Part shown: in pieces, positions 1 through 64,000 of the stretch
Layout: every line of letters begins with the position of its first letter
How positions within the stretch are numbered: position 1 is the stretch's first letter
Source of the DNA: Paracyclopina nana
Lineage: Eukaryota; Arthropoda; Copepoda; Cyclopoida; Cyclopettidae
Reading direction: 5' to 3'
NCBI GenBank assembly: GCA_019096065.1
Contig: JAGUCH010000001.1
Location: 16,864,001 to 16,928,000, forward strand
Length of the DNA stretch: 64,000 nucleotides
Position numbers and translations under genes: made by a program
Notes under the pieces: generated by a model
The model's input: the letters and a program-made list of their open reading frames with translations, nothing else
Told to the model about the DNA's origin: nothing
Databases searched by the model: none

Positions 1-3000
1 TCAAACTCGTTGATGTCCAGGTACTTGGCCAGGCCGAAATCCGTGATTTTCACGCAACTCGGGTTCTGCACGAGAACGTTACGTGCGGCCAGGTCTCGGT
101 GCACCAGCCTCTTCTCCTCAAGGTAGGCCATGCCACGAGCAATCTGAGTGCACCAGTTCAGCAGGGGCTTCGAGCCAATCTTGTCCTTGTTGTTGCGGAC
201 GTAATCCAGAAGGCAGCCCAACGGCATCAACTGAGTGACGAGCATCAGTTGGGAAGTCATGCAGACGGCCAACAGCCGCAAAAGGTTCACATGCTCCACT
301 GAGGCCATCATGTAGGCCTCCTCAAGGATCTCCTTGTTGGTGTTGGGGCCAGTCTCCGCATGGAGCACCTTGATGGCCACGGGGATCTTGACGTTTTCGT
401 TCTCCGGAATCCACACTCCCCTGAAGACGGTGCCAAAAGCGCCATAGCCCAAAATGGATCCCTTCCTCAGCTCACCTTCTCGCACGATCCGCAACTTGGC
501 CATGTTGGGCTTGATGTTGGTCGGCCTCAAGGGCTCGTTGTCCTCGATACCTGCCATGGCCAGGGCCAGTTTGGCAGTGTTCTCCTTGGCCTTGGCGCGC
601 TGCCTCCATTGGTATCCGAAGACTAGTAGGAAAAGGCCTAATAGCAGGATGCACCCCACGAGTCCACCGATGATGGCCGGAATGGAGTTGGCAGCAGACG
701 AGGAGAGCCTTTGGCCGACAACGGCCTCGGTTGAGCAATAAGGATCCTGGTGGCTTTCATCAGGCGTGAAGATCTTGTGCGGATACTCTGGAGGGCAGGT
801 CTTGGTGCAATTGAAGGCTGTCCCGTTTTGGCCCACCAGGCTCTCATCGGAGTAGACCTTGAAGTTCATGCACGCATTACAGTCAAAGCTTGTGGGGCCG
901 TGACACCCTCGACACTCGGAGTGGCAAGCCAGGCAGGTCTTGTTGGCCGCATTGAAGTGATCCGAAGAGCACTCCTGCGTGCATTGCTCGTCCTGCTCCA
1001 AGCCCAGACACTCGAGGCAGACCTCCTTGTGGAATCCGTAGCCAGTGCACTTCTTGCACAGAGGATGGCAAGGCCTACAAATGGCCTTGCCCTCAAGGTT
1101 GAGATTCTGCAGGGTTTTGGAAGCGGCTTGCCTGGAGACCCAGTCGAGGTAGTATCCCTCAGGGCAATCCTCGTCAGCCTCAAGGCATTTCTCCACCTGG
1201 AACTGCCCGTTGATGATGGCCTTTTCGCACGAGTTGCAGCCCTGTGGTCCCACCGTGTTCTGCGGTCCTTGGCAGCCTCCAACGCAGTTCTCATGGCAAG
1301 GCTTGCACTCTCCGCCATCGTCGTACTTGCCGTCGGGACACTCCTTGACGCAGAAAGGACCATCTTTGGTATTCTTGCAAGCATCGCAAGATCCAGGCCC
1401 TGGCCCTGAACAGGTCAAGGCGCACTCCTGGTGGCATTTCATGCAAATCCTGTCGGAGGACTTGTACAGGCCGAGATTCGGGTCGCACGAGGCCACGCAC
1501 TCGTTTTCCACGCTGAAGGTCTTGCAGGCCAGGCACATGCCTTTCCCCGGTCCCCAGCATCCATCAGAGCTGCATTGGGAGTCGCACACTTTCGACTCCA
1601 GAATGCACTTTTGCGCTGGTCGGTTATTCTGCAGGAGCGTGTTGTGCGAGGTGGACTTCATGATTTTCTGCCAATTGATGTCTTGCGCATAGCAGAGCTC
1701 GCTATTCTCCAGAATGGCCACGGATCCGGACCGGATCAGCTTGAGGCTCCTCATGTTCAGGCTGGACAACGAGGTCTTGACAATGTACAGACTTGAGAAG
1801 TATTCAGTCAAATGGCGGCCTCCGATGACCTCGAGGTTACGAAAGGCGTTCAAGGTGGTGAAGTTGGGGTGATGTGCCTGGATGTTCATGAAGCCAGTGA
1901 CTTCTTTGACAGTGGACAAGGCCTCGAGTCGGATGGGGTCCATGGCAGGATACCTCGGTCCGAACGTGAAGTTTTCGTAAATCTGCTGAAAGCCCGAGAA
2001 ACTCGAGTCCAAGATGGTCACCGAGCCCTCAATCACAGTGCAGTTTTGCAGCGAGTCAATGTTGCCCGCGTGGATGGTATCGGAGAAGTGGCAAGTCTTG
2101 GGGCAGGGCCCATTGCAGGGCACACACTCTCCGTTGACAGTCTTCTTTTTGGGAGGGCAAAACTTGACGCAAGCCCCGTTGTCTTTGAGCAGATGTTTGG
2201 GGCAATCGCGAACGCACGTGGCTCCATAGGCGTACTTTCCATCCGGATTCTTCTCCCACTTGTACTTGATGGGGTTGTAGCGCTGCATCGGGGGGCATTC
2301 CTGCTTGCAAACCCCGTCATCATAGAAGTTCCGACAGGCCTGCAAAATTGAAGGGAAAAAAAAGGTTTTATAGGTCTGGTGCACTTCTCGCGTTCTGCCC
2401 AGGAATGCGGACTGAGCGACGCCCTGGGGGCTTTAGGTGCCTTTTTTTCGCGTTCCGCTACAAATGACATGTAATTAAAAATATGACATAATTGGGCTAG
2501 CTAAAATGTGGGCAAAACTGGCATGAATGACTTACGAGGCAATCCGACTGTTTGGGCCCAGTGCAGCCTCCAGCGCAGAAAAGGTGGCAACATTCCCTGG
2601 GCTGAGGGCCGAAGCACCTGCCTTGGTGGCACTGCGGACTGCAGTTGATTTTGGAGAATTTCTGGCAATTCCCAGGGCCTTCGCCCCAGCAGCCCTTCTC
2701 GCAGGTCTCGTGGCACGGCGTGCAGTCCCGCTCGGCCTCTTGGAACTTGTACACATACAAGTACTTGGCGTTTTGTCCAGTGATGATTTCCTTCCATTCA
2801 ATGGTCTTGATGTGGCATAAATTGTAGTTGTTCAGAATGCCCACGCTGCCTTCGAGAATGTCTGCAAAAATGACGTCATATATCATCACTCATTCCAAAT
2901 TAACATTGAATTCGCAAAAAATCGGCTTCAAATAGGCGTGAAATTGAATTGGGGGGAGAGAAGCAGATCCAAATTTAAAAATGGCTAATTGTGACAAATG

Positions 3001-6000
3001 TGGCACTAAAAAGACAAATACTCCTGGAGCCGTCGGTTTTGATTCTTTTATGGCTAATTACCCACGATACAATTGCTGCACACAGAAGAATAAGGCAAAG
3101 GTGACGAAGAAAAAGAGTCTCACGAGAAGTCTCCAAGCATGACCAGAGCTTGGCTCAAGGCCAACTTGGAAGCAACTGGTGAAGAAAATAGAATCCCACT
3201 TTTTGCTACCCTTCAGAAGAGTTTAAAGGAGAAGAAGCAATGCATTGTGTAGAGAAAAAAACCGACTCATTTGAGCATACGCAAATATTCATCAAAGAAT
3301 AAAAGTCCTCCGTGGCAACAAAAACGATGTGTTTTGACCATCATCATTATATTATCAGGATTACATTTTGGCATCCTGGGAACGGCGTTTTTGTCTCGTT
3401 CCCTCGTATTGATGGTCACTTTTGATGGGACACACCGCGCGAGTCGTTGTCTAATAACAGCGGTTTTTGGCCGTCATCATTGGGTTTGCTCCGCTCGCGT
3501 TTTCCATCTGATCTACCTGCCCAAGAGCATCAAGATGACTCACTACCTTTTTAATGTGTAGTATCTTGATGGGTAAAATATGGCCAATTCCCAAGGGGGG
3601 GAAATCGATCATCTGATCAGCTGTTCCATGCGATGACATTTCAAAAATAGCTTGCGAACGAAAATAAAATCTTTTCCATTGAAGAATCAGGAGCCAGGCT
3701 ATAATTTTTTCTGTCTTGTGGATTCGTTTTTGGCTCCAAAGCAATTTCGAAGCACATTTCGAGTCTTTTTGTTAACAACGCGTAAAATTTAGTCGACTGC
3801 AAATTGGGGTTGACCACTCGCTGTGATTGATCAGCAGGTAGAAGAAACGACCCCAAAAATAGTACTACTGCACCCCTCGGCCATTTTTCCAACTCTTAAA
3901 ACATGAAATACGACTCTCGTCGAGAGCTGGTGGTGAGATGCGAAGAAACGGTGAAAAAGTGGGGAATGCTAGGTGCAATCTTTCAAAATTGCAGCCATAA
4001 ATCAGAAGGATATAATAATAATAACGTACCTCTGAGAGCTGGCAGCTCGAGGTTGTTCATCTTGGACAGGGTGACAATGAGTGCAAACTCGTCATCTTGC
4101 ACGCTGAGCTTGAACAGGGTTCGACCTCGGATGATTTGCAGTGATGGCAGAACGATGCGGGTCACATCCACGTGGGAGATGAGCACGTAGCCTGTGACCT
4201 CTCGAATGTGTTGCAAGAAGCTGAGGTCGAGGTTTTCGTCTTGCAGCCACGTCAATTCCAGGTTGCCATCCACATACGTGCAGTTGGTGTAACGATCGCG
4301 GAGATTGCGATAGTGATGCTCCCGATTGCTCGGCACCGACATGCGACCATTCGTGCCAATGCAAACTGCAACGACGACGACAAAAAGGATTAGTGGGCAC
4401 AACAACAATAGCACAATTGGCACTCAGGCCAAATATAGAGATTGCCACTGCTACACGAATAATTGCAGACGTGGCATCATGCTCACATTGGCTACCATAT
4501 TTTTTCTTAGTAGCAACCATTTGAAAATAAAAATTAACAAGGCGAGATTCAGCAATTTCTCGTCAAATGATAAAGGTAAACAAACAAAGAGCTTATATAG
4601 AGATGAGCTATTTTGGTAGGCATTTCAATCGAATGCTGCACATGCTTTATCAAATAGTTTCCCACGAAGAAGTTGGAATACAGCTTGCAATGGTCCACTA
4701 GGCATTGTATCCATGCTAAATCCCTTCCAAGATCAGGGGACACAATTGTTTCTTGACAAACAATATCAGTTGGAGCGATCTGAGCTTAATCCTCCTCCGA
4801 GAGTCTTATGGGACTGTCGTGTGATGGGGTCAAACGATAATTTTAATGCTACCAAAATTGACCAGTTTGGGACAATGGTCACTTTAAAACATGTCCCAAG
4901 TCTCATAATGGCCATTGGCTAGTTGCAGAGTGATTAATGAACGCGAAACTGCTGGGCAGCAAATTTAATTTGCCAAGATTCTCTATTGGCCACAACGGCC
5001 GAAAAAAGGGTATATGCAATAAAGTGGGGCCCTCGACTTTTTGCCTCGGATAATTTACAGGCGAGCCGCAAAAACCAACCGCGCGGCCTAAAAACAACAA
5101 GCTGAAGCAAAAGCCTTACTTTTTCCATGCCTCAAGGGCTCGTTTTCGGCCAAACTGCCCTCTTTTGCCCTGACGAGGGCCAAAAGGCCGGCCGCATGCA
5201 GGAGCCAGCCGAGTAGAAAGGCCCTCATGGTGTCATGGCAGCCTTCGCAGAGTCATGTTGGCCGCGCGTTGAAATCACCACGGAAAAAAACAGCACTTCA
5301 CTCTCCTCGCAAAAGTTGGACTCACTCTCTTTTGGGTCTGGAGGAATGCGACGACTGAGCATGCTACTACGTCTATGGTTGGGTGTCAACCAGGGGCGGG
5401 CGGGGCTGGTCGGGCAGCCTTGGGCTGCACTCAGTGAGTGGAGGTGCTCAAGACGCTCAAATGGTGCAGCAGGTTGGTCGCGACGACTACTCGCGCTGGC
5501 TCTGGCAGCTTCTACTTAAACGACTACAGGCCAGGTTCATCGTTTTTCGAGCGCTCTTAAGGACGCCAACAGCTCTGGCACCAATTACATCTACTATATC
5601 AACTGAGCCTCCAAGGCAGCTAGGGAATAATCCGCAAAAACTCGGTTTGAATATTAGATGCTGAGCAATTCTTAGCAGGCTTCAAGTCACTTTTTAGATG
5701 CAATTTGACCGATGGGATCAGGTGTCTGTGTCGATGTTAATCACAGCCCCAAATGGTTGTTCCCGTTGAAGGTGCCCCGGCCCCGACCCGACTTGTGCTG
5801 CTCTGGCACCAAAGAGAGAGAGAGAAAGAGGCTCTCAAGAGTTTTCGCAGCTAGCTCCTCACCTTACACCACCACACAGCTTGGAGATGCTCATTACTAC
5901 TAGTAGTACTTCTGCGCAAGGTTTGTAGACGAAATCGGGGTACCACTATAAAAAGCGTTTGCCGCCGCCGCGTGTTTTCATTAAGCCCTTTTTCCATCAT

Positions 6001-9000
6001 AAAACCAAGAGAGATGATGATAAGGCGACGGCCGCAAGAGCCCACTTAAAGAGATAAGCTCCATGTTGTTTTTTGCAGAGAGACTAATGCGATGTTCATC
6101 TGCACCAAATCACGTTTTCCTACAGTGATTTCATTTCTATGGAATCAATTAAGTCGAGCAATGTAAACACGCTTGATTTGTAATTTTAAGAAAAATATAG
6201 AGCTAAATAATTTTAAAGGTTTTGCTCTAGTTTTGGTACTATTTAACGGAAAAATGGATCTCAACCAGCTTTAAAATGTGCCAAAATAATTACTTAATAT
6301 TGATATATTGAAATAAGTAAGCAAAGCTGTAATCAATGAAAAATGGCTGAATTGAAAATATTACCAAAACGATTGAACGTTTCTTGCGGTTCAAAATGAA
6401 GCTTCAATGGAAGAGGTCTGAACTTGAAATTGCATTAGGAGCATCATCATCATCCTTGACCCGAAAGGTTCATATCACAATTGCATTTCCTCGGCAGGAA
6501 AAAGTCACTTCTTCTTTTGGCTTGGCTGGAAATGCAGCCATTTTCTTGTCACACCACAGCATATGATCATCGCATCAGAAACAAATCACGTTCCATCGTG
6601 GATCAAATGGCACTTATTTTACATGAAATAGCAAGTGATTTTTTTTTGTCCGCTAAAGCTTGCAAAAAGTAAACAGAGCAAAATGCACAGCTCAAATATG
6701 TGTTGGCCCTTTGCAATACAGCCAATTTGATGGAAGGCGATAACAAGCCGACGCGACGAATAAAAACACGAGCAAGTTTTAAAGCTCTTTTTTACAAGCC
6801 ACTACTACCAAAAGAGATCCTTGTCTGAAGAGAGCTCAGGTGGTGCCAAAGAAGAAGAAGACCCCTGGGTGGAGGCCAAATGAGCCTCTGACCCCTCTCG
6901 TGTGACAAATAGCGCAGTCAAAATCTGATTAATGCGCATTCCAGCCCAATATCAAATTGGGCCATGAGTAAATTCCTTAAAGGCCATCAAAAGGCTGTAA
7001 AAGCATCGATCGTGCCCGAACCTAACGAAGAGGAAGACTTTTCGTTGATTTTTTGGGGCTTGTTAAAAATCGGACAATTTTCATGGTCATAAAATGGACG
7101 AGCATGATGCTGCTGTAAAACGAGCTCCTCTCCGCTTGATCATCATTTTTAAAAGCATCTGGGTCATTGTTGTCATCTTTGCTCGAGGCCCTCAAAATGA
7201 TGATAGCGAAGCGAATCGAGCATGCCGGCCATGGCAACGCAACGCAACGCATATTACCATTATTATTCTGTAGCAGAATATTGGCATAATTTGCTAGCCC
7301 ATCATCAAAAGATGGGATGATGTCAAAATAGCCGCGAGGCAAAAAGCTCTTTGCCAATCGGTCTTGAGTCAGCATGATACCAACACTATGAGAGGGGATT
7401 TTTCAAAACCCATTATCTTCGGCTATCTGGCCATTTGCCTTTGTCCTAATGGTGTTTGTCAATCCTTCAGCCGACAAGAAAGTGCTGCTGCTGACATCAG
7501 CTGTTGCGACCTCATAATTGAAGCTGAACAAAACAACTCTGCTTGCAACATTAATTTATGCGGGGACGATAATTTAATTTTCGCCTCTTGTTTAGTTTTT
7601 CGGGGCAAAATCAAAAATTACAAGATAAGGCAGTCGGTAATGAGACGCTATTGATATTTTTTAATTTTTTTTACTAAAAGTTGAACATTTTTAAAAGACT
7701 AAAAATTGATGGACATAGTTTTTATGTTGACATTATGATGTTGTTTATGGCAACTTTTTGTGATAAAGCAATAAATGAGACTCAGGCAGCTTACTAATAA
7801 GACTCGGTTGTCATCATTCAATTTTGTGCTCAGTTCCAACATTTCTGAAATTAATGTTGGTTGGTCTTTAAAGCGATCAGTGCAAGTGTTGGTGCTGACA
7901 TCAGCTGTTGCGACCTCATAACTGAAGCCCCAGCAGCAAAACAACTTCTTTTCAAGATTAATTTATGCGGGGACGATAATTTAATTTTTGCCTCTTGTTG
8001 AGTTTTTTGGGGCAAACTTAAAAACTACAAGATAAGGTAGTTGGTAATGAGACGCTATTGATATTTTTTAATTTTTTTACTTAAAGTTGAACGTTTAATG
8101 GACTAAAAATTGATGGACATAATTTATATGTTGACATTATGATGTTGTTTATGGCAACTTTTTGTGATAAAGCAATAAATGAGACTCAGGCAGCTAACTA
8201 ATGAGACTCGATTGTCATCATTCAATTTTGTGCTCAGTTCCAACAATTCTGAAATTAATGTTGGTTGGTCTTTAAAGCGATCAGTGCAAGTGTTGTTGGT
8301 GCTGACTTAAGCTGTGACCTCATAATTGGATTCCAAGCAACACAACATTAAAAGAAGTGCTCATTTTCGACATTAAGGCGCTTTAAACACGCCATGGCTA
8401 TTTTAAAGGCGCTCCTTAAGCCGTTAATTGGATGGACTTTTAAGACCACTGCAAATCATATAATGGAGGTCTACAACAAGGATTTGTAACTCCAAGGGAG
8501 GAGCCCTTGATGTCCAGGTTTCACTTTTTAAAAGGAAGGCTTTGCCGATACCATTAGCGTTAATTAACGCCATCTTGCCACGAACGGGTTATCCAAAATG
8601 CACATCATGCAAAAAAAGACAACTTGGCACTTTCCAGACTTGAATTTTAGATTTATATATAGCTTGACCCAATCGTCATTTGGATTTCATCAATGGGAAC
8701 TGACAGCAAAGTAGAAGGAAGACTCATTAATTGGATGAGCGAGCCTCATTAGTAATTCCATCCGAAAAAAAATTTGAATAAGAGCTGATTTTGAAATTTA
8801 TCATGCTAGATGGCGCCACTGTAAGGTAGTACAGCTGTTTACGCATGACGCTTTGACGGAAATGTGTGAAAAAAATATTTTAAGGTTACGCACTCAAAAG
8901 CTGCTAAAAGTTGCCAGTATTTTCATAGAACAGCCCAAATCACTAATTATGTTATGAAAAAAGTTTTTTATCTGGTAGCGCCATAAAAGCCAACATCATT

Positions 9001-12000
9001 TAACTCTGCTCTGATTGGTCTAAAAAATGGCGGAAAATTTCAAATTACATTGCAATTGAAGAACTTTAGCATTTTCCCGCTTTTTTCTGCTGATTGGCCT
9101 GATTTTTTAAAACTAAGTAGCATGAAATGTAATAGGGATCAAATATTATTTATCGAATTTTTGAGAAATCATATGGGAAGGCCAACTTTTTGGCAAATTT
9201 CGAATTGCTATTTAGCTGCCTCTGTAGTGAACATACTACACGGCTTTTCACGCTAGGGTGCGCTGACTGTACTACGTAACAGACGCCATCGTTCCTTATT
9301 TACTTCATTGGCAAAATTGAAGGATGGCAATCGAGGATCATTAATTGGCTCCTTAATTCTCATTAGTAATTTTGCGAAAAAAACCCTCAAAATTGGACAA
9401 AAGTCAAAGAATCGCAAGCCAAAAAAAGGGAATAAGTCAGATGAACACAGCACCTGACACCGGGCTACTTTTTACTACACTTTTTCTATTGAGACAAAAA
9501 GAGTGGAAAAATGGAATCACCACATCTGGACGTCATCACAGCTAATACAGCCACCAAGGCAACATTCCACAACCTCTTGTCTTGTCGGTAAACTTTTATT
9601 GCCTGGCCATCTCTTGTTCAGCGTAAAATATATCAGAAAACAACCTGGCTTTTATGGCTTCTTCTCATACGACCACTATACAACTTCTGCCTACTACGTC
9701 TTGCAATTAAAGAGGTCATTTACTTCTTTGGACCGAGGAAAATATAAGTATTGGTCATTGGCTGAGTTGAGCAACAGTTGCTGCTATGATGATGATGATG
9801 ATGGAGAGACTCTCGCGCAATTGCCTCGGGAAATTTTCGAGTTTCAGAGCAAAGCACAGTGGGGTCACAGGCAGTCAAAAAAAATTTCCCCAAAAGTAGT
9901 GCGATGGGTGAAGGGAAAAGTTCAAGCCCCAAATTGCAATGCCACCAATTAACTCAATACGCTCGTGGCCTCGTAAAAAAACGAGTCGAGGAAAAAAATG
10001 CTATCAAAAAACAGCAACCTTTTCTCAACAATGAATAATTCCAAAACCTTTTAGCACTGATAAAAACAGGCTTCATTGCAGCAACGGAAAAACGGTTATT
10101 GATAAAATTGCATGGAGCAAGAGCAGCAAAAAAACCTAATGGCTCTCACATCACGATGATTGATTTGGTTGTTTTGTTCACAGCAATAATGGCAAACATT
10201 TCCAAGGCTACATAACCCCACCGTGCTCTCTCAAGTTTTTGGTAGCAGCAGCTTCTCAAGTCTTTGGTCTGCGGCCACAAAGAACTACTACTATATAGAT
10301 AATAAGCAAGAAGTGTTGTTCTACAATGATGAGGCTACCCTTACACTATCTGGCCGAAGAAATGCATTTGACCAAAGGTGTGTTTTTTTTCTGCCTCCTC
10401 CGAAAAATTCAACAATTGTCATTACGACGGTGGCGTGAGAAATCCAGTTAAATTATGGTGATATCAATGGAGGAATGCACAAGCATCTTCTTCACATTTC
10501 CGGACCATGCTCGCCATCTGCTATCAAAATTATTTAGCATCATGGGAACCTTTTCAAAATTGGAATTTTATAGACTGCGCTCAAATTAATGTTCAAATTC
10601 ACAATGGGACAAATGCTAGCCGTAAAATAAGAGCGTTTTTCTCTCTCTGAAAAATAATAAGGTCATTTCAGACGCCATTTGAGAGACAATGATCTGAAGG
10701 TGGAATAAGGGTGAGCACGGTGGGGGATGGAGACGCTCAAGACCCTCGATTTCATAGATGTGGAGCAGCAGGATTCGGCTCCGAGTGGGAGAAGAAAATC
10801 TGGTCAGTTTTCTAGCTCAGAAGCTTCTTGCGCTCAAGTTTTTGGACAGCCTGTCATTATAGTCTAGCAGCAGCAGCGGCTCAAAAATCTCATTTTCAGC
10901 ATTGGGAGAAACGGTATCAAAAGTGCGTAATTCTCTCTCAGGGCATCAAATTTCAGCTCTGTAGCTCAGATTTGGCTCAATTTTCGCTCAAGGAGGATAG
11001 TTTGTCCTCTCAGCCACAGCGGGGTCCTTTGAGGCGCAAAACTACAAATTTGCTGGCGAGGAAGAATTTTCAGGTCAGCCTTGCTACTACAACTACGGAG
11101 GAATGCTTGACCGTTGTTGTTATTGTCATAATGAGAGACTTTTCTTGGCTGGCTGTGATAATTGGCAGTCTCCGCTCGAATGCCAGCCATGCTAAACTTA
11201 TTGAAAACGCGCTTGAGGAATTCGTTCACAGCCGCTATTTCAGCCCTGATTTTTCGCTCTCCACATAAATGCCTAATTGGCTAAAGATGGCTTGTCCAAA
11301 GGGCGCGGGCTAAAAGGCTGATAAATAAGAGGCTGTCCAAAAGTCAGGGCTCATCACTCAAGTTTGATGCCTTTTCCAAATAGGAGCTCATTCATGCGGT
11401 TCAAACTGGCCAGGAAAAAAAAGAGTTTGAATCATGCTGCCTTTTTCTCAACAACGCAACGCAAATCCGCGGTTTGATACGTACCCTTTGCTCTATCATT
11501 TGCTTGATGGTCATCACGCAACTTTGAGGCGGATGATGATCATCATCATCATTGGTCATCAGAAAAAACGGCTTCAGTTGGATGGAATTCCTCAAAATCG
11601 CAGCGCAGATTAAAAACCAATTAACCGGACAAAAGCGCGCGCGCAAACCGATACACGAGATTACGAAACTGGACCCCAAATTCATGACAAATATTGTGAA
11701 TGAATGGCACTTACTTTGCGATTTTCTTAGCGAGCCCACCGTATGAATTTGATTCAAATCGTGTTGCACTCGGACGAGGCCGGTAACCACGTGCGCCAAA
11801 TGGAGAAGAGTCAGAAACGCTTTTGCCATCTTCGATGCATCGAAAGGTCACAATTCGATAAAAAACATGTCGTCTCTCTTCGAGAAATTCAACTTTCAAG
11901 CCAACCGACTCGCTCTAAGCCTCTAACTAAGTTTCTCAGCATGTCAGATTCTCAGTAGAGAAGCGAGTTTGTTCATTTGAGCGCCACCTCGTAGCCGTTG

Positions 12001-14524
12001 TTTACATTTTAGGTTACCCCCAGGCGATTTGACGAACTTTGAGCGGACGCTGGTTTGAAAGCGAATTGGCGCGCCACCTAGCGGATTTTCGATGCATTTT
12101 CGCGCAAACTCCCTCGTTTCCTCCTCCGAAAAATTAATGCAAAACGGAAGGAAAAGCTGGAGGGGAGCAATGTCTTCCAACGAACTTCTCCTTCCTTTTC
12201 AGGCGAAACTACAGTTGACAACGCACTTCTTAGACACTCAAGTGGAGATTTTAATGGTAGCGATGACACAGTTGTGCATGCCTTTCAAAAGCGAAAAACT
12301 ACATTTTTTTCTTAAAGGGAATAAAAACTGCTTCCCACCTAAATCAAAGTGTGTGTTCTGCTTCACTAAATTTGCAGCTTTTAAACTTGAACTTCATGAA
12401 AGGTAGAAATCATGGGAACGCTCCATGCTCGGTTGCCTCCTTCAGAAAATTCATACACACAGCTAGCCAATAATTAGTCCGTCTCGTCTTTAAAACATGA
12501 ATGCAGAAAGAAAGAAGAAGTGAAAAGGAAATGGGATTTTTTTCTCTCTCTCGCAGATTCCACTAAAGATAAGCTCTTTTTAATCCCCAGAGAAACAGAG
12601 ATTATTTGGACTCCAACTTCCTCTCTGCCAAAATGCTTAAAATAGTGTACTATATATTTTTTGTCCCCTGCCAATTCATCGTTGCATTGTGCAAATTACT
12701 GCCAAGGAATGGACTGCATTTCCATAGCAGAGGATGCAGTTTTCATCGTCCCAAAATTAGATTTCGAACGGTCACTGAAAACGCTATTGAAATTATTGAA
12801 TGCGCGAGTGCTAAAAATAAAACGGCCGTCATAATGGAGCATTATTGCGCGCTCCATGGTGAAATGCAGCAATTAGCCATTAATAGCCTTGCAAATAAGC
12901 CTGCATTGATACCATTTTGAATTGGGAAAATATCGCGTCATAAAGTGGTAATTTATGGCCGCTGAAGAGCAATTTGTCCGGTTTTTGTGCGTTGTAAGAG
13001 TACACTTTTGCCCAATATTGACTCAAACTCGCAACATCTGTGGACTAGAGCAGCGATATGCGTTCGCCATTAGCAGAGCTACAGGAGTTTAAGAAGACCA
13101 CCTGAATTGGAAAAGTTCATTTCCCACGAACGCAAAACTACCCATAAACGCGTTCAAAACAGGCTGTTGCATCACAACAGCGGATGTGGAAAATTAACGC
13201 GTTCCCCCCTTGAAAAATACAACAAAATGCATAAATCACAACTTATGCCTTCAATATAATTCAAGTCTCGATTCTTTTTTGGTTGCCACCAAAATTGATC
13301 AAAGTCAAACTTTTACTCTAAAAAAACCAGGCAAATGATCATTTTGTAGAAAATTAATGGAGAAGGATGCTTTTTTTTTCTTAGGAGATCAAAGGATGTT
13401 CCGCAAATATTACGAGCTCACGGATGTTGCTCTGATTGATGGCCTGACCCCTTCCAATAATAAAAAAGTTTCCGTTGGCGGTGGCCTCAATTTCCCTACG
13501 CGGAGCTGAGCCTTGAGACAAGTATATACTGCAAATAGGAGCGCATAAAAAGCTATAACGAACACGAATAACGCAAAGTAGTAAATGTATAAAAAGGGGT
13601 CTCGAATTTCATTGCCAGGTCCAATATTTTGAAAATGTTGCAATCTATTTGGAAGACGCGAAAAAAATCTTTAGTATTATAGCAGTTCTTGCGTCTCAGC
13701 CTGTATTTAGCTCGCGAGTATCATATGGAGTGAAAACTGAATAGTGCTCCAGCCAAAGTTCATGACACGACCTCAATTTTCCAAAGAAAAGCAGCTACCT
13801 TATCATCTCTCTCACTTTCCAAAACCCCATCGCATATTAGAGTGAAAATGTCATGCAATGAAAAAACCGCGTTTCCTCGCTAGCAATTTGCTTTTCAGCC
13901 CAAGTCCTCCAATAATTGTTGACCAGCCTATTCTAATTGTCAGAGTCAACATTGAACTTGCAATTGACCATATTCTACTGGCCATTCTCCTCATTCATGC
14001 GACGATATCTTTTCACCTTCATTTTCTCCCGTCGTTTCATCGATCACAAATCGCCCATTTTGGGATATATCCCGCATTAAAATCTGCAGAAAAACCGCCG
14101 CACTCCCCGCTGCTGAATATTCTCTTTTTTTCAACAAAGCAATCACAGTTTTGACGTCTGCGCATTGCCAATTTTTTTTAGATCGACTTCTTTATATGCA
14201 ACAGCTTAAACATTGTGTTATATGTACACTGTGGGAACTTTTTTCCTAGGCAATGGCCACCCTGGTATGTTTATCAGCTATGTAGGCAACTTTGTCTGTC
14301 TGTCTTTCTGCCAACTTCCTTTGCCGCAGGCTAAAACTCTGTATTCCCACACCGCAACTCTTGGTTTTCGAATAAGCTGTTCTTCTTCTGCTCTTAAAAA
14401 TATTATGGTGCCAAACATTGATTGCTGCCAGCTTACCTTTTTCCTCAATTCTGATTGCTTTCACTGAAGTCAGGACGGTGAGCAGCCCGATTAAGGCCAC
14501 AATGGTCTCTCTAATTGCACCCAT
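1..14524 (-). CDS. EGFR: Epidermal growth factor receptor tyrosine kinase (3' end cut by window edge)
   Basis: Receptor tyrosine kinase of the plasma membrane that binds EGF-type ligands and signals through Ras/MAPK. I read four coding exons on the minus strand: 14437-14524 (signal peptide [15 protein letters not shown]...), 4030-4365, 2536-2861 and 2339 down to base 1. All junctions are GT-AG and keep frame, giving about 1,029 visible residues. Seen in order: receptor-L domain ([17 protein letters not shown]), furin-like Cys-rich region, second L domain, an enlarged Cys-rich region of about 280 residues, a TM helix near residues 800-826 ([20 protein letters not shown]), and the kinase domain. 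The kinase has a Gly loop GYGAFG, VAIK lysine, catalytic loop HRDLAARN and DFGLAK; the window ends just inside the activation loop. The enlarged Cys-rich region resembles the fifth domain of Drosophila EGFR. The first intron is about 10 kb and contains a second possible first exon. Confidence 0.96.
2981..3252 (+). pseudogene. Frameshifted ORF inside an EGFR intron, possible retrocopy
   Basis: Antisense to EGFR, in its third intron, an ATG opens a frame with a Cys-x2-Cys start ([18 protein letters not shown]) that stops after about 53 codons. An overlapping +1 frame then continues with protein-like composition ([19 protein letters not shown]) to a TAG at 3252. Read together, the two frames look like one small basic protein broken by a frameshift. 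I do not recognise the family. There is no intron, which would suit a processed copy, but no poly(A) tract or target duplication is visible. It could also be chance. Confidence 0.3.
5120..5228 (-). CDS. EGFR: Alternative first coding exon of EGFR
   Basis: An ATG at 5228 opens 36 codons plus one base. They encode a convincing signal peptide ([19 protein letters not shown]) followed by a short hydrophilic stretch, and end at a donor A|GTAAGG. The overhang is one base, the same phase as the distal first exon at 14437-14524, so it can splice to the common exon at 4365 and restore frame (codon ATT, then CIGTNG). The exon lies only about 750 bp from the common exon and is preceded by GC-rich sequence (5380-5520) that could be a promoter. 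Drosophila Egfr is known to use two alternative 5' exons. Splicing here is inferred; no transcript was seen. Confidence 0.75.
7482..8330. repeat. Tandem duplication of a ~404-bp unit plus a partial third copy
   Basis: The sequence starting GCTGACATCAGCTGTTG recurs at about 7488 and 7892, and a shortened version begins at about 8299. The two full copies share long identical runs, for example the stretch around TATGATGTTGTTTATGGC and the one around GGTTGGTCTTTAAAGCGATC. Small indels and substitutions separate them. The period is about 404-407 bp. It lies in the EGFR intron and has no coding potential I can support. Confidence 0.85.
8809..9290. mobile_element. Probable MITE: ~25-bp imperfect terminal inverted repeats 482 bp apart
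   Basis: The left end at 8809 reads GATGGCGCCACTGTAAGGTA followed by GTACAG. The reverse complement of the right end (9267-9290) reads GATGGCGTCTGTTACGTAGT followed by ACAG. With a 2-bp gap, about 21 positions match. The interior is AT-rich with no transposase frame. I could not see a clear target-site duplication, so the exact ends and the superfamily are uncertain. Confidence 0.4.
13410..13643 (-). other. ORF with one hydrophobic segment inside the EGFR intron; unproven
   Basis: A 77-codon frame on the same strand as EGFR encodes one strongly hydrophobic stretch ([20 protein letters not shown]) flanked by polar residues, ending in VSS. It has no ATG in frame: the frame opens at TTG, and an AG (CAAATAG) just before it could be a splice acceptor. 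That would make it a 3' exon of an unknown nested gene or an unused EGFR exon. AT-rich DNA makes hydrophobic frames by chance, so support is weak. Confidence 0.2.
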
Positions 14525-15113
14525 ATTTTTTTAGTCCAAATTCACTTTTTTTTTCAATTCGATGCCATAGTCAAGATATTATCGTAATTAGGCCTCATGA
14601 TGAGTATTCGATGGCTATTTATTATGCGCAGCACTGTTTTCGCAAATAAAAAAATCCTGTGATTGCGTGTGATCCACCAGTGAGCTCCAGGGTCTGCCAT
14701 TGACTGATGCACTCACTGTGTTACACTCAGGTTCTGTGCGCGTTTCCCACGTTGTGCGACGACACACTGTGGAAGAAGGGGACGGAAAACGAACGTCCTG
14801 TGTGCCGAGCTGCTATTACTTAGCTACTTATCTTTATCACTTTTAAAAATTGAGATAAGTCCAGATTAAGGCCTACCAAACTAGTACGCAGTCAAGGTGC
14901 AAAAACACTCAATTTATGGCCTTTTTCTCCAATTTCGCCAGTCATCAACCCCTGCTATGAAAAACTGCAGATTCACTCTAATTTGTAATTCATTATATAG
15001 AGACCCCCCAAAAAAGAAAGAAACACGATGATTAGCAATGTTCATTAGTTCAAGTTAAGTAGATTTTTGGCAAAAGCATATCAATATCACAAATGATATT
15101 TAAAAATGGAATG
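14525..15113. other. EGFR upstream region to metallophosphoesterase 3' end: no gene seen
   Basis: Between the distal EGFR start codon and the end of the next gene lie about 590 bp with no supported coding frame. The part next to EGFR is presumably its 5' UTR and promoter. Confidence 0.6.
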
Positions 15114-16525
15114 TTATACCAATTTGGAGTAGTGAGGGCTGGGCGAAGAATTCCGTCGTTTGGGGGTTGGTATGGAAGGCCGTCGTGACCTTCGGCCTTT
15201 GATGCGGCCAATCAAGGCCAACGTGGAGCTGAGGGCCAAGGCCGCGAGGTAGACATACAACAAGGGGAACCTCGAGGGCAACCAGAGGTTCACGTAGATA
15301 ATTTTCTCCTCGGACGGCACCTCCAGATTAATGGCTGCAAGGCCAAAGGCCATTTCCCTCACACCCATTCTGTAGCTGCACGTGGGCACAATGACCTCGT
15401 GGATGAAGTCGTTGGACTGCACGGTGAGAAACCTCTGGCCGTCGTCCTCATAAGCATACTGGGTGAAGAACGTGATGTTGCCCGCAGAGGCCAGCCTCGA
15501 GGTCATGTTGAGGACCCTCGAGGTCGAGTAATCGAGGCCACGATGGTCGTGGGCGGAGAAAATGACGGAAGGCTTCAGCTTTTTCATGACATCTCGAGAA
15601 AACGACGGATTGGGAGTGGGCAGGATAGGCAGATGGCTGACAACAATTCTGAACTTGGTTTGATCGCTCTTCTCCACATCGATGTTGAGCCAATCCTTGT
15701 CAGGGGACTTGAAAGTCAACAGGTTTGCTGGAATGATTTCGATGAGGGGATGCTTTAAGTCTGACTCCTTATCCAGAGACGTGCTTGAAAATAAGGAGAA
15801 AATGAAACCGCAGCAATAACTATAACTGATGAGAACTTACTCGTAGCGTTGGGACAACTTGTCATCATTCCATTGGAATGTGAACACATCTCGGCTGGGG
15901 AAATGTCTGACAAAGCGCTCGATTTTCTGCTGGGTCACAGGATCAGAGCCTTCTCCCCCAATGTCATTGTCACCAGCCACGTAGACTTTGACAGCCTTCG
16001 TGTCGTAAATGTCTTTGAACCTCTTGGCGTACTCGGCATACTCCTGATCTTGGCACTCTGAGCCTTCGTCAATGAGATCTCCAAGGAAAACAACAACATG
16101 GGGTTGGTACGCATACAGAGCCCATGAAAATGTCTTTGACAAGTACCTGCAGAAATTAGATTCTTCATGAAAAGCTAGATTTCGGTTCTCAGCACTGCCC
16201 ATTCGGCCCGATAGCCGCGCAGCCGGCCCAGACACAGCAACTCCATCTAGCGGAAAAATCACTTTGATTACCTATCACTGTCCCATCGCTTTATGGAGCC
16301 TAAAATTGGAAATTGCGAGTCATGAGCGCCTTGGATTTGAGGGTCTGCCACAAAGAGTATCTTGATGAGGTGTGGAGTGCCCTGGTTGAGCTCCAGATCG
16401 GGCCAAGCAGAGTACGACTTGAGGTACACTATAAGCTCATTGTAGGCCAGTACACTGATGATGATCATGAGACTGAGCCGGTTGTAGTCCAAGACAACCC
16501 TTTGGGACCTGCCTATGCCTGCCAT
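15114..16525 (-). CDS. Cdc1/PGAP5-type metallophosphoesterase, membrane anchored
   Basis: Calcineurin-like phosphoesterase of the MPPE1/PGAP5 and yeast Cdc1/Ted1 type. Those proteins trim ethanolamine phosphate from GPI anchors in the ER/Golgi; the same role here is inferred. Three coding exons, 16272-16525, 15841-16146 and 15114-15783, make 409 residues. An N-terminal TM helix (LSLMIIISVLAYNELIVYL) precedes the metal-site motifs FVADPQ (Asp61), FLGDLIDEG, AGDNDIGGEG, VVSHLP and FSAHDH. A second TM helix (PLLYVYLAALALSSTLALIG) and a short basic tail end the protein. The usual GNHD box reads GDND here, so the canonical Asn-His pair is changed. The closest named orthologue (MPPE1 or another Cdc1-like paralogue) is not certain. 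Confidence 0.85.
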
Positions 16526-17028
16526 AGTTCATGTTTCAGCCATATTTGTATTGATTGCCAAAGCTTGGCTGTCAAGGGAATTTTGTTTTTGTTTTGACTT
16601 CTATCTTCTATAGGACTCATCGTTTCCAGTGTCAAGTCTGGTAGCTCTTTTAAATTGCCAGAAAAAGCCTATTCTTCCAGTTTCTTCTTCAACAAAATAG
16701 AGCTATGCTTAACATTCCGCAGATTGCTAACAAAATTGAAAAAATAGAAGGCAGGGCTAATTTGCCCTAAATCAATGCACTTTCCGAAATGCATTGCTAT
16801 TCCCTTACGTAAAAAAGTAGTTGAAATTAGCCTTGCAAAAATGGCAAATAAAAAAAGACTCCCTCGAGACCAAATGCTGAACGCAAAAGAATAAAATCTT
16901 CAACGGACTTTTAGAGAAGGAGAACATAACCTAGTCGGGGTCTTTATTGTGATCGTTCTTGAATCATTTCTGAATGAAATTATAACCTTACGCACGCTGT
17001 TCACACAGAAGACGACAAAGCAACATTT
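16526..17028. other. Metallophosphoesterase 5' side / COX4 3' side: no gene seen
   Basis: About 500 bp between two genes on the same strand. Minus-strand AATAAA at 16941-16946 is a plausible COX4 polyadenylation signal, about 85 bp beyond its stop codon. Nothing else is supported. Confidence 0.5.
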
Positions 17029-17697
17029 TTACTTCTTCCATTCGTTCTTCTCGTAGTCGTAATTGGACGCCCATCCTTGCACAGGCCTGTTTTCCATGTC
17101 AATATATTTCTGAATGGTGGCCTTAAGATACTCATCGTCAGTGACAGTTTTGGGCAAGTCATCGTAGACTAAGAATAAAAGCATAGGTTAAGGATTTAAT
17201 GATCAAAAGAGCTCTTTCTTACTGAATTTGACAAGGGCGAAAAACATCCAAAGGCCGACTGACACTCCCATTAAGGCCATGCCGAAAATCTTGCCATTTT
17301 CACCGGAGGGAGCGGTGGTTTCGGTAATGGTCTGGGCAAACGACGACCGGTACAAGGCCTTCTTTTCCTCCAGGGTGAGCTTTTTCCAGTCTCCCTTCTC
17401 CTTCTCCCTGAGCTTCAGGATTTCAGGGGTGTCTTCCCTGAACCTGATGGCCGGGAATGGGTAGTGCACATGATCATAGTAAGTCTCCTCGCCGTTGGCC
17501 CCGAAACCGACCACTTCGCGCTTGCCAATGTCCAGCTTCACAGGCTGACGCTGGGCATCTCCGCCGTGTGCGGGTGGATGGTGGCCATGGCCGCCGAACG
17601 CCCTCAAAGTGGTGGAAAAGCCTCTAGCTGAGGAGACGTCAAATTGACGCTTCAAGTTGAGGAGAACGAGGCCCCGACGAAAGTTCCAGCTTGCCAT
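17029..17697 (-). CDS. COX4: Cytochrome c oxidase subunit 4, mitochondrial
   Basis: Nuclear-encoded subunit of respiratory complex IV in the inner mitochondrial membrane. Two coding exons, 17223-17697 and 17029-17168, join in phase to give 204 residues. The N-terminus looks like a mitochondrial presequence (MASWNFRRGLVLLNLKRQF, then a His-rich stretch). The family core reads EKGDWKKLTLEEKKALYR, followed by the single TM helix (MALMGVSVGLWMFFALV). The C-terminus PVQGWASNYDYEKNEWKK is the family's conserved ending. A 5' UTR intron is likely: an acceptor TTCTTTTAG sits 4 bp before the ATG and a donor G|GTAAAA lies at 17763. It is head-to-head with HDAC6. Confidence 0.95.
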
Positions 17698-17764
17698 GGC
17701 GCTAAAAGAAGAGTCGAGGTCAAATGCGGCCTGAACACAAAGGTGACGTAAGTAGCTTTTTACC

Positions 17765-18166
17765 TCACAAATGCGGGAGAAACAATAAAGTGCTTTGGTC
17801 GTGAGCTTAAGATGGCGTCCACGTTCGGTTAAGAGAACTTTTCTCCGCTACCCCTAATCGCTATTGGCTGTATTAAGCATGTCTGTTTTGGATAACGAGA
17901 AGACAGCTGGTTCTGTTTATTGAGCCGATCAAGGTTTTCTCAGGCTTAAATGTTTTCACTTTCACTTTTCAACTGGGAGAACAAAAAATTAAAAAATTCT
18001 TAAAAGTGCTAATCCTAGTCAGCTTTAATTTTTATTTTCGAAAGATGAAGCTGATTTCCAGGCCTGACTGTACTTTAAGCGTACTTCAATTAATAAATGA
18101 CTTGTCTCAACTGGTTTTTTCGATCCCTCATGAAAGCTAGGAATTTCGACCAAAACATTGACAACA
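17765..18166. promoter_or_regulatory. Bidirectional promoter region between COX4 and HDAC6
   Basis: The two divergent start codons are only 469 bp apart. A YY1-like motif AAGATGGCGTCC at 17809-17820 lies near the presumed COX4 first exon; YY1-class sites are common at promoters of nuclear mitochondrial genes. No TATA box is obvious at the expected place. Shared control is inferred from spacing only. Confidence 0.5.
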
Positions 18167-21100
18167 ATGGCCACAACTGATCCGCAAAAGGCTTCGGCTC
18201 ACACTTCTTCGACTCCGCGGTCATCCCTAAGCGCAATTAAGGATGCCGCAAGGAAGAAGAAGCGTGAGAGCAGCTCCTCGGAAATCATGATGGCCGACGA
18301 TCCATTTGCGCCAGCGCTAAACTCCAAGGAGAAGACCAAAGGCCGCACAGGCTTGGTATTTGACGAATTCATGGCTCAGCATGAAAACCCATGGGACGAA
18401 AAGCACGTGGAGTGCCCCAAGCGGCTCCTCAGGGCCAAAGAGCGGTGTGACGAGCTTGGCTTGACGGAAAAGTGCGTCACGATCCCAACGAGAAATGCTT
18501 CTCTTGAGGAGCTCTACACTTGCCACACCACTGAATACATTGACTTGTTGCAAGGTACTCTCCGCATGTATCAATTCCGCTCGCGGATCTAATTTTGCAC
18601 TGCTTTCAGAAATCACAAAAATGCCTGTTGAGCAGGCCAAGAAAAAGTGCATTGAGACCTTCCACTCCGTGTACATGAACGAGAAATCCTTTGACTGCGC
18701 TCTTATGGCAGCTGGCAGCTGCATTGAGCTGACAAAGGCCATCTGCGAGGGCCGAGTGCAGAACGGACTAGCTCTCGTCAGGCCTCCAGGTCACCACGCG
18801 TTAGTGGACGAAGCTTGCGGATTTTGCTTGTGCAACAACGTTGCCATCGCTGCCAAACATGCTCTAAAAGCCAAATTAGCCGAGAGGATCCTCATCGTTG
18901 ACTACGATGTGCATCACGGGCAAGCAACCCAATTTGAGTTCTACGACAACCCAGATGTCCTCTATTTTTCAATCCATCGTTATGAAGATGGATTGTTTTG
19001 GCCCAACCTCCGCGAATCCAATTTCGACTACATCGGTGGGCCCGAAGGCCAGCCTTCCTATGGGAAAAATATCAATGTCCCTCTGAACAAAACCGGCCTC
19101 GGCGATGCTGATTATTTATCCATTTTCCACCAGATTCTTCTGCCAATTGCAACAGAATTTCGCCCCGACCTGATCCTCGTCTCGGCTGGCTATGACGCGG
19201 CCTTTGGCTGTCCAGAGGGCGAAATGAGGGTCAGTCCCGCTACTTACGGCCACATCATCAACAGTCTCATGGCCTTCGCAGAGGGCAAAGTTGGAGTGTT
19301 CTTTGAGGGCGGTTACTTCATTGAAAGCTTGGCCGAAGGCGTGGCCATGACTCTGCGTGCTCTTTTGGGTGAGCCTTGCCTGGCCCTTGGAGCCCTTCCG
19401 GGGCCGGATCAGGCTCTCGTCGAGTCTGTCCTCAACGTTACGGCCTTTCATCGATTTGCGTGGGAGTGCTTGGCTCTGCAAGACGATTTCTCCATCAAGA
19501 CCTACGATGTGCTCACAGAGCTCGACTGCCACGTGCCAGCGATGGTGTACAAAGGCAAAGGCCTCTTCGATGCCACGCGAACTGGAGAGCACTATGCGTT
19601 CCACTCTCAATCCAAGCTTGATTCTCTCAATCAAGAGATGGCTGGCATGCGAACCAAATATGAGGTCAATCTGAAGCGAATGTCATTGGCCGAACGCCTA
19701 GTGGCTCTGGCTTATGACGAGGCCATGATGGTCCATGTCAATGGTGAGGAGCCCAGTCACCCTGAACAGCCACGTAGGATCAAGTGCATTTACGAGAGAC
19801 TTGAAGAGTTCGGCCTGTTGGCCAGAGAGGAGCTGAGCCAAATCGCAACCAGGAAAGCCACCAGTGAAGAGATCACGTTGGTGCACGACGAGAGCCATTT
19901 TGAGGCCATGAAGGCCACCGTGGAGTTGGATCAGCAGGAGCGCTACAAAGTAGCTGAGAAGTTCGACTCGATTTTCCTCAATGAGGCGAGCTTTGATGCC
20001 GCACTCTTGGCTTGCGGAAGTTTACTCGCTGTCGTTGACGCAGTATGTAATGAGGAAGCTACACGTGGCGTAGCTGTCATTCGGCCTCCTGGCCACCACG
20101 CTGAGGCTGACGAGGCTAATGGATTTTGCATTTTCAACAATGTCGCAGTTGCGGCCAAATATGGGCTGGAGATGCACAGCTTGAAACGCATCCTCATCCT
20201 GGATTGGGATGTGCACCACGGGAACGGAATACAGAACATGTTTTACAACGACCCACGTGTGCTCTACATCAGCCTGCATCGCTATGACTGGGGCTCCTTT
20301 TTCCCCGGCAAGGTGGACGCCAACCACGACTTTGTCGGGGCCGGAGCTGGCCAAGGCTTCAACGTGAACATTCCCTGGAATGGCCCCGGCATGGGCGACT
20401 CTGAATACGCACTGGCCTTTTTCGGCCTGGTCCTGCCTGTGGCTTACCAATTCAATCCGGATTTGGTACTTATTTCTGCCGGCTTTGACGCCGCCCGCGG
20501 GGACCCCCTCGGCGGGTGCAAGCTGAGCCCGGAGTTTTATGGCCACATGACCCATCACTTGAAGGCCTTGGCCAACGGGAAGGTCATCGTGGCCTTGGAG
20601 GGGGGCTACAATCTCAACTCGATCAGCTTGGCAATGACCATGGTCACGAAGGCTCTTGTGGGTGATCCTTTGCCCCTGCTGGCTCCCTACAAGAAGCCAG
20701 TGGCCTCTGCAGTCAAGTCTGTGCGATATGCCATCAAGGCCCAGCAGCCTTATTGGTCTTGCCTGAAATATGGCGTGAGGCTGCCCGACGATATTTCCAA
20801 CTTGAAGCACCAAATGTTGTTGAAGGTCGAGGAGTTTATCAAGAGCTCCGGCCATAGCCCTGACTACATCCCTAGTCAATTCGGAGCCTATGCAGCGTCC
20901 TTCAGCGTCGATACTTTGTCAGACATCAGGTAATATTTTGAAATTTGGGAAAACCCATTTGCATCCTGCTCATGATGCTCTTCACATATAGGGGCGTGTA
21001 TAAGAAGGAGGAGACCAATACAGTGGAGTCGAAAGCAATCGAGAGCAAAAACCTGATTTCGAGCCTGGAAAAGCTCAAGCTTACTGGCGAGAGGGGTGAC

Positions 21101-21301
21101 AACACAGGTGACAACTCTGTTGCCACCTCTGAAGCTGTTGCCATTCCCATTTCCACGAGGGACTGCAACGTGTTCATTCCGAATGAGTATGCCTACTGGG
21201 GTGGGCAAAGTCCTGGCACGTTCACCATTTCGGCCTCGTCGATGTCCTCGAGGCCAGTCTCTCACACCACTGACTCAAAGCCCAAGGAAACGAAAGAATG
21301 A
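18167..21301 (+). CDS. HDAC6: Histone deacetylase 6, tandem class IIb deacetylase without a ZnF-UBP tail
   Basis: Zinc-dependent cytoplasmic deacetylase of the HDAC6 type, which acts on tubulin and other proteins. Three coding exons, 18167-18554, 18610-20929 and 20992-21301, give 1,005 residues. I start at the ATG at 18167 (ACAACAATGG); there is no earlier in-frame ATG. Domain 1 has RPPGHHA (about residue 187), DYDVHHGQATQ, IHRYEDG and EGGY. Domain 2 has RPPGHHAEADEANGFC (about 623), DWDVHHGNGIQ, LHRYDWGSFFPG, AGFDAARGDPLGG and EGGYNL. Both keep the zinc ligands and catalytic Tyr, so both may be active. The tail of about 140 residues is Ser/Thr-rich and lacks the Cys/His-rich ubiquitin-binding zinc finger that ends most HDAC6 proteins. 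Confidence 0.95.
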
Positions 21302-21302
21302 A

Positions 21303-21308
21303 AATAAA
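21303..21308 (+). terminator. Polyadenylation signal AATAAA of HDAC6
   Basis: The hexamer begins one base after the HDAC6 stop codon, so the 3' UTR would be very short. It lies upstream of a splice-acceptor-like tract in front of NDUFAF3. Confidence 0.6.
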
Positions 21309-21399
21309 ACTTAACTTTTGTACTGCGCAGCTTTTACTAAAAAAATATACCCCTAACCAAGCTAGAATAACATTATGTACTTTCTTTTTTTCAGCTATA

Positions 21400-22155
21400 A
21401 TGAGGCTGCTCTCATCAAGTCGCCTACTTTCAAGGTCTTTTTCATGCACCAGTAGAAAATTGGATGCGGCCTATGAAGGCCCTGGCAAGACCACTGTGGC
21501 CATTTTGAATGAGGAGAAGGAAGGCCTGCTAATCGATGCTTTTAGCAAGCATGGCTTTGTGCTCAACAATGGCTTCAGGGTGGTTGGGCCCATTGCACTG
21601 TTCCCCGATGCAGTTTTCCAATGGAACATCAAGTCAACTTTGGATGTGACTGAAAAGTCCTTTGCTCTCTTTGAAATGCTCCAGCCCAAGCCTGAAATTG
21701 TGATATTTGGCTATGGCTCCAGAACCAACCACCTTTCTAAGCAGGTCTAGTTTTAAGTCTTATAGAGGTATATTCCCTTATATTCGAAGGCTGTATTGTA
21801 GGGAACGGCTGAGGAAAAACAGTATGTGCAGCAGAGGGACAAAATGATTGCGAGAGTCATGATTAATATGAAGATGCGCAAAATCAACGTGCAATCCTTG
21901 CCAACCGAAGATGCCATTGGGACCTACAACTACTTGTCATTGGAAGGAAGGTTGGTTGGGGCTGCTTTGATTCCTCCGGAAATCATGACCATCATGCCCA
22001 GTTTTGACTCCCAGGCCGATAACTACCTCCAATACAAGGAGTTCGGCGAGACCAACAGTGACTTCTCCAGCATGACCCGCCAAGAGTTGCTGGAATCCAT
22101 TGATCCAGAAATAGTTGGTTATGATCCGAGCAAGAAGACAAAAGATAATAAATAG
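21400..22155 (+). CDS. NDUFAF3: NADH dehydrogenase 1 alpha subcomplex assembly factor 3
   Basis: Mitochondrial assembly factor for respiratory complex I, DUF498/Mth938 family. Two coding exons, 21400-21744 and 21802-22155, give 232 residues. A Ser/Arg-rich presequence (MRLLSSSRLLSRSFSCTSRK) leads into the family fold: FVLNNGFRVVGPIALFPDAV, IVIFGYGSRT, then the second-exon block MRKINVQSLPTEDAIGTYNY and LVGAALIPP. The ATG is only 98 bp after the HDAC6 stop and is preceded five bases upstream by a strong 3' splice-site-like tract (TTTCTTTTTTTCAG). So either a 5' UTR exon lies inside HDAC6 or the message is trans-spliced. Confidence 0.93.
22147..22152 (+). terminator. Polyadenylation signal AATAAA of NDUFAF3, inside its last codons
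   Basis: The last sense codons AAT AAA and the stop TAG spell the hexamer. The transcript can therefore end almost directly after the stop codon. Confidence 0.4.
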
Positions 22156-22170
22156 AGAAAGGAGATGTTT

Positions 22171-22176
22171 TTTATT
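22171..22176 (-). terminator. Polyadenylation signal AATAAA for the Asp-rich gene (minus strand)
   Basis: The minus-strand hexamer lies 63 bp beyond the stop codon of the Asp-rich gene and about 16 bp past the stop codon of convergent NDUFAF3. Confidence 0.5.
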
Positions 22177-22238
22177 GATTTTTCTTAAGTTAGCATGTTA
22201 TAACGATATTTTTCTTGAAAGGAGGTTTTTGTCATCTT

Positions 22239-22983
22239 TTACAATTCGTCGTTCTCGTCGTCAAAGTCGGGATGGTCCTCATCTTCACCATCAGGGATGC
22301 CGTCACCATCGTCATCGTAGTCCTCAGAGTCAGGTTGGCCATCATTGTCATCATCCAGGTCATCTAGGAGGAAAAGAGGCGAAAATCATGCATTTTGGGT
22401 GACTTTCTGAAAGCATCCTCTGGAAGCGCTGTGACCGGTTATGCGAACAAGCGAAATCTCTCTTTTAATCATAGCTTTGTACATTCAAAATAAGAAGTAG
22501 TCTTATTAGTGCAATAGGGTTCAGGCATCTTGTTGGCCTTCTTCAATCTTACCCAAACCGGTTAAATCAGTGAGTTTACCTCCTAGCAGAATGAAGAAAG
22601 CATTTTACCAACTTGTCAAAAAAATTGGCACACCTGACCCCTCTAACTACTTGAACAACTGATGCAAGAATCAAGCTACGTACCAATATCAGGGGTTCCA
22701 TCTCCGTCAGTGTCTCTGTCTTCATCTTCATCATCGGGCACGCCATCACCATCATCATCTGTGTCATGGGAGTCTGGGGTTCCATCGTTATCATCATCGG
22801 CATCATCTAGTCATTTTTTGCCGTCACTCATTTTCAACAATTTTAAGCTATTGTTTTTATGATAGTCTTACCAACATCAGGAGTTCCGTCACCATCAGAA
22901 TCCCTATGTTTGGCCTCAGTGACCTGAACGAAGGTTGCCATCTGGAGACAAGCCAGGGCCAAGATCAGGCACCACCACTTCAT
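22239..22983 (-). CDS. Small secreted Asp-rich protein with thrombospondin type 3-like repeats
   Basis: Three exons, 22872-22983, 22684-22806 and 22239-22363, encode 119 residues. A clear signal peptide (MKWWCLILALACLQMATFVQ) is followed almost entirely by calcium-loop-like repeats such as DSDGDGTPD, DDDGDGVPD, DTDGDGTPD, DDDNDGQPD and DDDGDGIPD. Both introns are phase 1, so the middle exon is a symmetric repeat cassette and the gene probably grew by exon duplication. The spacing resembles the calcium-binding repeats of thrombospondin/COMP, so calcium binding is a reasonable inference. The protein ends in NDEL, which resembles a KDEL-type ER retrieval signal. I do not know a named orthologue. 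Confidence 0.8.
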
Positions 22984-25123
22984 AATTCTCTACAAAAATT
23001 CAGAGCTAATGCGCAACCTAGCTCAAGCAGATAAATTACTGTAATACTTTTTTGCGTGTAGTCGATGTGAAAAAAAGGAATGTTACAAAGAGACGGAGAA
23101 GCTTCCCTGGACGCTACGGTCACGGAACTAAGTCCTGACCAGGCTTGAGCATATGCTTGAGAAAGTCACCGATGTTGCACCTGTTTCCCACCTTGGCTGC
23201 CAAGTTGTCCAGCTTGTCCTACCCCCATAGGATTATTTCTAGTGTGACTCGCTCGCGCAACGAGGAACTTGGCAACAATGCACCTTTACACTAGAATGTA
23301 TCGGGCTAGCTTTCACTGTATTTTGTCCCTTTCCCTATTGCTGGTCCAAATGCTTTATCTTTTGAGAGCAGAACTTGCTACATCTGCAATTTTGCAGTTT
23401 TGCTCATCTAACGAATTAAGTGCTGTGTACTGAATTACAATTATTCTTGCTTAAAAATACTACTTTTGACTCATTTTCCTCTGTAAAATACATTTGAAGT
23501 GTTGCGATGCAGCAAAAGCAAACGGAGAATTTGTCTCACTTTATACACAGAAACTTGGCACAATTTTAACTAGGTACATGTGCAAAAGCTTTGATGCTCA
23601 ATTTCCCTTTGTGAAAACTTGCTGACGTCCAACTTTTTGAGCATATAGATCAAATGTTGAGCATAAATGAGCAGAACTTTTAATTTTTTAAAAATATTAC
23701 AATATTTTTGCTCCTTGTCCACAAAGAGCAAAAAAAGGTTGAATTATGACAGAAAACAAAATATTTATAAGCTGCAAACTTTTTTGCACCCTAGCTTCTT
23801 ATGATTTGCATCTGAGGTCTTAGACATCCAAATTATCACTAAATGGGTTAAATTTCACAACAGACGAAAAAAAACCCTAAAGAAATCCTTGTAGATTAAG
23901 AGTTCACACTATAGCTCAGTGGTCAGCCTCCTTTTAAAGTTAAGAGCACAACGACTAGCTAAATAAAGGGCCTGATTTATTTTTCACACACATTCCTCGG
24001 TCGGATTATTTAGGCTGAAAAATCCCAGAGAAATAACAATCAAAAGGCGCTAATGGCGGTCATTTACCCTTTACTCCAGGTGACCTGAGGAAATCAGCTC
24101 CGAAGTTTAGGAAAATGTTCTTCTTTTTTAGCCGTACATTTTGTCACTTCGCATTCGACTTTTCCGTATTTTTGTGAAAATAATTTGGCCAGCTCGCCAG
24201 AAAATTCCTTAGAAACTGGCTTGAAAAAACACTTTGTGTTTCAAGATTGTCAAAGATGTACACACGAAATGCTTGTTACGTTTTGACAACGAGACAAATT
24301 TTACTTGGAAATTGGCCAGGCCTTTTTACCTTGAATTTAATTATGCGACAACCGGACTGCTGAAACACCTTGAGACCTGAGCTGCACTATATAGTCGTGA
24401 TAAAGCTCGCAGAAGAAGAAGTATTTTATTAGGGAGATGATGCACTTTTTAAGCCTGTCAAAGGTTACTCAAAATATTTTTTTTTCAGTCAGCCAGGACT
24501 ACACGATGTTACATATGCTCCACTCAACACGTCATGATTTGTATTTCAAAGCATTCAAAGAACGTTTATAGCATCAAAATTGAACACTTGCGAGCATTGA
24601 TTTAAAGCCATTTTAAGCGTCAAAATTCTTGAATATGGGAAAGAATGGAAATTCAGGTAGTTGCAAGCATTCTTCTATATTTCAGTACTTTCAAACACGA
24701 TTAGCATGAAACCAAAGAAATCCACAAGAAGAGAGTTTTGATTCTTAAGACCGGCAATAACCAGGGAGCTAAAATTGCAAAAGATGTTATGTTTATTTGA
24801 GCTAAATACGCTTTATGGTAATTATACAATATTATGATGAGAAGGATGTGTAGCATTCATACAAAAGAAAAAAGAGATGCGTTTTGCGAAATTAATTTAT
24901 ACAGGGTAGGAAAAAGCAAAATGAGCTAACCCAGAAAATATGGTGTGAAAAGTTCATAATTATACTAGAATTTATGATATTAGGTGCGACCTCGAATTTC
25001 AAATTTACCTTTAATCCATCACTCAGCAAAGTAAAGTAGCGTTTACAGAGAGGTCTCCTTTCAAAATGATGCAGTACTATGAAGTAGAAGTAGTGTACAC
25101 AGTGGAGTTTTTTTTTGAACATT
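22984..25123. other. Intergenic region, Asp-rich gene to TOP1: no gene seen
   Basis: Roughly 2.1 kb of AT-rich DNA. A TTTTTGTAG acceptor-like site lies just before the Asp-rich ATG, so its 5' UTR may be split. A short tRNA-like string near 23910 was considered and rejected. No domain-bearing frame was found. Confidence 0.6.
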
Positions 25124-28100
25124 TTAGAACTCGTATTCAGGCCCGGCCATCTCGATGGCCCACCTAAACTTGTCGCGATGGGTCTTGGTGAAAATCTTCT
25201 CAATGGGCACATTGAACTTCTTGCACCAAGCCACCGAGATTCTAGGATCCAAGTAGTTCAACTTGGACGTTCCCAAAGCAATTGTCTTATTCTCTTCCTT
25301 GTTGACAGCCTGCAGCTCCAGTTTGTTGAGCTGCTCCATCAATCTCTCGACAGCCTTCTTCTTCTTATCCAAATTGGATTTGGACGTCTCGGAGCCGCCC
25401 GCTTTGTAGGCCTTCTTGGCCGACTTGAACTCCTTCTCGGCCTTCTCGATGGCCTCTTTCTTCTGGCTGATCTTCTCCTGCAAAGCAGCCATGCTTTTGT
25501 CATGCGTTTTAGGGACTGCACGTTGATGGTTGCAGAGAACAGCGACGGCACGATTCGCTCTGTTGTAGGACAAGACTTTTGTGGCCACATTATCATCCGG
25601 GTCGGTCAGTTCCTTCAATTGCTCTTGCAACGTGATACTCGCGTTGTACGTACGGAACACCTTGGCTGTTAGCCCGGGCATGAGGCTGTTCAAGTACTCG
25701 TTCAAGATTGTCGTGTTCAGCCTGTCAAACAGATCGTCGCCTTTCTTCTTGCCGTCCTTGAATATCTGGAGGTTCTTGAAAACACGCTTCTCCACAGCAA
25801 TGTCGTTGTGGTAACGGATGGAATCCTTACCCAGAAAATCGAATTCGACCACAAACTCCTTGCCTAGACAATAAAAATAGCTTGTTAAACACTGCCATAA
25901 CTTTAAAAGCTTCATTATAGCTACCATCTTTTTCAGGGTGCAAGGTGATGTGCTCAACCCTGAGCGAGCAACAGCCCACTGTGTCGGCTTGATCCTCGTC
26001 CTTCTCGTTGCCAGCCCTGAGTGCCAGCTTGTCAATGAAGTAGAGAGCCACAGCTCTTTGCCGAATTCGCATTTCTTTCGACTTGAAATCAGTCACGTAA
26101 TCGGCGCGAATCTTGTCAATTCGCGACTTTAGCGCTCGAGCCTTCTCGTATTTTTGCATATCCTTCTCGCCCTTCAACTTGGAGGAAGGGTTCAACATGA
26201 CGTACTTGGTCTGGTTCTGGACGTTTTCAGTCCAAGAGGCCAACCACGTGACAGTGTTGTCATGCCGAACTTCCTTCCATTTGTGGCCGTCTGGGGGCTT
26301 CGGGATGCGTGAGTCCTTGCTGCAGTTGATGATGACATCCTCGGGCATAACTCTTCTCTTGACCATGCCCTGTTTGGGATGCTCACCACGGCCTCTAAAA
26401 AGACCAGGAGGTTCGATGCGGAAATTGCCGATCTTTTCTTTGTGACCATCAATAGTGCAGATTCCGAATTTTTTCGCAATCTCTTCGTTGCGAGTCTTTT
26501 CTTCTTTTTTCTCTTCTTTGCTACGTGCTTTCCTTTCCTCGGAGACTTTCTTGAAGTACGCATCAATCTCGGTGAAGTCACACTTGCTCAAGTCCCGGAT
26601 CTTCTCACGCTCCTTCTCAGTCATGGTTTTCCGCCAGTCCTTGAAAAAGTTCTTGTTGAACACCTCTTTGGTGGTGTAATCGTGATCCAACATGCGGCCA
26701 TAAAAAGTGGCCACTTCCTCGGTGGGCTCACTCAACTTCATTACTTTGCCGTCGTAGTAAAAACGAACATGATCGGGCAGTGGATCATACAGAGGAGCAA
26801 AGAGAGGGCCCTGATGCTCCAAAAAGTACCACTTGGTTCCATCATCCTTTTTATGGTTGGAATCCTCTTCTTCCCACCATTTCCAGACCTGAACCTCCTC
26901 CTCGTTCTTTTTGCCCTTTTTGGTAGGACTCGCCGTCTCTTGCTTGACCTGGCCTCGAGTGGGCTTGGCCTTGTTATTAGCCTTGGACTTCGGAGCGGGC
27001 TTTTTGGCCTTACTCTTGGACTTTTTCGAGGACTTAAAGTCATCCTCGTCGTCCTCATCCTCATCATAGTCCTTCTTAGAGGCCTTTTTCTTTTTCTTGG
27101 GAGCTGGCTCTTCTTCTTCAGACTCTTCAGCTTTAAAGTCGTCGTCGTCGTCGTCATCCTCGTCTTCTTCTTTGTAGGATTTGCGTTTCCTACTCTTTTG
27201 AATCGGAGCATCGTCCTCATCCTCGTCATCGTCACCCATGGGCTCATCCTTCACATCAACCATAGAGGAATCCTGAGAGCTTTCATCATCGTGCGCGCTA
27301 GATTCATCCATAGGCTCCTCTTTAACTTCTTCCTTAACTCGTTCTTTTTCCTTTCGCTCACGACGTTCGCGCTCTTTTCGCTCCCTTCGCTCTTCCTCGG
27401 TTTCCTTGGATTTCCTACACAATAAGTAATTAATAAACATGTTTCACCATTAATTAAAGATAAGTTTTACCCCTCTTTTTGTTCTCGCTCTTTCCGTTCC
27501 TTTTCCTTTCGTATCCTGCGTTCTTCCTCCGTTTCGGGCCGTTTACCTTCCTTTTTATGCCTTTCTTCCTTCTCTTTGCGCTCCTTTTCCTTACGTATTT
27601 TACGCTCCTCTTCGGTTTCGGGACGCTTACCCTCTTTTTTATAGCGCTCTTCACGCTCCTTGCGCTCCCTTTCTTTGCGAATTTTTCGCTCTTCCTCGGT
27701 TTCGGGTCGCTTGCCTTCCTTTTTATAGCGCTCTTCGCGCTCTTTTCGCTCCTTCTCCTTACGGATCCTGCGCTCTTCCTCAGTTTCATGACGGGATGAG
27801 CCATTGCGCTCCTTTTCCTTACGGATCCTGCGCTCTTCTTCGGTCTCTTTCCGCCTTTCGCGCTCCTTGTCCTTATGCTTGTGCTTAGAAGACGACGAGT
27901 GGTGACTTTTTCCATTGGTATGACCATTAGTTAAATCTAAAAAAAAAATACATTCTTAGCCATGCATTGTCTGCCTTAAAATATTAGTTAAACATTACTA
28001 TCGATTAACTAAATAATATTTTCTATATTTTTTACTCTGTTTTCATTTAAGATACTTATCAATAGGAGTTATGCCAAAAAAATGGTTATATTGAACAATA

Positions 28101-28960
28101 GTTATCGAGCTTGCGTTGTTTTTGCTTCTAATTATGAGCAACTTCAACAATTGCAAATTATGGGCTTTGAAACCTAATGGGTTATTAATCAATTAAGTAA
28201 CAGTTACATAACCTATTTTTTCCCAACTTTCCTAAGAAGTAGAGAAGTTAAGGGACTAAATTAAATGCTGAATTTTTCATAATGCAACAACAATAGAAGC
28301 TTTATCATTAGTATCGGTACTAGTCACAAGTCAGCTTGGTGATCTCTAATGGCTGACCTGGATGTTAGCACTTACATAAATAGTATAGCTACATAGCAGC
28401 CTAATTCTCTTTAATAACAAGAAAAAAGGGCGATTCAGCTATTCTGTTGTCTCTAATACGTTCCAAGGTTGATTTCCCATCGAGTTGCCTTCGGAGCCAA
28501 CACCCAAATGGGCAGGCCGAAAAACAGCCTCGAAAATTTTTCTAAGTATCGTTCAGAATTGGGACTTAGCCGTGCGACGACGCTTGCCTCTCACTCGGCA
28601 TCAGGCAGACTTTCAACGTGGCCGAAGTGAATGAGGGCAGATTCGGCTGACAGCATGCATTTAAATCTAGACACTTCATCAGCACTTACCTCCGTTTTCC
28701 GAGGCATTGGAGTCCTGAAAGAGACACAAAAGCAAAAATTAGCCAAGTTTTCACAGCCTTTGAGGGTCGAATCAAAACTGACGAACTGATTCGCACGAGG
28801 AACCAAAGCCTCGAAGGCCATGCGGTCATGACTCTTGGGGCTGTTTTCTCTTGCATTTTGGCTCAAGCAAGGTCTTTTTATGAGCCAGACCTCAAGAAAT
28901 ATAGCTTTAAGAACTTACCATTCCATTTTGATGGGCAACATCAACTCCGTTTTCCTCCAT
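25124..28960 (-). CDS. TOP1: DNA topoisomerase I (type IB)
   Basis: Nuclear enzyme that nicks one DNA strand through a 3'-phosphotyrosine and relaxes supercoils. Five coding exons, 28919-28960, 28690-28714 (25 bp), 27471-27936, 25925-27414 and 25124-25863, give 920 residues. The long charged N-terminus carries 28-residue Lys/Glu repeats and acidic/basic tracts. The core has [26 protein letters not shown], the [11 protein letters not shown] and KWKEVRHDN blocks, and [15 protein letters not shown] linker coiled coil precedes the active-site block SKLNYLDPR (Tyr about residue 877, 43 from the end, as in human). The usual length in animals is 765-970 residues. Its start is head-to-head with the SV2-like gene about 1.3 kb away. 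Confidence 0.97.
27484..27800 (-). repeat. TOP1: 84-bp tandem coding repeat in the TOP1 N-terminus
   Basis: The phrase GTTTCGGGNCG recurs at 27533, 27617 and 27701, a period of 84 bp. It encodes a 28-residue Lys/Arg/Glu-rich unit containing RPETEEER and [11 protein letters not shown]. There are three to four units plus degenerate flanking copies, all in frame. The composition predicts a charged, extended or helical nuclear-targeting region. Confidence 0.85.
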
Positions 28961-29630
28961 GGCGTCGAAAATGCAAGTGGGACGTAGAACAGCAAAATGG
29001 CAGGAAATTTCTAAGTCCAGAAGCTTTTGACAGTATTCACTCTCTGAACCTCGAGGTAATCTCGCAAACCAGCTCAAAAACGCCTAATACGGGGAGAGCA
29101 CAAAGTTAGAAAAGCCAGAATTATAACGATCCTCGTACTTTGTTCTGATTGGCTCACGAGGCTTGGTGTACCGAGATGCGAGCCAATCGCGTACCAGGTT
29201 TTTCCCATGACAAAGACTGGCCAAGAGCGGGAAATTTTGATTTTTCCAGCATCACAGAAGATTCGTGGCCGATTTCCGCCTGAGAATTTAACCTTAAGCA
29301 ATTTCGCGAGTACTTGACAGATTATATTATTTATTTCCTAAGACTTTCTTCTTATTACCGCTCAACGAAAAGTTGACACAACTTTTAAATCTCGTCAAAT
29401 CTAATGAGCCGAGAATAGATAATTAGGGCCATTTTTAGGAAATGAAATATTTTCACATTAGGTTTGAGAGGTAAAACCATGCTTATTTTGGTAAGAAATA
29501 GCTTCTTAAAATCGGAATCGAAACATTATATTATTATTTATAGTAATATAATCGTAGTGAAGCCTGATTTGGTTGTTGAGTCTTACTTTCCGATCTGTTT
29601 TGTTGCCACTAAGCTGTTAGCACTGTCAAT
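28961..29630. promoter_or_regulatory. TOP1 upstream / shared TOP1-SV2 intergenic region
   Basis: This is the left part of the divergent gap between TOP1 and the SV2-like gene. It presumably holds the TOP1 5' UTR and promoter. No coding frame is supported. The right part of the gap is occupied by a hAT-type MITE. Confidence 0.4.
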
Positions 29631-29638
29631 GTCATAAT

Positions 29639-30120
29639 TAGTGATGGAACGAGCCGGAAATTTTCAGCTTGATCAAGCTTCAAGCTTTTTGAAAAGTGTT
29701 CGAGCGATCCCAAGCTTTTGAAAATTATTATCAAGCTTTTTCAAGCTCAAAATTTCACATTTCAAGCTTTTTTCAAGCTTTTCACTTTTTTAATAGTTTG
29801 ACATAAAAAATGGCGATTAGTCACCAGATTTGACAAAATTACTCAAAAAGCGCAAATAAAGAAATAGCTTTAACTTAGATATAAGTCACTCCCTCAAGTA
29901 TTTGTTAATTTTAAAATCAGCCCTTTTTGTTTAGATTAAAAATGGATAAAGTTTTGAAATTTTTTGGTGTCAAGCTTTTTCAAGCTTTGTATTTTTGGGT
30001 TCAAGCTTTTTCAAGCTTTTCAAAATTTGGTTCGAGCGATCCCAAGCTTTTTGCTTATGTAGCTCAAGCTGGGTTTCAGCTTCAAGCTTTCAAGCCAAGC
30101 TGAAACTCGTTCCATCACTA
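29639..30120. mobile_element. hAT-type MITE, 482 bp, with 8-bp target-site duplication
   Basis: Perfect 15-bp terminal inverted repeats, TAGTGATGGAACGAG at 29639-29653 and its reverse complement at 30106-30120. They are flanked on both sides by the identical octamer GTCATAAT (29631-29638 and 30121-30128). An 8-bp duplication and TAGTGATG-like ends are typical of hAT transposons. The interior has no transposase frame and is packed with TCAAGCTTTTT-type units, many containing AAGCTT. It ends about 110 bp before the SV2-like start codon. Confidence 0.88.
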
Positions 30121-30239
30121 GTCATAATCGCAAAAGTGCTCACATGGCTTGAAAGCAGAAAATATTTTATCATATTATATTGATGTTGGTGTCATGCGTA
30201 TGAACTAACCACAACTTGAACTCGATACTCGCTTTCAGT

Positions 30240-32350
30240 ATGGCAAGTGAGGTCGTTCGAATTCGCAGCAGCAGAAACTCGCCAGACATGGAAGAAAGAA
30301 AGAGTTTAATGAGGAGCTCCAGCAGCGGAGAAGAAGAAGTTCCTTTATATCGTAATTTTATAGTTCTTTTTAGTTGCTCAGAGTGTATTTGTGTACGGTT
30401 TATCTTTCATTACAAGTAAGCACTTTGTTTTATAATTTCAGTGATGACCTTTCATTATCTGTTAAAATTCGTTTATGTAATAATTGCATGCTCATCATTT
30501 TTCTTGCCAAGTCCTTAGAGGGCAGTAATAATGAAAAAGGATAATGGCGGTATATACTAGCTCATAAGCTTATAATTATCCTCAATACTTACGTTTTCTT
30601 TCAGGAAGCTCTGGAAGATCTGTAGGCAATGATGAGGACTCGAGTCCAAAAGACTACGAGACAGCCATTTCGATGGCTGGATTCGGACGCTTTCATTATT
30701 GGCTTCTGTTTGTTTGTGGCTGGGCCAATGCTAGTGATGCCATTGAAATCCTGTGCATTTCGTTTGTGCTCCCGTCAGCAACTTGTGATCTCGATTTGAC
30801 ATCTGGCGATAAGGGATGGTTGTCAGCCACCACTTTCATTGGTATGCTGATAGGAGGGTACATTTGGGGCAGCATTGGTGACACCATTGGCAGGAAAAAG
30901 ACTCTCATGATTGCCATGTTTGTCAATGCATTATTTGGCATCCTGTCCAGCCTATCCCAGACTAAAGGCGCTTTCTTTGCATTCAGATTCTTCAGTGGTT
31001 TAGGGTGAGTTTCATATGTGCTTTCCATCAGTATGCGTAAAAAAATTATTCTGATTAGGGTTGGTGGAAGCATCCCTCTGGTTTGGACCTATTTTGCAGA
31101 GTTTCAAAGCAAATCACGCCGAGGTGGAATGTTGTCTGCGCTAGCCACCTTTTGGATGGTGGGAAACATCACTGTGGCTGGCATTGCTTGGGCTATCATC
31201 CCCTGGGAGAACATTGGTGTCAACCCTGAAGATGGTTTCAAATTCAATTCTTGGAGAATTTTTGTTGCCCTATGCGGAGTCCCAGCACTGTTAGTGGCTG
31301 TCACGCTGGCATTTTTGCCTGAAAGTCCCAAGTACTTGCTGTCAAAGGGTAAAGAGCAGGAGGCCCTTAAAGTATTTCAAAACGTATACATGCGCAACAC
31401 TGGCCTTTATCCTTCTGACTACCCTGTGAAGCATGTGCTTGTTGAAAGACCTCCGCCACGAACTGCTCATCAGACTGCATCAAAATTCCAGGAGATTATT
31501 GCCAATACAGCCGAGTTATTCAAGAGACCTTTGCTTTGGGTCACACTTATGATGCTTTTCATTAATTTTGCAATCCAGTTTGGGTAAGAAGCTCTATCGT
31601 ATCTCGATTTTACATGTTTAACTTTTATGAAATGTGAAGGTATTATGGACTGTGGCTTTGGTTTCCGGAGCTGTTTAACAAACTTAACATTTATTACCAA
31701 GAAAATCCCAATGCGACTGTTGGTGTTTGCGATGTGACTAACTACAAGCCGAACAATCAAACCACCACTGACTGTGTGCCTAGCAATGATGTGTTCCTTA
31801 ACTCGTTCCTTATCTCCATATCTGCTTTGCCTGGAAATGTCTGGACGATCGTGCAGATGGACAAATTGGGCAGGAAGTTCTTCCTTGGTTCGTGATTTAC
31901 AAAAAAGTATCCAATTAGCTACTTCTGAATAAGTAACTTTTGCAGTGCTGAGCATGGTATTGTCTGGAGGTTGCGTATTCTTCATTTATCTGGTGACTTC
32001 TGAAGCTGCCAACCTTGCATTATCATGCGTGTTTGGATTCGTCTCTATCATGGGTTTCAACTCTCTTGATTGCCTTGGCATCGAGCTCTTTCCCACACAT
32101 GTCAGGTACTTAAGTCCGTTTTTTATTTATTTTCCAAAACATAGTCTAACCCATATTTTTTTAAAGATCTACTGCGATGGCAGTGACGTTAGCCATAGCG
32201 AGAATCGGTGCCATTCTTGGCAACGTCATATTCGGGTATTTCATCGAAGTCTCGTGCGCAGTTCCGGTTCTTATGGTGGCAGTTCTCCTAATATCAGGCG
32301 GCTTAACCAGTTTGAAGCTTCCCAACACAACTCAAACAGCTCTGGCGTAG
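30240..32350 (+). CDS. Synaptic vesicle glycoprotein 2 (SV2)-family MFS transporter
   Basis: Twelve-helix major facilitator protein of the SV2/SVOP branch, expected in secretory or synaptic vesicle membranes. Six coding exons, 30240-30351, 30605-31004, 31059-31583, 31640-31887, 31946-32105 and 32167-32350, give 542 residues. Seen: a Ser-rich cytosolic N-terminus; DAIEILCISFVLPSATCDL in TM1; the MFS loop GDTIGRKKTL; GLGVGGSIPLVWTYFAEF; LPESPKYLLSKGK ending the first half; FGYYGLWLWFPELFNKL in TM7; and MDKLGRKFF and LDCLGIELFPTHVRSTAM in the second half. The luminal loop after TM7 has N-glycosylation sites (NAT, NQT) but is much shorter than the large loop of vertebrate SV2A. Substrate unknown. 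Confidence 0.9.
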
Positions 32351-32354
32351 TGCA

Positions 32355-32360
32355 TTTATT
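32355..32360 (-). terminator. Polyadenylation signal AATAAA of the SFMBT-like gene (minus strand)
   Basis: It lies 12 bp beyond the SFMBT-like stop codon and only 5 bp beyond the SV2-like stop codon on the opposite strand. Cleavage downstream would place the SFMBT 3' end inside the SV2 coding exon. Confidence 0.5.
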
Positions 32361-32370
32361 GTAAAAAGTT

Positions 32371-32376
32371 ATTAAA
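32371..32376 (+). terminator. Polyadenylation signal ATTAAA of the SV2-like gene
   Basis: This common variant hexamer lies 21 bp after the SV2-like stop codon and overlaps the stop codon of the convergent SFMBT-like gene. Confidence 0.45.
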
Positions 32377-34777
32377 ACAAATTACTGTACGCAGATCTGT
32401 AAGCTAAGACAACACTTTCAATGTGCCTACATAGACTTATTGCAGTACTTGTCTTCAGCTTCCAAAACTCCTTCACAGTAGGATAATTGAGTAGCATAAA
32501 TGCCTGCCCGTCAATGTCTTCTTCGACGACAAATTGTGCTAGGTGAGCACAGTCGGGGGTCTGGGCCAAAAATCGGGCGGTATCTTTGGGACTCCAATTT
32601 TCGGGATTTTCATTCAGTCGGATTCTTCTTATCGGAGGTGGAGGCTTGGGGAAGTCGTTCATGGTGAATGCTGGAGGTAATTCACGCCGTCCCTTCTTTG
32701 CTCCAGACTTGCTCAACAATCCATCTGAGTAACCTATGGACGACCTAAGCGAGGAATTCTCAATGGCTCTCTGCTCTTTCCTTGACGGCCTGATTTTCAT
32801 GTGGAGGCTAAAGTTGGGCAGTTTTGCGCCGCGAGTGCGGATTTCACTCTTGGGCAAAATCGTGCCCCATTCTTTGCAGCTGCGTTTTTTCCTCATCGAG
32901 TTGGGTGATGATGGTCTCGATGATGAAGCCCCCGATTCGTCGCTTGAGGAGTTATGCTGGTCTCCGTTAGCCTTGGAATTCTCCACAATAAGACGATCGG
33001 CATGCCTTCGTTTCCGTCTCTCTGTTCGTTTCCTCGGAATTTTAATTTCGTTCTTGGGCACGTTGACAGCTTCTTCATCACGAAAATCAGTTCTTGGCCG
33101 ATTATGGCAGTCAGCTGGACAAACATCGTCGTAGATTGAGGTCGACACCAAATTCGGACAAGCCGAGAGCTTTTGGCACACCTCCTTCAGGTACTTGTCC
33201 ACCTGGTCCACTTTGGTGGGGATTTCGATGTTGGCTTTCAGGTTAAGCACCCTGGACTTGCCCTTGAGCTCCTCAATGACAAAGTTGGCCGGAGCTGTGT
33301 CGCGTTTAGTCTCCAACCTCCTGAGGACAGATCCCGACTTGAATGAAGATCCTATGATTAGGTTGAGTACTGATCTCAGCACAAGCTGGACAGGCCCTGG
33401 GCCCACTTTTTGGGGCAACCCTGCGAGCCTTGCTCTACTCAAAAAGCTGGCTGAATAACATTTGTAGTTGAAATACACTGGAGGACACCACGATCCATTC
33501 TCCTGAACAGCATCAACTACGCTATTTGGGGCTACAGGTTCTTCGTTGGTTTTAGGCTGCTCCTCAACTGCGATCTTGGCCTCATCTTTGGGAATGATTG
33601 AGTTAGGCACGAAAAATAGCAGATCATTGGCCTGGCACCACGTTATTGGGAAAACGATGGGATCGTGGACAGACACTGTGATTTCCATGCCCTTCTTAGA
33701 ATCGACTTTCAGGCATGCAAAGTGACTTGTAAGGCTTAAAACTGAGCAAGGATGGAACTCCTTGTGGTTCAAAAGTAGCATCAATTTTTGTCCACTTTTG
33801 TATCCAAGAGACTCTGCTGTGGTAAGCTTAGGGAATTTTTCTTCGGGTGCTTCATTCTCAGAGTCGTTGGATTTGTCGAGCCATGTTCCACAACGAGCCA
33901 CATAGAGTAAACTTGCAGGAGCTACAGTCTCTTTGGCATCGACGAGATCCAGTAGGAGGGGCTGCTCTTCAGTCACTACAGCATGATGAGCTCTGCCAAG
34001 CACAAGTACTTCCAAATGCTCACTCTTCTTAAACTCGTGCCTCACTTCCTCCTTGGAATTCTTAAACTGAAGGTCATAGGGTGGCTTCTTCAAATCATCC
34101 GATGTAGGCAAGCTAAGCCTGGAACTAGAGTAAAATATCCACTCCTGATGACCAGTCTTGCTCATATCCTGGATATGCAGGAGTCCTCCAGCATTGGCTA
34201 GAACTTTTCCCTGATACGTTTGCGTCCGATCAAGCATATCGCAGACAGTGAATCCCATGCCTGGCTTGATTCTGTCGACAGGGGCGACCCCATCGCCGTC
34301 AATGAAGTGCATGGAGATCGTGTCAAAAGTCGCATCCTCCAGGTATTGCAGGGCCAAGGTCTGCCATAGCGGGCAGATCTCAGCCACCCTTTTGGGAGGC
34401 TCCAGCTTGACCTTGTTCATTTGACACCATCCCAATGGGTACAGCCTTTCTTTGCTCAAATCGTGCCAGATTTCCAGCAGGTCTTCGTCCCCGAGCCAGG
34501 ACAGCTTGAGCAACGGTCCAAAGACACTGTCAATGCTGGCCAGCCAGAAAACTTGTCCGTCGGCATCGAGGGGTCGTTCCACAATCATGCCTTCTCGTAC
34601 TCCACTGTCCAGACTGGCCTCGACATGAGGAAATGCACCGTCTGGCGTGGCCTCGAGGTTTTCAGCTTCTAAATATGACAGCCAGTCGAACTCGTGCACC
34701 AAGCTAATTGACTCATCAGTGGCCATCGCTGATAAGTCAGGAGGTGGATCAGCTGTTTCCATAGGAGTTGCACTCAT
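32372..34777 (-). CDS. SFMBT: SFMBT-type Polycomb protein: four MBT repeats, SLED and SAM domains
   Basis: Chromatin repressor of the Scm-related, four-MBT-repeat family; in flies Sfmbt is part of the Pho-repressive complex. A single uninterrupted exon of 801 residues. The first MBT repeat is clear (FDWLSYLEAENLEATPDGAF, LDSGVREGMIVE, YPLGWCQMN). Repeats two and three are more divergent, and the fourth has FPITWCQAN. Next comes a SLED domain starting CPPVYFNYKCYSASFLSRAR, then a basic linker with KKRSCKEWGTI and Ser-rich tracts. A C-terminal SAM domain follows (WSPKDTARFLAQTPDCAHLA, then IDGQAFMLL). No FCS zinc finger is visible, unlike Drosophila Sfmbt and as in vertebrate SFMBT1/2. The absence of introns in 2.4 kb is unusual beside its neighbours. 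The symbol is a family name. Confidence 0.88.
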   Translation of the reverse strand: MSATPMETADPPPDLSAMATDESISLVHEFDWLSYLEAENLEATPDGAFPHVEASLDSGVREGMIVERPLDADGQVFWLASIDSVFGPLLKLSWLGDEDLLEIWHDLSKERLYPLGWCQMNKVKLEPPKRVAEICPLWQTLALQYLEDATFDTISMHFIDGDGVAPVDRIKPGMGFTVCDMLDRTQTYQGKVLANAGGLLHIQDMSKTGHQEWIFYSSSRLSLPTSDDLKKPPYDLQFKNSKEEVRHEFKKSEHLEVLVLGRAHHAVVTEEQPLLLDLVDAKETVAPASLLYVARCGTWLDKSNDSENEAPEEKFPKLTTAESLGYKSGQKLMLLLNHKEFHPCSVLSLTSHFACLKVDSKKGMEITVSVHDPIVFPITWCQANDLLFFVPNSIIPKDEAKIAVEEQPKTNEEPVAPNSVVDAVQENGSWCPPVYFNYKCYSASFLSRARLAGLPQKVGPGPVQLVLRSVLNLIIGSSFKSGSVLRRLETKRDTAPANFVIEELKGKSRVLNLKANIEIPTKVDQVDKYLKEVCQKLSACPNLVSTSIYDDVCPADCHNRPRTDFRDEEAVNVPKNEIKIPRKRTERRKRRHADRLIVENSKANGDQHNSSSDESGASSSRPSSPNSMRKKRSCKEWGTILPKSEIRTRGAKLPNFSLHMKIRPSRKEQRAIENSSLRSSIGYSDGLLSKSGAKKGRRELPPAFTMNDFPKPPPPIRRIRLNENPENWSPKDTARFLAQTPDCAHLAQFVVEEDIDGQAFMLLNYPTVKEFWKLKTSTAISLCRHIESVVLAYRSAYSNLF

Positions 34778-35391
34778 GCTGGATGCAGGAATTGGGCAGA
34801 AAAGTGGCGCGAGGCCTTTGCTTTTGCCAATTCAATTTACCGAGAAAAAGGTCGCCCCTCTGTGGCGAGAAATAATATGGAAAAGCTCTTATTTTGCGGC
34901 CGCAACAATTTCCGCTATGCCCACGCAACCTCTCACGCCATCGATCACGCAATAAGTCCGCGAGCTCCAATTCTGCTACTTACAGAGCACATGTTCCTAA
35001 TCTGAGCAACCATCTTCCGATCTACTGAGCGTGCAAGAGATTTTAGCGAGAACGAGGGGTGCTTTTAAAAAAATTGACTATATTCTCTGATGATAATAGT
35101 TGATTGATTGGTATAAATAGAACTGTTGTTGGTAGATAAATTCCACAATGTCACATTTTAATGGATCATTTAGGACTAATAATGCTGCGCATCGAATCAA
35201 CAATATCCGTCGTAGTATGATAATGATAAATGTGTCAGTCTGGATCAAGTTGTTCTTCACGTGTTCTTCTTATGCCTATACTGAATGAATGCTCGACAGA
35301 GAGATAATTCAGCCTAATTCCTCATTACACTGGTAGACTCTGAAATGGAAGTTTTTGTATAACGCCAGATTTACAATTAGCTAGAGCAGTT
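34778..35391. other. SFMBT-like 5' side and PPP4R1 3' side: no gene seen
   Basis: About 600 bp that must contain the SFMBT-like promoter and the PPP4R1 3' UTR. No supported coding frame. Confidence 0.5.
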
Positions 35392-38300
35392 TCAACGTAC
35401 ACTGATGTCTACAATGGGCTCCCCATCCGAGTCGTACATGTGCGCATCTTGAAAGAAAGCACGAACGTCGGGGTCCGTGTCCCCGCTCAATTCAGTCATC
35501 ACTCGCTCCATTCTTTCGTGGTGAGGATTTGCCTCTTTGATGAAGTAAGCTGAAGAAGAAAAATAGGCTTTAATAGCGCGAGAAACAAAGGGGGAATAGA
35601 AAGCTGCTTACTTGTTTGTTTGAGAAGCTTCAAGGCGCGAGCGACCACCAGCCTCACATTCGGCACTTTGTCCTCGGAAAGTTCCAAAATGTTGGGCAAA
35701 ACATCTTGGGCGTATTGCGCATGATCCAGAGCTTGCCCCTCATAAAGCTGCAAGGCCAGACTAGCATAAGTCTGCCGATGAATCCACAGCTCGTTTCTCA
35801 CCAGCTCACCAACCAGATCAGCCAGGAGGACGCGAACGATTCCCGAGCTTTGCGAGTCTTCCAGCAGGGTCTTGATAATGATGGAATGGACACTGACTGC
35901 GCCTAGCCTCACGGCCGAGACCTTGTCCTTGATGAGGAGCACGGCGATGGGTGCCAAATACTTTTTCACCTCTTCTGGCGAGCACAGCGGGACCAGTTGG
36001 CCCAGCTGCTCGGTGAGCTCTTGGCGAAATCTCCAATTGCGATCGTTGTCCATGTACAGGAAGTCCGACAGCCTGGGTAAATATTCGCGGCGGACATCTG
36101 GCGGAAGCAACCGGAGAAAGTCGGCTAAATGCTTGAGAAGGCCGATACGGACTTCGTCGAGGTCCTTGAGGAAGCCGTCGAAAATGGGAATGAGGTCGGT
36201 TTGTATCGCGTCCTGACCCAGGATCACTCCCAGCTCATGGATGGAGGAGGCCAACGTGCGCCTCACCTTCCACTGCATTTCGCTCGCCAAGGCCGCATAC
36301 GTCTCCTTGAGCAGAGGCCAATTGGACCGGCCCAGCGTGAGCGCAACAGCCGGAAGGGAGAAGGCACAGTGGTGGGCAATATCCGAGTCAACCGTTTGCG
36401 CCCGGGAGGGATCAGTCATGGAGACAAAGTAGTCAATTAGCGGTTGGGGAACTATCGATTGGATAGTAGCTGGTGGCCCCTTGGGTAGTGCTGGATCTTG
36501 CATGTTTTGCGGTTGAACTTGCGCAGGCTCTTGTTGCTTGTTGATGTTGTTGTTCAGGTTGTTCTGGCTAACATTGGGATCGAAGACGGAGAAGGAGGTC
36601 TTCTGCTGCTCAGCTGGCCGAAACAGCTCCATCGTGCTGGCATCGGAGGAATCTGAAAATTGCAATCGTTAGTGAGGAAGGAAATTTCAAATGAAAAAAA
36701 GGGCAAGCAACAGATAGAGGAGAGAGCAAGAGTGGTGCAGAAGGAGACCTCGTTCGTATTACCTGTGAGGTCATCAAACGTCTGAAAAGTGATGACGGGG
36801 CAATTGCTCCACATGCTATTGCCGTCCTCGTCCGAACCTCGATGGTCCCTGCTTGAACCTGAGGCGGCTGGCAAAAAACAAAGGAGAGAAATGCAAAAGC
36901 AGCAAAAGAAAACACACAAAGGAGAACAAAAGCAGCTGTGGTGTTGGTGCAAATTACGGGCTACATCTCGTGATTGATCAACTCGGTGAGATAAGTAAAA
37001 AAAAACAAATCCGTGCAATCCATCAAGCCGAAAAAAAGGGGGCAAAGCAGTCGTCTCACCTTTATCATTATCATCAGCCTTGGGGACATCAGCCGACTTG
37101 GCCTCATCGAGGCCCTCCAAAACTGGCACGGGGTCCCGCCAATAGAGAAAGTTGTTGTAGCTCTCCGAAGTGGCGAGGCTCGACGAGTTGTTGTTATCGT
37201 TGTTGTAGGCCTTGGCTCGCTCCTCTTCGAGGCTCAGGTCGCCTTCTGACCTCGAGTGTGCCATCATCAGCTTTTTGGCGCCAGCGTCCTCTAAATGCTC
37301 ATCCTCAGCGACGTCCATCATACTGTCGTCATCAGCCACAGCTTGGACCTCGTCACCACATTCGCGCTGCTGCTGCTGCTGCTGCTGCTTCTCAACATGC
37401 TGCTTCTGCTCCTCTGCCCTCGCGATTTCGAGGTCGTCCAGTCTGGAGGCCAAGAGGTCTCTGTCGGTGATGACGATCTCGCCGTTGTCGTTGTGCAGGA
37501 GGGCGGTGATGTTGGCATCCGCAAAGGTAGAGATGAAAGGCCCGAGGGCTTGGTAGGCCGTCATCTTGACCCACCTGGACTGGTCTTTCAAGAGGTTGAC
37601 GAAGATGGGCGACAACTCCGTTTTGCGGACAGAGGGCGAGCACACGCACGACACGGGCATGAACACGTCCGCACACGCCTTCCTCACGCCCCACACGCCG
37701 TCCTCGCACAGGTAGAAGAACTTGGGGAGCTGTCGAAGAAAAAAATCATTGGCATCATGTGGGAAAAAGTGGGCTAGTACAAAGCACTCACGAGGACTTG
37801 CTCAGTGGCCTCGAGTCCGACGACGGAGCTGAAATCGCCAAAGTTGGCCGCGCACACCTTCCTGATGTGGAAGAGGGGGTCGGTGCAGAGAGTGGCGAAC
37901 CTCTCGAGGAAAATGGCCTCGGTCATCTCCTTGCCAATGAGTGGAGCCATCTTGCTGAGGAGCTACATAAAGAAGAGAGGAGGTTGAGTGAGCCTTCATA
38001 TCCGCGCAAAATTGCGCACGGTCCTATCATAAAAGCAGCATTGGCCGCCGCCGTTTCCTCCGCGTCAGCGCGCGTGTGAGTTGCAAGGAAGGCAAGAGTA
38101 AGGTAAGTTGGTTTGGATGGCGCGGGATCAATAGTTCTCGTTTCCGCTCTCCCCTCACTCGCTTTTTTGCTGCTGCTAGTCGCTCAAAGTTGGCGTGTTT
38201 GCCATGAGCCTCCTTTGTGAAGCGCGTCCGTCGAGACGGGCCACGTGGTCTGGTCGGCCACGAGAAGTTGGAGTGGAGAGCGGCGGACAAAGGAGCGCGA

Positions 38301-41300
38301 GTCTCGCGCTCAAGCTGGCGCGCTTTCCAGCGGAGATCATTGACCTCGCTGAGTGTTGGCGGAGTTGGCGGCGGACAAAGCTGCTACTCTACACGATGAA
38401 AAGTCTTGCAAGAACACGGGCGATGACCTCATGAAGGATTCCGCTCATCAAAGCTGGCTGTGATATGAATTGATGTTCAAGTTTCCACATTGTCACGGCC
38501 ACTTTGAGAGCAGAGGCCAGCACAACAATATTCTTCAGCTTTGTGGTCTTCGGCGGCGATGCTATCGACCTCGGTGGGCCCAACTCGTCAAATTGGCTGT
38601 GATATGGACGGGTTTTTATAGAGCTGCACACCGCAACCACTTTGACGGGAGTGCCCAGGTCCAACTTTTTGTGTCATCCACCAAGAGATGATGATGCTTT
38701 TTTGCCTCCTCGAAGGCTACGATATTATTTAGCGGCTATAACAACACACAAGCTTTAATTTGAGTCTCGCGACCAATTTCGTGCTCATCAAAGCTGGCTG
38801 TGATACTCGAGTCGGAGGTATGACAAGCCAACCTTGATGCTCAGGACCCGGGTCATGTTATTCTTCCCTTCTTATTCCCCCCCTTAAAAAGCAGACCTTT
38901 GCATCGTTCCACTGCTGCTGGAAAGTCGCGCAGAATTACGCTTTGCATTCCTTCCAATTCCCCCCGCATTTGAGCAAGGGGGAGCAGCTGCATAAAATGG
39001 AATGCTCAAACTTACGCTACACAACTTTTAGAGAAGAAAAGCACTGGTCAAATTCGAAGAGATGATGCAACAGAGGAAGCTTATTAAGGGGGGAAAAACA
39101 CTGTTGGGCTGAGGTTCGGCCCCACCGGGCGAAAGACAAAATAGTGAGAGGTATCGCATAATTCGAACATCTCACTACCCATGTCTTTCACGCAGTAGCG
39201 GCCTCGATGGCGGTATTCTTGATATCTGAAAATATATTAGCAAGGTTGACTTACTGCAACAGCCTCGGTGCGGTAGTCGTCCGCCACGCTTTTGGCCTCG
39301 GTCAGTCCCAGGATGACGGGGCACACTTGCTCCTTCACGTCGTCCTTTTCCACGAGGCCTTGCTCCAGTAGAACCAGGAGCGCGGCCTGCGACGTCTTCC
39401 TCACCTGGATGTCGATGTCCTTCAGAAACTTGACCACCATGGGCAGGAGGATGCTGGGCACGACGTGCGCGAGCCTCGCTTTGAACTCCTGACAGGACAT
39501 GGCAATGTGGGGCACTTGCTCCATAAGTTCGGCTCGTACGCTGGGCTCTGAAAAGGATCACAATTTACAACAGCATGAACAGGTGGCACACACAAAAAAT
39601 GAGGAGCTTACCCGCGTCTTCGGCGAGCACGTTCATCACATTGAGCACGGCCTCCACGTCCTCGGGCACGTCGGTGACGACCCGGAGCGTGTCCAGGATG
39701 GTCCTTGCGATAAATTGCCTGAAATGTGCGCATGTAGATTGTCATTCTGGTGCCTAAGCCTGGACGGTCGACGACGACGCAAGGAGTTGGCTGCGTGAGA
39801 GCCACAAAGGAGGGGCCAACATGTCCCAAGCTTTCTAGAGTCCCATTGCTTCAGCAGCCACTGAGACTTTTGTTGGAGGAGAGGAGGAAAGTTTCCCCAT
39901 CATGGTACAACTGCTCCTCGCTGGCTTTTCCGCTACCAGCTCACTGCTGCTGCTACTGCTTTGATGGTATCGATCACGCAGAAAGAAGAAGCTGCTTTCT
40001 CAAGGTGTCCCGTCAAAAACGGCCCCCCGATCATCCCGCGAGGGGAGCCCGAGGACTGCTTCCACTCTTGTGCAGCGCCAAATCAATCCTCGCGCTTTTT
40101 CCTCCTCCCGGTCAACTGCATGCATGCATATCTTGCGTTGTACATGCCTATGACGCCTTTGTGCACGTTCATGCCTCGCTCACGAGCGGGCGTCGCTTCG
40201 CCCTCTCATGGAGGCCATTGCGTCGTGGTCACTGCTGCGACGCCCCCCGGCGGCCTCGCGGAGGCCACCAGACTGGTTTGCTTTTGCGTCACAACCATCG
40301 GCCCAAATTGGCACCGGTGCATGCGGTTGGAGCACAAAGTTCGCGTCGGGTTCACTGATGATGTTGATGACATCTTTAGCTCCGATGCGAGCTCACCAGC
40401 CAGCGGGCCAACACTAAGGCCAGAGTTGGTCCAAGCGGACGCAGACGATGGCGGCGGCGGCGACGGCGACAACGGCGACGACGACGACGACGACAAAGGC
40501 GCAGTCGAGCCTGGTCTGCTGCTCGTTGCTCTGGCCCAGTGCCAAAGCTCCAGGACGAGTGGAGCGGCGGCGGCACCGCGTCGGGCCGCTCTCCACCTCG
40601 GCGGCGGCCACGAGGCAGACGAGGCTGTTGGAGTGGGCGTTGGGACAAAGGAAGAAAGCCACCGCGGCGTGGCTGGCGCGTGAGCTACGGGTCGTCGTCC
40701 TCCCCCTCCTGGCCGGCGTGGCAAGCTCTCCCTCACTCCATCGCAGCTAAACTTCGTCTTCTTCTTCTTCTGGCTAGCATGCTACATTGCTACTTTATAG
40801 GTAGTCCGCCGCATACCCTCCTGCTTGCAGTCGAGCACCGAGGCTGGCGCCCTCTCGCGACGGCATCCCACAAGCCTCCAAAATCCAAATGCACACTGCT
40901 GCGATGGGATTCTGCTACACTTCTCTACCTGCCCCACATCGCATCGACATGGTCGTCTTCGTCTGGTGTATCTTTCCGTCGCGTTGTTGTCGCGCATATT
41001 TTTCACGCTCGTCACAAAACGGGTCAAAACGCTGCCCGCCAGATGGCGCGGCGGACCACACATCAACAAGCATTATTGCTTGTATTTTTCCCCCCGATCT
41101 CGCGTTTTGATGGGGAGTCACGTGTGACGAAGACAGGAAACCGTCTGCGGTCCATTTTGATGGCCACATGTGAGTTTTGCCAGGAAGACGGACGGACGCC
41201 CGCGGGGGCCACCCCGCTCCTCAATAATGACGATGCGAAAGCGTTTTTTCATATCTGCGATATGTTTGCCATTCTGGCGTCGAAGCTCTCGTCGTGTTTG

Positions 41301-44300
41301 CCAATTGGACCGTTTGCTCCGTGATCGATCGTAGCTGTTGCACCAGATAGTGACGCGCTTTTTTGGGCCTTCCGCGGGCAACGGCAACATTCATGCATGA
41401 GAGGTCTTTTTTCCGCGAGCGCAACGGTCACGAAGGCCAATGACCTGCATATGCAGCCACGCTGCAGTCGTTGTTGTTGTTGTTGTTGTTTTGCATTAGC
41501 TTGTTCAATACTTTGATCACCATGACGCCAAAATTCTGATCGCGTCGGCTGCTGCTGCTGCTGCAGTACATGCCAGCTTTTCCTTCTTCTTCACTTTTCA
41601 AACTGGCGGTCACGCCCAGTTCCTTTATGCTTTTGGGATCACACCTCGCACCTGCGCTATAAGCTAAATAGCTAAAAGCGCAAGAATCTCGCCGGCAATT
41701 GTGCGAAAAAGCTACACTTTCGCGCGCGCACACACACCGCAATATTAACGTACTATGTGCATTTCGCGTCTAGACACGGTCATTCATGAGAACCAAGGCT
41801 GTTTTTCATTCTTGTTATCATTGTGGAAATGTTCATTTGCCAACGGACTTTCCACGCAGTTGAGGAAACGCGCGAGCTTTTAGCTTGCCTTTTTGCCAGC
41901 TCTGAATTTGCAAACGCGCTACACGGCATCATCGTGTATAACTGTATCATTTTCAAATTCACCAAATTGCACGTCGTTCCTGCAGTAACAGTTGTTGCGA
42001 AATGCATTCGGCAACTCTCGCGAGACATCAACTGATTTCCTTCCAGGTACGCTAAGAAAAGCCAGCTCAAAAAGGGTTCAGGGCCAAACCTCTATGCGCT
42101 ATAGCATATACAGGAATTTTTGGAGCTCACAACAGTTTTTCTGAGTCAGTAGAGCACAGGCTATGGTATGCTGCTGCTGCTGGCTCATAAATTAGCCGTT
42201 AGCGAAAAAAAACGAGAGCACCACTCTCGGAGCCTGTCCCTGAGGTTTTTTTTCGTGGGGGGAAGAAAAACGAGAGAATAGCCCGCGGCCATGCCTTCAA
42301 ATCTTAAGAAACAATCTTTTTTATTTCACACACTTTACCAACAGACAGTTGCTTCCACGACAACAACTGCAAATGAGTTTTCACACATATTCAAAGCCAA
42401 AAAAAAAAGATGAATAAAGCTAGAAAAGCTGCTGCTGCTGTTGCATTCATTCGGTAAAAAAGAAATGAGTCAAGTTCGAAGAAAACTACATGTATATATA
42501 TCTATATGTATAATGTATGAGTCATTGGCTTAATTGAAAACAACGATTCGTCTTTTCGGGTAGGAGCAAGGAAAAAAGCCCAAGAGACCCTGAAAGACCC
42601 GTCACAGACTGTCTGCAAGTTCACAGTAGATTGAGCAGATGCGTCGATATTATAATGGGAGCAACTACTACTACTACACTGCAGACCCTAATTCCAAAGT
42701 CAGACATGTACACCAGTGTACTAACTAGCCAGACGATTTTCCACATACGCGACTACAGAATCATTAGCTTTTTCAGGGAAATGCAGAGAGAGGGGAGCAA
42801 AAAACAATTCCACCATTTTGCATGTTAGGAAAAGTTTAAAAATCACGGCACTTGGAAGAAGTGCACTGTCATTTTTGCAGACATGTCTTGTGTGTGCACT
42901 GAATTGTGGTGCATCCCACCAGGTCAGTCAACTTGGTGCATTTCAAAGGGTCAATCATGCAGGAGGAAGCCATCGATCCTGCCGACGACGATGATTTTTT
43001 GGGTCATCGCTCAATCATGCAGGTGGAGTCCATTTGAACAAAAACATGATCCTAATCTTTGGGCAATTGTTGACAGCTACCATCACCGGCTTCTTACTCA
43101 TGCATGCATAACAAATGCGATTTTTTTCCACCTAGCGAACTTGCGCGACCTGATTTTTTTCAAGGCTACAACTTTAAGCTTGGCTGGCTGGCTTTCCAGC
43201 TTAAAAAGCTGCGAATCCGTCAAAGTCGATCAGAACGCGTTTGCCAAGCATGTCTTTGTTATGTATGTGTGACGATAGTTCAACGAACTTCTCCACATAT
43301 GCTCCGCTTTTTGTGTGATGATACGTTCTCGCTTTTCTGCTCTTTTCGTCTGATGTTGGGTGAAGGTCGGTCAACTTTTGAGTGTCGCAGCAGGCTTCAG
43401 CTACAATCGCAGTAGCACACTAAAAGTAGCCTCCTTTATTTTGGCTTGGACACCACCACGTGCTTGCCAATTCATTTATTGCACGTGCACTGCACCTGCA
43501 GCAGCCCCATACAAAGCAGCATTTTTCCTCTCCATGGCAGATAAGGATCGATCGCGTTGAAATCACGACGACGACGAGGATCATGACTAAATGACAAATG
43601 ACACAAAATGGCAGGTGAGGAGGAGAAGAGTTCCAGCGAAAGCAGCTGTTTTGGAAGGAAACAGCAAAAGGGGCAGATGCAGCAGCAGCAGTTTTCCTTG
43701 AAATCATCATTATCATGCATGGCACCCAGCTTATCTGGTCTTCACATCGTCAAAGTAGTCTTCGTCGTTATTGTCCACCACCATGGATTCGGAGGCTTCT
43801 CGGACAATGCCAGCTACCTTGTTAGTGGGTCACTCTCACCAAAAGCAGCTCTCCTCCATTCACACTGGGGCAAAATGGCGCGCCTTTTCCAATATACGTA
43901 ACCCCAAATGGCAGCAGCAGCAGCAGCCGCGCGCCACTTTTATTATATAAGCCACCTTCGCTCGCATGGCTAATTTTCATTCGGCTCTTTTATGGGCAGA
44001 TAGCCTCCAAGTGCAGCTGGGATGGTCATCTTTGGTATGCAAACCTGCCGAAACTTGTTGACTAAGACGACTTCAGCTTAAGAGTCATAAAAGCTTAGGA
44101 CAATTTCGCAGCTTAATGCTACTACAACGCGCCATGCACACTGGGCAGATGCGAGCGCAAATGTTGTCGCATTGGAAAGCGGTCGAGGGGCTTAGCTGCC
44201 CCTCAGTGGTGCCCACTATTGGCCAAGAGGTCAACGGATCTTCAAAAAATGTGGACAAACTTGCAGTTTCTAATTTTTTCGTTCAACTGCTGCTTCTACA

Positions 44301-46737
44301 GGTTGCACAATTCGCCTCGTCATCATAAACAGTCGACGACGACGAGTAGAACGGGTTGCTCGGCTAATTTCATCACGTCCACACAAATCCAGCTTGCAAT
44401 TTTTAGTACTAAAGAACTATTTCTGCATGCAGCTGAATCCGAAAAGCATAAAAACGCCGGAATATTAGCAGCTTCCGCTACAGTTTTGCTGCCATTTGCG
44501 AAAATGCTGGGAAGTTGTTGGCCTTTTCCCTCTCTTTTATTGTGAAATAGCTAAACTGAGCTCCAATAGAGGGAAATTGCGAGCAACTGCCGAAAAATGT
44601 AGCAGCAGCCATAAAGTAATCTTGGATCTAGATGACATCAGAAGGTAAATGGGCATTTTCAGGATCGCAAATCCATCAATCCACAACTGCTGCTGGGACA
44701 ACACGACAAGCATGTGTCCATTTCACAGATTTTTCCCCCCCTCAGGACAATTCTCTTCGCACTACATGAGAGCAAACTTTCATGTGAAGGTTAATTTTTC
44801 CATCAGATCAACTACTGCTGCTACGTGAGATCGATGCCATCGTCAGCCTTACGTGAGTCGACCACCCAAAAACCTACGATACTTTTTCTGTTGCGTAATT
44901 AGGATAATTGGAGCATGGAGGTAAATGAGGGTGACAGCAGTAGAAGCAATGGTCAAATAAATGCCCTTTGTCACAATGCCAGCAGAAATGGAAAAAGCCT
45001 AGAGGCGATGCCTTTATGCTTCGCTTTTGGGGATTGATGATGGTCAACAACAACTAGTGCAAAACAGATCTGCAGTTTTGGGACACAAATAACAGCATAA
45101 CACAGGCCTCTTAACAGCTTTGCCTTGATTGCAGCAAACAGCAGCAGTCACAGTAATTATCCCCGATGCAGCTAGCCTCGAAAATGGACAAGACTATCTA
45201 TCTACCTATTATCGAACGGCATCGTCATTAAGGCAAACTTCAAAAAAGGTAAAAGCAGCAGACCAGCCTGGAAAGTTCGTTCTTCTTTTTTTGCAGGTAT
45301 AAAATACTGAGGATCGCATTTGCGTGTTCAATAATTCTACTGAGTGTGACGATCCGTAACTCCCCTCGCTTTTGCGTTGCAGCAGTAGAAAGCTTTTTAG
45401 AGCTTCTATGATCTAGCTTCGTTATCTCGTTACGAACCGGCAAATAATTTCCAAGTGTTGTGCAGAGTATATACTATACCAAACAAGGAAAGCTACACTG
45501 AGCTAAGGGGGGAAATATGGACACACTCATGATGCATTAGGAATGCTTGGCATTCCAGCTTGAGCAGCAGTCTTCTTGGGATTTTCTGTAATTGTCTTTG
45601 CGCGAGAGAGCTTCAAAAAAAGGGTGCACAGCTATGATGATCATGTAGAGTTTCAATTTTTTGCTGTCCATCATCACAAAGCATGGAGAGATGGCAATTT
45701 TTTCCCTTGCCTTCTTGCACTCCGTGATAGCTTGTGGTAAAGACTCTTGAAGCTTGCGGAATGCTAAAATTCGCAGCAGCAGTGAAGGGGTCAATTTTAG
45801 CCAGAGCATTCCATGACGACGACGACGACGAGAACGACAAGTTTTGAGAGAAAAGGCGCAGAGAGATGCGCGCAATTTTATCATTGTTTGCTCTTCCCCC
45901 TAATGTGGGAAACATCATTCATCTTCTTCGTGCTCATTTTCGTCTTCGAATGAGAATGGATCCGATAATTTTCTTAGCAATTTGCAAACTCTATCATTGA
46001 CATGGTGCACTTAAAGCATGCTCAGGCCAGCAATAATAGAGTGTTTGACCTTTTTTGTGACTCGCGCGGCCGTCAAAGTCCTCAATAGGTCGGCAGTTTG
46101 GGACTGAATTAGCAGCAATAACAGCAGCGAAAAAACGTCGTCGGTCGGCAGACTTAGGGAAATCAATTCTGCTTACCTGTTGAAGACGTTGTCTGAGTTG
46201 GCATATTTAACCAGTTTCTCGATGGGTGGTAGCAAGTCATCTGGATTTGGCATGGATTCTCTCTGATTGTAACCTGCAATACAGGCGCATATGAAAACTG
46301 GAGCACAAATTCAAAAACCACATGTGCTGCTCTTTTTTTCGAAACGCAAGCACACACACACCAAACACAGCCTGCCTGCTATATGGTGTGTGCTTTATTT
46401 CGAAAAGCTTTACGACTTCAGCAAGCCAAACTTTACCAAAAATTGGTGCTGTGGCAAAAATGTTGAATAGTAAAATTTAAGAAAAAAGCTTCCACTTACC
46501 ACCCTCTCCATCGTCTGTATCTTCGTACAAATCTACGTTAAAAGAAACTACTAGCACTTTTTGCAACAGCATCATAACTTGAATAAAAAGTTCACTTACC
46601 ACCTTCGCCTTCGTCCGAGTCTTCATTTGGAAAGTAGTATATATCTGCAAGAGATTCACACGTTAGTCCGACTCGAAATTGAGCGCCCAGCGAGGCCGGG
46701 AAGGGCTTAAATTTGACCAAAAATACCTACCAGCCAT
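35392..46737 (-). CDS. PPP4R1: Protein phosphatase 4 regulatory subunit 1 (HEAT repeats)
   Basis: Scaffold subunit that binds the PP4 catalytic subunit and directs its dephosphorylation targets. Eleven coding exons: 46731-46737 (7 bp), 46600-46644, 46500-46532, 46177-46273, 39612-39718, 39255-39547, 37792-37962, 37060-37729, 36763-36858, 35612-36652 and 35392-35549, giving 905 residues. The start MADIYYFPNEDSDEG is acidic; then IEKLVKYANSDNVFNRQFIA and HEAT repeats (VRAELMEQVPHIA, VRKTSQAALLVLLEQ, VRKVCAANFGD, WGVRKACADVFMPVS). A variable acidic centre holds a polyglutamine run. A conserved second half follows (YFVSMTDPSRAQTVDSDIAH, MQWKVRRTLASSIHELGVIL, FDGFLKDLDEVRIGLLKHLA). Intron 4 is 6.4 kb; intron 6 hosts the miR-71/miR-2 cluster. 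It is head-to-head with TIPIN. Confidence 0.96.
38436..38512 (-). ncRNA. mir-2: mir-2 hairpin (copy B), last in the cluster
   Basis: The mature 3p arm at 38443-38465 (minus) begins TATCACAGCCAGCTTTGATG and ends AGC, identical as far as I recall to arthropod miR-2a. The 5p arm on the same strand (CTCTCAAAGTGGCCGTGACA) pairs with it across a loop of about 22 bases. It sits in PPP4R1 intron 6 on the host strand and targets mRNAs through seed ATCACAG. Known miR-2 family members regulate apoptosis and neural genes in insects. Confidence 0.92.
38576..38655 (-). ncRNA. mir-13: mir-13-like hairpin of the miR-2 family
   Basis: The 3p arm at 38583-38604 (minus) begins TATCACAGCCAATTTGACGA and ends GT. 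This keeps the miR-2 family seed, and the tail TTTGACGAGT matches miR-13b, with A in place of T at position 12. The 5p arm around CGTCAAAGTGGTTGCGGTG pairs with it over a loop containing TATAAAAACC. It lies between the two mir-2 copies. Confidence 0.88.
38775..38848 (-). ncRNA. mir-2: mir-2 hairpin (copy A)
   Basis: The 3p arm at 38783-38805 (minus) is identical to that of copy B (starts TATCACAGCCAGCTTTGATG). The 5p arm GCATCAAGGTTGGCTTGTCA pairs with it over a short loop. The hairpin backbone differs from copy B, so the copies are old or have diverged outside the mature strand. Confidence 0.92.
39118..39202 (-). ncRNA. mir-71: mir-71 hairpin, first in the cluster
   Basis: The 5p arm at 39168-39190 (minus) begins TGAAAGACATGGGTAGTGAG and ends ATG, the known miR-71 sequence. 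The opposite arm at 39130-39151 (CTCTCACTATTTTGTCTTTC) folds back onto it with a loop of about 18 bases. miR-71 upstream of miR-2 members is the ancestral protostome cluster. It is on the PPP4R1 strand and ends about 50 bp from exon 6. Confidence 0.94.
39719..46176 (-). other. PPP4R1 intron 4 (6.4 kb): no confident gene
   Basis: Large intron with a GC-rich block at about 40000-41400 and many short triplet repeats: (GAC)n near 40470, (TTG)n at about 41470, and (GCA/GCT)n near 41560, 42430, 43680 and 43910. A 14-bp string TCAATCATGCAGGN occurs twice near 42953 and 43011. Long open frames in the GC-rich block occur on both strands and are low complexity, so I do not call them genes. Confidence 0.6.
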
Positions 46738-47427
46738 TTTGTCTCTTGATCATTTTTGATCTAGGCTGAATGTAACGGCTGCGTTTCAAGCCTTTTCAGG
46801 TTCGAAATGGCCACAAATGGCAGCTATTGAGGGGAAACAAGCCAAAAGATAACACTGTGGATCTTCCCTTGTGCTGCGCTTGGTTTTTGTTGCGAAAGAC
46901 TTAGTAATGACGCGGGTGCGCAGTTTCTTCACCCGGCCGATTTGGCAGAAAATAAATTCAATTTTGGCCTTGTCATTTCAAAAACGAAAAGCTTAATTTG
47001 AGGCATTTCAGAAATTGTGCAGGCCGCATTTGTAAATTATATCAAGTGTATTGACGAATAAAACTCATATTTTTGATTGGTAAATAATTATTTAAGAAAA
47101 ATAAATGTTCAAGACTCAATACTGAAATCGATTCATAAGAGATGTAAGCGATTTTCAGAAAACTTGACTCACTTTCGGTATTTTTGTCTGAAATTGAAAA
47201 ATTATTTGAAAGGAAAAAAATAGACGATTTGTGAAAAACGATGAGAGTACATGAAACCTTGCGATGCTTTTTAAGCACTAGCTTATACAGGCATAAAGAT
47301 TCAGTGACATTTTACATTAACTTCTTGTGATTTTTTTTTCGATCGAAATGCCGCGAAATCCAAATCATTGCAACAAAATTCAAAACAAAGCAGCAAACTC
47401 CTGTAAGTCAGTTTAGAATCTGAGAAA
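46738..47427. promoter_or_regulatory. Divergent promoter region between PPP4R1 and TIPIN
   Basis: The two start codons face away from each other across 690 bp. Both genes are broadly expressed and cell-cycle related, so a shared promoter is plausible. No specific element stands out. Confidence 0.4.
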
Positions 47428-48404
47428 ATGGAAGTCGAGGATGGATTTGGTGCGGAGGATCTCTTTGACGGTATGCACGACATTTATATCAATATTAAGT
47501 CACACTTGCTAATTGAGTTAATTCCAATTCTGCAGATGATCGACGCCAATCTGACGATGAGGAAAATCGAGGCACCAATTTGATTGATGAAGCCTTTGAA
47601 GTACCTGAAAAGTCCAGCAAAGCCAAAGCTGATGAGGAGAAGTCAAAGAAGCGCATAATTCGCAATCCTCAGCCAAAATTAGACCCTGCCAGGATTCTTG
47701 GCCCGCGTGGAATTTCCACGCTTCCACAGGTTTTCTCCGACTTTAAGGCTAAAGGCGGTGATCATGTCTTTGAAGACCTAGATATGTACATGAAGAAAAT
47801 GGAGCATTGGGCTCACCGGTTGTACCCCAAACTACCTTGTGATGATGTCATGGACAGGATTGCCGTTTTGGGCAAGAAAATGTCCATTCAGGTAATTGCA
47901 TATTATTACTTCATTGCCTTTACTCTTATAAGAAGCTTATTTTTGCAGACAAATGTCAAAAAAATCCGAATGGGCATGGATCCCCTAATTCAACAAGAAG
48001 TCCCGAATGAGGAGGAAATTGAGGAGAACCAAGAAGATAACACGCATCGTTATGACAACGAAGAGTTTCCTACTGAAGACGTGTTTGAAGAAATGATGCG
48101 TGAAGCTGACGAGGCCAATAGAGAGCCTCCAAAAGAAGCTCCTAAACCGAGCCAAGGCCTGACTGAGGAGCAGAAGGAACGAATGATGAGGAATAGGCGT
48201 TTGGCTGAGGAAAGGCGATTGGCAAGGCAACAAGAAAAGTTGAAATTGGAGGCTGCAGCTTTATCTCAGAACGAAGACGATGAGCAAATTACCATCATTT
48301 GTCATAATGAGGACGACTCAGATGTGGAGCAACCTTTGTCACAAGTCTACACTTCAAATCGCAGGAATTTACCGGAGCCAGGGCAAAACGAAGATTCCTC
48401 ATGA
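47428..48404 (+). CDS. TIPIN: TIMELESS-interacting protein (Swi3/Csm3 family)
   Basis: Nuclear replication-fork protein that binds Timeless and RPA and supports the S-phase checkpoint. Three coding exons, 47428-47470, 47536-47891 and 47949-48404, give 284 residues. The Swi3 domain is clear: LDPARILGPRGISTLPQVFS, then a helical block MYMKKMEHWAHRLYPKLP and VMDRIAVLGKK, then VKKIRMGMDP. The C-terminal half is acidic with a Glu/Arg coiled-coil-like stretch (MMRNRRLAEERRLARQQEKL). Length matches the family (about 280-300). Confidence 0.94.
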
Positions 48405-50856
48405 CGTATTCACCGTAAGCTTTTAATATGCTCATCACCCAACCTTTCACGTATACTCGTAGCTTAGCTCGACCGCTATATAGATTTTCGCCTTTTCCCA
48501 CTTTCTCTTCTTGCATTGAGTTTTGAAGATCATCAGAGATTAGTTTAATGCGCTCAAAGCATGATGCCTGGCTTGCTTCATTCGTTTCGATGTTCACTGA
48601 CCAAGTGATGACTTCCACTAGAAATGTGTGAAAGTGAAATCATTGTGCGCAGATGAAATGAGGATGAGCTCGAACCAGCATGAGCTCTTAACTCTGAGCC
48701 AAGATGAGTTCTCGTGTTCAGAATAATTCATGATGATAATCCGAAAAAAGCCTCTCTTTGAATCGCACGTCTCAATTTCATGAAATAACTACGATTCCAG
48801 CTTTGTTGCACTTGTGTGTGAATTTGAGCGTTGTGCAAAATCTTTCGAGACTCGTTGTTCGTTGTTTATGGCAAGTAGCAGACAGCAGCAGATGAAATTA
48901 CGTGAACGTGAAACTTGAAAGGAAGAAGAAGAGTTTCTGTTATTCACATGTCTATCCGTGTCGAAAAACATTTCTCAGGCTTCTCACGAATGATGATGTA
49001 GTAGCAGTGCCCAAAATGCACAATGCATTCATATTTCGGAGGCTCCCGAAGATGATTTTCCTTTCCATTTTGGTTGACACGGGTTTGGAAAATAATTTTT
49101 CCATGCCTCGCTGCCATTTGTGAAATTACTCTTATGATCACATAAAAGCCTATTTTGCCAAGATCGCATGTTTTTCTCCTCGTCATAGAGATGAAACTGT
49201 TTAACTTATCACACCTTGCGTGCAAGTAGAAATTGGCATTTACGCGTTGGAGGAACCTGTCATGATCGAAGAAATTTGTTTAACTGCTCCTCCCAGGATA
49301 ATGAAGGATATTTCAGTTTCGCAGGTGAAGCAGCGCACAACAGGTGAACCCAAACAAATTTAACCTCAATCAATCACCAAGGAATCAGACTCGTTTCACT
49401 TGCGGTAATTTGAGTTTAATAGGTCAAATTGTTATTTTGCTCGCTGCCTCCGTGTGGTTATTTCATTTCGTAAAATTGCCACCAACGAAGACGGAAGATT
49501 TTCGCTTGAGGCAACTCTAAGCTACATATACACATGCTATGACAAAACGGCGCCCATTATGCGTTTTTTTCATTCTTTTACTCCATATGCGCTGAGCCTC
49601 GAGGTATTTTAACGATGACGGGTATAGTAAAACTATGCCATGAGTAAAATTGCCTTTGGTGCACTATGCGGGCAATAAATCCTCTGAGGGCTAAAAAACC
49701 TTAATTGACTCGGCTGCGGCAAGAGTGCTCACAAAGATGGGGTTTTTGCCCCCACTTTTACCCATCGTGCATTTTTCTGTGTTCGTAGATCTGATCCGCG
49801 CTCGCAAGTCTTGTTCAGTATCGTTCCCGTCTCTCTTTTGTGCAGACAGAAAACGCAAACGCGGACGACGGATTAATTGGGATCCGTCCATGTAATTTCA
49901 TAGACTGTCTAAAAGAGGGGAAAAAATCCCTTATCCAACATATGGTGTGTTCAGTTGCAACATGTGGGTACTTTGATGGGTTGGAGATATTGCTGTCCAC
50001 TAGTGAAACTCCACATGTGCGTGCAGATTGATTTTGTTTGTTATTTTTGGAGCAAATTCCCAGAAGAAAGATATTCCTTGGAGACTTTAGCTGGTGAGTG
50101 ATAAACGGCCATGGATCGGACTATAACAATTTGTCCCTTTGAAGTTTTTTTTAAAATGCTGCTTAGCTGAACTGTCAAGAAAAAAGCATTGCTTGCATTT
50201 CTTGGATAGAAAGCAAATTGGCCGCATTTTTAATTTTTTAATGGGTAATTCGAGATTTTCTCTTTTTTTCTTGTTGCTGGAGTGAGACTTAAAATGTGCT
50301 GGATGATTTAGAGTTCCATTTTCCCCAATTCGCCCACTTAAATTTCATGTGTAATGGTTTGGCAAGAAATATTGAATGTCAAAAAGTCGATTATTGCATA
50401 ATAATGTTTTCTCTCGTCTCATGCTCAAACTGCTTTGTCATACAAATAGGGCGTTCTATGTGCGTCTATTTGCAAGCATATTTACTATCTATAAATGGGG
50501 GACAAATTTGTAGATACAAAACATGACATGACAGTCCCAGCATGGATGTCATGTTCTTGTAAATGCGATGCCATAAACCGAGGAAACTACAAGCATATGG
50601 TCTTTTTGAATCTCACGATTTGCAGCTTTAGGCAAAAACTTGGGGTGTAATCATCGTGAAAAAGTTGCATAAACAATGCAGCATTTTCACAAATCGATTT
50701 TACCTCTCGTTTTGCAATTCAAATACAAGCCACTTTGTCTTCCTCTTCCAGTTTCTGTTGAAGAATTTGAAGCTGCTGAATATGACCATCCATCAAGTCT
50801 TGATTTGAAGGTGCATCACATATAATTGATGATGATCCGGGTGGAAATTCTCCAAA
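48405..50856. other. Intergenic region, TIPIN to lipid phosphatase: no gene seen
   Basis: About 2.4 kb of AT-rich sequence. An acceptor-like site CTTCCTCTTCCAG near 50750 suggests a 5' UTR exon for the downstream lipid phosphatase. No other supported feature. Confidence 0.55.
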
Positions 50857-51813
50857 ATGGGAAATCCTGCCAATAATTCCGACGAGACGATCATGAGCAA
50901 CATGGAGGAGGGAGGCAATAATTCCGCAGCGAATGTATCACTCGGCGACGATCATCAAGAAAAAAGACCTTTTACCAGAGTGATCCTTACCAAAATCGTC
51001 AATACTCTGGCAGTGATTTCACTCATCACCGTGACCTTGCTTTTGAGATCTGACAAGATCGTGGGCGTGTCGTCCTACCCACGTGGCTTTTTTTGTGATG
51101 ACCTCAGCCTCAGATATCCAGTGAGGCCGGAAACCGTCTCCACCAAGGTCCTGCTCCTTGGCACATTATTATTTGCTGCCATTCTGTTCGCCACCACAGA
51201 GTATTTCATCATCAGGGCCAAATCCTTCGCGGCCTTTCGGCCAGTGGCCTGCTTCAAAAAGACTATCCAGGTACCCGCGTGGGTGGGGCCTGCGGGCCAA
51301 TTACTGTTCATATATTTGATGGGGGCTGCAGCCAACTCCATACTGACAGATGTGGCCAAAAGTGTCATCGGCTGGCCTAGGCCGAATTTTTTGGCCTTTT
51401 GCACACCCAACGTGACGTGCGACGAGAGCAACAAGCATGTCTACGTCACAGACTTTAAATGTCTCACTGCAAATGAGGACAAATTGGCCGATGCATTCAA
51501 GTCCTTCCCCTCTGCACATGCGTCGTACGCGGCCTTTGCGGCCTTCTTCCTCATAGTGTACATCTACGAACGCTTCGCAGCCTTTCCAGACTTCAAGTCA
51601 ACGCTAAGGCCAATTCTGCAGATATTTGTGTTGGCAATTTGCCTGTGGTCAGCCTTGACGAGGATCACAGACTTTGTGCACCATCCGATTGATGTGTTTG
51701 CCGGCCTTTTCCTCGGAACAATAGTGGCCTTGTGGGCAAGGCCTTTAACCCGTGACGTGTTGTCGAAAATTGACCTTGAGCACAATAGGAGCTTAACTTT
51801 CTGCCTAAAATGA
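50857..51813 (+). CDS. Phospholipid phosphatase (PAP2/LPP, wunen-like)
   Basis: Six-helix membrane enzyme that dephosphorylates lipid phosphates such as phosphatidic and lysophosphatidic acid, usually at the cell surface. One exon, 318 residues. A polar N-terminus with NNS sites leads to TM1 (VNTLAVISLITVTLLLRS). The three PAP2 motifs are present: KSVIGWPRP (Lys168, Arg175), SFPSAH (His221) and TRITDFVHHPID (Arg269, His275, Asp279). The canonical motifs read PSGH and SRxxxxxH, so Gly is Ala and Ser is Thr here, while the charged catalytic residues are kept. Family members in flies (wunen, lazaro) guide germ cells and phototransduction lipid turnover; the role here is unknown. Confidence 0.9.
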   Translation: MGNPANNSDETIMSNMEEGGNNSAANVSLGDDHQEKRPFTRVILTKIVNTLAVISLITVTLLLRSDKIVGVSSYPRGFFCDDLSLRYPVRPETVSTKVLLLGTLLFAAILFATTEYFIIRAKSFAAFRPVACFKKTIQVPAWVGPAGQLLFIYLMGAAANSILTDVAKSVIGWPRPNFLAFCTPNVTCDESNKHVYVTDFKCLTANEDKLADAFKSFPSAHASYAAFAAFFLIVYIYERFAAFPDFKSTLRPILQIFVLAICLWSALTRITDFVHHPIDVFAGLFLGTIVALWARPLTRDVLSKIDLEHNRSLTFCLK

Positions 51814-51899
51814 GTATTATTAATAGAGCAAGCTTCAATGACGGGGTGGTATATAATATATAGCATATATCATAATATGACAGTACACATAGTAGTATA

Positions 51900-53785
51900 C
51901 AGTCTGACCGTTCAAAATTGGACGGTACGGGAATCTAAACTTTTTGTCACATATTCAATAAATACAGGACTTTTAAATGATATCGTTGGAAAGATTGAGC
52001 CTTTTTCCATCTTTTTTGTATAAGTAGAAAAAGTCAATTTAACAAGAAATAAACCAGGAAAATTCATTTTTCCCAAGGCAACCCAGAAAATTGTCGCGAA
52101 AAAACTGATGCATCATTTATTTTTTGCTGTCACGCGGAATTCTCAATAATATTTTTCATTTTGTCAGAAAACAAAAAAGATGCCCAAAGGTTCCCCAACC
52201 AGGAAAATCGTGGTTTGAATTGTCGGTGAACGATTGAAAAGTAGTATAAGTTTTCCGTACTCTCCATCAACTAGATCTTGACAAACATCTCTCACTATGT
52301 GCCAAACTAGTCAGCCGCACTTGTCGACGCTAAGTCTCATAGACTAACTCTTTTTCTCAACCGCCGGTTCCAAAACTAGTCAGCCATTTTGGAGATGCCA
52401 AGCACTCAAGTGGACGGAAGAAATGCTAATGCCATGTGGACTACGACAATCTAAACGAGGTTTGACATGGTTGTTATCGAAAAGTAGTTGTAGCAAGCTA
52501 ACTTCTTTTTGCAAATAAACGAAACCTTGTACTTGTTTTCAAGCACGATAATCCGAAAATCTGACCGCTATGCGCAAAAAACTGTTTTGAATCCGCGGTT
52601 ATGAAGGCTGCGTTTGCCTTGCCTACAGCCATTGGCCTCTCGCTGAGGCCTTCAGCAAATCAAATGGCATTGTTTGATGTCATATGCAGCAATATTTTAT
52701 TAATCACTTAAATAATTTGTCTCCAAGCCTGAGTTTTTTGCCAAAGGTCCAAGGTCCCAGAGCCTGCCTTATTCGAATCCAAACTTGTCTTTCCCGCATC
52801 CAAAACGGCCCGCTTCTTCGAGTTGATTTCAGCAGCGCCGAGCTCGTAGTCCAAGGCTTGTCTTATTCGAATCCAAACTTGTCTTTCCCGTAGTCGAAAA
52901 TTGCCGGCTCCCGAGTCGATTTCGGCAGCGCAGCGCCGAGCTCGTAGTCTCCAAGCCAAGCCTGAGTTTTTGCCAAAGTCCAAGGCCCCAGAGCCTGCCT
53001 TATTCGAATCCAAACTTGTCTTTCCCGTAGTCCAAAATGGCCCACTTCTTCGAGTTGATTTCGGCAGCGTTGAGCTCGGCCCCTGATCGAGCTTGTCTTA
53101 TTTGAATCCAAACTTGTCTTTCCGGTAGTCCAAAATCGCCGGCTCCGAGTTGATTTCAGCAGCGCCGAGCCCGCGTAGTCTTCAAGCCTGAGTTTTTGCC
53201 AAGTCCAAGCCCCCTGAGCTTGTCTTATTCGAATCCAAAATTGGCCGGCTCCCGAGTCGATTTCGGCAGCGCCGAGCTCGTAGTGGCCAAGGGGAAACGG
53301 AAATGGACAAAATTGTAAACAAAGTTCATGAGCAATTTTAACTTTCATTTTTCAATCACGAATTGCTCTAAAGTAGTCCCAAGAATTGTAGAAAAAGAAC
53401 TCTTCCGATCACTCTGACATCTGCAACTCCTTGTGCCAAAACCCATTTGCAGAAGGATCATCAAAACCTAATATAAGGGGAAAAAATATATTTGTTGAAA
53501 ACAAATACAAGTTTGAGACTACTTTAAGGAAATTAGGCTGACATTACTTTGCACATCAAATGTACTCAAAAGTGGTCTCACCATTATACTACTTTTCGAT
53601 GCACTATCTTGGTAAACCTTGTCGGATCGAAAAGTAGTTCTTGTTTCGCGAAAAGCGATACAGCACGGGAAAATTTTTCCTGGTTGGGTCAAGCTTTCCA
53701 ACGATACCCATTAAGCCTCAAAATTCATGAATTCATAACACAAACTTTTGATTCCCGCACCGTCCAATTTTGAACGGTCAGACGG
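51900..53785. mobile_element. Non-autonomous DNA element, 1.9 kb, inverted-repeat ends and internal satellite
   Basis: The left end from 51900 (CAGTCTGACCGTTCAAAATT then GGACGGTACGGGAATC) matches the reverse complement of the right end (to 53785) at about 34 of 36 positions. Further inside the arms, shorter matches remain (ATCGTTGGAAAG; CCAGGAAAA). TA flanks both ends, so a TA target duplication is possible (Tc1/mariner-like), but short TA matches are weak evidence. No transposase frame is present. The element fills the gap between two convergent genes and starts 87 bp after the lipid phosphatase stop. Confidence 0.75.
52723..53290. repeat. Dimeric tandem repeat inside the inverted-repeat element
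   Basis: The phrase TTATTCGAATCCAAACTTGT recurs at about 52768, 52863, 53000, 53098 (one change) and, shortened, 53225. Spacings alternate at about 95, 137, 98 and 127 bp. The longer units carry an extra segment with AAGCCTGAGTTTTTGCC. This gives a higher-order unit of roughly 225-232 bp made of a short and a long monomer. Other shared blocks are GCAGCGCCGAGCTCGTAGT and TCGAGTTGATTTCGGC. Open frames across it are by-products of the repeat. Confidence 0.85.
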
Positions 53786-53865
53786 TATATACGCTCAATT
53801 TTGTACAGTAATACATCTGAGGGTCTTTTATTGGTCCTATTTAGATGATGATGGGGAAGACGGTT

Positions 53866-56800
53866 TCACTTTTTTGAAGGGTTCTTCGAAATGTCTATGC
53901 CACCCTCTTCATCGTCATCGACGTCTCCGTTCAATCTATTGACCTCTTTCACATAGGGAGGAATTGTGGAGCAAAGAATGCCCTCGGAGCCATCACCTTT
54001 ATGGCCGAGCAAGATCCTTTCCAATGTGCTATCTTTATATTCATCCAGCTCGTAAAACTCCTTGAGCTCGTCCCCAGGAAACCATCCTGCTCCCTCCTCG
54101 GGCAAAAAGGAGATGCCAAAAGCCCTATAACGAAAGAAGTAGAAATTGACTCATAAAATCTTCTGAAGCTTTTCTCACCTCAAGATGGCCACGAGTGGAA
54201 TCCAAACCAAGCTCATGCCAATGAGGAAGCCAATGAGAACTTTGCCCCACAATGGCCAAGGCTTGACAACGGTGTATCCCAATTCGGCAATCCAGGCATC
54301 ATACCCAGTGCCATTGAAGGCCATTTGCAAAACCGAGGCCACGAGGATGGCCATCATGGCTGCAGGGCTGACGTATTTCCAGCAAATCATCCAATACAAG
54401 CATGGCTTGGATCCGGTCATCAATTCGATATCGCGAGCAAGCCTATTATTAGAAAATCCATCAAAATGTGATATCGATAGTTTAAAACATCGGCTGCTTA
54501 CGTTCTGATGCCGTAGAAGTAAACCACGCCAAAGCACTCACAAAAGGCAATCAGGAGAAGGGGGATGTTTCCGGAGAAGTTGTCAAAGAGGGTGAAGATG
54601 TAGTTTCCTCCTCCGTGCGCAAAGCACATTGAGATGACGAAACAGCAGGCACAAATGCTTCCTGAAGAGGAATTATTTTTAGCTGTGCCAAATAATTAAG
54701 TTGCAAAATAACCTGTCATGATTTCCTTCCTGAGGTTGGGAAACAGCTTCATGTCCACCAGGCATTGAATGACTCCTTGCAGAGTTCCGAACTGCGAGTC
54801 CAGACCGAGTGCCAGCAACATCATGAAGAACAAAACAGCCCATAAATTAGACAGAGGAAATTGGTTGACAGCCTCGGTGAAGAGGATGAAGGCCAGACCT
54901 GTTCCACTCGCAGTCTGTAAATTGGCAAAAGTTGCAAACTCACGAGAAAAAAGTTGGAAAAGCCTATTATATAGAATATTACGTTATCTAGTTCGTTTTG
55001 GAGGCTGCAGTTGGGAAGGATGGAGGTTGTCAATAATCCAGTGTGTGGGTGGGTGTAAGTCAAGACTCCGTCTGTTGGGAGATCCTCAAGATTGTCCACT
55101 GAGCCAAAAGCAGCCATCAGGGTTTCATTGTAGGTCTTCAGGCAAGCATCGTACGACTTGTGAGCCTTGAAGCCTGCAAAGTTATTACGCTCATTTCCAA
55201 AGCCCAAGGCCAAATAACTATTTTTTCGTACCCATGATGGCAAAGATGACAATGCCAGCAAAAAGCGAGGTGGAGCAGTTGGTGATGGCAACAAAAATGG
55301 CATCTCTCGTGCAATTATTGTTGGCAGGGTTGTATGAGGAGTATGCAATGAGGCCACCAAAGCCCAGACCGAGGGAGAAAAATATTTGCGTTCCAGCCTC
55401 CAACCACACCACAGGATCGAGTAGCTTTTCCCACTGCAATTACACGACATTATTACTGATATGGCCTTCAAAATAGTTATCATGAATAATTACTTTCGGA
55501 GTGAAGAGATGAGCAATGCCATCGCCCATCCCTGGAAGTGTGACAGCCCGGAAGAAGAAGATGACCAATACAACATATGGGTAGATGGCAGTAATGTAGA
55601 TGACAATCGGATTCTCAGTGATTCCCTTGATGATGCACATGTAGACCATGATCCAGGAAGCCAGCAAGGCGAGTGCAATGGTGAAATTGAAATTCTCCGA
55701 TGTCTCAATCGTGTCGGCAATGTTAAGCGTTTCTCGGTACCAGAAATACTGAGTGGGACTGCTTGCCTATAAGATAATAATTGAATGCCATTGCAATGTC
55801 ATTTATAATGTCATAATTACCGAGCACTCAGGATTCTCGGCGTAGGTCAAGTTGTTCTCGAAATGGACCTTGGGACAATCCGCCCATGGCAACGGGAATT
55901 GAAAGCTCTGAAATGGAATTCTGATAATTAGAAAGCCTTGCTCGCGTCTTCTTTTTGTTCGGAGCCGAACATTTTAAGCTGAGTTGAGTCATAAAGGAAA
56001 GTGCACTAGCGTGCAAATTGCACACGAATTTCACGAAGTCAAAAAGATGTTTTTCAGCATTCTTGCGACCCTGTGCATGCTCTGCTACAAGTACAATATA
56101 TTGAGAAAAAATGTCAGCAAAACTTAAATGTTGCTTGATTTGCTTCAAGGTTGTAATAGGAGACAAATCTCATATATCTATGTACATATAATATGTGAAT
56201 ATTCCCCAAAAAGAGTTCTAGTTAATGCAACGAGAGCTTTATTCCTTTTGATGGCCATTTTCCCCAATGCAGTTTGACATTTGAGAAATTGCCCAAAATC
56301 GCTCATTTTTTAAAAGATCCAGATGCTCATTACTAATAAATATCAAAATTCAGCTCTCTATACAGCGGAATTTAAAAAAAGATGGGATTTTTCTATTTTG
56401 AACTTTTGATAGTATATCGTGGCCACTTCTATAATATTATAATATAAACTGTAATGACATGCTTACTTTGCCCAAGTAGTACATGCACCAAGCGATGACC
56501 GTGTTATAATAGAGCGCCACGTTCAAAGAGACCACAGCTGAGGCAATGCCAATGCCACCAAGATATGGACTCACTCGCTGCCAAGCGCCTATGGAGCCTT
56601 TCCGGAGCCTCTGACCGATAGCCAACTCCAGCAAGAAGATTGGCAACCCCTCAATCAACAACATGATAAAGTAAGGTATGAGAAAGGCTCCTCCGCCATT
56701 TTTCTGTGCCAAGTAGGGGAACCTCCACACGTTTCCCAACCCAACCGCATATCCCACAGTGGCCAAGATGTACGTGATTTTCGAGTCCCAAGCCTCCACT

Positions 56801-57511
56801 TTGCCACCTTCGTCATCATCGTCCTGAGGCTGGACAAAGCTGGCATTGGTAGGTACTCTCGTTAGCTCCTGGTCGCTCTCAATGGTGGCGAGGTGCACAG
56901 CCTTTTTCTTGGGGGCCAATATGGGAACTTCTAACGTCACTGGCTCATTGTCATCTTCTAGTTCTTCTTGAATCCGATCACGAAATTGCCTTCTTTGCCT
57001 GGCAGGAATCTAGTGAACAAAATATAGCGCATATGAGTTTATCCATTTCTATTTGTGTCATGATTTTGCACATAAGCGTTGAGGTGCATTGTTTCCTGGA
57101 TATTTAGTCTATAGAATTTACTCCTATAAAACCAGTTATGACTGGATATATCAAGCAGGCCAAAGTGACCTGGAAAGCTAGATATTATACGACAGAGTCT
57201 AACATGCATTTCGCATTACAGCATATACACAAGTAAAGGATATGCTACGCACTCAACGCATTCCTTATACTTGAAGAGAGAAATGTCCTGAGAGAATTTT
57301 TATTAGCATATATCTGCTGGTAATTTCATACCTCACTTCGTGACCGCGCTCTGATTTTGAAGCTTTCTCCGGAATAATGAATTCTGCGGCCATGGTAAAA
57401 GTCGCCCATCATAGTCAATTCCAGACGAGCTTCAATGTCTCGCGAAAACTGCCTGTTCAAGGCCTCCCTTGAGGATCTCCTCCTCATGAGCTGGTTGATA
57501 TTGGCCGCCAT
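53866..57511 (-). CDS. SLC6 sodium-coupled amino acid/neurotransmitter transporter, B0AT-like
   Basis: Twelve-helix Na+/Cl- dependent symporter of the plasma membrane. Ten coding exons: 57332-57511, 56467-57009, 55821-55907, 55494-55766, 55232-55433, 54983-55173, 54713-54914, 54502-54661, 54179-54442 and 53866-54124, giving 786 residues. TM1 carries the sodium-site signature [20 protein letters not shown]. The second extracellular loop is short with one NLT sequon. TM5-6 have [39 protein letters not shown] and [17 protein letters not shown]8 has [15 protein letters not shown]. The GLGFG motif resembles the SLC6A15-20 group rather than biogenic-amine or GABA carriers. The N-terminus is long (about 160 residues) and the acidic C-tail ends SKNPSKK. 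Substrate unproven. Confidence 0.9.
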
Positions 57512-59321
57512 TTTGACGCTTTGACCTTTAAAACTGAAAAAAAATATATATATAAATAGCTTAACTTAGATATTAGGCTTCTTAGATATTTAATAATAAA
57601 GAGAAGAAAAAAGGGTAGACTTTACTTGTTGCGTGCAATTTTTCAGTGCTATACTTATACGTAAGTGAAAGGTACACAGAAGTAATTAATTCAATTAGCG
57701 TGAGCAATGCAGCTATAAGTGTTTGGTAGTTTTTGGGAAAAAAAGATATGATGGGAATTTAAAGAGCCGGTATTCTCTATGTAAATCCTGCATACCTAGG
57801 AGTTCAGCTGATATTGAACGCGTTGCTTCGTCGACAGGCTTTCTCCACAAACTGATCAACTTGCCATATACCTCGTGATGGTGGGCGCTTTACAGCCGGC
57901 TTTCACTCTGAGCTCCTACTGAGAAAAAGCACAAGTAAATGCTTTCTAAAACTCTCCAGTCAGATGGCAATTAGAAGACCTAATTAAATTATTTAAGCTC
58001 GCACTTCAAGTATGGTTTAAAGAGATTATTCCACAGGGTGACTTGGAGAGTTCCAGCGAAGCCAAAGTTACGTAGGATACTATAGCAGCCAGCAAAGCAG
58101 CTTTCTCCAGCTCCGCACGCGCTGTGAATAGCTTTTGCTTCATCCAAGCGTCGAGATTCGCTCTGCAAGGAGTGAGTGGAAATTTCCACACCAAACAAAC
58201 TTGCAAGAAGAAGGGAGTCTACCTTTTTTCGGGGCAGAATGCAGAGCGGCATGCTTTCACTATGTAGAACTTGTCATTAAACCAAAGTTCACGAGTCCAA
58301 GAAGTTTCCAATTAGTTGGCATATTCATTGGCCAGCAATAAATGAATTCTTGTGTTAGTATCTCAACAAAGTCGGAAATAGAACATGTGTAGCTTGTACT
58401 GAAGACGGAATGATAGCTTATTAGCATTTTGAGGCTTTCTTTTATGCATCAAGAGGGAGATAACTAGTATATCAGCGCAAAGTGTAATTGTAGCGGCACA
58501 AATATGCTTAGATTTACTCTTAGACAAATGTATTTGTAACTAGAATAACAAGGGCCATTGAGGCTTTCGTCAACAAGGTCCCTAGGGAAATCTTTCAACA
58601 ACCTCAGGTCAACAAGTTGCATTGAATGGAAAAACAGATTCAGGCATACATTGCTCAATGAACTTGACCTTTTTCTTCTTAATAGTAGCATGATTGCTTT
58701 TCTGAAGTATTAATGAGAGTATCTCAGAGCAACAGAAAAAGCCATGTTGTCTCAGTTACTTCTTTTATGTGGGTACACACAAAAAGCCTTTTTTTAGCTT
58801 TCTAAATTCTCGAGGTTTCTAACGAGCCCTCACACTGGTATTTACTCAAGATATTGGAGCCGTGTAATCCAAGCTCATTTTAGAAAGCAACGATAATTTA
58901 AGCTCCTGATGTAAATCAACGATTCCTAGTATTTAGCCAAGCTTAATTAGCCATAATGGATTATAGGAAAAGCTACTAGACGACCATTGTGTTTATTAAA
59001 GATGCATGCCCTTGGTTGTGGACTCCTTTGTTTTGCAACAATTCAACTTGGTTGCTAATGGAAACCAAGTAAAAATTGTGCTAGGAGTCTTCAGATTGCT
59101 TCTTAATTTTGCCTTGAAAAGGTCATATTCTAAGTAGCAATCTGCAATAACACACATTTTCTCTTGCAGCTCGCCGCGCGTGTTTTATCGATATTGCTCA
59201 AATAGTGTATAAATAATAAGGGTACAAAATTGAATGCTCTCTTTGATGTTTGCTCAAGGGTTTAAAAATGTGCTTAATCTTGTGTAACCTAACGTCAACT
59301 TTCTCCCTGTAAACTCTATAG
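57512..59321. other. Region between SLC6 start and the first visible GPCR exon
   Basis: Holds the SLC6 5' UTR/promoter and must contain the missing 5' exon(s) of the adhesion GPCR unless they lie outside. An ATG at 58744 opens a short hydrophobic frame (MLSQLLLLC) but its donor phase is ambiguous, so I do not call it. Nothing else supported. Confidence 0.45.
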
Positions 59322-62300
59322 CTACTGAGCCACCTCCACCAACGACAACTGGAATTATTCCCACTTATGCTCCCAATCAGCTGCTCTACCATGCCACCAC
59401 TGATTACCATTGGGGCCTATTTAGCGAGAACAAGACGAAAACTCTGGGCAATTGGAAACCTGAAACTGGCTTTGGAGAAGGTCCCTTCGGATTTGGAAAG
59501 TCAGTCAAGCTCAAGCCTGATGAGGTATAAGCTGGGAGGAATTGCTGAAAACTTTCATTACGCATTTTATCACTGATTGCAGTGCATGGTTGATTCTGAC
59601 TGGGTGAAGGAAAATGATGCTTGTGCAAAGAATCCACGTGATTGCCCTGATGGCCTTACTTTCACTGTCTGGGAAAAGAATACATTTGATTCGCGCTCCA
59701 TTGGCGAAGATGCGAGTAAATACCCTAGAAAGTACCTCGTCAGCTCTGGTGTCAGCTTCAACCGTGACACTGGGTTTGCCTACCCTGGATTTGCCATCTA
59801 TAGACAGGTAATGGAAAATACCTTTCATGTTAGCAAAGTCACTTTTGCTGCGTGTACAGCATTTTTTTAATCGTAAAAACCAGCCTTAGATATTGCAACG
59901 CTAGCATAAAAGAGGATCAAACCAACTGTGTCTAGTTGTTTCAGGATTAACTATAAATAGCTCTAATGGTAGCTTGATAAAGAGAAAGTTGCTTTGCAGT
60001 GTCTAGTTTTAGCTATTTTCAACTGCTTACATGCAGTTGCTCTTGTTTTTTACTTAGATAGCTGTACTTTATTTTACCAGGGTATCAGGATGGGCAAAAT
60101 GCCCAGAAGAGTCACAAAAGCTCAATTGCACAGCTTTTGCTATACATTACAAATTGCTGCTGACCTCTTAATAAAAGTCCTGGTCAAGTCTGATGCGCTT
60201 CTTTGCCAGCTTATTGACTAAGCTTTTACAAGAAAAGTAATGCTCTGTGTTCTTTTTTATGCCATTCCTGGCTTTTCTTTTTTTTATTATTTAAAAAAAG
60301 TAGTACCTGGTAAAGTACTCTAAAAATTTTCTGCTGCACTATGGTAGGTATATCTGTTAAAATCCGTATCCGCAAAAATCCGCTCAGCAAAAATCCGCTC
60401 AGCAAAAATCCGCTCAGCAAAAATACGCTAAGCAAAAATCCACTCAGCGAAAAATTTGTTTAATCATTGCATAATTTACTATTTTTGAACTTTGGAACCA
60501 AGCGAGTTGACTAGTATCTTTGATTTGAACAGTACATTAAGTTGCGTACGTAGACCAAAGTAGAAATTTTTAATTTCTTACTCTCCAAACCTATCAGCAA
60601 TGAAATGTATTTAGGATACATGCATGTATTTAGCATAATGCAGGAAGGGCTGTCAGTAAATTCATTTGATGTCTCAATAGGGAGCCGACCTTGTTGGAGT
60701 CATCAGCACTGGGGAAATGGTATGGGAGCTGGTCGTTAAAGGCCAGCTTTATAGCGGCAGTTGGACGAGTATATCACTCCGCTGGAAAAAGCCCAACCTC
60801 GAGGACGAGACCATACCCATTTCAATGCTGGGAGGATTAGAAATGTATGTCAACGGAGATAATGTGGGTAGGACTCTGTTGGCAGTCACTGAGAACAAGT
60901 CTGGCTCCACAAAGTTCAAGCCTTTGTCATTTAAAATCGATGGCAAAGATCCCCCTGTGGTTACGCTGGGATGCGCGTGGGACTACGACAATGGGGAATA
61001 TGGCTTCTTTTCGGGAGGAGAGTACGACGAGCTTTCCCTTTGGGACAGGCAGTTGGTGAAAAATGGCACCCTTAACGAGCTACCGTTCATGACAGGAGGA
61101 TATTGTAAGATTTGGGTTAATAATTGCCGAATGAATCATTATGTAATTGACTTGATTAGCTCCGGACTTTGCTGATGTCAGTGCTGATGCATTCAACGCC
61201 ATGCTCGGCAATGTGGACTTGAACAGTGATAATCAGGCAGGATTGGCTCAAGATGTCCTCGAGGCCATGCTACTGGGCCCACCCACCACAACTCCAGGTT
61301 ATCCCACTAGAACTGCTGATCCACTCAGCCTCATCTCCGCTTCATCCACGACCAAAAATCCTCTTGCCACCACATCGAGCTCCACATCTACAACAACTGC
61401 CTCCACTTCTTGCCAGACCAAAATGAAGGCCCAGATGAGCACTCAAGGGGCCTTGACGAGTATGCTGAAATCCGAGTGCACTCAGTCGAGAACACCCGAG
61501 GATGCAGAGAAGAGATTTGCTCTGGCCAAAGTGGCTGCCAAAATCCTAAGTGGCGAGGAGGACAATGCTGAGAGGTGGAGATGTGTGGAGGAGCTCAATC
61601 CTAATGAAGAGGGCGCACCGAAGGTTCTAAGACAAATTGAAGATTACATGCTCAGCTTTGTTGGATGTGTCAATATTTCCGTGGATAATTCCAACTCTCC
61701 CTACTTCAACAAGAAGAGAGGGACCATGAACTTTAAAACTTTTGGAGATGATTTCGGTAGGTTTTCAACTCGATTTGAAGCTTGTTAAAACTGTGAGTTA
61801 TTTTTAGTCATGAATGTGGACAAAATGGATGCCACTCAATTAAGGAAAGGCATTCGACTCACTTACCCCAACTACAACGCAGCTGAGTGGGTGGAAAACA
61901 AGGCCAAATGGGAGAATCCCAAAGACACTTACTCAGTACCCACTGGCATGTTCAAAGACATCCCTGGATGCAACGACAAGCCTGTCACAGTCAGTGCCAC
62001 CATATTGAATGGCTACGGCGCTGCAGCTCCATTGAGGAAAAATCCGACTTACATCAGAGCCAAGGACTGGAAAATTGACAGCAAGGTCATTTCCACCAAG
62101 GCTCAAGTGAATCCGGATCCAATCACGAACAACATCGAGGAGGTGCTGGATTGCAGTCCAGATGAGCGATACTTGCAAGACAATCCGATACGAGCAACTT
62201 TGTACCACAAGCACCCTGGAAGGGCGAGAATTGATCGTAGGATTTTATGGCACACCGATATGGAGAGGCTTGGCATCGAGGTCAGGCAATGTGCATGGTG

Positions 62301-63554
62301 GAACGAAGGCTACTCCTACAACGGAGCATGGGATCCGGCTCCATGCACGTACGTTTAAATAGCGCAACATTCCGCTGCAAAATCACGCAACCTTAGCTGC
62401 ATTTCCCTTTCTCATCTAGGCTCGTTGAGACTGATGCGGAAAAGACCACTTGCGAGTGCTCCAAGTTTGGAGCCATGGCCGTCATTGTGGAAATGTCCGA
62501 GAAATTCGAGGTCAATGACAAGTGCAGCTTTGAGGAAATCGTCAAGTACATTGGCATCGCGGTGACCACCATCATTTTAGTAGCATTTATGGTCTTGGTC
62601 ACAATCAAGTCCAATATCAATGACATGTTCCACTCGATTCGCAACCACGTGTGCCTCACGTGGATTCTGGGCCTGGTCTTGCACATTTGCTCCGATCTGG
62701 CCACAGTGAGGGCAGACAGCCACATCAACCTGCTCGTTGGCTGCATCATGATCTATTTCTACACCTCGAGTTTGACGTGGATGGCATGCGAAGCACATGC
62801 AATATTCAAGGCAATCACTGCTGGCATCATCAGTGGACGTGGCAAAGTGTACTTACCATTCGGATATGGCACTCCTGTTGGCATCATTGGTTGCCTCTTC
62901 TTGTTCTTCGCTGATGACCTGGGCACAGATCCGCGCTGCTTCATTTCGTGGGAGAACTTGCCAAAGGAGATCTACTTTTACTACAACTTTGTGGTGAGCC
63001 TCATCAACGTGATCCTGGCTTTGATCATCCTCTTCAACTTGGCCAGGCCGCAAACCAAGAGGAAAAATGTGGTGGAAGACTTGAAATCGCAAGGGCGAGG
63101 CACAGCTCTGGTTTGCTTCGCCTCCATGATTCTCTGGCTCTTTGCCTACTTCACCTACATGCGAAATCCGGAGAGTGATGCCCCATCTACCTACTGCATT
63201 TTCATCATGGTCCTGGGCTGGTTCGGCACTGGCATCATATTCGTGGGATATGGTCTCATGTCCAAGAGGTTCAGAAAAGGTGTGAGAGGGGAGAAAACTG
63301 AGGCGAAATATGCCATTCAGAGCAATTCCAAAAAGACCTCATCTGTAGTGACAGAATCGTCCAGAAGAACAAGCACGACTTCGGCCACCAGTAAGATCAC
63401 CACGGCTGAAAGTATCAAGGCTTCTGAGTCGCCATTGCCATTGGATGAGGAGCAGCCGCCCATCATTGATGACGAACCAATGCCACAGCATGCAGAAGCT
63501 GAAGACGAAATATTGACTGATGAGCCTACATTGGAAGAGACTACAGAAACTTAA
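59322..63554 (+). CDS. Adhesion G protein-coupled receptor with LamG/pentraxin-like ectodomain (5' exon not found)
   Basis: Six exons, 59322-59524, 59583-59807, 60681-61104, 61160-61756, 61808-62348 and 62420-63554, give 1,040 residues; the signal-peptide exon is missing. The ectodomain begins with a concanavalin A/LamG-like domain (DGLTFTVWEK, LGGLEMYVNGDNVG, TLGCAWDYD, YDELSLWDRQ). A Ser/Thr-rich mucin-like linker and a GAIN-like region with a GPS follow (CAWWNEGYSYNGAWDPAPC, then CECSKFG). The GPS lacks the usual His-Leu-Ser/Thr cleavage triad. Seven helices follow, from IGIAVTTIILVAFMVLVTI to YCIFIMVLGWFGTGIIFVGY, with family features such as SIRNHVCLTW and TSSLTWMACEAHAIFKAI. The tail is Ser/Thr-rich, then acidic. 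It resembles ADGRD-like receptors; ligand and G protein unknown. Confidence 0.85.
60359..60452. repeat. 15-bp minisatellite in a GPCR intron
   Basis: The unit CGCTCAGCAAAAATC repeats about six times; outer copies have one or two changes. It lies in the intron between 59808 and 60680. Confidence 0.9.
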
Positions 63555-64000
63555 AAATACTCTGTATGACCAATGTAATGACGATGAAAAATATACTAAA
63601 GTACGAGCATAAATGGCTTCAGTTGATATTGCGTAGATTTGTAACAGTGTTAAAAAGTAAATTAAATCTAGTTAGAGCCCGTGTTATCGCCGATACAAAA
63701 CAGGAAGCACTAATACAAAAAAGAGCTCTCTTCTGCATTTAATCAATGGCGTAAATCAATTTATAGGAGCAATAGAAAGTGCTTGTCTGCTCTAATAGCA
63801 AAAAGTTACTTTTACTCAAAAAGAGAGTGAGACGGAAAGTGCTGGCTTGCATGATATCCACATATGGAAGCACCAAGAGTATTAATTACTTTCCATTTTC
63901 CATTTTGAGAATTAATACCCATGATCACAATTTGTCACTATATGTACTTCATCGAATGTACCTACATCAACGTAAAGCAGTGTAGAAGTAAAGTAGCCTA
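63555..64000 (+). other. Adhesion GPCR 3' UTR and downstream sequence: no gene seen
   Basis: AT-rich sequence following the stop codon, with no convincing polyadenylation signal chosen and no coding frame supported. Confidence 0.5.

Follow-up and report, generated by a model that had tools for sequence, protein, structure and literature searches.

Intron 6 of a predicted PPP4R1 gene, on the minus strand of the window (the whole stretch of DNA analyzed, 64,000 nucleotides), harbors four microRNA hairpins between positions 38439 and 39196. As assigned with Rfam, their transcript order is mir-71, mir-2, a mir-13-like member and a further mir-2; all four lie on the same strand within 758 bp and form a mir-71/mir-2 cluster, with mir-71 first and the mir-2 members next. 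The features of the locus are given below, where identities refer to the human PPP4R1 protein.

46177..46737, minus strand: PPP4R1 exons 1-4 (46737-46731, 46644-46600, 46532-46500, 46273-46177), with introns 1-3 between
39719..46176, minus strand: PPP4R1 intron 4 (6458 nt), longest among the ten introns of the splice model
39612..39718, minus strand: PPP4R1 exon 5, 50% identity over 36 residues
39255..39547, minus strand: PPP4R1 exon 6, ends ...TEAVA, 59% identity over 100 aligned positions
37963..39254, minus strand: PPP4R1 intron 6, GTAAGT...ATGTAG, 1292 nt, phase 0, contains the cluster
39123..39196, minus strand: mir-71 hairpin, 5p arm 39190-39168 (RF00832, 67.5 bits, E 8.7e-13)
38779..38844, minus strand: mir-2 hairpin, first copy, 3p arm 38805-38783 (RF00047, 33.4 bits, E 0.0043)
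38579..38652, minus strand: mir-13-like hairpin, 3p arm 38604-38582 (RF00047, 44.5 bits, E 6.4e-6)
38439..38513, minus strand: mir-2 hairpin, last copy, 3p arm 38465-38443 (RF00047, 54.3 bits, E 2.1e-8)
37792..37962, minus strand: PPP4R1 exon 7, starts LLSKMAPL, 52% identity over 63 aligned positions
37729-37060, 36867-36763, 36652-35612 and 35549-35392, minus strand: PPP4R1 exons 8-11, from the splice model and HEAT matches

The exon-intron structure of the host gene is that of a predicted splice model, which begins at an ATG at 46737, comprises 11 exons and ten GT-AG introns and encodes 908 residues with a single terminal stop, the N-terminus of the model protein being MADIYYFPNEDSDEGEG. Exons 1-3 are based on reading frame and splice sites only. 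Exon 4 matches the human protein with an E-value of 0.005 in a standard search and of 2e-5 under relaxed settings, and the region of exons 8-11 matches it at 62% over 71 residues and 54% over 278 residues. Also, Pfam HEAT repeats exceed the curated score in two of the four exon translations tested. In a PDB search with exon 10, 20 distinct sequences of PP2A scaffold subunits were recovered, PPP4R1 not being among them, so that the host name rests on the matches to the human protein. Elsewhere in the genome, exon 10 has one other, weak match (35% over 72 residues). Exon matches on both sides of the cluster, together with the splice model, uphold the PPP4R1 host named in the first-pass annotation, and the count in the 11-exon model likewise gives intron number 6; within this intron the cluster is in sense orientation.

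Other predicted genes of the window include the following. PPP4R1 (minus strand) and a plus-strand gene with a Swi3 domain, which we take to be TIPIN-like, lie head to head at 46737-47428, their start codons 690 bp apart if the plus-strand ATG at 47428, chosen by eye, is the one used. Past the 3' end of PPP4R1, an open frame of 819 aa (32372-34831, minus strand) contains SLED and MBT domains. Another open frame, of 822 aa (18465-20933, plus strand), contains two histone deacetylase stretches and is presumably HDAC6-like.

The Rfam E-values listed above derive from a search over 18 kb (30000-48000), which returned eight rows, consisting of the four hairpins, three plus-strand mirror images and one sR14 snoRNA. 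The sR14 match, at 36761, is under its Rfam cut-off and was taken as chance. On the plus strand (38441-39197), the antisense of mir-71 and of two mir-2-family hairpins matches Rfam below the cut-off and with lower scores, and also folds. Over the whole window, the curated Rfam gathering cut-offs (50 bits for mir-71, RF00832; 45.5 bits for mir-2, RF00047) were passed by two of the hairpins, namely mir-71 and the last mir-2. Within the mir-2 family, one of three hairpins is therefore above the cut-off (54.3 bits), the remaining two scoring 44.5 and 33.4 bits. These minus-strand assignments confirm the four hairpins, with the identity, order and host strand that had been read from the sequence.

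Folding, which had been proposed as a check, gave z scores of -6.59 for mir-71 (0 of 200 dinucleotide shuffles equally stable), -4.18 for the first mir-2 (1 of 200), -2.49 for the mir-13-like hairpin (4 of 200) and -4.70 for the last mir-2 (0 of 200). With mononucleotide shuffles and the Rfam boundaries, 0, 0, 10 and 0 of 500 sequences were equally stable, in transcript order. The mir-13-like hairpin, which is just modestly more stable than its shuffles, has the lowest fold-energy support, its miR-2 seed and arm layout being kept. A fifth hairpin candidate, between mir-71 and the first mir-2 (38925-39020, minus strand), was rejected, with a z score of -2.12, 6 of 200 shuffles equally stable and no Rfam match.

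The 3p arms of both mir-2 copies are the same 23 nt, with no difference, and in all three mir-2-family hairpins the 3p arm starts with UAUCACAGCC, the start motif of mir-2 3p arms. The miR-13 label rests in part on Drosophila sequences, the arm being close to Drosophila miR-13b. As the sequences are printed in the respective papers, the same arm start is present in bmo-miR-13, from which the mir-13-like arm differs in being one base shorter and in one further base (PMC2500172), and miR-71-5p is identical to silkworm bmo-miR-71 across 24 nt (PMC2500172) and to snail bgl-miR-71-5p across 23 nt (PMC12261956).

In order to evaluate the occurrence of the cluster in the genome, the source assembly was searched (91,952,342 bases in 10 contigs). 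With the mir-71 model, two rows were listed, which are both strands of the cluster hairpin (best 60 of 9,337 candidates scored). Three were listed with the mir-2 model, each of them within the cluster (best 60 of 24,126 candidates scored). Among the matches listed (best 60 candidates for each model, 91.95 Mb), none is a mir-71 or mir-2 outside the cluster, which apparently is single-copy in this genome; the mir-2 search is non-exhaustive, because the weakest cluster copy is itself missing from its rows. A pattern made from the mir-2 mature arm, with up to two mismatches allowed, occurs at 12 places (two exact, one with one mismatch and nine with two), and its backward-read control at none. Both exact places fall in the cluster; the mir-13-like copy, with a spacing shorter by one base, does not match the pattern. 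The one-mismatch place (C5:1371936) was discarded as a mir-2, its arm having no opposing partner and lying, by eye, antisense to an ankyrin-like frame; further distant mir-2 members may be present among the nine two-mismatch places. Also, stray animal DNA was sought with the miR-71 core in bacterial/archaeal and viral contigs, where nothing was found, and a search for COX1 in the assembly found no mitochondrial contig.

Other searches of the assembly bear on its taxonomic origin. It holds 80 Chitin_bind_4 matches, and since large numbers of this domain mark arthropods, these suggest an arthropod. A mir-965 candidate occurs at C1:16372772-16372793 (minus strand), with one mismatch to miR-965, and folds as a hairpin. 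On the statement in PMC4987109 that mir-965 and mir-282 are mandibulate-specific, the mir-965 match suggests Mandibulata, whereas the mir-282 pattern has no match in the genome, which counts against this placement.

It could be asked whether the hairpins are chance inverted repeats. The Rfam E-values (9e-13 to 0.004 in the 18-kb search), the identity of mature arms to printed sequences and the occurrence of four related hairpins in a single intron make this probability negligible, and for mir-71 and the last mir-2 the 18-kb search, the curated cut-offs passed and the genome search with the mir-71 model already weigh against it. A less extreme view is that some of the lower-scoring hairpins, the mir-13-like and the first mir-2, are decayed, unprocessed copies; both are indeed under the Rfam cut-off, and the mir-13-like fold is the weak one (4/200 and 10/500 shuffles). 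Yet the first mir-2 keeps its full 23-nt mature arm and folds with a z score of -4.18, and the mir-13-like copy keeps its seed, so decay of either is considered unlikely. The preferred reading is that the locus contains the conserved protostome mir-71/mir-2 cluster, situated on the coding strand in intron 6 of an arthropod PPP4R1; to the identity of cluster and host we give a probability of about 95%.

Sequence, predicted fold, order, strand, host and intron of the hairpins are read directly from the analysis; as regards expression, we infer the source of the transcript, its processing and its targets. Most likely, an RNA crossing intron 6 would act as a polycistronic precursor and would be cut into four hairpins by the nuclear miRNA processor, yielding miR-71-5p and three miR-2/13-family 3p RNAs, which would repress mRNAs via two seeds, GAAAGAC and AUCACAG. 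The cluster could be transcribed along with its host gene, or else from within intron 4 (6.5 kb), which is a candidate site for a separate promoter or regulatory region of the cluster. That the cluster has its own promoter, PPP4R1 being a mere location, is compatible with this explanation and is given slightly less than an even chance. Pointing in that direction are the 6458 nt of intron 4, when the remaining introns of the splice model, intron 6 apart, number eight and measure 62-226 nt, and the case of C. elegans, where the DNA preceding mir-71 and mir-2 directs expression unlike that of the host; upstream promoter activity was shown there for mir-71 and in an earlier cited study for mir-2, and mir-71, from its own promoter, overlaps the host just partly in expression (PMC2835999). 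On the other side, the mir-71 hairpin begins 58 nt past the 5' splice site of its intron, which leaves little promoter room upstream within intron 6, and the oyster is the contrary case, since its mir-2 copies follow host expression, with a best r of 0.93 (PMC4138081).

A regulatory link between PP4 and the targets of miR-2, which the first-pass annotation had envisaged should the host prove to be shared, is unsupported. Between the end of the coding sequence and the frame of the next gene (35400-34832), a boundary from which the actual 3'UTR end may differ, there is no seed site for either miR-2 or miR-71. Autoregulation of PPP4R1 through a feedback loop of either microRNA is accordingly without support here. 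In the larger interval 46300-34832, two copies of the miR-71 heptamer are present, one in intron 4 (42598) and the other within the mir-71 hairpin (39137).

The association of this microRNA family with PPP4R1 is not confined to the present genome. Introns of ppfr-1 contain both mir-71 and mir-2 in C. elegans (PMC2835999), and PPP4R1 hosts a six-copy mir-2 cluster in the oyster C. gigas, whose authors pointed out that the host is common to C. elegans and possibly reflects an ancestral organization (PMC4138081); the link between PPP4R1 and mir-2 has thus been in print since 2014. The host is common to nematode, oyster and the present arthropod, the former two as taken from those papers. No arthropod report of a PPP4R1 host is among the literature matches listed, and one may exist.

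Since nematode and oyster have the same host, the PPP4R1 location was very probably inherited from the protostome ancestor. Hosts do change: the oyster paper places the Drosophila mir-2 cluster in spitz and mir-13 in CG7033, and describes mir-2 as intergenic in the majority of animals investigated (PMC4138081). These cases would allow a separate entry of the cluster into PPP4R1 in the present lineage, the shared host being a coincidence; against this stands the recurrence of one host gene with one microRNA family in a nematode and a mollusc, as published in the papers cited, and here in an arthropod, which renders such a move very improbable. A farther-reaching proposal, which goes beyond inheritance of the host, is that the same PPP4R1 intron has been held since the protostome ancestor through the arthropod, nematode and mollusc lineages, because production of miR-71 and miR-2 is coupled to PPP4R1 transcription or splicing, cases of the Drosophila type being secondary departures. 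We regard this proposal as speculative and rather doubtful.

The cluster itself was known, as was its host in two other phyla; the present locus adds an arthropod case, through which the idea of an ancestral host gains strength and can be tested more easily. The oyster authors had inferred such a host from a single mollusc and a single nematode, Drosophila being an exception (PMC4138081). With an arthropod that carries the cluster in PPP4R1, Drosophila looks derived and a single ancestral location is supported, which sharpens a question for comparative genomics, that of whether the host was retained for co-expression or is a passive address.

Known systems compare with the present locus as follows. 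In chelicerates, mir-71 and mir-2 members are clustered, with copy numbers that differ, and the words "host" and "intron" do not appear in the main text (PMC4987109). In the crustacean Parhyale, mir-71 and mir-2 members are likewise clustered, and no host gene is named in the passages compared (PMC5111886). C. elegans is alike in having mir-71 and mir-2 in introns of the PPP4R1 orthologue ppfr-1 and on the host strand (PMC2835999, PMC3410857), but it differs in that they occupy two separate introns (PMC2835999), whereas here mir-71 shares a single intron with three hairpins of the mir-2 family, as compared with one mir-2 in C. elegans by the count of the oyster paper (PMC4138081). The distance between mir-71 and mir-2 is about 7 kb in C. 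elegans, and in Haemonchus the two form a tight pair (PMC3282659); that paper leaves the host unnamed and does not contain "ppfr". The oyster is alike in having a tandem mir-2 cluster in a PPP4R1 intron, but differs in its six mir-2 copies and in that "mir-71" does not occur in the main text (PMC4138081). With the PPP4R1-hosted systems of C. elegans and the oyster, the present arthropod has in common a sense location of the microRNAs in an intron of the host gene.
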